From: Methanobacteriota archaeon
GTDB lineage: Archaea; Thermoplasmatota; Poseidoniia; Poseidoniales; Poseidoniaceae
Reading direction: 5' to 3'
Assembly: GCA_949514915.1 (NCBI GenBank)
Contig: CATFLP010000035.1
Location: 1-40,848 of the forward strand
Length of the DNA: 40,848 nt
Part shown: piece after piece, positions 1 to 40,848 of the stretch
Layout of the letters: every line of letters begins with the position of its first letter
Numbering within the stretch: position 1 is the stretch's first letter
Position numbers and translations under genes: made by a program
Notes under the pieces: model-generated
What the model saw: the letters and a program-made list of their open reading frames with translations, nothing else
Told to the model about the DNA's origin: nothing
The model's database searches: none

Positions 1-90
1 CAATATCTTCATCAACAATATCTTCATCAACAATATCTTCATCAACAATATCTTCATCAACAATATCTTCATCAACAATATCTTCATCTA
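1..90 (-). repeat. 15-bp in-frame tandem repeat (DEDIV pentapeptide)
   Basis: Six consecutive copies of the 15-base unit caatatcttcatcaa occupy positions 1-90. They are identical except for the last bases of the sixth copy (ctacg follows instead of caacaat). Read on the minus strand in the frame of the beta-helix gene, each unit encodes Asp-Glu-Asp-Ile-Val. The array touches the window edge, so the true copy number is unknown. Confidence 0.97.
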
Positions 91-2152
91 CGTCGAAAGT
101 ACAACTATGATTGTTTATTTCTGCATTAATATTGAAATTGCTTGCATTTGAGTTTATGCAACCAAGAATTGGAGGGGTCATTGCAATCCATATACGACTT
201 GCTCCTGCAAACCAAGGGTTAGGATCTGTTGCATCATATGCTCCAGCACTTAAATTATCTAATTCTGAATTTATCAATGGCCTAAAATCAAAATTGTCAG
301 GATCTACCAACATAGATTCTACAACCCCATTAGATTCTTCATATCCATTATAATTACTCAAATATGTTCCTGGCACTGGATTTGTTGAATAAGGTTGAGA
401 ACGATGTGCTGCAATTGTGTCTGCAGCATTATTTGATGTAGTTGAATTTTCGTTTCCAGCCCCATTTTCAAACAATACAATAATCTGATTTTTATTTAAA
501 GAACTATCATTTCCAAACACAGTATTATTGTGAATGTAATGGTAATTGCCTTTAACCATAATTCCTGTTTTTATATCCCACAATACATTATGATGTACTG
601 TTGCGTTATTTCCTGTATTTGTCCCACCTGCAGGTCCATCCATCCTAATTCCGTATTTTTCAGTATTGTAAATCCAATTGTATGCTACTTCAGCACCATT
701 TTGTTCAGCCTGCATCATTTGCATAACTGCACCATCACTTTGTACAAACCCTGTTTTTGATATTTTGTTATGGAATAATTGTGGTGCATCTCCAATACTA
801 ATTGTCGCTGAAGCACCTGTTCTATGAATGGTATTATTGGAAAAAGTGTTATCCTTACCTCCATCATAAACAGTTACCATTAATCCTGGAAGATCAGATG
901 ATGACCAATCAATAAATTCGAAATTATTATTGTTAATTGTGTTATTATGAGATTGAAGAGCAGCACCATGAAATTCAATTGCAGAACCATCAGTATGAGC
1001 AAATGAACTATTCTCTATTAAGCAATTTGAACATCGGTCCATGCGAGAAACCCATCTATCATTAACATCTTCGCCTGCAACTCCTAATCCTCGCTTGGAA
1101 GTACTTGGGTACATTAAATCTGAATTTATTACTGAACATCCATCACATTGATATGACCTAAAAGTAGTTGCAAAGAATTCTAATCCTTGAAGCGAAACAT
1201 TATCGCTTTCTGTAATATTGAATGCATATGCTTGAGTTTTTACTCTTACATCCATGTTATTTGGATCAGTTCCATTTGAGAAAAGCATATGCAACCTATC
1301 GGAACTAGAATTAATCCACCATTCACTTTCAACATCAATAAGTTCCCTCTTTCCTTCGAGAAAATAATGATGATGCTTATTTTTCCAATTAGGAACTGTA
1401 TCATAGAAGAAGGTGTGATTAGCAGAATCATAATCAGTGACAATACGGCTATAAGTTCTAAATGATGCCACATTCAAAACTGCAATTGCACCAACAGGAT
1501 CAATTCCACTAGTTGCCAAACTATTGTTCGCACCATCTATTCCTCCTGAATCTTGTAATTCTCCATTTGAGTATGTTCCTCCATTTCCAATTGAACCATG
1601 AGCCCAATTATGTGATTGGTTTAGAACAGAAAAATCACTGAAATTAGCATTGGGCCACCTAGCAGGAACTTGTTCAGTGTAATCAATGAAAACTTGCCAT
1701 GCATCAATCCCGAGATCAACCTCATGAATTCCATCATTAGCTAATTTCCAATTACCACCTAAATCATTTACCACACTTCGAGTGCCATCAAAAACGACTC
1801 TTTCACCTTGAGCAGACTTAATTGTTAAATTTTTGAAGCCAGAAATACTAATATCTTCATGGTATACTCCTTCATGTAAAATAATACTTACTCCGTCAGA
1901 GGATAGTTCAATTGCCTTTGTAACTGATGCTAAAGGGCAATCATAAGTACCAATATTAGAATCATTTCCTAAAATATTATCAACATAGAGATTAGTTAAA
2001 TTATTATTAGTTTGATTAATACAATTCAAACTAGAAGATGTAGAGAAATTGTCTTTTTCCAATAAACTAATCTCTGAATCATTAGGTGCAAAATTTATTG
2101 AAGAAAGTATCATTATTGATACCAAAAAAATTGGTACACTAACATTTCTCAT
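1..2152 (-). CDS. Secreted right-handed beta-helix protein, C-terminus cut by window edge
   Basis: An open frame runs from an ATG at 2152 off the left edge (717 residues visible, no stop). The N-terminus (MRNVSVPIFLVSIMILSS) is a short basic and hydrophobic signal peptide. It is followed by a YVD...G.D...GT..CPL.S...AI segment with G.Y.E.I..., typical of the start of DUF1565/NosD-like parallel beta-helix proteins. Many short Asn-rich rungs (NNTINNNNFEF, SNNTIH, HNNTVFGN) follow, as expected for a beta-helix. Near the visible end lies a GC-x5-A-S-N-F-N-x2-A...SC motif (about 100-170), resembling the calcium-type GCxxxxAxNYN repeats of marine secreted proteins. It then enters an acidic DEDIV pentapeptide repeat. 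An in-frame ATG at 2170 is an alternative start. Role inferred: extracellular polysaccharide binding or cleavage, or surface adhesion; no catalytic residues are assigned. Confidence 0.8.
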   Translation of the reverse strand, partial: MRNVSVPIFLVSIMILSSINFAPNDSEISLLEKDNFSTSSSLNCINQTNNNLTNLYVDNILGNDSNIGTYDCPLASVTKAIELSSDGVSIILHEGVYHEDISISGFKNLTIKSAQGERVVFDGTRSVVNDLGGNWKLANDGIHEVDLGIDAWQVFIDYTEQVPARWPNANFSDFSVLNQSHNWAHGSIGNGGTYSNGELQDSGGIDGANNSLATSGIDPVGAIAVLNVASFRTYSRIVTDYDSANHTFFYDTVPNWKNKHHHYFLEGKRELIDVESEWWINSSSDRLHMLFSNGTDPNNMDVRVKTQAYAFNITESDNVSLQGLEFFATTFRSYQCDGCSVINSDLMYPSTSKRGLGVAGEDVNDRWVSRMDRCSNCLIENSSFAHTDGSAIEFHGAALQSHNNTINNNNFEFIDWSSSDLPGLMVTVYDGGKDNTFSNNTIHRTGASATISIGDAPQLFHNKISKTGFVQSDGAVMQMMQAEQNGAEVAYNWIYNTEKYGIRMDGPAGGTNTGNNATVHHNVLWDIKTGIMVKGNYHYIHNNTVFGNDSSLNKNQIIVLFENGAGNENSTTSNNAADTIAAHRSQPYSTNPVPGTYLSNYNGYEESNGVVESMLVDPDNFDFRPLINSELDNLSAGAYDATDPNPWFAGASRIWIAMTPPILGCINSNASNFNINAEINNHSCTFDVDEDIVDEDIVDEDIVDEDIVDEDIVDEDI

Positions 2153-2222
2153 TATTGGCTCTCTGAGCATTTCATTTATGAATACATATTATTAAATTTT
2201 TAATTTATCTCTCTTAAAACAA

Positions 2223-2531
2223 TTAAATTCTATATTCATCTACAGGATTTCCATTAATTAAATGCTCATTTAATATTTTTTCTAAAGATTCTTCAGTCAA
2301 TTTATACCATACTCCCTCTGGATAAATAACACAAGATGGACCTGACTCACAATGGTCTAAACAACCTGATTTTTGCACCCTAATATTTACTAATCCTGAA
2401 TTTTTGGCCATTGTTTTTAATTTGACCATAAGGTCTAAACTATTTTTACTCATACAACACCCTCTTTGGGAATTTTTATCTCTTTCATGCGAGCAAACAA
2501 AGACATGTTTCTCAAACTTTTGATTACTCAT
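2223..2531 (-). CDS. Thioredoxin-like [2Fe-2S] ferredoxin
   Basis: A 102-residue protein with cysteines at 13, 25, 26, 57, 61 and 67. The arrangement C-x11/12-C ... G-C-L-D-H-C-E-x-G-P matches the thioredoxin-like [2Fe-2S] ferredoxin family (Clostridium pasteurianum 2Fe ferredoxin / NuoE C-terminal type), in which two Cys pairs bind the cluster. A small cytoplasmic electron carrier is the likely role; its partner is not evident. Its ATG overlaps the end of the pterin dehydratase gene by 8 bases, so the two are translationally linked, last in a three-gene minus-strand operon. Confidence 0.85.
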   Translation of the reverse strand: MSNQKFEKHVFVCSHERDKNSQRGCCMSKNSLDLMVKLKTMAKNSGLVNIRVQKSGCLDHCESGPSCVIYPEGVWYKLTEESLEKILNEHLINGNPVDEYRI

Positions 2532-2838
2532 TAGTTAACACCTTTTCAAATTTCATAGCTAATTCAAAATCATTTTTTGTCAAACCATCTAAATCGTGAG
2601 TCCAAATCAATGTTTTAACAAAACCCCAACCCAACTCATAATTTGCATGATGGTTTTCTTTTTCACAAATCTCTGCAGTAGCATTAAGAAATTTTAATGC
2701 CTCTTTAAAATCAGGAAATTTCCAAATTCTTTGAAGATGATGGTTTTCAATAATTTCCCATTCATCACTTATTTTATTGGTATTTTTTATAATTTCATCT
2801 TCGTCCATAGGGCTTTTTTCCCTAAAATGCATAATCAT
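2524..2838 (-). CDS. Pterin-4a-carbinolamine dehydratase
   Basis: A 104-residue protein whose second half carries the family core EKENHHANYELGWGFV followed by THD..GLTKNDFELA, including the conserved His-His pair of PCD/DCoH. The family dehydrates 4a-hydroxy-tetrahydropterin in pterin recycling; in organisms without aromatic amino acid hydroxylases it may act in other pterin chemistry (for example molybdopterin or folate). Length fits the family (about 95-115 aa). ATGs at 2838, 2832 and 2808 are all in frame; the last gives MDEDEIIKN..., closest to the usual N-terminus. The gene lies 16 bases after the upstream gene and overlaps the ferredoxin start. No hydroxylase is visible in the window. 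Confidence 0.88.
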   Translation of the reverse strand: MIMHFREKSPMDEDEIIKNTNKISDEWEIIENHHLQRIWKFPDFKEALKFLNATAEICEKENHHANYELGWGFVKTLIWTHDLDGLTKNDFELAMKFEKVLTNE

Positions 2839-2854
2839 TCCTCTTTAATTTAAA

Positions 2855-3367
2855 TTATCCCCACAAATGGCTATCATTACCACCTTGTGTTTTTTTCTCT
2901 ATTCTTTCATGTAATTTTGTACGTCTTTTTTGATCTTCTTTTTCATAGGCAATTAACTCTTCATCATCAATATAAGGTGGTCTCATATGAGCAATTAATT
3001 TCATACAAACAATTACATCTTTAGCCACATAACTAACATCACCAGTATCACTTTTGACTTCAATCATATTTTTCCCACTTGACATCAATCTACCTCTTAT
3101 AGTCAAATCACTATCTTTGGGGTATGCACGAGCATCTAACTCAATCTCAATGATATCATCCATTCTCAAACCGTGCCTTCGGCTGAGTAATGAACCTTCT
3201 AAAATATCTGAATTTGCTTCAATATCTGGACAACCTAATTCTTCCCATAATGGTATTGCCCACTCGGGTAATTTTACATCAGAACGCCTTTTTCTCCCAC
3301 CTGCCACTATTTCACCTAACCCTCGCAAAAGTTCATCGTGTAAAAACAACTCTATCTTAACAATCAT
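2855..3367 (-). CDS. Conserved hypothetical protein with beta-barrel (Sm-like?) core
   Basis: A 170-residue protein, not recognised as a named family. The N-terminal third is acidic/basic with a GGRKRR patch. Residues about 60-130 look beta-rich (alternating hydrophobic pattern in DDIIEIELDARAYP, LTIRGRLMS, MIEVKSD) and could form a small barrel of Sm/OB type. The C-terminus is a charged helix (EKEDQKRRTKLHERIEKK). It is the first gene of the operon with the pterin dehydratase and ferredoxin, and is divergent from the NOG1 gene. An RNA-binding role is only a guess from the fold-like pattern. Confidence 0.6.
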   Translation of the reverse strand: MIVKIELFLHDELLRGLGEIVAGGRKRRSDVKLPEWAIPLWEELGCPDIEANSDILEGSLLSRRHGLRMDDIIEIELDARAYPKDSDLTIRGRLMSSGKNMIEVKSDTGDVSYVAKDVIVCMKLIAHMRPPYIDDEELIAYEKEDQKRRTKLHERIEKKTQGGNDSHLWG

Positions 3368-3405
3368 ACCATTTTGCTAAAAACAGATTACTTTCCCCCA
3401 TAACT

Positions 3406-3413
3406 GAGAGGGG
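3406..3413 (+). promoter_or_regulatory. Shine-Dalgarno-like site for the NOG1-type gene
   Basis: The purine run gagagggg lies three bases before the ATG at 3417. It resembles the anti-SD complement, although spacing is short. It supports the chosen start. Confidence 0.4.
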
Positions 3414-3416
3414 CAT

Positions 3417-4538
3417 ATGACAGCAGTTAATTGGAAAAAACTCGCGACGGTTCCATTTTCAGATGAACTTCTTGACAAAGGATTCACTAAAGCAAGAAAA
3501 GCCGCAGAAAATGTTTACGATCCAAATAAAACATTTAGAGTGAGAAAACAAATGATTAGAATGATACAATCTGCAGTTGACACAATTTCTGAACAATTAC
3601 TAAATCACGTAAGAAATTGGCCAAGTTTAGAAAATTTAGACTTATTTGATCTTGCATTAATAGAAGCAGCAGTTGGGTTTGACGAATACAAACACAATCT
3701 AAGCATGCTTCAATGGTGCTCAAAACAAATCAGATCTGTCGCCAAACAAAATATTGATAAAATTACAAAAACAGCAAATGTAGAATTTATGCATAAAACA
3801 AGAAGGGAGGCATACGGCAGAATTAGCAGCATTATCAATCAAACTTCAAAAAGTTTGGAATGGCTTAATTCTGCTAGAGAAACCTTGAAAAAATTACCTT
3901 CAATTGATGCTAGTAATCCTTGTATTGTTGTCGCTGGTGCACCTAATGTAGGAAAATCTGCATTGATTTCTGCATTATCAACTGGAAATCCTGAAGTTGC
4001 ATCATATCCATTTACTACTAAACAATTACATCTTGGACATTTTGAACATCGAAGATTAAAGTATCAAATTGTAGATACACCAGGATTACTAGATAGGCCA
4101 ATGCAAGAACGTAATCAAATAGAAATGCAAGCAATTGCTGCTTTAGAACATACAGGGAGCATTGTATTATTTGTAATGGACCTATCTGGAGAATGTGGCA
4201 CAAGCATTGATGAACAAAATAATTTATTAAGTGAAGTGAAAGAATTACTAAAACAAAAAGAAATTGTGGTATTAGAAACAAAAGCAGATTTAATAAATAT
4301 TGATGAAAAAGAATTGATTGAATTTAAGTCATTAGAAACTAACTTAGAATACAAAGACTATGAAATAAATAAAATAAAATTCTTAAGAAATAAATCAACT
4401 AATAATATTATGATTAGTACTAAAGAAAATTTTGGATTGAAATCAATAAAATATTTACTAATTAATAAAATAAAAAAGACACAGGATAACAACCCTCTTG
4501 AACTTCCAAAAGGTTGGTATAGATCTGATGCAGAATAA
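3417..4538 (+). CDS. nog1: NOG1-type GTPase (OBG superfamily)
   Basis: A 373-residue protein. The N-terminal ~160 residues are helical, as in NOG1, followed by a G domain: P-loop GAPNVGKS at 174-181, a YPFTTK switch at 197-202, DTPG at 220-223, and a TKAD motif (near 298) in place of the usual NKxD. A short tail ends PKGWYRSDAE. NOG1 family GTPases act in large-subunit ribosome maturation; that role in archaea is by homology. The T-for-N change in G4 occurs in other active GTPases and probably keeps guanine specificity. The stop codon directly abuts the stop of the converging membrane-protein gene. Confidence 0.88.
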   Translation: MTAVNWKKLATVPFSDELLDKGFTKARKAAENVYDPNKTFRVRKQMIRMIQSAVDTISEQLLNHVRNWPSLENLDLFDLALIEAAVGFDEYKHNLSMLQWCSKQIRSVAKQNIDKITKTANVEFMHKTRREAYGRISSIINQTSKSLEWLNSARETLKKLPSIDASNPCIVVAGAPNVGKSALISALSTGNPEVASYPFTTKQLHLGHFEHRRLKYQIVDTPGLLDRPMQERNQIEMQAIAALEHTGSIVLFVMDLSGECGTSIDEQNNLLSEVKELLKQKEIVVLETKADLINIDEKELIEFKSLETNLEYKDYEINKIKFLRNKSTNNIMISTKENFGLKSIKYLLINKIKKTQDNNPLELPKGWYRSDAE

Positions 4539-5081
4539 TTACTTAAATTCGATTCCAGCAAAAATCATTGTACTTCCAAACAAAAAAGTGATTGTAGAAA
4601 CAAACCAACTAAGCCTAGCATGGTACTCATAATTTACTATATTTGCTGCAGCAGGATTTGCTTCAGAGCTAATACTTCCTGTAGCCAATCTATATTTCCC
4701 AGGCTCGACTTTCCAACTTAAACCTTCTCCTCCAACAGAATCAACACCTCCAGAAACAAAATTCAAATCCTCTGCTTCACAAGAAGTTAATCCGATATCA
4801 TCAGGAGGGCATTCTGTGGCATCACTTGCAGGAATTACACCAACCCAAGTTGATTCGGATTGTGACCATTCAATTGAAATTTTAATTGATAAAATAGAAA
4901 ATTGAGTAGGGACTTCTAAATCGGACAAAGTCATTCCAGCATAGCATTTATCAGGCTCTAATGGATTTGTAGGACAAGGAATTACTGGCACATCAGCATC
5001 TCCTGATCCTCCATAACCAACTAAACCTGCAATCGTAACTAAAATTAGGATAATTCCGATAATTAAAGGTCCTATTCTCAT
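4539..5081 (-). CDS. Two-TM conserved membrane protein
   Basis: A 180-residue protein from the ATG at 5081. One membrane helix lies at the N-terminus (GPLIIGIILILVTIAGLVGYGG) and one at the C-terminus (WFVSTITFLFGSTMIFAGI). Between them is an extracellular-looking domain with four cysteines (CPTNPLEPDKC; CPPDDIGLTSC) that probably form two disulfides. No family was recognised. A GTG at 5108 would give nine extra residues, but a good SD site sits just before the ATG. It follows the zinc-ribbon membrane gene and UMP kinase in one minus-strand operon. Confidence 0.65.
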   Translation of the reverse strand: MRIGPLIIGIILILVTIAGLVGYGGSGDADVPVIPCPTNPLEPDKCYAGMTLSDLEVPTQFSILSIKISIEWSQSESTWVGVIPASDATECPPDDIGLTSCEAEDLNFVSGGVDSVGGEGLSWKVEPGKYRLATGSISSEANPAAANIVNYEYHARLSWFVSTITFLFGSTMIFAGIEFK

Positions 5082-5086
5082 CAATT

Positions 5087-5093
5087 CCACCTT
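5087..5093 (-). promoter_or_regulatory. Ribosome binding site deciding the start at 5081
   Basis: AAGGTGG on the minus strand, five bases upstream of the ATG at 5081. It overlaps the stop region of the upstream gene and argues against the longer GTG start at 5108. Confidence 0.6.
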
Positions 5094-5094
5094 T

Positions 5095-5418
5095 CTATAA
5101 AATACCACTTAATGTCAATAATTGAGGGGAAAGTAAAGCTATTACCAATATTATCATCCAAAGTCGTAATTGTTTCTTAACTTTCAAATCCTTTTCTACT
5201 GTATCTATACAATCTTGAGAATTGCATAGCAAATCATCTCTAGTTGGAGAAATTGTTTTTCCACAAATTTTACAATGCTTATGATCCTTAAAATTCTTAT
5301 TTCCTGATTTAAATGTGGATTTTGCTGTACTCTTTGCATATTCCTTAACATTTTCATTTATTTTCCCCATTGATTCTGCAGATTTTTTAACAGCTTCTTT
5401 GAGTCTTTTTGTATTCAT
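5095..5418 (-). CDS. Zinc-ribbon plus TM small protein (DUF2116-like)
   Basis: A 107-residue protein. The N-terminal half is a lysine-rich amphipathic helix, then a compact zinc-ribbon (HCKICGKTISPT...LLCNSQDC; Cys pairs CxxC and Cx4C), then a single membrane helix near the C-terminus (LWMIILVIALLSPQLLTL). The order zinc ribbon-short helix-TM matches archaeal DUF2116 proteins of unknown function. The ribbon would face the cytoplasm. Its ATG directly abuts the UMP kinase stop codon (TAG), indicating co-transcription. Confidence 0.7.
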   Translation of the reverse strand: MNTKRLKEAVKKSAESMGKINENVKEYAKSTAKSTFKSGNKNFKDHKHCKICGKTISPTRDDLLCNSQDCIDTVEKDLKVKKQLRLWMIILVIALLSPQLLTLSGIL

Positions 5419-6135
5419 CTAATTTTCAACTCCATATACCTTAGTACCATCAAAAGATTCGCCACAAAGTGCTTTTCTTAAATTATCCACATCATGTCCA
5501 TTTAATATAACAAGTGGTAAATTATGTTCAATAGCAATTTTTACTCCTACAGGATCTACTGCAAAAGATGAACCTGGTAAAATTTCTTTTCCAATGCCTG
5601 AAATTACCCCTAATTCATCTAAGGTCATCCTTTCTATAGGTTTTGCATTAGAGTCATTACGCGGATCACTTGTAAATACGTGACTAACATTGGTAGCAAT
5701 GACAACCAATTTTGAGTTTAATTTTGCACCCATCTTAATTGCAACAGTATCAGTTGTATGTCCAGGAACTGTACCTCCCATCACTACAATATTATTTTCA
5801 TTTAGATAAGACACGCAATCTGCAATTGTTTCTGGTATTATTCCATCAATCATTAAATTTGAATTTGAGAAAAAACCAATAATCTCCTTTGCGTTAATCC
5901 TTGTCGCTTCAATACCAATTAAATCCAAGTCAAAAGAATTTGAGATACCATTTTTTTTAGCAATAGATATATTTTTTCTTGCTAATTTCCCCCCTCCAAC
6001 AACAATAACTATTCTTATTTTACTAGAAATAGACACCATTAAATCAGTAAAATTAGATTTCCATGAATCTAATGAACCTCCATTATCGCTTGAAAGAAGA
6101 CTCCCCCCCAGAGCAATTACAATAGCATCATGCAT
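5419..6135 (-). CDS. pyrH: Uridylate kinase (archaeal UMP kinase)
   Basis: A 238-residue amino-acid-kinase fold protein. Visible motifs: ALGGSLL near the start, VVVGGGKLAR at about 44-53 and GGTVPGHTTDTVA at about 119-131, followed by a TNVSHVFTSDPR loop. Length and motif order match archaeal UMP kinases, which phosphorylate UMP to UDP. It heads an operon with two small membrane-protein genes that have no obvious link to pyrimidines. It is divergent from aRF1, with about 140 bases between. Confidence 0.88.
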   Translation of the reverse strand: MHDAIVIALGGSLLSSDNGGSLDSWKSNFTDLMVSISSKIRIVIVVGGGKLARKNISIAKKNGISNSFDLDLIGIEATRINAKEIIGFFSNSNLMIDGIIPETIADCVSYLNENNIVVMGGTVPGHTTDTVAIKMGAKLNSKLVVIATNVSHVFTSDPRNDSNAKPIERMTLDELGVISGIGKEILPGSSFAVDPVGVKIAIEHNLPLVILNGHDVDNLRKALCGESFDGTKVYGVEN

Positions 6136-6275
6136 GATATTCAGTACCTCGTCCTAAGATTGAGAATATTGCTTTATCTGTCAATAGTTGTATCATAATA
6201 GTAATTAAGAGATATTGTATTAACTAGCCGACATATTCACAAGGGGCATTATAGGACCAATGTTGAGGCCGTTGT

Positions 6276-7523
6276 ATGAGCGAGGATGATGAGAAGCAAA
6301 GCAGACGGCTCAAATTAAAGTTTAATTTAGAAGAATTAAGGAAAATGAAAGGATATGGTACTGAATTAGTTACAGTATATTTGCCTCCTGACCGTCAAAT
6401 TTCTGATGTAAGGCAATTATTACAAAATGAGCATGGGCAGGCTGCCAACATTAAATCAAAAGCAACTAAAAAAAATGTACAAGGTGCAATTGAATCAGCG
6501 CTTTCAACATTAAACAATTATAAAACTGCAGGAGAAAGAGGATTAGCCATCTTTGTAGGTGCAATAATTGTAGGAAATAATAAAACAAGAATGATAAATG
6601 TAACTGTAGATGACCCTCCAGAAGAAATTCAATCTGTTCGCTATAGATGTGATTCGACATTTGAATTAGATCAATTAGAAGAAATGTTAATTGAAAGAGC
6701 TTCATATGGTCTTTTTGTAATTGATAGATCAGAATCATGCTATGGCATAGCTAGTGGGAAAAAAATTCATGCTCAAGAATATCTTCCATCACAAGTTCCT
6801 TCAAAACATGGCAGAGGTGGACAATCAGCTCAAAGATTTGAAAGATTAATTGAAGAAGCAGCGCATAATTTTTTCAAGAAATCTGCAGAAAGAGCATGTA
6901 ATTACTGGTTACCGATGATTTCTGACATGAAAGGAATCATAATTGGAGGACCTGGTGCCACAAAGGATTATGTTGTAAATGGAAATTATTTCCATCATGA
7001 AATCCAGAAAAAAATATTACCTACAAGATTCGATGTAGGATATAGTAACGAAAGTGGTTTAAGAGAACTGGTTGAGAATGCTGGTTCAATCATGGAAGAA
7101 ATAGAATTAGACACTGAAAGAAGAATTGTGGATAAATTCCTCATGGAAATCATGAAACCATATCCAAAAGCAACATATGGAGAAAAAATGGTTAAAAATG
7201 CATTAGAGCAAGGTGCAGTGAATACTTTACTATTATCTGAAAATTTAAGAAAACAAATTGTCAAATTAGAATGTAATGATTGTAAAAATAAATGGGAAGT
7301 ATCAATAAATCGTACTGATCCAATTCCTTCTTGCCCTTCATGCGGTACTGATGAAGAAAATATTAAAGAAATAAGTTCTAAAACATTAGTCGAAGAAATG
7401 ACTGAATTAGCTGCTAGAGCATCAGGCAAAACAGTTTTAATTTCCACAGATACAGAGGAAGGTGCAACACTCTATAGAGGATTTGGAGGAATTGCAGCAA
7501 TGTTAAGATACCCCATGAGTTGA
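6276..7523 (+). CDS. prf1: Peptide chain release factor aRF1
   Basis: A 415-residue protein of the usual aRF1 length. Domain 1 carries the stop-codon recognition motifs NIKS at 58-61 and YxCxxxF at 123-129. Domain 2 carries the catalytic GGQ at 181-183 inside HGRGGQSAQRFERL. Domain 3 has a four-Cys zinc element (C333, C336, C353, C356). aRF1 decodes all three stop codons and releases the peptide on the ribosome. The start at 6276 gives the expected N-terminus (MSEDDEKQSRR). ArgRS follows four bases after the stop, so the two translation genes form an operon. Confidence 0.97.
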   Translation: MSEDDEKQSRRLKLKFNLEELRKMKGYGTELVTVYLPPDRQISDVRQLLQNEHGQAANIKSKATKKNVQGAIESALSTLNNYKTAGERGLAIFVGAIIVGNNKTRMINVTVDDPPEEIQSVRYRCDSTFELDQLEEMLIERASYGLFVIDRSESCYGIASGKKIHAQEYLPSQVPSKHGRGGQSAQRFERLIEEAAHNFFKKSAERACNYWLPMISDMKGIIIGGPGATKDYVVNGNYFHHEIQKKILPTRFDVGYSNESGLRELVENAGSIMEEIELDTERRIVDKFLMEIMKPYPKATYGEKMVKNALEQGAVNTLLLSENLRKQIVKLECNDCKNKWEVSINRTDPIPSCPSCGTDEENIKEISSKTLVEEMTELAARASGKTVLISTDTEEGATLYRGFGGIAAMLRYPMS

Positions 7524-7527
7524 TGAA

Positions 7528-9282
7528 ATGAAAATATTAAAAAAAATTATTGAGCCAACAATTGAAATAATTTTTAAGGATTATAATTTAGAATTTCATG
7601 ATTATAAAAACCTAATTCAAATACCAAGAGATACTGATGTTTGTGACTTATGCATTCCTTGCTTTTCATTATCTAAAATACTTAAAAAATCACCAATACA
7701 AATAGCGGAAGAAATAGCATCAAAGGCAAAAAAAATTATCGGTGAAGATATTTCAATTAGTTCCATTAATGGATATGTTAATTTTTATTCTGATCCTAAA
7801 TGGTTAATTAAAAAAATAATTCTAGAAAAATATGAATTTTTCGAGGATGATCCAAAAAGTAAAATATTAATTGAGCATACTTCAGCTAATCCTAATGGAC
7901 CGTTCCATGTAGGAAGGGCTAGAAATGCAATTTTAGGGGATGCACTTGTAAGATTAAACAGAGATTACGGTAATAGCGTACAAGCAGAATATTACGTTGA
8001 TGACATGGGAAAACAAGTTGGAATACTTGCATGGGCAATTGAAAATTTAACTAAAGAAGAAATTGAAAAAGCACTTCAAAGAGAAGGTATTGAAGAGTTA
8101 AACCCAATGTGGAAAAATAAAGAAGATCATGTAAGAGTAAGATGGTATCAAGCAGCAAATATACTAAGAAAAGACAATCTAAAAATTGAATCAGAATTAA
8201 ATGAAATGATAAATAAATCTGAAGAAGGAGATACTGAAGTCCTAAATCAATTCTATAATGCGTTTCAACCTATTTTAGATGGGATGTTAGAAACATTATC
8301 TAAATTAGGAATCAAATATGATTCTTTTACTAATGAATCACAATTCATAATTGATGGCTCTGTTAGTAAAATTATGGAAGAACTAAAATCTTCAGAGCTT
8401 TATGGTGTTGCAGAAAATGGAGCTAAATATCTTGAACTAGAAAGTAAAGGAGTTAGTGGAAAATCTACTAAATTTTTCTATCAAAGAGGAGATGGTTCAA
8501 GTTTATATGCAACTAGAGATTTAGCATACCATAAATGGAAATGGACTAAATCTGATAAGTTGATTAATGTTCTAGGAGAGGATCATAGATTACAATCAAA
8601 ACAAGTATCTATTGCATTAAATGAACTTAAAATCAAATCACCTGAAGTCATATTTTATGCATTCATAAAATTACCAGAAGGCAAAATGTCTACAAGAAAA
8701 GGAAATGTTGTATTTATGGATGATTTGATTTATGAAGCAGAAGAATTAGCATTAGAGATATTAAGTCAAAGAAAAATGGGAATTGAAAAATCCCAAGCAA
8801 TGAATATTGCAAAATCTGTTGCATCTTCAGCGATTAGATTTAATATTCTAAAAGTTTCTCCAGAAAAAGGATTCACATTCAAATGGGAAGATGCTCTATC
8901 ATTTGATGCAGATTCTGCACCATTCATAATGTATTCTCATGCAAGATCCTGCTCAATAAAAAAGAAAGTTGACAATCTAGAATACATTGAAAATAATATA
9001 GATCTAAATAATATAGAATTAAATGATTCTATTTCAAAATTATTAAGGACAATAATGAGATATGAAGATTCTATTGAAAAAAGTGTCAAGGAAAATAAAC
9101 CAAATCATTTTTGTTCATATATGCTTGAATTATCTGCCGCCTACAATGCATTTTATAGAGATTGTACAATAATTAATGAAAATGAAGTTAATAATTTATT
9201 TTTCAAAGTTAGTGAATACTCACGTAAAATAATCAACAGAGGATGTACAGCGCTTGGAATCATTCCTCTAGATTCGATGTAG
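7528..9282 (+). CDS. argS: Arginyl-tRNA synthetase
   Basis: A 584-residue class I synthetase. An N-terminal additional domain (residues 1-110) precedes the HIGH-type signature SANPNGPFHVGR (HVGR at 127-130), the KMS-type signature KMSTRKGN at 386-392, and the C-terminal anticodon-binding helical domain with the usual SAAYNAFYRDC region. It charges tRNA-Arg. It is co-transcribed with aRF1 (4-base gap). The last 23 bases overlap the 3' end of the converging hypothetical gene. Confidence 0.96.
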   Translation: MKILKKIIEPTIEIIFKDYNLEFHDYKNLIQIPRDTDVCDLCIPCFSLSKILKKSPIQIAEEIASKAKKIIGEDISISSINGYVNFYSDPKWLIKKIILEKYEFFEDDPKSKILIEHTSANPNGPFHVGRARNAILGDALVRLNRDYGNSVQAEYYVDDMGKQVGILAWAIENLTKEEIEKALQREGIEELNPMWKNKEDHVRVRWYQAANILRKDNLKIESELNEMINKSEEGDTEVLNQFYNAFQPILDGMLETLSKLGIKYDSFTNESQFIIDGSVSKIMEELKSSELYGVAENGAKYLELESKGVSGKSTKFFYQRGDGSSLYATRDLAYHKWKWTKSDKLINVLGEDHRLQSKQVSIALNELKIKSPEVIFYAFIKLPEGKMSTRKGNVVFMDDLIYEAEELALEILSQRKMGIEKSQAMNIAKSVASSAIRFNILKVSPEKGFTFKWEDALSFDADSAPFIMYSHARSCSIKKKVDNLEYIENNIDLNNIELNDSISKLLRTIMRYEDSIEKSVKENKPNHFCSYMLELSAAYNAFYRDCTIINENEVNNLFFKVSEYSRKIINRGCTALGIIPLDSM

Positions 9283-9793
9283 AATCTTCTTCAATAGATT
9301 TTTCATATTCTTCTAAAAGTGTTCTATGAGTGAAAATATCTGAATCTTCTGAAACTGAGGCTCTAATCTTAGCCCCATAATTCCTTAATGAAGATAGTGC
9401 ATCTGCCAAAGTATCTACTTGAGATGTATATCCTATTGGTGGCCACCCACAATCAATTTTATCCATCTCTTTATCACTACTTTCAATCCATGCTTGGCAT
9501 GCTGGCAAATAGCATAATGCATTCATTTCTACAGCATCTGTCCAAAAAGTCCTTTCATCACATATAGGGCAAACATTAGCAGACATATGCTTTAATGGCA
9601 CAGCCTTGCTATCATCTGAATCAAGCGTCCACATTACTAATTGTGCCTCTTTATATCCTGAGGACCAATTTTCACTAATTTTTTTCTTTAATGCATCAAA
9701 AGCAAGAGATTCTTTAGAATATATTCCTAAACCTTCTATATTACCATCAATAGTTACTATTGAAGGAACAAAGACAAATTCATAATCATCCAT
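9260..9793 (-). CDS. Conserved hypothetical protein with Cys motif
   Basis: A 177-residue soluble protein, family not recognised. It has a central CPICDERTFW segment and later CYLPAC, giving a CxxC...Cx4C arrangement that could hold zinc, flanked by Trp-rich stretches (MWTLD, CGWPPIGY). The C-terminus is acidic. Its ATG shares one base with the TAA of the upstream M28 peptidase gene (TAATG), so the pair is translationally coupled. It overlaps the argS 3' end by 23 bases. Confidence 0.65.
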   Translation of the reverse strand: MDDYEFVFVPSIVTIDGNIEGLGIYSKESLAFDALKKKISENWSSGYKEAQLVMWTLDSDDSKAVPLKHMSANVCPICDERTFWTDAVEMNALCYLPACQAWIESSDKEMDKIDCGWPPIGYTSQVDTLADALSSLRNYGAKIRASVSEDSDIFTHRTLLEEYEKSIEEDSTSNLEE

Positions 9794-11541
9794 TATAATT
9801 CACCCCATCCAAGATATCTTACATATGATCCAAGTATTGTTCCTGTTACAAACAAACTTTCCTCATTAAATCTAGACATGTCATCTAAATAAGTATGATA
9901 TTCCCAAGAACCTCCTCCATAACTACCAACAATATCTTTATTTATTTTTTTAACAAAGGGACAGTGATCCGAACTACAAGCGATTTCATCATCATTTTGA
10001 TGGAAATAACTTAGAGAATATTTTGAAGAAATTTCTGGTTTTTCTTGTTTGAAAACCTCAATAATATTTGAAATGTGCTCAATATCTTCAACTCCATTTC
10101 CATAAAATGAAATACCATTGCCTCTATTTTCCAAATCAATATCAACATGAGGCATGTCAAAATTTACATAAAGCCTGAGCATTTCAGACAATTCTATAGA
10201 ATGAAGGTCTACGTATGCTGTTGAGCCGTGTAATCCTTCTTCTTCTCCGCCCCAAGTACAGAACTTAATTGTATAATATGAAGGGCCTATTTCATTTGAT
10301 AATAAGCTAAATTGTCTTGCCAATTCTAAAACGTTAGCTACTCCACTCGAATCATCTACTGCACCTGGACTATTGTACGTAGTATCGTGATGGCCTCCAA
10401 TAATTATCAATTCATCAGTTTGACCAGGCAAAACCCCGCAAGGAACCCTAACATCCATATTCCCATCATTATACATATCAGTAACTAAATTCAAACGTAC
10501 ATCATTTTGATCTTTATTTCCAAAAGCATTAGATAATATTTCAGCAACATCATTTGAAACCATCATAAATGCCACATCTGTCGGCATAGTTCCTAATTCA
10601 GTCACATCTACTGTTTTGAAAAATGGTATACAAGTCCCCTCGAATGAGGGGATTTTACAAGTATTACCTGAAGTTATAGCAATGATTAACCCAGCCAAAC
10701 TTGAATCTCTAGCCTTGCCATAAAATAAAGTATTGTCATTAACACCAACAGATTCTAACCATAGCATACCAACTTGACCGCTCGCATTATCCCAAAGAGA
10801 ATCATCAGAACCATCTGATAAATTCACAATTGTAAATTCATTTTGCCAAAATTGTATATCTCTACTACCTGAATATCCTTGTAATACAAAATCGGTCATA
10901 TGATTAAATTGTGTGATTTCAGCATTAATGTCTGTAGTTCCGCAAGGTGTCGGGCTTTGAATTCCCAAAGGGTATTGCCCTGGTATACAAATAGCTAATT
11001 CTGGTTCAGAAAGAATATCAAACATTGGAACGTTGAATGTTTCATATTGTAACATAAGCCCCATTTCTGTAAAGTTTTGTTGTATTGCATCAACAGTTGC
11101 CTGCTCTTCTATAGAGCCTGAATGTCTCCCAGGATCACCTAAATCAACCAACATTTGAGTATATTCTCTTGCTCTTGAGCTATCAAATTCTACTAATTTG
11201 TATTCTGGAACTTTGGAAGAGAATTGCGAAACGGTATAAATTCCAATTCCTGCTGTTGAAAATATTACCATTACTCCAATAATAACGTGAATTAATGAAA
11301 AAGCAATTCCTCCATTTGTTTCCCATTTTTTCTCTAATATTCTTTTCCAAATCCCATTTAATTTACTAGAATCATCTGAAACTGATTCGCTTATTTTTGC
11401 TTCTAGAATAATCGGTTCAGAAGACATAGAATCCATTAAACGGTCTACTAAATCCGCCTTATTTCCAGAAATTGGCAAATTCCGTTCCTTTAGCATCTCT
11501 TTAAGTTCAGAAACTTTGAGTGACATTAAGTCCTCTGCCAT
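9793..11541 (-). CDS. Membrane-anchored M28 peptidase with N-terminal SAP domain
   Basis: A 582-residue protein. Residues 5-38 (LKVSELKEMLKERNLPISG...ADLVDRLM) are a SAP motif; 80-105 form one membrane helix; the rest is an extracytoplasmic M28 zinc aminopeptidase. Ligands of the co-catalytic metal site are visible: GGHHD (H384, D386), GAVDDSSG (D396), WGGEEEGLHGS (E433, E434) and a late SSDHCPF histidine. The region 180-370 resembles a PA-like insert. By family it should remove N-terminal residues from peptides outside the membrane. The SAP domain would face the cytoplasm, an unusual combination. The gene is coupled to the next hypothetical gene. Confidence 0.88.
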   Translation of the reverse strand: MAEDLMSLKVSELKEMLKERNLPISGNKADLVDRLMDSMSSEPIILEAKISESVSDDSSKLNGIWKRILEKKWETNGGIAFSLIHVIIGVMVIFSTAGIGIYTVSQFSSKVPEYKLVEFDSSRAREYTQMLVDLGDPGRHSGSIEEQATVDAIQQNFTEMGLMLQYETFNVPMFDILSEPELAICIPGQYPLGIQSPTPCGTTDINAEITQFNHMTDFVLQGYSGSRDIQFWQNEFTIVNLSDGSDDSLWDNASGQVGMLWLESVGVNDNTLFYGKARDSSLAGLIIAITSGNTCKIPSFEGTCIPFFKTVDVTELGTMPTDVAFMMVSNDVAEILSNAFGNKDQNDVRLNLVTDMYNDGNMDVRVPCGVLPGQTDELIIIGGHHDTTYNSPGAVDDSSGVANVLELARQFSLLSNEIGPSYYTIKFCTWGGEEEGLHGSTAYVDLHSIELSEMLRLYVNFDMPHVDIDLENRGNGISFYGNGVEDIEHISNIIEVFKQEKPEISSKYSLSYFHQNDDEIACSSDHCPFVKKINKDIVGSYGGGSWEYHTYLDDMSRFNEESLFVTGTILGSYVRYLGWGEL

Positions 11542-11596
11542 AAAATGCGGTGAAAATTCATTATTAAGTAATCATCCTAAAGAATATTCAAAAAGA

Positions 11597-12166
11597 TTAG
11601 ATTTCATCCCCTGTCCATCTTTTTGAAACATTATTCTCAATTCCTAATTGATCTAAAATCCTAGACACTATGAAATCAACTAAATCATCAATTGAATTAG
11701 GATGATTGTAAAATCCAGGGCTTGCAGGTAAAATTACCGTATCCCAAGATGACAATTTCAACATATTTTCAATATGTGCTGTAGCCAAAGGAGTTTCACG
11801 AGGAACTATGATTAATTTCCTCCTTTCTTTCATTGCAACTATAGCACTTCTTGTAACAAGATTATCTCCGATTCCAGAAGCTAATTTTCCTAATGTTGTT
11901 CCGCTGCAAGGAACTATAACCATAGCATCTATTTTTGCAGAACCACTAGCAGACTTAGCAGCAATATCAGCATTATCTTCTAGTGTAACTCCTTCTATAG
12001 ATTTTAACTTTTCGAAATTATAACCACACTCATGAGTTAATGTTAATTTTGCAGACTCTGTAACAATAACTCTCATCATCTTACCTAAATCAGAAAGTAC
12101 GTTAATTAATTTAAGTCCATATAATGCTCCAGATGCACCTGTTATTGCAACAATGATTTCACCCAT
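11597..12166 (-). CDS. ubiX: Flavin prenyltransferase UbiX
   Basis: A 189-residue protein. Family features: IIVAITGASGALYG at the N-terminus (FMN/phosphate loop), MVIVPCSGTTLGKLASGIGDNL in the middle and RRKLIIVPRETPLA towards the end, all diagnostic of UbiX/Pad1. It makes prenylated FMN for UbiD-type decarboxylases; in archaea this supports the mevalonate variant using trans-anhydromevalonate phosphate decarboxylase. No ubiD is in the window. The ATG at 12166 is preferred over the TTG one codon upstream. About 26 bases separate it from the aminotransferase gene upstream, suggesting an operon. Confidence 0.93.
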   Translation of the reverse strand: MGEIIVAITGASGALYGLKLINVLSDLGKMMRVIVTESAKLTLTHECGYNFEKLKSIEGVTLEDNADIAAKSASGSAKIDAMVIVPCSGTTLGKLASGIGDNLVTRSAIVAMKERRKLIIVPRETPLATAHIENMLKLSSWDTVILPASPGFYNHPNSIDDLVDFIVSRILDQLGIENNVSKRWTGDEI

Positions 12167-12192
12167 CAATCATTTGTAAGAGACTCTATATT

Positions 12193-13431
12193 TCAAACCT
12201 TGTTTAATAATTCCAATAATGCATCAGCTAAATATTCATATTCAGATTCATGATTATACAAATATGCGGAAATTCTCAGATACCTGCCTTCAGGATTTGG
12301 CCAATACCATACAGGCACCTGAATTTTATATTTTTCAAGAAGTGAAAGATGTAAGGGATCTGGTTCATGCAGAGGAATCCCATTCTCAGCAGCACCAGGT
12401 AATTTTATGGTTGCTATGCAAGAAATCATATCATCTGGGCAAGGTTTCTCAATGTTTAATTTATCACAGAGGATCTCTCTACCTTTCAAAACCAATTTAT
12501 TATTCCTTAACATTATTTCATTTAATCCCCCATCAATTAAATTATCTAGAAAATTAATTAAAAATGGCAAAACACACCATGCAGAAATGTCTCTAGTCCC
12601 AGTCCAATCAAATTCGTGTCTAAATCTTGTTGTTTCTCCAAGAGGGAAAGTCATTCCATGACTAATAGTAAGTGGATGTATTAATCCTTGTAAGTCTCTC
12701 CTTACATGCATTATTGCTGTCCCTTTCGGTGAGCAAAGCCATTTATGGCAATTAGTGATTGTAAAGGATGCCCCTATCTCATTAATATCCATAGGAAACA
12801 TCCCAATTCCGTGTGCAGCATCTAGGAGTACTTTAATTCCAAGAGACTCTAGATTCTTAACTATCTTTTCAAAAGGAAGTTTTAATCCAGTAGGGCTTGT
12901 AACAGTATCAATCATTGCAAGTTTTGTATTCTTATTCACACAAGATAAAACGTTTTCAATAATTATTTGGCTGCTTTTCACTGGAAATGGAATTTCACAA
13001 ACTACAACTACAGCAGAATATTTTTTTGCAATAAAATCTAATGAATTTCTACATGCTTGATATGTATGATTCGTAACTACAATTTCATCACCAGGATTAA
13101 ATTCTAAAGACCTTAATATTGTATTTACTCCTGAAGTAGCATTTTCAATTAATGCCAAATCATCATAATCACAATTTAATAATTTAGATACTGCTTTTCT
13201 AGATTCTAATAATGCTTTAGGTGCTATTTCTTCAAAAAACCTAACTGGTTCTGTTTCCATAAGATTTTGCCAGCGCCTTTGTTCTTCTAAAATTAAAGTA
13301 GGTGTTGCTCCAAATGAACCATGGTTCAAAAAAATAATGTTCTCATCTAATTGCCAATTTGCGGATAAATCTGCCTTAACAGGTATTGCCATTGATTCAT
13401 CACAGTAAATAAGGTCCTTCAAGATGTGCAT
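12193..13431 (-). CDS. Class V PLP aminotransferase (isopenicillin-N-epimerase/EgtE-like)
   Basis: A 412-residue fold-type I PLP enzyme. FLNHGSFGATP at about 34-44, ENATSGVN at 96-103, DAAHGIG at 204-210 and TNCHKWLCSPKG with the Schiff-base lysine at about 230 match the isopenicillin N epimerase-like/EgtE subgroup of class V enzymes. The subgroup includes C-S lyases and epimerases, so the substrate cannot be read from sequence. An in-frame ATG at 13392 would remove 13 residues and give the more typical short leader before WQLDENIIFLNHGSFG. Followed by ubiX. Confidence 0.85.
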   Translation of the reverse strand: MHILKDLIYCDESMAIPVKADLSANWQLDENIIFLNHGSFGATPTLILEEQRRWQNLMETEPVRFFEEIAPKALLESRKAVSKLLNCDYDDLALIENATSGVNTILRSLEFNPGDEIVVTNHTYQACRNSLDFIAKKYSAVVVVCEIPFPVKSSQIIIENVLSCVNKNTKLAMIDTVTSPTGLKLPFEKIVKNLESLGIKVLLDAAHGIGMFPMDINEIGASFTITNCHKWLCSPKGTAIMHVRRDLQGLIHPLTISHGMTFPLGETTRFRHEFDWTGTRDISAWCVLPFLINFLDNLIDGGLNEIMLRNNKLVLKGREILCDKLNIEKPCPDDMISCIATIKLPGAAENGIPLHEPDPLHLSLLEKYKIQVPVWYWPNPEGRYLRISAYLYNHESEYEYLADALLELLNKV

Positions 13432-13463
13432 AATTTAAGCGCTAGTTACTTTTCGAAGGATTG

Positions 13464-13757
13464 ATGCTGGAATCAGAAACACTACCAAAAAAATTTGTAA
13501 TACCAATTATTTTTTTGATTATTATTGCATTATTAATCCCTATTGGAAATGTAGTCAATAATTCAGAAGATAATGTTACAGAAGAAGAAAAATGGAACCA
13601 AACGGTAGTAATTGCCGTATTTACATTATCTTTTGCATTAGCTGGCATCATAATTTTCGTAATCATAAGCAATCCATCAATTCTTTCTGAGGAAGATAAA
13701 AATGAAGATACCATAAGTTTTGTAGAAAGGGAACAAAATAATCAACACAAAAAATAG
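13464..13757 (+). CDS. Small two-TM membrane protein
   Basis: A 97-residue protein from the ATG at 13464. It has two membrane helices (FVIPIIFLIIIALLIPIG; VIAVFTLSFALAGIIIFVII) joined by an acidic loop with potential N-glycosylation sites, and a charged tail. A gaagga SD-like site precedes the ATG by three bases. No family was recognised. It is a single gene, divergent from the aminotransferase and ending 19 bases before the tRNA-Pro 3' end on the opposite strand. Confidence 0.55.
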   Translation: MLESETLPKKFVIPIIFLIIIALLIPIGNVVNNSEDNVTEEEKWNQTVVIAVFTLSFALAGIIIFVIISNPSILSEEDKNEDTISFVEREQNNQHKK

Positions 13758-13776
13758 TTATTTTGGCTCTTAAAGA

Positions 13777-13850
13777 TGGGCCCGCCCAGATTCGAACTGG
13801 GGTCTGTGCGTCCCAAACGCACGAGCATAACCAAGCTAACCCACGGGCCC
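13777..13850 (-). tRNA. tRNA-Pro (anticodon TGG)
   Basis: A 74-base cloverleaf on the minus strand. The seven-pair acceptor stem GGGCCCG/CGGGCCC is perfect, with discriminator A. The anticodon stem GTGCG/CGCAC encloses loop TTTGGGA, putting TGG at 13813-13815. The T arm is CCCAG-TTCGAAT-CTGGG. No intron and no encoded CCA. It reads CCN-family proline codons. Confidence 0.97.
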
Positions 13851-13875
13851 TTATTCTAGCCGAACATACTAGTAG

Positions 13876-13883
13876 TCATAAGC
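13876..13883 (-). promoter_or_regulatory. Possible box A (TATA) for tRNA-Pro
   Basis: GCTTATGA on the minus strand is centred about 29 bases upstream of the tRNA 5' end, the distance expected for an archaeal TATA element. The match is weak and position is the main argument. Confidence 0.25.
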
Positions 13884-13885
13884 AT

Positions 13886-14323
13886 TCAGCCTAACAGTAA
13901 CCATTTTTCTTTAGAGATCCTAAGAATTAATCCTTCAGATTCTGAAACTTCAATTACTTTTTCAAAATCGATTTCAAATTTATTTTTAACTAAAAATTTT
14001 TTTAAATCTTTTAAATAAATCTCTCCCTGTTCATTTGAAGAATTTTTTAAGATATAAGGTATAGATTTTTTTTCTTCAAATGCAGTTTTTTTAATCTCAG
14101 GCTTAATGTTAATTTTAGAAAAATCATCTCTTAATTCTTGAGGTATATTATTCAATGAAACTAGTCTATGTAATTCCTCAGTATCATTTGTCCTTCCAAT
14201 AATTTGTGGATTTATTTGAACTTCTCCACATCTAGTACATGAAAAATTAGATTTTTTATGCTTACCAAAAAAAAAGTCACAATCATTACATTTTATGATT
14301 AAATACAATGATGATTTAGACAT
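13886..14323 (-). CDS. Zinc-ribbon protein with helical C-terminal domain
   Basis: A 145-residue protein from the ATG at 14323 (a TTG three codons upstream is less likely). The N-terminus is a zinc ribbon (IIKCNDCDFFFGK...FSCTRCGEV) resembling the archaeal DUF1922/DUF5817 ribbon. A linker leads to a predicted winged-helix-like C-terminus (EIYLKDLKKFLVKNKFEIDFEKVIEVSESEGLI). The arrangement suggests a nucleic-acid-binding protein, but no family is named. It lies 10 bases behind the arginine-decarboxylase-fold gene. Confidence 0.65.
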   Translation of the reverse strand: MSKSSLYLIIKCNDCDFFFGKHKKSNFSCTRCGEVQINPQIIGRTNDTEELHRLVSLNNIPQELRDDFSKINIKPEIKKTAFEEKKSIPYILKNSSNEQGEIYLKDLKKFLVKNKFEIDFEKVIEVSESEGLILRISKEKWLLLG

Positions 14324-14333
14324 ATAAGACAAC

Positions 14334-14969
14334 TCATATGTTGAAATCTATATCTCCGTCTCTTTTAGGACCTCTTGGCATAGGAGATTTTGATTCTCTT
14401 TTATTTGGATTAATATCTAATGCTGAACGTGTAAGTCCCTTCCTAACTCTTCCCAATTGCTCTGAATGCTGAAAAGACATTGTTTCTGGCAGAATAAGAG
14501 CCGCTAATGCTACTCCATAATGGCCTTGTCCTGCCGTAACTTCATCTACAGCTATGTCAAATTCAATTACTTCTAAATCTCTACTAGCTAATTTATTTCG
14601 GAAATTTTTTCTTAGCAACTCATCCGTAGCTATTGAATCTGTTTTGGTTGAGATTGATGCTGTTATTGAACATTCATCACCTTCTGGAGTTTTACAATGA
14701 GCCCATGCAACTCCTGCAGATGCAATACCTCCATTGAAAGCATGCCCAATTGCCAGATGGCATTCAACTAAACTTCCCATAGGCAATAATTCTGGGGCTA
14801 TTGGTTCAAAACCCATAGGCAACATTGCTCCTTCAACTCTAATTAACCTAGCATCTCCAAGTCCTAACTCAACTAATCCTTGATCATATGCGTCTTCTTC
14901 GTTTTCACCCCATGGTGCTACAGCAGTCATTAACCATCCAGGACAAGCACTTGAATGAGGACCCCTCAT
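14334..14969 (-). CDS. Pyruvoyl-dependent arginine decarboxylase-fold protein lacking the cleavage site
   Basis: A 211-residue protein aligning over its whole core with archaeal PvlArgDC: AYDQGLVELGLGDARLIRV, then LLPMGSLV, then GGIASAGVAWAH. In the characterised family the self-cleaving Ser-Ser follows the LIRI/LVKV strand; here that place reads V-E-G-A (residues 45-48), with no serine. The glutamate-bearing strand (LIMEYEG in M. jannaschii, recalled from memory) reads SITASIST. Proenzyme cleavage and pyruvoyl formation therefore look impossible. The C-terminus carries an extra Arg/Lys-rich tail. Probably a non-catalytic or repurposed paralogue; distant fold similarity to another pyruvoyl family is less likely. 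Confidence 0.75.
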   Translation of the reverse strand: MRGPHSSACPGWLMTAVAPWGENEEDAYDQGLVELGLGDARLIRVEGAMLPMGFEPIAPELLPMGSLVECHLAIGHAFNGGIASAGVAWAHCKTPEGDECSITASISTKTDSIATDELLRKNFRNKLASRDLEVIEFDIAVDEVTAGQGHYGVALAALILPETMSFQHSEQLGRVRKGLTRSALDINPNKRESKSPMPRGPKRDGDIDFNI

Positions 14970-14994
14970 GAGTGACGGGTAATGTTAGGGGTTC

Positions 14995-15360
14995 ATGAAT
15001 GCACCCACTATCACGTCATTCATGGAGTTTGAGAAATCCCAGGTAAAATATTTTATTTTTGTAACTCAAATTCTAATTATGGTAGTATCATTATACAAGG
15101 TAATTAATGAACCAAGTGAAAAATACTGGATTTTAGTTATTGTACTCTCATTATTAATATTCATATTCATTATTTCTATGTTTACCAATAAAACAAAAAA
15201 TAAAAATAATTTTTCCCCACAACTTAATTCGGATATGGCAAACGTTCAAAAACCAAATAATATTAATTCTAAAAATGAAGTAAATGGAAATAAAAACGAT
15301 GAATCGATAAATGAAAATATCCCTGATGTGTTAGATGAAGGTTGGGATTTACCACTCTAA
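14995..15360 (+). CDS. Small two-TM protein with Asn-rich tail
   Basis: A 121-residue protein with two hydrophobic helices (VKYFIFVTQILIMVVSLY; YWILVIVLSLLIFIFIISMF). A polar Asn/Lys-rich cytoplasmic-looking tail ends in LDEGWDLPL, a conserved-looking acidic/Trp terminus. No family was recognised. An in-frame ATG at 15022 is an alternative start. It is divergent from the decarboxylase-fold gene; its stop directly abuts that of fttA. Confidence 0.5.
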   Translation: MNAPTITSFMEFEKSQVKYFIFVTQILIMVVSLYKVINEPSEKYWILVIVLSLLIFIFIISMFTNKTKNKNNFSPQLNSDMANVQKPNNINSKNEVNGNKNDESINENIPDVLDEGWDLPL

Positions 15361-17265
15361 TCAAAACAACCTTATTGTTTCAAGATTTTGAGGAGAATAA
15401 GTCCTTGCTTTGAATTTTTCACGTAATGTTCTCCCTAATTCGCTACATTTTCTGTAGTCTCCATGATGACAAACAATAGAATATGGTCTTGGATTTAATT
15501 GATCTACGAAATCTAATAACTGTTTTCTATCAGAATGCCCGCTAAATCCATCAATTGTTACAAATTCACAATTTACTTCGATTGTTATAGTTTCTCCTTC
15601 GAAAAACATTTGAACTTCTCCAAACCCTTTTTGTAATCTTCTACCAATTGTTCCTTCTGCTTGATAGCCAACAAAACATAATGCATTCCTTTCATTTGCA
15701 GCCCAATGCCTAAAATAAGACATTACAGGCCCTCCATTTAACATTCCACTTGTTGCTAATACAATACAAGGAGATGGATCACTCAAGATTGATTCTCTCA
15801 TTTCTCTTCCTTGTACTTTACGGAACCATGATGCACTAAATGGATTATCTTCAGAATTAGTTTGTATTGAATTTCTTAAATCTCTTGTTAAATAATCTGG
15901 GTGTGATGCATGTATTGCTGTCGCCTCTTGTATCATCCCATCTAAATAAACCGAACATGGTTCAATATCACCACTTCTAAATAACTCATCAATTGCAATC
16001 ATAACTTCTTGACTTCTTCCAACTGCGAAAACGGGTAAAATAATTTTACCATTACGATTAATTGTTCTTTTAATAATCTCTTGTAATTCAGAAGTTGCTT
16101 CTATTCTAGATGGCTGGAAATCTCCTTGTGCGCCATAAGTTGATTCTATTACTAAAGTTTCACAACGGGGGAATTTTACATTTGCTGCATCAAAAAGCCA
16201 ACTTTTCTCAAATTTTGTATCTCCCGTGAAAACAATATTATGTTTTCCTTCTCCAATATGGAAATGACATGCAGAAGAACCTAATATATGTCCTGCATTT
16301 GTCATTGTAAGTTTGATATCAGGCGTGATATCTGTAGTTTCTTTCCAATTAACATCAATTACATGCTTCATTGCTTGCCTAACATGTTCCATTTCATAAG
16401 GAGGTGATTTACCCTCCATACCTGCAACTTTCAAATAATCAGATTGTAACATCAACATCAAATCTCTTGTTGGCGGAGTACAATAAACAGGCCCTTTATA
16501 TCCAAATTTGAATAAAATTGGCAACATACCTGCATGATCTAAATGAGCGTGCGTTAATACAACTGCATCTAATTTCTCTAGAGGCAATGCTTCAGGAGCA
16601 TTGAAAAAAGGAAGAGGATCTGTAGATGAGGCAATATTTACACCTACATCTATCATAACCCTAGATTCATTAGTTGTTATCAAATGACATGCCCTACCTA
16701 CTTCTCTATAGGAGCCAAGTGCTGTTAATCTAGCCCATGAATTACCTGCTAATTTAGGCCTGTAAATATTTCTTCCAAAGTCACGTAATAATTTTCTTCT
16801 TTCATCAGCTGTTGATTTTCTAAAACCACGAATGTCATAAACAGTTTTACTTTGAAGTGCAGGAGTTCTTTCTACTTTAACCAACCAACCAATTTTATCT
16901 CTTAATTTATTGATATTTTCTCCTCTCCTTCCAACTGCAGTACCTGGATCCTCGCAAGTAAGTATTAATTCACATAAACAAGGGTCAAAGTGCATACTTG
17001 TTATTCCTGCTTCTTCTGGAATTATTGATCTAATGTACTCAAGCGAATCTTCTTCAGAGCATAATATACTTTCATCTGGCCTAATTACAACTCTTCTTTT
17101 TATTGATTTTGCAATTTCTCCTGTTAAACCACTACCTGAACCGAATCGATCTGGATTCTTAGTAATTATAGAAACTGTTGCTGCCTCTAAATCTATTTTA
17201 TAATCGATATCTTTTGGTATCATTTTTGCAATTTTAGTTTTTACCTCTTGGAAACTAAGTCTCAT
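15361..17265 (-). CDS. fttA: Transcription termination factor FttA / aCPSF1 (KH-MBL-beta-CASP nuclease)
   Basis: A 634-residue protein, the usual size for archaeal aCPSF1. Two N-terminal KH-type domains (second with GRRGENI at 112-118) precede a metallo-beta-lactamase core with THAHLDHAG (239-244 HAHLDH), NAGHILGSS and FTGDTKF. A beta-CASP domain (PVFAVGRSQE, ATSGMLNGGP) and the final DGFSGHSDR and CHHGD motifs follow. All zinc ligands look intact. FttA cuts nascent RNA 3' ends and terminates archaeal transcription. A strong SD (AAGGTGAT) lies three bases before the ATG, and a TATA-containing palindrome upstream. Its stop abuts the converging gene. Confidence 0.96.
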   Translation of the reverse strand: MRLSFQEVKTKIAKMIPKDIDYKIDLEAATVSIITKNPDRFGSGSGLTGEIAKSIKRRVVIRPDESILCSEEDSLEYIRSIIPEEAGITSMHFDPCLCELILTCEDPGTAVGRRGENINKLRDKIGWLVKVERTPALQSKTVYDIRGFRKSTADERRKLLRDFGRNIYRPKLAGNSWARLTALGSYREVGRACHLITTNESRVMIDVGVNIASSTDPLPFFNAPEALPLEKLDAVVLTHAHLDHAGMLPILFKFGYKGPVYCTPPTRDLMLMLQSDYLKVAGMEGKSPPYEMEHVRQAMKHVIDVNWKETTDITPDIKLTMTNAGHILGSSACHFHIGEGKHNIVFTGDTKFEKSWLFDAANVKFPRCETLVIESTYGAQGDFQPSRIEATSELQEIIKRTINRNGKIILPVFAVGRSQEVMIAIDELFRSGDIEPCSVYLDGMIQEATAIHASHPDYLTRDLRNSIQTNSEDNPFSASWFRKVQGREMRESILSDPSPCIVLATSGMLNGGPVMSYFRHWAANERNALCFVGYQAEGTIGRRLQKGFGEVQMFFEGETITIEVNCEFVTIDGFSGHSDRKQLLDFVDQLNPRPYSIVCHHGDYRKCSELGRTLREKFKARTYSPQNLETIRLF

Positions 17266-17268
17266 TTT

Positions 17269-17276
17269 ATCACCTT
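17269..17276 (-). promoter_or_regulatory. Shine-Dalgarno site of fttA
   Basis: AAGGTGAT on the minus strand, closely matching the anti-SD complement GGAGGTGATC, three bases before the ATG at 17265. Fixes the fttA start. Confidence 0.65.
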
Positions 17277-17291
17277 CCCCTATTGAAACCC

Positions 17292-17305
17292 TACTCTATA
17301 GAGTA
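17292..17305. promoter_or_regulatory. 14-bp perfect palindrome with TATA core upstream of fttA
   Basis: tactctatagagta is a perfect inverted repeat centred about 33 bases before the fttA ATG. The core CTATAG could be the TATA element of a promoter giving a short leader, with the symmetric flanks forming an operator. Alternatively chance. Confidence 0.4.
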
Positions 17306-17333
17306 AGCCCTAAAGGCGGGCCAGCCGGGAAAA

Positions 17334-17963
17334 TTATTTTAATGAAGCAATTATTTTGTCTACTTCATCATCGGATAGTTGAACGAAACCTTCTGATTCA
17401 GTAATATATGCTAAATCCATTCCGTTCCCTGATGCTGCATCTCTTTGACCTGAAGCTAGTAATGCCCTAGCTGCTAATTTAATAGCATCATTCTTTTGCA
17501 TTCCATCTCTGAAACCATCTTCTAAAACACCGTACATATATGGAGAACCTGAACCTGTTGCACAATAAACATCAGGGATTGAGCCTCCTGCACCATCAAT
17601 GCTGTATACACTAGGCCCTGAATCATCAACACCAACAATTAGTAATTGTACCCAATAAGGTCTTCCTAACAATATATTTGCAGTTAATGTTGCTGCACCT
17701 TTTACTGTCATAGTATGACCTCTTTTTAATTGAAATAGTGTTGTTTCTGCATTCAAAGTTCGCGATAAACTTTGTGCATGTCCAACTAATCCTGCAGTAG
17801 TTAATGCAAGATTAGGGCCTATTTTGAATAATTTTTGTACACTTTTATTTGCAATGAAATGACCCATTGTTGCTCTATGATCTGCACCAACAACAACTCC
17901 GCCATCATAACAAATACCCAAAGTGCTAGTTCCAGTCTTCAGTTTGTCCATACTTGATTCCAT
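17334..17963 (-). CDS. psmB: 20S proteasome beta subunit
   Basis: A 209-residue Ntn hydrolase. An 11-residue propeptide (MESSMDKLKTG) precedes the catalytic N-terminal threonine (G|TSTLGI). The family's GADHRAT, KLFKI and ATGSGSPYMYGVLE segments are present, as is the SGNGMDL stretch near the end. Mature beta subunits form the inner proteolytic rings of the 20S proteasome. The start is the ATG at 17963; the GTG at 17972 lies inside the SD. It is transcribed ahead of fttA with 68 bases between, where fttA seems to have its own promoter. Confidence 0.96.
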   Translation of the reverse strand: MESSMDKLKTGTSTLGICYDGGVVVGADHRATMGHFIANKSVQKLFKIGPNLALTTAGLVGHAQSLSRTLNAETTLFQLKRGHTMTVKGAATLTANILLGRPYWVQLLIVGVDDSGPSVYSIDGAGGSIPDVYCATGSGSPYMYGVLEDGFRDGMQKNDAIKLAARALLASGQRDAASGNGMDLAYITESEGFVQLSDDEVDKIIASLK

Positions 17964-17968
17964 TATAT

Positions 17969-17973
17969 TCACC
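17969..17973 (-). promoter_or_regulatory. Ribosome binding site deciding the psmB start
   Basis: GGTGA on the minus strand, five bases upstream of ATG 17963. The competing GTG start at 17972 is part of this site, so it is unlikely to be the true start. Confidence 0.55.
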
Positions 17974-18006
17974 AGAACGAGTCCATAATACTAGGATGCT
18001 CTAATA

Positions 18007-18024
18007 CACCCCTGTACAGAGGTG
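18007..18024. promoter_or_regulatory. 18-bp imperfect palindrome upstream of psmB
   Basis: cacccctgtacagaggtg reads the same on both strands except for one mismatched pair, with a perfect CTGTACAG core at 18012-18019. It lies in the 150-base divergent region, about 45-60 bases upstream of the psmB ATG and about 90 from the gene at 18114. Candidate operator for a dimeric regulator. Confidence 0.35.
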
Positions 18025-18113
18025 GTTTATCAACCCGACGAATAAAGTTATATTAAAAACACAAATTTTAGACTTAATTTTACAAAAGAATTGAAGACCA
18101 CCAACAAAGCAGG

Positions 18114-18620
18114 ATGGTTGTGGATGAAGGTAAACAAGCAAAACTTCCATTTGACGAAGATGACATAAATGCATTATTTGATGCAGATGAGAAAATAGAA
18201 ACTTCAAAAATAAAACCATTTTCGCAAGCACCCCTAAAAGGAGTGGTTATGCCTAGCCTTAACAAAACAAATCAGCCAGTTAAAAAAACTAACATCATTT
18301 ACCATAATTTAGAAGAATTATATCCAGATGCAAATGTTTCCAACAATGAAGGATTTATTATCCATAGAGCAAATCTTTTAGGAGTAAATGGAATTTTTCA
18401 ATTATTTGATTGGGCATCTGATGGAGATATCAGCGTAGTTGATTTAAAAGACATATTATCTGAAGATGAAGTTCTTTCTCAAATTGTAAATAGATTAAAT
18501 GAATTCATCATTCATGATCTCGGAGGGGAAATCCTTCAACTCTCTGAAACAAGATTACTAGTTTTACCACCTTCATGTAAAGGAATGAAAGGCCTTGAAG
18601 ATGAAGCATTTGTGAAATGA
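18114..18620 (+). CDS. Conserved hypothetical protein upstream of ZPR1
   Basis: A 168-residue soluble protein, not recognised. It begins with an acidic segment (LPFDEDDINALFDADEKIE), has a Pro/Lys-rich linker, then a folded part (FIIHRANLLGVNGIFQLFDWASDGD...) ending with a hydrophobic strand (LLVLPPSCKGM). It sits nine bases upstream of the ZPR1 gene, so it is probably co-translated. A TATA-like ttatattaaaa lies about 60 bases before the ATG. Confidence 0.6.
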   Translation: MVVDEGKQAKLPFDEDDINALFDADEKIETSKIKPFSQAPLKGVVMPSLNKTNQPVKKTNIIYHNLEELYPDANVSNNEGFIIHRANLLGVNGIFQLFDWASDGDISVVDLKDILSEDEVLSQIVNRLNEFIIHDLGGEILQLSETRLLVLPPSCKGMKGLEDEAFVK

Positions 18621-18629
18621 GGACTAAAC

Positions 18630-19187
18630 ATGGAATCACCAATGGAAATGTCTTGCCCTGTTTGCGGCGATGAAAAAAGTTTGAAGATGATAGCACATTC
18701 AACTGAAATTGCGTATTTCGGAGAACACACACAAATCACACTAACTTGTAGCAGTTGCGGACTTAGGCAAACAGATTTTATTCCTGCTGAAGGGAAAATA
18801 CCAGGTGTTTGGACATTAAAACTTGATTCTTTAGAAAGCCTAAATGCCAGAGTAGTAAGAGGTTCAAAATGCACTATAGAAATTCCTGAATTAGAATTAG
18901 GAGTATATCCAGGAGTTCATTCATCAGGGTATGTTTCAAATGTAGAAGGAGTACTTAATAGGTTCAAAGATGCAATAAATATAACAAAAAATCAACTTAT
19001 GAGCGATGAGTTAAGTGAATTAAACAAATGTAATTTTCTTATAGAATCTTTAAACAATACAATAAATGGCTCAAATAAAGAGGTTCTGACACTTATTTTT
19101 TCAGATCCAATGGGTCATTCTAAAATTTTACATGATAAAGCAACATTTAGAGAATTAACTCCTGATGAAATTGAAAATCTATCCTAG
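18630..19187 (+). CDS. zpr1: ZPR1-family zinc-finger protein
   Basis: A 185-residue protein corresponding to a single ZPR1 module, as in archaea. It has the four-Cys zinc finger (CPVCG...TCSSCGLRQTD) with the intervening TEIAYFGEHTQ, then the beta domain with VVRGSKCTIEIPELELGVYPG and the SNVEGVLNRF helix. Eukaryotic ZPR1 binds and helps fold eEF1A; the archaeal function is presumed similar (aEF1A) but not shown. The last nine bases overlap the converging MazG-like gene. Confidence 0.88.
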   Translation: MESPMEMSCPVCGDEKSLKMIAHSTEIAYFGEHTQITLTCSSCGLRQTDFIPAEGKIPGVWTLKLDSLESLNARVVRGSKCTIEIPELELGVYPGVHSSGYVSNVEGVLNRFKDAINITKNQLMSDELSELNKCNFLIESLNNTINGSNKEVLTLIFSDPMGHSKILHDKATFRELTPDEIENLS

Positions 19188-19556
19188 AAATTGTTTCAAA
19201 TCTGGAGGTGTCCAATCATCTGGTTTGGCAACTTTTCCATCTGCTCTCTTCAAAACTTTTCCATCTACTAATTTAGCCATATTTGATCTGTGAATTTCCT
19301 TAAATGCATCATCAATTACATGCTGCAATCCATGATTTAGTACACTACCTGCTAAAATATACGCAATATCTCCCAATGCATCTAAGATTTCTAATAAGTC
19401 ACCAGCCCTTACTGCTTCAGCATACTCTTGTACTTCTTCCTCAAGTAACCTAATTCTTAATTCTCCTAAATCCTCATCACCTACTGTGGGTGATTCAGAA
19501 TGAGGGATTTCAAATGCCTCATTAAATTCTTCCAGCATATCACATTCAAAGCGCAT
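19179..19556 (-). CDS. MazG/HisE-like NTP pyrophosphohydrolase
   Basis: A 125-residue all-helical protein. The metal-binding pattern is visible as LLEEEVQEYAEA followed by EILDALGDIAYILAG, that is ExxE...ExxD of the MazG/PRA-PH/dUTPase-like superfamily. A C-terminal stretch (EIHRSNMAKLVDGKVLKRADGKVAKPDDW) closes the fold. It probably hydrolyses a nucleoside triphosphate to the monophosphate as a house-cleaning enzyme; the exact substrate is unknown. A single gene between ZPR1 and the giant surface protein. Confidence 0.82.
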   Translation of the reverse strand: MRFECDMLEEFNEAFEIPHSESPTVGDEDLGELRIRLLEEEVQEYAEAVRAGDLLEILDALGDIAYILAGSVLNHGLQHVIDDAFKEIHRSNMAKLVDGKVLKRADGKVAKPDDWTPPDLKQFLG

Positions 19557-19598
19557 ATAGGTCGCTAATGAAGAAAGGCCTTAGAATTAGCGCTTGTC

Positions 19599-22500
19599 TT
19601 ATTCTAAATCCAATCTTCTTTTATTCATTGTATATGATGCAGCACCAATTAATGCAATTAATGAAAACAAACCAGTAAATCCTGGAACTCCTTGACCTGT
19701 TGTTTCATCAACCACACTAGGAATTCCTGGAGATGCATCGAGATTAACTGTAATAAATGCAGCCAAGAAATGTACTCCATCGTCATATCCAACGAATAAC
19801 TCTACAGTTTCTGATGTATCTGGAGCCATTACAACCAAAGCACCAGTAATTACCTCTGACATTGGTCCTACTGCATTTGGATTTAGACCTTCTGAAAGGA
19901 TATAAGCAGTTACTAAATCTCCATCAGGATCTGCGCACATAGCAATCAGGTAATAATTACCAGCAGGTAATGTAACTGTAATGTTCATTGGTACTGTAGG
20001 AGTTCCAGAAGGTATTCCTGAAACTAATTTATTATCATTTACAACTACCATTCCTGCTGACTCGAATGCATAATATAAATCACATACGGGAGGAGCATTA
20101 GGTTTACTTTGCGAATTAAATGGATCTGTTCCCTCTGCAAGTTCTACAAGATCTGGTACGCCATCATTGTCACTATCTTCATCAAGACCATCACAAATCC
20201 CATCTCCATCTGTATCCATTGGCATATCTTCACTCCAATTAGGATCTGTTCCGCATGCTATTTCATCAACATCATCCCAACCGTCACCATCAGAATCAGG
20301 GTATTCAATACATCCATCACCATCTACATCTGGACCTGCACTTGCATCTTCATCTGGACATTGATCATCAATATCTCTAATCAAATCACCATCTGAATCA
20401 ACAGTTGATGCTTGAGAGAAACAAGCTGAACTTTCAGTCAATTCCCAATTATTAATCATTAATTTAGCATTAACACAATAAAAACCATCATGGAGATGAT
20501 CGAATCGAATAGTTTCAACATCATCAAGAGGAGGTGCAATAAGGATGTATGTCCCTACTTCTTGCTGTCCACCTGCTATTCCAACTGTGTAAACAATCTC
20601 ATAATATTGACCTGCAGTCATATCATGGACATGGAACTCAACAGTACCTACGCCATCTAATCCTGTGTTTGCATTAACTACTATTTCTGCATCATCATTA
20701 GGTGCTAATGGATCTGTTACTGTGAAATCTAATTCTAATACATCAACAAGAGTTGTACTAGAAGTCAACATTATTTTCAAACGATATTCTTTATTTCTTT
20801 TACCTTGATCTACGGTCAAACCTGAGACTGATACTAATTCAGTTGTTGAACAGTAATCATCTATAGACCTAGAATCTATTAATTGATTTGTACCTGAGTC
20901 GACAATATCATCATTTTCATCAAATACCCAATACAATAACTCATAATCTATTGGCGTGTTAATATAACGGAATAATTCACATCCTCCATAATTAAATTTA
21001 TAATCCATTCCTGCTAAAACTCCTCCTGCATGGGAAGAATCAAAATTAATGTATCCTATATCTCCAACTGCGAAAGAATCTGAATAAGCATCTACAACTT
21101 CAAAACCTGCAACAGTAATTTGTGCAATAATGTAAAATCCTTCTTGCTCAACATAAGAAGATAGAGGGTTAGAAATTATTTGAGTAGGCCAATTAGCATA
21201 ATCAAAACTTTCATCTGAACCGTCTGCACAATCAGCATTCCCATCATTAATGAAGTACCAGCCCATTGGAATTGAGCTCCCATCATCACAAATAAAATCA
21301 CCTAAATCCCAAGGATCAATGTCTGATTCATATTCTGAAGCAATAATTAATGTTTCAGAATATGAAGTTGAACCAGAAGGTATTGCAAATGACATGTCCC
21401 ACGCATTAGTGTAAGAATCAGTACTTGCATCATAAACTTGAGGGCCACTTCCTACAGTATTTGGACAATCATATTTATTGAAAATTGTACCATCTGCTGC
21501 GTTAGGGAATTCATCTAATTCAAAAGTATCTCTACACATTCTCCATTCTAAATCATAATTGGTACCTTGAAACAAATTATCCATTGTAAAAGATAATTCA
21601 ATATCTTCATCTAAATCATAATGATTTGAATTTACAGAAACAGTAAGACTTTCTAAGTTTGAAAGTGTCTCATCAATTATACTAAAATCATTTGTGAAAT
21701 GGTATATTTCTAAACCCTCTAAATATAATTTCATATCAAGATTATAATCTCCAGGCGTTAAACCCGATACAGTATAATAATGCCATGGAATCCACCAAGA
21801 TGTTGAGGACCTGAAATTATCATCTAAAACAAGCAACTCAGATGTTTCAATGTTACCTGAATCATCTGCAATTTGAATCTCCATTTGGTAATCTACAGGA
21901 TCATTAATGAATCTAAATAAACTTTTAACAGACCATTCAAATTCATAATCCATTCCATTTAAAACACCATTTGGATGTAATGCTTTAAAATAAATCTGGC
22001 CACTTGTTCCAGCTGCAAATGAATTTGATAAATTATCTGAAACAATATAATTACTAGCAATTAATTCGCCAACAAAGAAAAATCCCTTTTGTTCGTTATA
22101 TAGTGAAGCAGAAATTGTTTCAGTAGGCCAATTAGCATAATCAAAACCTTCATCTGAACCATCTACACAATCAGCATTCCCATTATTTACCATATTCCAA
22201 GTTGAAATCGTTGAGCCATCGTCGCAAGTAAAATCAATATTGTTTTGATCTAATTTCCAAACCTCCATATCAGACACATATTCTTGACTTATCGCAGCAT
22301 TCAGAACTTGAGTATTACTTCCAGTAGGGACTTCTATAGTACCTAATTCTTCAAGATAAACATCATTTTCTGCATCATAAATTGTAGGCCTCCATGCATT
22401 AAGGCAATAGATATCTTGATAACTAGTCCCATCTTTGTAACTAGGGAAACTATGATATTGGCGATCTCGACAAAGATGTAAATCAACACTGTAACTCGAG

Positions 22501-23762
22501 ATTGGTTCTAAATTATCTAACTCAATAACAATATTAACATCTTGATTATCTTCATAATAATTATCATCCACTGTTATCGATATATCTTCTAATCCAGTCA
22601 AATCTAAATCAATAACTTCAAATTCTTGTGTGTATGTAATTAGTTCAACTCCTTCTTGGGTCAGAGTTATTTCTAAAGAATAATTTCCAATACCTAAACC
22701 AGTAACTGAAACATGACTTGTTCCAGAATGAGAACTTGTTTTACTTCTAGAATCAATACTTGAATGTGAACCTGTAGTAAATACACTTGAATCACTTAAA
22801 TCAATCACAGAATAGTCTAAATCATATTCTACTTTCTCTGTAATATAACTAAATAATTGTTTAGCAGAATAAGAAAATTCATAATCATCGCCAAGCAAAA
22901 TTGTTTCATCCCTTAATGAATTAAATTCCACAATCCCTCTATAACCTACAGCAAAAGTATTGGAAAATGTATCTACTAATTCATAATCTCCAACCATTAA
23001 TTCAGCAATTACATAATATCCTCTTCCACAACCATCATAATTAAACCAAGTCCATTCAAGAGATGGTTGGTCCCAGCCATAATGAGACCAATCTGTACAG
23101 TTATAGTAATAAGAAGCATCAATAACCTCAGTTGGCCAATTAGCATAATCAAAACCTTCATCTGAAGCATCAAGACAATCATTATTTCCATCATTAACCA
23201 TCCACCAATCATCAACTGTGCTTCCATCATTACAAGAAAATGTGCCTAATTCCTCTGGATGAACATCCGAAATTTTACTAAATTCAATTGCTTTAGCAAT
23301 ATTGTAATTATTTACTCCTGCTGGAATATTAATAACTTCGTCCCATAAATAAGTCTCATATTCATCTGTTGCAGCATCATAGATATATGCATCTAACATC
23401 CTCTCACTGCAATCATAATTGTTGTAAATCATACCTTCAGTAAAGTGGATGTTAGCATCATCAATATTCGTAATATCATAGCAAATTGTCAATTTCATAT
23501 CATAATCAATACCTGGATTTAATCCATTTACTGTTGCACCAACCATAATTGATGATTGTTCATCATAATGATCACTGAGTACTGTAACTAATATTTGTTC
23601 AGCACCAGTAGTACTTCTTGCATCTTCAGCGTTTATTGTATTAGTAAAAACTGAGGATAAACTCATCAATAATAATGTTAATACTAACATCGATGCTTTT
23701 GTTTTATAGCGTAATTTATTCTCTTGCATGCTTATATGATGTTGCGTCAATGACTTAATCAT
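19599..23762 (-). CDS. Giant surface protein with LDLa-like, TSP3 and PGF-CTERM-like elements
   Basis: A 1387-residue secreted protein. A signal peptide (MLVLTLLLMSLSSVFTNTINA) is followed by three related modules of about 310-350 residues. Each has a cysteine-rich insert ending N.GN.DC.D.SDE.FDYANWPT, which resembles the calcium-binding end of LDL-receptor class A modules. Then come thrombospondin type 3 calcium repeats (DSDGD, DVDGDGC, DSDGDGWDD, DTDGDGICDG; DNA about 20115-20400). The C-terminus is PGF, a hydrophobic helix and KRR (PGF at 19677-19685), a PGF-CTERM-type archaeosortase signal. An in-frame ATG at 23729 may be the true start. Likely cell-surface adhesion or structural protein; no enzyme domain seen. 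Confidence 0.88.
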   Translation of the reverse strand: MIKSLTQHHISMQENKLRYKTKASMLVLTLLLMSLSSVFTNTINAEDARSTTGAEQILVTVLSDHYDEQSSIMVGATVNGLNPGIDYDMKLTICYDITNIDDANIHFTEGMIYNNYDCSERMLDAYIYDAATDEYETYLWDEVINIPAGVNNYNIAKAIEFSKISDVHPEELGTFSCNDGSTVDDWWMVNDGNNDCLDASDEGFDYANWPTEVIDASYYYNCTDWSHYGWDQPSLEWTWFNYDGCGRGYYVIAELMVGDYELVDTFSNTFAVGYRGIVEFNSLRDETILLGDDYEFSYSAKQLFSYITEKVEYDLDYSVIDLSDSSVFTTGSHSSIDSRSKTSSHSGTSHVSVTGLGIGNYSLEITLTQEGVELITYTQEFEVIDLDLTGLEDISITVDDNYYEDNQDVNIVIELDNLEPISSYSVDLHLCRDRQYHSFPSYKDGTSYQDIYCLNAWRPTIYDAENDVYLEELGTIEVPTGSNTQVLNAAISQEYVSDMEVWKLDQNNIDFTCDDGSTISTWNMVNNGNADCVDGSDEGFDYANWPTETISASLYNEQKGFFFVGELIASNYIVSDNLSNSFAAGTSGQIYFKALHPNGVLNGMDYEFEWSVKSLFRFINDPVDYQMEIQIADDSGNIETSELLVLDDNFRSSTSWWIPWHYYTVSGLTPGDYNLDMKLYLEGLEIYHFTNDFSIIDETLSNLESLTVSVNSNHYDLDEDIELSFTMDNLFQGTNYDLEWRMCRDTFELDEFPNAADGTIFNKYDCPNTVGSGPQVYDASTDSYTNAWDMSFAIPSGSTSYSETLIIASEYESDIDPWDLGDFICDDGSSIPMGWYFINDGNADCADGSDESFDYANWPTQIISNPLSSYVEQEGFYIIAQITVAGFEVVDAYSDSFAVGDIGYINFDSSHAGGVLAGMDYKFNYGGCELFRYINTPIDYELLYWVFDENDDIVDSGTNQLIDSRSIDDYCSTTELVSVSGLTVDQGKRNKEYRLKIMLTSSTTLVDVLELDFTVTDPLAPNDDAEIVVNANTGLDGVGTVEFHVHDMTAGQYYEIVYTVGIAGGQQEVGTYILIAPPLDDVETIRFDHLHDGFYCVNAKLMINNWELTESSACFSQASTVDSDGDLIRDIDDQCPDEDASAGPDVDGDGCIEYPDSDGDGWDDVDEIACGTDPNWSEDMPMDTDGDGICDGLDEDSDNDGVPDLVELAEGTDPFNSQSKPNAPPVCDLYYAFESAGMVVVNDNKLVSGIPSGTPTVPMNITVTLPAGNYYLIAMCADPDGDLVTAYILSEGLNPNAVGPMSEVITGALVVMAPDTSETVELFVGYDDGVHFLAAFITVNLDASPGIPSVVDETTGQGVPGFTGLFSLIALIGAASYTMNKRRLDLE
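20115..20400 (-). other. Thrombospondin type 3 repeat region
   Basis: Within the giant surface protein, successive D-x-D-G-D-x-x-x-D units (DSDGDLIRDIDD, DVDGDGC, DSDGDGWDDVDE, DTDGDGICDGLDE, DSDNDGVPDLVE) form a calcium-binding rod just before the C-terminal domain. Confidence 0.85.
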
Positions 23763-23769
23763 ATCTATT

Positions 23770-25140
23770 TTAAGATAAAAAATCGTTTACAAGGTGAGAA
23801 TTTTGATCTTTTAATTCCTGATGATTTTTCATCCATTCTGATGCTTTTTCAATGCAAATTTGTTTCATTTCACCTGCTAAAATTTTCCCAGAACGATAAC
23901 CTTCGTTTAATTCTCTTAATCTTGTATCATCTTCTTCAAAGAAATACATCATATACTGATAAGCAACATCAATCTCAGGGTTCCCTCCATATTGACGATG
24001 CTCCTCGATTGTTGATTTTCCTCCTGAAAATGCAGACTTTATTTTCTTTTCAATTGTTTTCAAATCATCTGTAAGGAATATTGTTGTATTTGGTTTACTA
24101 GAACTCATCTTATCACCAGTCATACCTACCGCAAATTTGTGATAAGTGCTTGCAGGTTGTAATAATCCCAAACCACCCATCTTACGTTCTAAGTTTAATA
24201 AAATAAATTTGACTTCATCATAATCAGATATTGTAGCACCAGGAATTCCGAAAGTCCCATGTTTTGGATTTTTAATAAAATCTGCGTAACCTACCTCGGT
24301 CAAATTATTACTAATTTCTGAAAATAATTGATCCCTTACTTCTCGATTTAATCTACCATTCTCAGAAACACCCATTGCTAAGGAATTTTCATCTTGGACA
24401 GATAAAGAGATATTTAATCCTCCATTTTTCCCTTCTTTTAAATTAAACCAATTTGATTTTGACGTTAAACCTCTTGTCAATCTAATGTGTGGGTCTTGAT
24501 CAACCCCCACTGGCACAACTATAGGTCTTAAACCACCATATTCATCTAACATTGGATGGACTATATCTCCAACTTGAACGAGTGGTGCTTGAACATGAGC
24601 TAAGTTTGTTTCTCCGTTGAATCCGTAAATTGCCTCCATCTCAGATAAATTTGTTTTTTTACCAAGAGTGAAACCAATTCTTTGTACGATTGGCCTCTTT
24701 GATTGAAAATAAACATTTGTTTTATCTGGATCAAGTCCCATTGCAACGTAATTAGAAACATATTCCTCTAATGCATTTTCTCTACATGAATCTAAAGACA
24801 AACCTCTAGTTGCATGTGCTTCTAAATCAGCAACAGCAATAGTAACGTCAGCCCCAAGGTCTTGGAACCATTTGACCTGATCTATTACCATTTTATGGCC
24901 TAAATGCATCCTACCAGAAGGCATTAATCCTGTCAATACACCAAATGAATTTCCCTTACTTTGTGCCCTTAGAATCATATCTAAATCTCTATGAGCAAAT
25001 ACAATATTTCTACGATGTAACATCGAAGGAGAAGGCAAATTATTAGAATCAAGATTTGTTAATCCAAATTGATCAATTATCCTTTGATAATCTGTTGACT
25101 GTGAAGATGACCAAGGGTCAATTCTGATACCATCTACCAT
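23770..25140 (-). CDS. trpS: Tryptophanyl-tRNA synthetase (archaeal/eukaryotic type)
   Basis: A 456-residue class Ic synthetase from the ATG at 25140 (MVDGIRIDPW). SGRMHLGHKM is the HIGH-type motif and GDKMSSSKPN the KMSKS loop. VPVGVDQDPHIRLTRG and the tail domain fit archaeal TrpRS. The frame is open to 25215, but the extra 25 residues are unlike the family and hydrophobic. It charges tRNA-Trp. The surface-protein gene starts only seven bases after the trpS stop, so a housekeeping gene may drive a surface-protein gene. Confidence 0.94.
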   Translation of the reverse strand: MVDGIRIDPWSSSQSTDYQRIIDQFGLTNLDSNNLPSPSMLHRRNIVFAHRDLDMILRAQSKGNSFGVLTGLMPSGRMHLGHKMVIDQVKWFQDLGADVTIAVADLEAHATRGLSLDSCRENALEEYVSNYVAMGLDPDKTNVYFQSKRPIVQRIGFTLGKKTNLSEMEAIYGFNGETNLAHVQAPLVQVGDIVHPMLDEYGGLRPIVVPVGVDQDPHIRLTRGLTSKSNWFNLKEGKNGGLNISLSVQDENSLAMGVSENGRLNREVRDQLFSEISNNLTEVGYADFIKNPKHGTFGIPGATISDYDEVKFILLNLERKMGGLGLLQPASTYHKFAVGMTGDKMSSSKPNTTIFLTDDLKTIEKKIKSAFSGGKSTIEEHRQYGGNPEIDVAYQYMMYFFEEDDTRLRELNEGYRSGKILAGEMKQICIEKASEWMKNHQELKDQNSHLVNDFLS

Positions 25141-25290
25141 ATTCTCATTACCCCCGCCGAGGTAATAGGAAATCAAGACTTCTACGCGAAAAATAAGAAA
25201 ATGCAGAATTAACAAGCAATTGATAAAATCTGAAAAATTAATTATTTAATAAAATTGAATACATAAATCAATAAAGAAGTGTTTGATAAT

Positions 25291-26370
25291 ATGTCTACTA
25301 TGGCTGAGATAGTTGCACTCGGATGTGGCTTAGTTGGAGAATATGTCATTTCTAAATTAATTAAAAAAGGGCATAAATTGACAATTGTAGGATTAGAAAT
25401 TCCTGAAAAATTCAATAATAAATGTTCAACAATTATTGGAGATGCTGTAGATTTTGTCAAACAGATAAATGGGAAACCACTAGTAATAAATATGCTACCA
25501 GGATTAATTGGAAATTCGGTAAGAAAAATTCTTTTAGAGAAGAAAATCGATGTCGTTGATTTAGCATTTACTATTGAGGACCCTAGAGAATATAAAGAAT
25601 TAGCAATAAAAAATAATTGTAAATTAGTATACGATGTAGGAATTGCTCCAGGCTATTCAAACTTACTAGTTGCAAAAGCAATTAATCATCTTGGAGAAAT
25701 TGAAGATTGTAAAATAAGGGTGGGTGGAAATCCTATTCTTAGTGATGATGATTGGTCATATATGGCCCCATTTAGTCCCACAGATGTTGTAGAGGAATAC
25801 GAGAGGCCTGCAAGAATCATTAAAAATTATGAAACTGTTGAAGTTCAGGCGATTTCAGACTTACATTTTATCAATTACAATGAAATTACCAATAATAAAA
25901 TTGGAGATTTACAGGCATTTATGACTGATGGCTTGAGAAGTTTATTAGATTTCAACACATGTAAAAATATGTCTGAATATACCCTTAGATGGCCAGGACA
26001 TATTGAAAAATTTCTTGAAATTCAAAAACAAGGATTACTTTCTGGAGAAAAAAGAAACAATACAATCTCAAACCTTGTAGATTCATGGAAGTTCTCGAAT
26101 GAAAGAGATGAATTTACTTTACTAGATGTTTCTATAGAGTCTAGGAATGGAAACAAAAGATGGATTGTATATGATGAAGGTAAACAAAATGCTTCTTCAA
26201 TGGCAAGAACTACTGGTCTAGTTATGCTTGGATTTATAGATGAAATGTTAGATGGAAATATCCCAAGTGGTATTTTTGCTCCTGAAGAATTACACTACAT
26301 TAATGGATTAACAGAAAGAATTACAAAAAAACTTACAGATGAAGGTGTTCTTATCACAGAACTATTCTGA
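25291..26370 (+). CDS. Saccharopine dehydrogenase-like oxidoreductase
   Basis: A 359-residue protein from the ATG at 25291 (GTG 25279 and ATG 25300 also possible). The N-terminal Rossmann domain has an ALGCGLVGEYV dinucleotide motif. YDVGIAPGYSNLLVAKAINHLG and the NMSEYTLRWPGH segment are typical of saccharopine dehydrogenase/lysine-6-dehydrogenase relatives, followed by a C-terminal dimerisation domain. It likely acts as an NAD(P)-dependent amino-acid or imine oxidoreductase; no partner lysine gene is nearby. It overlaps the converging membrane gene by nine bases. Confidence 0.82.
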   Translation: MSTMAEIVALGCGLVGEYVISKLIKKGHKLTIVGLEIPEKFNNKCSTIIGDAVDFVKQINGKPLVINMLPGLIGNSVRKILLEKKIDVVDLAFTIEDPREYKELAIKNNCKLVYDVGIAPGYSNLLVAKAINHLGEIEDCKIRVGGNPILSDDDWSYMAPFSPTDVVEEYERPARIIKNYETVEVQAISDLHFINYNEITNNKIGDLQAFMTDGLRSLLDFNTCKNMSEYTLRWPGHIEKFLEIQKQGLLSGEKRNNTISNLVDSWKFSNERDEFTLLDVSIESRNGNKRWIVYDEGKQNASSMARTTGLVMLGFIDEMLDGNIPSGIFAPEELHYINGLTERITKKLTDEGVLITELF

Positions 26371-27627
26371 CTCATACAAGCTTTGTTCTTCTCTATCTTT
26401 TCTAATTAAATGTCGTGTATAAGTAACAGCACCTATACCTGCAGTTGCCGCAATCACAATAAGTGCCCAATTAAAATCTTTAACTTCTTGAGGTTCTACT
26501 AACCAAGTGAAAACTAATGGAGATTCATCAAACTTCATTGACCATTTGAATAAATCAATTGTATGATGCCCTGAAATTGTTAAAGCCCATGAATGATTAT
26601 TGAAATATCGTGGCATCACCTGCATAGCACAAGCCTCTGAGTCAATTATTCCAATCGTATCACATGCTTCTGGAGCCAAATCTATTTCAGATTCATTTTC
26701 CATTAATATTGTAGCATTTTGACCACTTTGTAAAGTAATCCATAAAATTCCTTCTTCTTGTCTCCAACCTTGTTCAAGTGTCTTGTTAATAATGCTTAAC
26801 TCTTTCAAATCATAACCATCAACTGTTATACTCTTTACTGAATTATTCCTAATATCTACTCCTCTAGTAATAGGAACATCCCAAGCGACTGTTTCAATTA
26901 AACTACCCTCATTAACGACATTCCATTCTTTATCTGTGCTATTAAATAATTTAAAATCATCATTCATTCTATGAAATTCATAGGAATATGCTTCTCCCCA
27001 AGCAGTATACCAGGCACTTTGTGATTCTAGCCAAGATACAAGTTCTCCATTTGTACGTACTTTCAAATCAGCAATTTGTGCCTGCCATTGTAAATTTACC
27101 ATAGCCCCCTGATCTGCTAATTCAATTATCTCATCTAATGGAGTGATTTTTTGTTCTAAACTACCACTTGATCCTAAATTCCACCAGTCTGAATTGTTCT
27201 TAGGGAAATCTGTTGCATTATGCCAAACTGTATTTTCAAAATTAGTATCTAAACCATGTACTACAAAACCTTCTAAATGTAATGCTTGATGATCTTCAGA
27301 ATTAAAATTAGGATTTTCATTTAAATCAATACCAAATGATAGTGGATTGCTTCCCCAACGTGATGCATTTGTTCTTTCTGAAATATATTTTTTACACTCT
27401 AATGCTGTTGTTCTAGGCATCAACTCAAGGTTTAATGTAGGCATTCCTTGACAACCTAATTCATCTCCTGCAGCAATCCTACCATCTTTTGTAAACCAAT
27501 CTGCATCTAACCAGCCATCCTCTTTCCATTCAGAAGATGCACCTACAAAAGGTAAGAATAAAGGCGCAAATAATACACAAAAAAGCACTATAGGAATAGT
27601 ACGAGGAGAGATTTGTGATTCAGGCAC
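26362..27627 (-). CDS. Secreted, C-terminally anchored hypothetical protein
   Basis: About 421 residues if translation starts at the GTG at 27627, which gives a clean signal peptide (TIPIVLFCVLFAPLFLPFVGA). The frame stays open to an ATG at 27717, but that start overlaps the divergent plsC ATG and adds an odd leader. The large outer domain is Trp- and Asn-rich, with four cysteines and no recognised fold. One membrane helix (WALIVIAATAGIGAVTYT) and a short charged cytoplasmic tail follow. Role unknown. The start is uncertain. Confidence 0.65.
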   Translation of the reverse strand: MPESQISPRTIPIVLFCVLFAPLFLPFVGASSEWKEDGWLDADWFTKDGRIAAGDELGCQGMPTLNLELMPRTTALECKKYISERTNASRWGSNPLSFGIDLNENPNFNSEDHQALHLEGFVVHGLDTNFENTVWHNATDFPKNNSDWWNLGSSGSLEQKITPLDEIIELADQGAMVNLQWQAQIADLKVRTNGELVSWLESQSAWYTAWGEAYSYEFHRMNDDFKLFNSTDKEWNVVNEGSLIETVAWDVPITRGVDIRNNSVKSITVDGYDLKELSIINKTLEQGWRQEEGILWITLQSGQNATILMENESEIDLAPEACDTIGIIDSEACAMQVMPRYFNNHSWALTISGHHTIDLFKWSMKFDESPLVFTWLVEPQEVKDFNWALIVIAATAGIGAVTYTRHLIRKDREEQSLYESE

Positions 27628-27705
27628 ATCTCGCCCACTAAAAATAGTATGAAAATTGTATCTATTGGGTGCTGCCAAGAAAAAAAGTAAAAACCAATAA
27701 TTGTA

Positions 27706-27712
27706 AAGGAGG
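27706..27712 (+). promoter_or_regulatory. Strong Shine-Dalgarno site of plsC
   Basis: AAGGAGG (followed by GG) sits three bases before the plsC ATG at 27716, one of the best SD matches in the window and support for that start. Confidence 0.7.
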
Positions 27713-27715
27713 GGC

Positions 27716-28501
27716 ATGGATTCTGAGAATGCCCGGGAAATAGCATTAGAGAATCTTACAAATCAAATTAAAATAAAACCTTATATTTTCAGGCATTTAA
27801 GAACTCCAGTATATTCATTTTTAAGATTAATACTAGGTCAATTATTACGCTCAGTAACTAATACTAATTTTAGAGGAATTGAAAACATACCCAAAAAGGG
27901 ACCTGTCATTTTTGCTTCAAATCACCTTTCTCATGTAGACCCTCTATTCATGATTGGAGGTTCAAGAAGAAAACTTCATTTCCTAGCCAAGGATGAACAT
28001 TTTGAAAGATTAATCACCAAATTTGTTGTTTCTTCAACAGGCCAAATTAAAACAGTTAGAGAAAAAGGAGGAGGTGAAGCATTATCTACTGCAAGTGGGG
28101 TACTAAATTTAGGAAAATGCATGGGTATTTTTCCAGAAGGTACACGTTCAAGAAAGTCGGAAGCACCATTTCTTGGTAAAGGAAAAACAGGTATTGCAAG
28201 ATTAGCTGCATCACATCCAAATGTGCTAATTGTTCCTGTAGTGTGTGAAGGAACTAGAGAATTCATGAAACCTAAAAAGCACAAATTCCCTAGATTATGG
28301 AAACCTATCACAATCCATTTTGGTAAACCATTTACTTGGAATGAATGGATATATCATGAAAAAGGAGGAAATTTAAATGAGGAGGAGGTTAAATTACTCT
28401 CTAATGAAGAAATACATATACAAAAACAAAAACTAAGTATTTTGTATAGAAGATTTACTGATCAATTTATGATGACTTTGCAAAGAATGGGTGCAATATA
28501 A
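27716..28501 (+). CDS. plsC: PlsC-family 1-acylglycerol-3-phosphate acyltransferase
   Basis: A 261-residue protein with the glycerolipid acyltransferase blocks: FASNHLSHVDPL (N69-H70-x4-D75), FPEGTRSR at 139-146 and VLIVPVV with a downstream Pro. PlsC proteins transfer fatty acyl groups to lysophosphatidate at the membrane. Archaeal core lipids are isoprenoid ethers, so the substrate here is open. No strong N-terminal helix is seen, though VYSFLRLILGQLL could be membrane associated. It leads thyA by about 50 bases on the same strand. Confidence 0.88.
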   Translation: MDSENAREIALENLTNQIKIKPYIFRHLRTPVYSFLRLILGQLLRSVTNTNFRGIENIPKKGPVIFASNHLSHVDPLFMIGGSRRKLHFLAKDEHFERLITKFVVSSTGQIKTVREKGGGEALSTASGVLNLGKCMGIFPEGTRSRKSEAPFLGKGKTGIARLAASHPNVLIVPVVCEGTREFMKPKKHKFPRLWKPITIHFGKPFTWNEWIYHEKGGNLNEEEVKLLSNEEIHIQKQKLSILYRRFTDQFMMTLQRMGAI

Positions 28502-28551
28502 TTCAAATCAAAGGAATACTTAATTGACCTTGAAGGTTTAACACATTTAGA

Positions 28552-29346
28552 ATGGAGCAATATCTCGAACTAATGCAGCGTATTCTTGATGAGGGAGTTA
28601 CTAAAGAAGACCGTACAGGAACTGGTACAATCTCTATTTTTGGACATCAAATGCGCTTTGATTTATCAAAGGGTTTTCCAATGGTCACTACAAAAAAACT
28701 TCATTTAAAATCAATCATCCATGAATTATTATGGTTTCTTAAAGGAGACACAAATGTAGATTATCTTCAGAAAAATGGAGTACGGATTTGGAATGAATGG
28801 GCAGATGATGAGGGAGATTTAGGCCCAGTATATGGACAACAATGGCGAAAATGGGAATCTAAAGAAGGTGAAATAATTGATCAAGTTGAAAACGCAATTA
28901 ATGCCATTAAAAATAATCCAAACTCAAGAAGAATAATTGTTAGTGCATGGAATGTCGGAGAACTAGATGAAATGGCATTAATGCCTTGTCATGCATTTTT
29001 CCAATTTTATGTTGCAGATGGGAAATTATCATGTCAGTTATATCAAAGAAGTGCTGATGTATTTCTTGGAGTTCCATTTAATATTGCATCATATAGCCTC
29101 TTAACACTAATGATGGCCCAAATTACTAACCTAGAACCTGGTGAATTTGTACATACTTTAGGTGATGCACACCTATACAAAAATCATATTGAACAAACCA
29201 AAACTCAGTTAAGCAGAACTCCTTTGAAATTACCTACAATAGAAATCAATAAAGATGTTGAAAATATTGATGAGTTTACATTTGAAGACTTCAAAGTATT
29301 AGATTATGAACATCATCCACATATTAAAGCCCCAATATCTGTTTAA
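28552..29346 (+). CDS. thyA: Thymidylate synthase (bacterial ThyA type)
   Basis: 264 residues, exactly the length of E. coli ThyA and very similar to it along the whole length by recollection ([39 protein letters not shown]-like [16 protein letters not shown]). The catalytic cysteine is C146 in MPCHAFFQF. It converts dUMP to dTMP using methylene-tetrahydrofolate, giving dihydrofolate. It is immediately followed by folA (8-base gap). The pairing with DHFR indicates folate rather than methanopterin as the C1 carrier, and a bacterial origin is likely. Confidence 0.96.
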
Positions 29347-29354
29347 GTGATATT

Positions 29355-29849
29355 ATGGAAATTTCTTTAATTGCAGCATTTGATAAAAACCAAGCAATTG
29401 GGAAAAATGGTGATTTACCATGGCACCTTAGTTCTGATTTAAAGCACTTCAAAAATATAACAACAGGCAATACAATTGTAATGGGCAGGAAAACTTTTGA
29501 TTCAATAGGTAGAGCATTACCAAATAGAAAAAATATAGTCTTAACGAGAAATTTAAAATGGCAATGTGAGGGAGTAGTAACAATAAATGATGTGAATGAC
29601 ATATTCGAGATTTGTAAAAATGATTCTGAAATATTTGTAATAGGTGGTGCAGAAATATACAATGCATTCCTTGAAATTGCAACAAAAATGATTCTTAGTT
29701 ATGTTGAAACAGAAGTTAAAGATGCAGATGCATTTTTCCCGAAATTTAAATCTGAAAATTGGAAGATAATGGATGAATCAGAAATAATTAAAGAAGAAAA
29801 TGATGACTTTTCTTATAAAATTATAACACTTGAAAAATCAACCAAATAA
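29355..29849 (+). CDS. folA: Dihydrofolate reductase
   Basis: A 164-residue protein with ISLIAAFDKNQAIGKNGDLPWHL at the N-terminus (D/W active-site region), MGRKTFDSIGRALPNRKNIVLTR for NADPH binding and FVIGGAEIYNAFL near the end. It reduces dihydrofolate produced by ThyA, closing the thymidylate cycle with its upstream neighbour. The last twelve bases overlap the converging phosphorylase gene. Confidence 0.95.
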   Translation: MEISLIAAFDKNQAIGKNGDLPWHLSSDLKHFKNITTGNTIVMGRKTFDSIGRALPNRKNIVLTRNLKWQCEGVVTINDVNDIFEICKNDSEIFVIGGAEIYNAFLEIATKMILSYVETEVKDADAFFPKFKSENWKIMDESEIIKEENDDFSYKIITLEKSTK

Positions 29850-30632
29850 TTTACTTAAAGAATACCATACGGGATTAGATTTAGAAGTTGCCTTTGAGGA
29901 AATCTTTTCATGATCTAATTCTGCATTTGGATCTGAAGGATCTAAACCTGCTGCATGATTGCCTGCTATCAAAATTGCAGAAAAGGGATGTTCTTTCTCT
30001 GCCATTAATTTAGCTTCAGGAGCCAATGTCATTCCAACACAATCACCACCTAATTTTGAAATTGCATTAATTTCTGCAGGTGTTTCAAATTGGGGACCAG
30101 GACTAAACCAATATGTAAGCATAAAATCATCATCTTCTAAATGAGATAAATTTGGTTGAGATTCTCTAAGCGACTTAAGCAATTCAAAATTTAATGATTC
30201 ATCAAAAGGATTTGTCATAGATGTAAATTTAGCATCATCCTTGCAAAAACTTACAGAATTACCACTAAAATCAATATATTGATCAGCCAAACCTACCATC
30301 CCAGGAAGGAAGTTTTTTCCAATTGCACCTACTGAACAAACTGCAATAGTAAATTCAACATTACAAGAAATCATTGCTGAAACATTTGCAAGATGATTTA
30401 TCTTATGAGGGGTTTTTGTTCCTCCATCAATATCATGATGTCTCTGTAGAAAAAATATTTTACAATCCCCATCATCTTTTTTAATATCAAAAACTGTAAT
30501 TGGAACATCTCCAAAGGCTGTTTCAACAATTATTTTTGTAGATTTTTCTAAATTCCAAGGAGAAATTAACTCAGGATTATCTGTAGTAAAACCAAAAAGG
30601 CCTGTTCCGCCAATTAAACCTATTCTCTTCAT
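29838..30632 (-). CDS. Methylthioadenosine/methylthioinosine phosphorylase (PNP family 2)
   Basis: A 264-residue protein from the ATG at 30632. RIGLIGGTGLF, LQRHHDIDGGTKTPHKINHLAN and GPQFETPAEI are family 2 purine nucleoside phosphorylase blocks, and MTLAPEAKL follows. The base-recognition loop reads GNHAAG with Asn, where MTA phosphorylases have Asp. Asn there is linked to 6-oxopurines, so 5'-methylthioinosine (or inosine/guanosine) is the likely substrate. It acts in salvage of the polyamine/SAM by-product MTA. A GTG-led longer start at 30659 would overlap the eS1 gene. Confidence 0.85.
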   Translation of the reverse strand: MKRIGLIGGTGLFGFTTDNPELISPWNLEKSTKIIVETAFGDVPITVFDIKKDDGDCKIFFLQRHHDIDGGTKTPHKINHLANVSAMISCNVEFTIAVCSVGAIGKNFLPGMVGLADQYIDFSGNSVSFCKDDAKFTSMTNPFDESLNFELLKSLRESQPNLSHLEDDDFMLTYWFSPGPQFETPAEINAISKLGGDCVGMTLAPEAKLMAEKEHPFSAILIAGNHAAGLDPSDPNAELDHEKISSKATSKSNPVWYSLSKLFG

Positions 30633-30636
30633 GAGG

Positions 30637-30643
30637 ATCCACC
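30637..30643 (-). promoter_or_regulatory. Ribosome binding site deciding the phosphorylase start
   Basis: GGTGGAT on the minus strand, four bases before ATG 30632. Supports this start over the upstream in-frame codon at 30659. Confidence 0.55.
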
Positions 30644-30655
30644 CCACAAAATTAC

Positions 30656-31597
30656 TCACTCACCGTTAAGCCTGTCAATTAATTCTGATTTTTTACCTGA
30701 AACTGGCTTTCCTGCTTCTTTAAGTAATTCTTTTAATTGTGGTACGGTCATAGATGAATAATCTACTTCTTCAGATGCAGATTCACTAACAATTCCTTCC
30801 TTCTCGTCAGTACTTTCTTCTACAACTTCATCAGATGCTTTTTCACTAATTGATTCCATTGCCTCTGCTGCTTCAAGAATAGTAGGTGCATCTTCAGTGA
30901 TTGCTGCTTCCTTTCTTGCTTTCAAATCAGCTTCTGCTTTTACTTCCGCTGCATGAATCTCATCAAGTGTAGGTCCTTCAGAACTTACAACTCCAGATTT
31001 CAATAATTGACTTTTTGCAATTACTGCTGAACGTATTTTTGCAATTGGATTTAGTGCATTATTCATACTTGTTTCTATTTCTGAACCAAGTATTGCTTTT
31101 TGAAGTGCTGGATAGGTACATGATGAACCAAAAGTGGTAATAATTTCTGTAACTTTTCTCCTCATCACCTTTTTCATACTAGAAGTTACTCTTCCTTCAG
31201 TAACTACAAGTGGTTTTAATCTAACTAAATATCCATCATTAGTAACTACATCTACAACTGCATCTACTTTTCCTCTGTAACGTCTAATTTGTCTCCTAAT
31301 GTGATCATTTTGGTGCTCATGGCCTACAAATTCTGTAATTGCATCCTGATTTATAATTTCAACTATCCTGAAATTTAATTTGACATGCATTTTTGTAAAA
31401 TCACCATCAAACTCTTGTTGGGTTGTTTGGAAAATTCTTCCAGCAACAAACTCATCATTTTCTCCTATCGTCTCTCCAATTTTCTTATATTGCCAAGGGT
31501 TTCTTGGTGCTCTAATTGAATAAAATCTCTTTGCTTTCCATTTGTCTCTTTGCTTTCTTGCAAGATTACGAGATTGTGCACTAGATCTTACAGCCAT
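30656..31597 (-). CDS. rps3ae: Ribosomal protein eS1 (S3Ae) with C-terminal SAP extension
   Basis: A 313-residue protein. The first ~215 residues are a normal archaeal S3Ae (KRFYSIRAPRNPWQYKKIGE, ETMGR-like EFVAGRIFQTT, HIRRQIRRYRGKVDAVVDV, KPLVVTEGRVTSSMKKVMRRKV). An added acidic, Ala/Glu/Ser-rich linker follows, and residues 283-313 (MTVPQLKELLKEAGKPVSGKKSELIDRLNG) form a SAP motif. Typical archaeal homologues are about 200-230 residues. eS1 binds the 30S platform near the mRNA exit. A CATATATG TATA box lies about 45 bases upstream. The phosphorylase gene follows. Confidence 0.95.
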   Translation of the reverse strand: MAVRSSAQSRNLARKQRDKWKAKRFYSIRAPRNPWQYKKIGETIGENDEFVAGRIFQTTQQEFDGDFTKMHVKLNFRIVEIINQDAITEFVGHEHQNDHIRRQIRRYRGKVDAVVDVVTNDGYLVRLKPLVVTEGRVTSSMKKVMRRKVTEIITTFGSSCTYPALQKAILGSEIETSMNNALNPIAKIRSAVIAKSQLLKSGVVSSEGPTLDEIHAAEVKAEADLKARKEAAITEDAPTILEAAEAMESISEKASDEVVEESTDEKEGIVSESASEEVDYSSMTVPQLKELLKEAGKPVSGKKSELIDRLNGE

Positions 31598-31637
31598 AGG
31601 TATTCCACTCAGTGTAGCGACTCTGCGAACTTAGACC

Positions 31638-31645
31638 CATATATG
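31638..31645 (-). promoter_or_regulatory. Likely TATA box for the eS1 gene
   Basis: catatatg sits 41-48 bases upstream of the eS1 ATG in a 157-base divergent region. It would put transcription start about 15-20 bases before the ATG. The remainder of this spacer (31660-31720) is almost pure A/T and probably holds the promoter of the divergent gene at 31755. Confidence 0.5.
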
Positions 31646-31754
31646 AATTGCATGGTAAGAATAAAAATATTTATTTTAAATTTAAATCAAATATTTTTTA
31701 ATTATTTATAACATAAATAGTCTCATATAATCCCTCCATTCCATAGAAGAAAAC

Positions 31755-32231
31755 ATGCCAATACATGCCTTGATGCTCTCAACTACTGCATCAGGATTAC
31801 ATGACATAGAATTATTGGAAAAAAGTTTGGAATGGCTATGTTGTAAAGAAAAAATAGTAAACTTTGAAAAAACAACTTCATATCATGGTTCTCCTATTAC
31901 AATAATGAGAATTAAACTATCTAGAAGTCAATCGAGGATGGCACTATCGAGATTGGGTGGAACTTTATTGAAAACCTTAGTTAGTGAAATACAATCCAGA
32001 TTAGATGATGAAAATAGATTACATTTCAGAATTAGCCAAAATGATTTAGTTGAAGGAAAAATCACTCTAGCAAATAATAATGAAGACATTATCAAATTGG
32101 TTGCGAAAATTGAAGTCTATCCTGGAGAGGAAGCAACTGATGTTGCATTGAAACTACTAAATGAATCATTAGAAAGATGTGAAAGGAGAGGTTGGTTAAA
32201 TTCTCATCCCGAATATCTGATTGATAATTAA
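31755..32231 (+). CDS. COG1325-family RNA-binding protein (exosome-associated)
   Basis: A 158-residue protein. The pattern of an N-terminal alpha/beta segment, YHGSPITIMRIKL, then LRI/FRISQNDLVEGKITLANN...IKLVAKIEVYP matches archaeal COG1325 proteins (dsRBD-like fold, predicted exosome-associated RNA-binding subunit). Function in RNA processing is by family prediction only. A single promoter is expected in the AT-rich divergent spacer. The ferredoxin gene follows after about 60 bases. Confidence 0.7.
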   Translation: MPIHALMLSTTASGLHDIELLEKSLEWLCCKEKIVNFEKTTSYHGSPITIMRIKLSRSQSRMALSRLGGTLLKTLVSEIQSRLDDENRLHFRISQNDLVEGKITLANNNEDIIKLVAKIEVYPGEEATDVALKLLNESLERCERRGWLNSHPEYLIDN

Positions 32232-32294
32232 GAAAATCAGAATTATCGAATACAATTCTTTATATTAAACATAACCTTCGGAACAACTGATAAT

Positions 32295-32573
32295 ATGACC
32301 CATGTTGTAGTTAGTGGATGTGTTAGCTGTAAATATCAAGAGTGCGTAGCAGTATGTCCTGTTGATGCATTTAGAGAAGCTGAAACTTATCTTGTAATTG
32401 ACCCTGACGAATGTATTGATTGTGGTGCATGTATTCCTGAATGCCCTGTTGAAGCCATATTTGCAGATATGGACGTCCCTGATGAAGAAGAAGAATGGAT
32501 AGAAAGGAATGAAAACGAAGCACCAAATTTAGAAGTTGCCACTGGAGATTCACCTGTACTTGCAGATGATTAA
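32295..32573 (+). CDS. fdxA: Seven-iron ferredoxin (FdxA type)
   Basis: A 92-residue protein closely resembling bacterial FdxA (Azotobacter FdI class). C9, C17 and C50 would bind [3Fe-4S]; C21, C40, C43 and C46 ([12 protein letters not shown]) bind [4Fe-4S]. C12 matches the free Cys-11 of FdI, while the free Cys-24 position is Ala. The tail [12 protein letters not shown] is also FdxA-like, with an extra acidic end. It acts as a cytoplasmic low-potential electron carrier. It is 18 bases ahead of pdxS, with no obvious functional link. Confidence 0.92.
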
Positions 32574-32591
32574 TTAAAAGACGGTGGGAAT

Positions 32592-33581
32592 ATGGAAAAT
32601 AAATTTGATTTAGGTTCAATGAATCATGGCACTGAATTGTTAAAACGCGGTTTTGCAAGAATGCAGCAAGGCGGTGTTGTAATGGATGTAGTAAATGCTG
32701 AGCAAGCACACATCGCTGAAGATGCTGGAGCTTGTTCTGTAATGGCACTTGAAAGAGTTCCTGCTGACATTAGAAAAGACGGGGGAGTCGCTAGGATGAG
32801 TCACCCTGACTTGATTAAAGAGATAATAGAAACAACTTCAATACCTGTTATGGCTAAAGCCAGAATTGGGCACTCAGAAGAAGCCAGAGTCCTTGAAGAA
32901 TTAGGTGTTGACATGGTGGATGAAAGTGAAGTTTTAACTCCTGCAGATTTATACTACCATATTCCAAAAAATGATTTTGAAATTCCATTCGTTTGCGGAG
33001 CAACATCATTAGGTGAAGCAGTAAGAAGAATATCCGAAGGTGCAGCAATGATAAGAACAAAAGGTGAAGCAGGAACTGGAAATGTAGTTTCTGCCGTCAA
33101 ACATGCACGTATTATCCAAGAAGAAATATCCTACCTTCAAAGAGCAACAGATGAAGAGATGGATTATATTAAAAACAAAATAATGGATCCATTCCAAAGA
33201 ATTAATGATTGGTCCGAATTAAATCTTCAAATAGAAAATACACCGTTTGGTTCTTTAGGAGAGTGTTATAAAAATATTTCAAATGTGATTACAGATATTC
33301 AAAAATTAGGTAGATTACCTGTAGTAACTTTTTCTGCGGGTGGAATTGCGACACCTGCAGATGCTGCACTAATGATGAATATGGGAATGGACGGTATTTT
33401 TGTAGGTTCAGGGATTTTCAAAAGTGAAAATCCAACTCAAACTGCAGAAGCAATAGTATATGCCACTCATCATTTCGATGAACCTTCAAAAGTTACTGAA
33501 GCATCAACAATGGTTGGTGAAGCAATGCAAGGCCTAGAAATAGAAACTCTTGATGTCAAATTGGAAAATAGAGGATGGTAA
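32592..33581 (+). CDS. pdxS: Pyridoxal 5'-phosphate synthase subunit PdxS
   Basis: A 329-residue TIM-barrel protein. [43 protein letters not shown] (Schiff-base lysine), [30 protein letters not shown] and the [13 protein letters not shown] phosphate loop are all diagnostic. It is longer than bacterial PdxS because of the helical insert around [14 protein letters not shown], as in many archaea. It makes PLP from ribose 5-phosphate, glyceraldehyde 3-phosphate and ammonia from PdxT, which is not in the window. A GGTGG SD precedes the ATG. Its stop abuts the converging coiled-coil gene (TAATTA). Confidence 0.96.
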
Positions 33582-34619
33582 TTATTCTCTTTTAGCACTA
33601 GAACGTCTACCTCTTGCAGTTGAAATAGGTTTCTTACGTGAAAGTACTTTCTTCTTAGATGATGCTTTCCTTCCATCTGTATCTTTTTCAAGTGTTCCAC
33701 CAAATTCAAGTGTTCCACTTTCTAATAATTTGTCAACTAATGTATCAGCTAATGAATCATCATTATGTGGTGCTTTTAATTCATTTCTGACATTCTTATT
33801 ATGATCAGTAACCCATGACTTTCTTTCCTTTACCAAAGAACGCATTTGATCTTTTACTTCTGTTATTTTCTTCATTAATTCTAAAATTTCCTTATGTACT
33901 GCATCTGCTTTCTTTTTCTCATCGACAAATGCTTGATGATATCTATCTCCTTCTGATTTTAAGAAATTCCTTTCCTTGAATAATGAATTTAATTCCTCAG
34001 ATAATTTTCTTGCTTCTTTCAATGCATCTACCATTAATTTATGTGATTCGTCAGCTACTAACTTTAATTCATTAATTGCTGACTCAGTATTAGATAAATC
34101 AACCTCTAATTTTGCATTTTCATCAATCAATGGTTCTAAATCTTGGATGTTTACTTTGTGTGCTTTAATTTGTTTTAGAATCTTATTTTCCTTATCTAAT
34201 GGATGATAACTTGTTTCTATTTGTTTTTCTAATTCTGCAATAGTGCTATTTAACTTATTAAATTCAAGAGTTATATTTTTTGATTTTCTTTTATCAATAT
34301 GTCCTGATTTTGCTTTTGCAAATAATAATTTCAACTGATCTTGTGCTGTATCCCTTCGAACTCTGAATGAATTTGCTTCTTTTTTCTTTGCTTTGACCTC
34401 AGTTAAACCTTCATCTAACTTAGATTTTAATGCCTTATATTCAGACTGAATAGTATCTCTTTGATCAGCAGATCTTCGTGCTGATTTATTGTGATTTGAC
34501 CTCTGATCCCTCATACGTCTTATTTTAGATTCCATTGTACTTAATGTATCTTTAAGCTCGTCTTTTTCAGCATCAGGCTGACGTTCGTTCAATCCGGCCA
34601 CAGTACTGGGTGTACCCAA
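33582..34619 (-). CDS. Coiled-coil protein (COG1340-like) with basic RGRR tail
   Basis: Up to 345 residues, almost wholly charged heptad helix from about 15 to 290 (Lys/Glu/Leu-rich, including KSKNITLEFNKLNSTIAELEKQ). A short linker (SGTLEFGGTLEK) and an Arg/Lys/Ser tail (SRKKPISTARGRRSSAKRE) follow. It resembles archaeal coiled-coil proteins of COG1340, whose role is unknown. The start is uncertain: TTG 34619, GTG 34601 and TTG 34592 are all in frame and no ATG precedes residue 29. It follows the membrane-protein gene by about 19 bases and so is co-transcribed with it. Confidence 0.75.
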   Translation of the reverse strand: MGTPSTVAGLNERQPDAEKDELKDTLSTMESKIRRMRDQRSNHNKSARRSADQRDTIQSEYKALKSKLDEGLTEVKAKKKEANSFRVRRDTAQDQLKLLFAKAKSGHIDKRKSKNITLEFNKLNSTIAELEKQIETSYHPLDKENKILKQIKAHKVNIQDLEPLIDENAKLEVDLSNTESAINELKLVADESHKLMVDALKEARKLSEELNSLFKERNFLKSEGDRYHQAFVDEKKKADAVHKEILELMKKITEVKDQMRSLVKERKSWVTDHNKNVRNELKAPHNDDSLADTLVDKLLESGTLEFGGTLEKDTDGRKASSKKKVLSRKKPISTARGRRSSAKRE

Positions 34620-34638
34620 TAGGATTTGAAACCAACCA

Positions 34639-36141
34639 TTAGGTAAAAATGGATAATCCCCACCATCCTAAACGAATTAATGGGATAATAAATGCAATTG
34701 AAAATGCGACCCTGCTAGTCATAACACTGAATCTTTTTAACATTGGAGTTCGACTTAATGAGATTAATGTCCTACCATCAATTAAATGCCCGTCTGAATC
34801 TTCTAATCTTACATTAATTACTAATTCCCCAGGAGATTTAGATTTAAGATTCATCCAAATCCAAGCAGATGATTCATCAGCAGCAGACATAATTACTTCT
34901 CTGCGCTCAAGATCTGAATTCCAAGGTCTATTTCCTAATTCCATCATTGCTTTCCCTTGAGGGTTTAACTCAATTGAATGAGTTGTCATTTCTGGCTCTG
35001 TATGAGCTGATTGAGTTTTCAATAGCACAGATCTTTTCTTATCTGATGCATTAATTAGTTGAACAAACATTGAACCTGTTTCATCAAAAATATCATCTAT
35101 ATCAACATCGAAATAATAGCCAGATTTTCTTATTTGTTTCAAATCATCAATATTTTTCTGTAATGTCCTTGTCATCAGTCTATTAAACGGATCACATGTC
35201 TTTCGAATGTGGCTTATTAATTCAGACCATAATCTAAGATCAAAAAGTATTGATGGTTCTGTTATTTTGTATTCTTTCTTGATTTTATCAATTAAATCTG
35301 TAGTGGTCATCCTTCCTTCATCATGTAAATAATGAAGTAATACTATTTTCTCAAAAAATTTGTGATTGTCTAATTTAACCCTTCTTTTAGAATTTATTTC
35401 CTCAATGACTTTTTCAATCTTATCTCTAAGAAGAGGGTCACAAATCGTAAGTAATATCTCGGCCAATGGATAATTTAGAATCGATGGATGAAATGCTGGT
35501 TTGTAGGCTCCAACTAAACCCCATTCCTCAGAGGTATTGAAATCAACATCATTTCTTTTAATCAATAAACTAAAATTAATTAAAACACAACTTAATGAAA
35601 ATACCCTTAGTATCTCAGATTCATCATTAAAACTACCTTTTGCTAATATTATTATTTGTAATAGTAATGCAAGTAGTGTAATCATAGTTGATAATAATCT
35701 CTTATTTATTGCATCATTTGTCATTTGAGTTATTTGCTCAAAACCATGAGATTTCTCAATGTTGTTACCTGAATATGAATGTATTAATGAATCATAAATA
35801 ACAATCATTCTAGAAATCATTGCTTGTGCAGTTGTAACAGATAACATAAGAAGCATTGCTATCAAGAACATTACACTTAGCCAATCCATAAATGGTGTTA
35901 ATTCTAAATCAAAAACTACAGGACTAAATGCACTCCACCAATTAGGTGAACGGTGTTCTTTCCACACTCCTATTCCAACAACTAAAGCAATTAATGGAGG
36001 CAATACAAGCATTAAACTTGCACCTTTACTAAGTACAAGTTTATCGAATTTTGAAATTAAATCTTCTGCAAATCTAAGTATTCTTATCCTTTCAGAAACT
36101 TTTCCTATACTTTTTAGAGGTATTTCCTCATCTTCCTGCAT
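34639..36141 (-). CDS. Five-TM membrane protein with large cytoplasmic domain
   Basis: A 500-residue protein with membrane helices at about 40-60, 84-109, 148-170, 177-195 and 478-499. The 280-residue domain between the fourth and last is predicted soluble. It contains a possible winged-helix segment (VLLHYLHDEGRMTTTDLIDKIKKEY) followed by a beta-rich part. No family was recognised. It lies between the zinc-ribbon membrane protein (12-base gap) and the coiled-coil protein, suggesting one operon and a membrane-linked scaffold role (inference only). Confidence 0.65.
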   Translation of the reverse strand: MQEDEEIPLKSIGKVSERIRILRFAEDLISKFDKLVLSKGASLMLVLPPLIALVVGIGVWKEHRSPNWWSAFSPVVFDLELTPFMDWLSVMFLIAMLLMLSVTTAQAMISRMIVIYDSLIHSYSGNNIEKSHGFEQITQMTNDAINKRLLSTMITLLALLLQIIILAKGSFNDESEILRVFSLSCVLINFSLLIKRNDVDFNTSEEWGLVGAYKPAFHPSILNYPLAEILLTICDPLLRDKIEKVIEEINSKRRVKLDNHKFFEKIVLLHYLHDEGRMTTTDLIDKIKKEYKITEPSILFDLRLWSELISHIRKTCDPFNRLMTRTLQKNIDDLKQIRKSGYYFDVDIDDIFDETGSMFVQLINASDKKRSVLLKTQSAHTEPEMTTHSIELNPQGKAMMELGNRPWNSDLERREVIMSAADESSAWIWMNLKSKSPGELVINVRLEDSDGHLIDGRTLISLSRTPMLKRFSVMTSRVAFSIAFIIPLIRLGWWGLSIFT

Positions 36142-36153
36142 ATTTATCTCTCC

Positions 36154-37617
36154 TTAGATTGCTAATGCATTAAAAATGCATTTACAAGCAGGGCACCTTG
36201 CCTTTGCAGGTCTTTTATCATAAGGCACCCTCAATACTTGATCACATTTAGGACAACCTATGACATCGTCTTCTGAACTTGCAGTTAATTCTTCAGTTAA
36301 ATCCTCTTCATTCTTTGTATCTGCTTTTGCGCTAAATTGAGTAAGACATGAAGGACACTTCACTTGACCAGAATAATTCTCTGGAACTTGTAATAATTTT
36401 GAACATGAGGGGCAATTTATGCTTCTTTTTTCTGTTTCTTCTTTTTCATCAACTTTTTGAGTTCTAGTACTATAGGTCTTTGTTTCTTTATGTTCTGTTT
36501 GGTTTTTCACGGAAATAATTCTTACTCCAAACACAACCGATAATGCTAAACCAATTCCAATTATAACACTCATCCAATTTACAGAAATAGTTGATCCTTC
36601 AACAATTTCATCAGTATTACTTGATACAATCTCGATATTCGTCTTTGTAATATAATCATCCATTATCCAAATTAATTCTAATGTTGTTGTCGATGTGGAC
36701 ATCCACTCATTTAGAGTTAATTCAATAGTTTGACTAGCTCCTGATTTTACAGAAGGCACATTAAATTCGCCCAACATTCTTTTTTGACCATCTGCTACAA
36801 CAATTATCCCAGAACCTACATCAACATCTCCATTATTACCAATATTAACCGTCATTTTCACAACATCTCCAATAGTTGGTGATTCAGGAGTGGGTCCAGA
36901 GGCAATACCGATAGTTAAATCCGATATTTCTGATTCAATGTCTTGAGAACTACTAGGAATGGTTGATGTTGTCCAATCAATTGGAGTTAAAATAACCTCA
37001 ATTTTGTATGTACTATCTGGAGCAATACCTAACATCGTATTTGAAGTTCTTAATCCCGGTTCTAAAATCAAATCCATTTGACTGGCTAATACATAATCCT
37101 CATTAGTCACAAAATAAATTCCAGCATTAATTAATCTCGATTTGCCATTTGATAAATTCGCCCCCCAATTTATTGAATAACCATTTTCATAATCATAATC
37201 TACTGAATAAACTTCTGCAAATAATAATTGTTGCTCAGAAATCATTACCTCAGTAATACCCGAAAAAGTTTCAGTAATATTCTCTGAAACTTCATTTACG
37301 GTCCAATTTACAGCAAAAATACCTGATTCCAGACCTACATATATCGACTTTAATTCCACGCTATTTCCAGGTTCAATTTGAATCGATGAGCCATTACTAT
37401 AATCTCCTTGAATTTCTATCTCTAAAAAACTACTAATCGTATCTGAACCACCATTATGAACCAATATTGAAAATTCAATTTCATCTCCAACGTGCCAAGG
37501 ACCATTACGTAGAATTAAATCACCTGTTTGTGTAGCAGAATCACCTGCTGAAATAGAAGTAATAGGTAAAAAAAACACAATTACCAGAATAATTGTTAGT
37601 CTCCTTTGCACCCTCAT
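36154..37617 (-). CDS. Type I membrane protein: CARDB-like ectodomain, cytoplasmic double zinc ribbon
   Basis: A 487-residue protein from the ATG at 37617. It has a signal peptide (LTIILVIVFFLPITSISA), then two or three Ig/CARDB-like beta domains (GDEIEFSILVHNGGSDT; GDVVKMTVNIGNNGDVDVGSG). A membrane helix (VNWMSVIIGIGLALSVVFGV) follows, then two zinc ribbons of form CPxCxxxLxVP...CPxC near residues 402-431 and 454-487. The ribbons would be inside the cell, the Ig part outside. A GTG at 37638 is a weaker start. First gene of the operon with the five-TM and coiled-coil proteins. Confidence 0.8.
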   Translation of the reverse strand: MRVQRRLTIILVIVFFLPITSISAGDSATQTGDLILRNGPWHVGDEIEFSILVHNGGSDTISSFLEIEIQGDYSNGSSIQIEPGNSVELKSIYVGLESGIFAVNWTVNEVSENITETFSGITEVMISEQQLLFAEVYSVDYDYENGYSINWGANLSNGKSRLINAGIYFVTNEDYVLASQMDLILEPGLRTSNTMLGIAPDSTYKIEVILTPIDWTTSTIPSSSQDIESEISDLTIGIASGPTPESPTIGDVVKMTVNIGNNGDVDVGSGIIVVADGQKRMLGEFNVPSVKSGASQTIELTLNEWMSTSTTTLELIWIMDDYITKTNIEIVSSNTDEIVEGSTISVNWMSVIIGIGLALSVVFGVRIISVKNQTEHKETKTYSTRTQKVDEKEETEKRSINCPSCSKLLQVPENYSGQVKCPSCLTQFSAKADTKNEEDLTEELTASSEDDVIGCPKCDQVLRVPYDKRPAKARCPACKCIFNALAI

Positions 37618-37714
37618 TAAGACTCCCGAATCAATCACTAATTAAGATACATTGTGTAACTTTCCCCCATTACTAACCTTTATTGAAGAAATCAATGTCG
37701 AGCGACCGTTAGAG

Positions 37715-38137
37715 ATGGAGCCAAAGACGCTGTTACAATTGAAGCCAGATTTATTGGTGAGGGCAATCATACATAGAAGGCAGCATTTAATGGATCAATT
37801 ACCCAAACTTATCAAAGAAGCAAAAGAAGAAGTACGAAATGCTGAAGATGCTATGAAATTTCACGAGAACGTAGCAAATAAATCCAGTAAAAACACTATT
37901 GGTAATCAAGAGCAGGAAAAAAAATTACGAGATGAATTCAATTCAGCAATAGGAAAATTAAATCGGGCCGAAAATATTTTTAAAAATTCTGAAGAAATAA
38001 TCTCCTATTGGGAATCTAAATTAGAATTTGGTTTTGAAGAATTACTTGAAGATAGCAAAAGAGTAAGTAATGGAGGAGCTAGTAGTTGGGCTTTAAGGAA
38101 AAAATCCTCAAAAAATAATCAGGAGGAAGAGGAATGA
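37715..38137 (+). CDS. Short coiled-coil protein
   Basis: A 140-residue helical protein from the ATG at 37715 (a TTG-led start at 37652 would add 21 residues unlike the rest). It is strongly charged, with heptads through about 25-110 (LPKLIKEAKEEVRNAEDAM, EKKLRDEFNSAIGKLNRAENIF) and an acidic C-terminus. No family was recognised. The stop overlaps the next ATG (ATGA), so both proteins are likely made in step. Divergent from the zinc-ribbon membrane gene. Confidence 0.7.
   Translation: MEPKTLLQLKPDLLVRAIIHRRQHLMDQLPKLIKEAKEEVRNAEDAMKFHENVANKSSKNTIGNQEQEKKLRDEFNSAIGKLNRAENIFKNSEEIISYWESKLEFGFEELLEDSKRVSNGGASSWALRKKSSKNNQEEEE
38121..38126 (+). promoter_or_regulatory. Shine-Dalgarno site within the upstream coiled-coil gene
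   Basis: aggagg lies seven bases before the ATG at 38134, inside the end of the preceding gene. Indicates translational coupling of the two coiled-coil genes. Confidence 0.65.
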
Positions 38138-39066
38138 GTTCAAAAAATAAAGAATCCCCTGACAAAGAAAAGTTAGAAGCAAAATTATCTGAATTAAATG
38201 TAACTATTTCAAACATTTCTCAGGAAATTAGGAAATTAAAAGACGAACGTCAATCATTAAATTTAATGAGTTTTGCAATGACAAATGATTTAGAAAATAT
38301 TCAAGGATTACCAGAAGAGCAACAAAATATCCTATTAGAAGTTCAAAGCAGACAAAAAGAAGCTAACAAGCTTAGAGAAATGAGAGATGAAATTAATTCT
38401 AACATAATATTACCAGAGCAAGCAATATTAGAAAATTTATACCTATATTATTACAGATTAACAGGAGAAGAAGCAGATTTAAGATATCCTACATTAAAGA
38501 AAGAAACAGTTCTATTCTCTAGATTTATGGAACTTCAACAAATGTTTAGCCAAAAAATAAAGAGTACTGATTACCATAATCAATATCAAGAATTAATGAA
38601 TGAACAATTATCAACAATTGATAAATTAAATGATATTAGAAAGAAAAGTGGAAATAAAAAACTAGTTATTTCAAAAGGAAATAGAGATAATAAAAGTCCC
38701 GTCGGGTTTAAAATTTTCAAAATTAATAAGAAAATTGCATCAAATAGTAACAAATTAAACCACCTAAGAAAGGAAAAAGGAAAAATTGAATCATCTCTGG
38801 GAAGAAAAGGTAGTCGAAGAAGGAAATATAACATGCCTGATTTGAGTAGTATTCAGGAAAGAATTTCAGAAGGAGGAAGTTTATCACTAGATGATTTAGG
38901 TGCATTACTACAACATGGTAAGGGAATTCAAGATCTTGAGAAGTCAATACCAAAATCAAAAAGCTCTGAAAAGAAAACAAAAACAATTCCAAGAAAAAGA
39001 GTTCAAACAAGTAGGGGAAGAAGAAGGGCTGGACCAAGAGATTCAACCCTCAAAAATGATAGATGA
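38134..39066 (+). CDS. Coiled-coil protein with basic RGRR tail
   Basis: A 310-residue protein. Residues 10-100 and about 140-220 are charged heptad helices broken by a YLYYYRLTGEEADLRYPTLKK segment. A GGSLSLDDLGALLQHGKG motif at about 255 precedes a Lys/Arg/Ser tail (PRKRVQTSRGRRRAGPRD) that matches the tail of the coiled-coil protein at 33582-34619. It overlaps the previous gene by four bases. The Roadblock gene follows after 50 bases. Likely a structural or scaffold protein; exact role unknown. Confidence 0.75.
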   Translation: MSSKNKESPDKEKLEAKLSELNVTISNISQEIRKLKDERQSLNLMSFAMTNDLENIQGLPEEQQNILLEVQSRQKEANKLREMRDEINSNIILPEQAILENLYLYYYRLTGEEADLRYPTLKKETVLFSRFMELQQMFSQKIKSTDYHNQYQELMNEQLSTIDKLNDIRKKSGNKKLVISKGNRDNKSPVGFKIFKINKKIASNSNKLNHLRKEKGKIESSLGRKGSRRRKYNMPDLSSIQERISEGGSLSLDDLGALLQHGKGIQDLEKSIPKSKSSEKKTKTIPRKRVQTSRGRRRAGPRDSTLKNDR

Positions 39067-39116
39067 ATTCATATTCATACGCAATCTCTTTTCACTAGTT
39101 ATTTTACAGAAGTATC

Positions 39117-39464
39117 ATGATTGATGAATTATTGGAACAAATCTCCAATAATTCTGGAATATTATCATGCGGTATTTTTGATTCAAATGGATTATTAATT
39201 TCTTCAAATGGAAATAAAAACACTTTAGAAAAAATTTCTAGTTCAATGGATAGAATTATTGATGAAAATACAACTCAATTTAACTCATTAAATATTGATC
39301 CTGTAGATTGTATCACATTAATTGGTGAAGATGGCATCAGTTTATTTTGGCCACTTGAAAACTCTTCTTCTGTCGCACTAATAGTAGAAATTAATGCAAA
39401 TTTAGGAGAGATTAGAAGAATTGTCAAACCACTATTACCCAGAATCAACGAACTAATCAAATAA
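39117..39464 (+). CDS. Roadblock/LC7-domain protein
   Basis: A 115-residue single-domain protein. The pattern N-terminal helix (LLEQISNNSG), CGIFDSNGLLISSN strand-turn-strand, long helix, CITLIGEDGISLFWPLEN and VALIVEINANLGEIRRIVKPLLPRI matches the Roadblock/LC7 fold. In prokaryotes such proteins commonly pair with small GTPases or with other scaffold proteins. No MglA-type GTPase is seen in the window. The 3' end overlaps the converging ATPase gene by 12 bases. Confidence 0.85.
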   Translation: MIDELLEQISNNSGILSCGIFDSNGLLISSNGNKNTLEKISSSMDRIIDENTTQFNSLNIDPVDCITLIGEDGISLFWPLENSSSVALIVEINANLGEIRRIVKPLLPRINELIK

Positions 39465-40136
39465 TGGTCCTAAAAGTACTGGTCCATTAGGTCCAACATC
39501 AATAGCTTGTTTTTCCATAGTATGCCTTACATGCCTCATTTTCTCAAGTTGGAATGTTCTAACTAATTTACCATTTCTTCTGTCAAGACCCATTGAAATA
39601 ATTCCATCTGCCAAGAACCCTTCATTACCATCTAATTCAGCAAATTCCCCAACTTGTCTTTCAGTTAAACAAATACATTTCAAATTTTGTGACCTTAAAA
39701 AGTCAAAGAAATTAAACATAGTTCTTCTCATTTTTTCATCTACATTTGTTAAACTGTAAATAGCACCTAATGAATCTAAAACAAATACTGTAAATTGATC
39801 TCCTCTTTCTCTTTTAAAATGTTCAATCATTCTTCTTGTAAATTTTAAATAATCCATTGCATCATTATCTCTTCTTAATTCAGTAAAGTCAGTAATTTGC
39901 AAATTTTGAGGCAATGACAGTCCAAGTGAACTAGCACCACGCATCAATGAGTCAACTGTTTCTTCTATTGTACAATATAATCCAAATTCACCTGTTTGTC
40001 TCAAATAATTGGAGACAAAAGTCAATGCAGTACCAGTCTTTAATGCACCTGGCGGTCCTGTTATCAAACTAATATATGGTGCTTGTACATCGTTAAACAT
40101 TACACGTTCAATTCCGGGGAGGTTTCCTAAAAACAT
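39453..40136 (-). CDS. KaiC/RadA-superfamily ATPase
   Basis: A 227-residue RecA-fold protein with Walker A GPPGALKTG at 27-35, a CTIEETVDSLMRGA segment that matches the KaiC-type catalytic-Glu region, and Walker B VFVLDSLG. GKLVRTFQLEKMRHVRHT resembles the KaiC C-terminal strand region. It is a single domain, as in many archaeal KaiC-like or GvpD-like proteins, often linked to signalling or motility assemblies. It is divergent from the last coiled-coil gene, with 150 bases between. Confidence 0.85.
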   Translation of the reverse strand: MFLGNLPGIERVMFNDVQAPYISLITGPPGALKTGTALTFVSNYLRQTGEFGLYCTIEETVDSLMRGASSLGLSLPQNLQITDFTELRRDNDAMDYLKFTRRMIEHFKRERGDQFTVFVLDSLGAIYSLTNVDEKMRRTMFNFFDFLRSQNLKCICLTERQVGEFAELDGNEGFLADGIISMGLDRRNGKLVRTFQLEKMRHVRHTMEKQAIDVGPNGPVLLGPLFD

Positions 40137-40173
40137 CTCATCACTGAATATTCGTATAACTTTTCACACTTAA

Positions 40174-40205
40174 TCCTCTCGCATCAATTAGAGATTTTGA
40201 GAGGA
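40174..40205. promoter_or_regulatory. Inverted repeat in divergent promoter region
   Basis: Seven-base arms tcctctc (40174-40180) and gagagga (40199-40205) are separated by 18 bases, between the KaiC-like and coiled-coil genes. The spacing suits two half-sites on one face of the helix, but chance is possible. Confidence 0.3.
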
Positions 40206-40231
40206 AAAATAGAGTTACTCAATCAATGCGG

Positions 40232-40237
40232 TTATAT
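40232..40237 (+). promoter_or_regulatory. Likely TATA box for the last coiled-coil gene
   Basis: ttatat (in gcggttatatgcgg) lies about 50 bases before the ATG at 40287, so transcription would start near 40260 with a leader of roughly 25 bases that includes aggag at 40271-40275. Confidence 0.4.
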
Positions 40238-40286
40238 GCGGCGTTCCAATCCCGATGGCGTTGCAGAACAAGGAGTTGGCTAACAA

Positions 40287-40848
40287 ATGAACGAACTAAA
40301 GAAAGAACTTGAGACAAGAAGGGCTGCTATGGACACAAAAGCTACAGATTATCGGGTAAAAAGGGACGATTGGAATTCTAAAACAAGGGAATTTCAACAA
40401 GAAAGAAATTCTCTAAATACTGCAGTTCGTGAATTAATCCAAGAAGTGAAAAAGCAACGTACAATTAGAGATGCTGAAAATCAACGAGTTAGAGACATGA
40501 AAGTCATTAGGGACGAATGTAACAAAAAAGTTCGTGATGCTAAAAAAATGATCGAAGGGGAACAACCTGATTCTGAAAAAAGAAAGCAAAGAAATAGCCG
40601 GAAACAAATTGAAGGTTTAAAGAGAGAATTAAACCGTTTAGAAAGAGAAATTGATGAAGGCAAACATAGAGGAAAGAAAGAAGCTGAAGCCATGAAAAAA
40701 GCAAAAACATTAACTCAAGAAATTAGAGCACATGTACCTGTTAAAATTAAAGTTGAAGCAACTCCAGAAGCACAAGCAGCCTATGATGAAGCTATTGAAG
40801 CACAAGAAAAAGCACATCAAGATGTTACCGAAGCTGCGTCTCAAGCAC
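40287..40848 (+). CDS. Coiled-coil protein (COG1340-like), cut by right window edge
   Basis: Starts at ATG 40287, with an in-frame TAA at 40281-40283 just upstream, so the start is firm. 187 codons are visible and the frame is open at the edge. The protein is a near-continuous charged helix (MNELKKELETRRAAM..., FQQERNSLNTAVRELIQEVKKQ, GLKRELNRLEREIDEG), then a PVKIKVEATPEAQAAYDEA linker and a further helix. It is like COG1340 archaeal coiled-coil proteins and the fourth coiled-coil gene within 7.3 kb. Confidence 0.8.
   Translation, partial: MNELKKELETRRAAMDTKATDYRVKRDDWNSKTREFQQERNSLNTAVRELIQEVKKQRTIRDAENQRVRDMKVIRDECNKKVRDAKKMIEGEQPDSEKRKQRNSRKQIEGLKRELNRLEREIDEGKHRGKKEAEAMKKAKTLTQEIRAHVPVKIKVEATPEAQAAYDEAIEAQEKAHQDVTEAASQA

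Follow-up and report, generated by a model that had tools for sequence, protein, structure and literature searches.

A homolog of archaeal pyruvoyl-dependent arginine decarboxylase (PvlArgDC) that lacks the residues for self-processing and catalysis is kept as an intact gene in the Poseidoniales (Marine Group II, archaea common in the ocean). It is encoded in the window, that is, the whole 40,848-nucleotide stretch analyzed here (contig CATFLP010000035.1 of assembly GCA_949514915.1), next to a gene for a predicted zinc-ribbon/winged-helix protein. We give an even chance to a scheme in which an unrelated enzyme, SpeDA, took over arginine decarboxylation and a dead PvlArgDC of the short type would now act as a noncatalytic oligomeric partner of the zinc-ribbon/winged-helix protein. 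Enzymes whose reaction passes to an unrelated enzyme usually disappear; this one has been retained, strongly constrained and without catalytic residues. The case separates the enzymatic from the nonenzymatic role of PvlArgDC and provides a testable candidate for the latter.

Gene, family, and fold

The open reading frame at positions 14334 to 14969 (reverse strand) has an ATG start, is free of frameshifts, and encodes 211 amino acids. Its product passes the curated gathering cutoff of the Pfam arginine decarboxylase family (PF01862, 28.9 bits by hmmscan versus 22.7) and fails the equivalog model for functional PvlArgDC (TIGR00286, 19.6 bits versus 106.95). An AF2 model computed from 33 window and relative sequences has a mean pLDDT of 68.6, the disordered tail included, with low confidence in the loop at residues 41 to 60 (pLDDT 52 to 67). 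The PvlArgDC fold assigned to this model is secure because the Methanocaldococcus jannaschii PvlArgDC structures (1n2m and 2qqd) are its sole PDB matches at E ≤ 0.001, among them 1n2m_F (E = 1.7e−12, TM score of 0.87 on the target). The initial annotation, which had the protein closely following archaeal PvlArgDC, overstated the likeness, given the low TIGR00286 score and an identity of 22 to 23% in the structural alignment with the M. jannaschii enzyme.

The Pfam match is a practical warning for annotation, since proteins like this one would be misread as polyamine enzymes in metagenomes of an abundant marine group. Annotation will also be inconsistent, because most Poseidoniales copies go undetected in a whole-genome PF01862 scan (6 of 117 order genomes score above the cutoff) although the window protein itself passes by hmmscan.

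Loss of the catalytic residues

Alignment with M. jannaschii PvlArgDC places E46-G47 (codons at 14829 to 14834, reverse strand) at the self-cleavage pair Ser52-Ser53, in the segment RLIRVEGAMLP (residues 41 to 51) that falls within positions 14815 to 14850. The loop is one residue longer than that of PvlArgDC (VEGAMLP versus ISSIMPP), so Ser53 lies opposite either Gly47 or Ala48. Catalytic Asn47 is replaced by R41 (14847 to 14849, reverse strand), an arginine in all relatives. Asn47 supports the self-processing of PvlArgDC, and the N47A mutation lowers activity 500-fold (PMC3975893). The strand bearing the catalytic glutamate is altered too, as had been noticed at the outset: Glu109 is replaced by S105 (14655 to 14657, reverse strand), with Thr or Ser at this position in all relatives.

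The site was readable in 80 distinct relatives, and none of them has Ser, Thr, or Cys at either cleavage position, so the loss of the Ser-Ser pair is real and not an isolated mutation. All 80 follow the pattern [E/Q/K/H/R]-G-A-[M/F]-L-P, in which the Gly and the next Ala are invariant and the first residue varies; the Glu-Gly of the window protein is therefore conserved only as x-Gly. Conservation across many independent assemblies rules out a sequencing or assembly error. A Ser-Ser at residues 6 and 7 of the protein lies in the disordered N terminus, about 40 residues from the cleavage site, and is missing in relatives L028 to L038. Every non-Poseidoniales Thermoplasmatota homolog that was read across both sites retains the Ser-Ser pair and the Glu. 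Because both serines, Asn47, and Glu109 are all lost, the sequence is not expected to support catalysis by the known pyruvoyl mechanism.

Asp35 of the PvlArgDC substrate pocket is kept as D29 (14883 to 14885, reverse strand), which is invariant in Poseidoniales relatives. With the Asp retained and an invariant Arg newly placed near the former pocket, the protein may have preserved a guanidinium sensor, or its own Arg may fill the pocket.

Searches with PF01862 found no canonical, serine-bearing PvlArgDC in the window's genome, whose assembly is 85% complete, or in 117 order genomes. Complete and near-complete relatives likewise lack a canonical copy. Most pseudoenzyme copies escaped these genome scans too; the same scan finds canonical copies in 238 of 285 genomes of the phylum, so a canonical copy in the Poseidoniales would have shown. 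The initial annotation had offered two roles for the protein, and the first, regulation of a true paralog in mixed trimers, fails because no serine-bearing paralog was found in the order. The second, a new role, still stands.

Distribution and constraint

The pseudoenzyme gene is carried by 128 of the family's 146 genomes, including all 21 of high quality, at one copy per genome by protein search (two partial matches in a few fragmented assemblies). Of the genera sampled in the second Poseidoniales family, four carry it and the others yielded no copy. Between close relatives, dN/dS ranges from 0.006 to 0.09, indicating strong purifying selection. Residues 164 to 211 (14337 to 14480, reverse strand) form a disordered C-terminal tail in the AF2 model, and alignment shows that canonical PvlArgDC lacks it. 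The tail ends in DFNI (14337 to 14348, reverse strand), and its motif, DFx[L/I/F], or a close variant is found at the tip in 80 of 82 relatives. No convincing case of this C-terminal tip was seen in other proteins of the window or of the loci. Judged by its sequence conservation, the pseudoenzyme is a maintained protein and not a relic, which bears out the earlier reading of an intact gene that encodes an inactivated PvlArgDC.

Many residues, many of them polar, are invariant in the Poseidoniales protein and not in canonical PvlArgDC. Together with the strong purifying selection, they could point to a new enzyme with another active site built from Poseidoniales-only invariants (E69, C70, H71, W89, E96, D98, R130, D131, E133, D142, and E143). 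However, these residues are scattered along the chain and form no known catalytic motif, and such conservation fits binding surfaces too; we regard a new enzyme as unlikely.

Probable arginine decarboxylation by SpeDA

Known TiaS members use agmatine, and TiaS homologs are present in 12 of 12 genomes, all scoring below the model's strict cutoff, as did named archaeal controls. A SpeD-like gene is found in 110 of 117 Poseidoniales genomes, and the SpeD-like protein of the window's genome passes the PF02675 cutoff (56.4 bits versus 25). It is part of a 434-amino-acid fusion of SpeD-like and deoxyhypusine-synthase-like (SpeY) domains (L134:1940-3244, G000:C105), encoded downstream of speB, an agmatinase-family (arginase-family) gene. 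The open frame of this gene is also long in several other genera, which suggests that they have the fusion too, and one genome (G011) carries speD and speY as two separate genes (L137). In other Poseidoniales, the gene set with speB and speY encodes SpeDA, a SpeD homolog that in assays decarboxylated arginine and lacked AdoMetDC function (PMC10407285). Gene arrangement makes it most likely that SpeDA also decarboxylates arginine in the window's genome, the assayed proteins being those of other Poseidoniales. Replacement of PvlArgDC by SpeDA could explain how the serines were lost, but would not by itself account for the retention of the protein.

In trypanosomes, decarboxylases are activated by prozymes, and known prozymes are paralogs of the enzymes that they activate. 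The pseudoenzyme might similarly bind and stimulate SpeDA, an arginine decarboxylase of another fold, and most genomes do carry both it and a SpeD-like gene. In vitro, the SpeDA of Poseidoniales is a weak enzyme (Km of 2.8 mM, kcat/Km of 180 per M per s; PMC10407285), which is how it might behave in the absence of a partner. Yet the pseudoenzyme is not a paralog of SpeDA, the two genes do not adjoin, and genera without the pseudoenzyme keep the SpeD-like gene, all of which makes such an activator improbable.

A conserved partner gene for a predicted zinc-ribbon/winged-helix protein

The partner gene (13886 to 14332, reverse strand; start codon either the TTG at 14332 or the ATG at 14323) begins one base past the pseudoenzyme stop. 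The two genes adjoin in nearly all relatives whose flank reaches the partner, in agreement with the coupling proposed in the initial annotation. Its protein has four invariant Cys, and the model (pLDDT 90.6) predicts an N-terminal zinc ribbon and a C-terminal winged helix. The modeled ribbon resembles small archaeal 30S zinc-ribbon proteins and the winged helix those of MCM8 and archaeal Rpa2, likenesses that are suggestive only (best Foldseek E value of 0.0086). This uncharacterized gene is widespread in Thermoplasmatota and was found in 112 of the 117 order genomes. A literature search returned no paper on DUF5817 (see below) or linking arginine decarboxylase with zinc-ribbon proteins, and nothing relevant on an arginine decarboxylase pseudoenzyme.

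Thermoplasmatota PvlArgDC comes in two kinds (L139 to L171 and L188). The long type (∼180 amino acids) has Glu at the Asp35 position and no zinc-ribbon gene within about 1.5 kb of any copy, while the short type (∼155 amino acids) has a zinc-ribbon neighbor. Intact short-type genes in other Thermoplasmatota are followed directly downstream by the zinc-ribbon/winged-helix gene at 48 of 57 loci, with a median spacing of 11 bp between matched stretches, and this pairing was independently checked. Four of six partners tested from canonical short-type loci pass the cutoff for DUF5817 (PF19134); the window's zinc-ribbon protein has no DUF5817 match above the curated cutoff. Within the class, the sister lineage (f3) carries long-type PvlArgDC and gave no SpeD match. 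As intact short-type loci share it, the pairing is older than the loss of activity, and synteny, along with profile scores, argues that the window protein is an ortholog of short-type PvlArgDC. In the tree, the Poseidoniales proteins form one clade, weakly attached on a very long stem. The same downstream gene at 48 of 57 intact loci therefore points to an ancestral operon whose enzyme became a pseudoenzyme and gained a new tail.

Upstream of the pseudoenzyme, positions 15361 to 19184 hold aCPSF1, a proteasome beta subunit, and two small, divergently oriented genes; most Poseidoniales, though not all, share this neighborhood. The gap that separates the pseudoenzyme from aCPSF1 holds an oppositely oriented gene for a small predicted membrane protein (14995 to 15360, forward strand) that only the closest relatives share. 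The aCPSF1/proteasome neighborhood was rejected as a functional unit: it was not seen in the stretches analyzed at canonical loci and is rearranged within the Poseidoniales.

At 15 loci from seven genera, the pseudoenzyme is absent and the zinc-ribbon gene is still there. In these streamlined genera (L191 to L205), the zinc-ribbon gene sits just downstream of aCPSF1 at 14 of the 15 loci, with the pseudoenzyme gone from between the two. Upstream of the zinc-ribbon gene, profile searches and open reading frame listings revealed no concealed, diverged pseudoenzyme at any of the 15. The zinc-ribbon gene can thus work alone, and its persistence without the pseudoenzyme is the main weakness of the scheme that we favor.

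A stand-alone ligand sensor, an arginine- or agmatine-binding protein signaling without the zinc-ribbon protein, would account for the invariant Asp35 equivalent; the conserved coupling with the zinc-ribbon gene argues against it, as does the invariant Arg41, which may block ligand from the former pocket, and we think it improbable as well. A functionless decaying relic or assembly error, which would fit the absence from part of the second family, is refuted by an intact, strongly constrained gene across many independent assemblies with dN/dS far below 1.

Proposed role

The strict conservation of the pseudoenzyme beside the zinc-ribbon gene suggests a second, nonenzymatic job, and the retained operon partner, the strong constraint, and the new tail together suggest a noncatalytic oligomeric subunit. 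In the favored scheme, SpeDA would first have taken over arginine decarboxylation. The self-processing serines, Asn47, and Glu109 would then have disappeared from PvlArgDC, and the resulting pseudoenzyme would have gained the disordered tail with the DFx[L/I/F] tip. It may have been kept as an unprocessed, noncatalytic scaffold, probably a trimer (the AF2 models are of the monomer), that perhaps still senses a guanidinium ligand through Asp29. This scaffold would bind the zinc-ribbon/winged-helix protein, and its tail would bind a further partner.

More tentatively, a structural role with the zinc-ribbon/winged-helix neighbor may predate the loss of activity, with the Poseidoniales keeping only that role. 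In that case, the two proteins would make up an unrecognized archaeal regulatory complex linking an arginine- or agmatine-binding oligomer to nucleic acid or the ribosome; we consider this possible but doubtful.

Comparison with known systems

Like the trypanosome AdoMetDC prozyme, the pseudoenzyme is a catalytically dead decarboxylase homolog under selection; the prozyme is a paralog that pairs with a living enzyme, whereas no living paralog was found here. SpeDA, which has a homologous gene in the window's genome, supplies the reaction that PvlArgDC would perform, but it differs from the pseudoenzyme in fold and family and is encoded elsewhere, beside the agmatinase-family gene. The protein encoded downstream of canonical short-type PvlArgDC matches DUF5817; its Poseidoniales counterpart has diverged too far to reach the Pfam cutoff, and a joint profile and shared position are its only links to the family. 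Compared with M. jannaschii PvlArgDC (PF01862; 1mt1, 1n2m, and 2qqd), the window protein shares the fold, Asp35, and overall core length and differs in lacking Ser-Ser, Asn47, and Glu109, in the extra loop residue, and in the added tail with its conserved tip. With the short-type PvlArgDC loci, it shares the zinc-ribbon gene as its pair partner.
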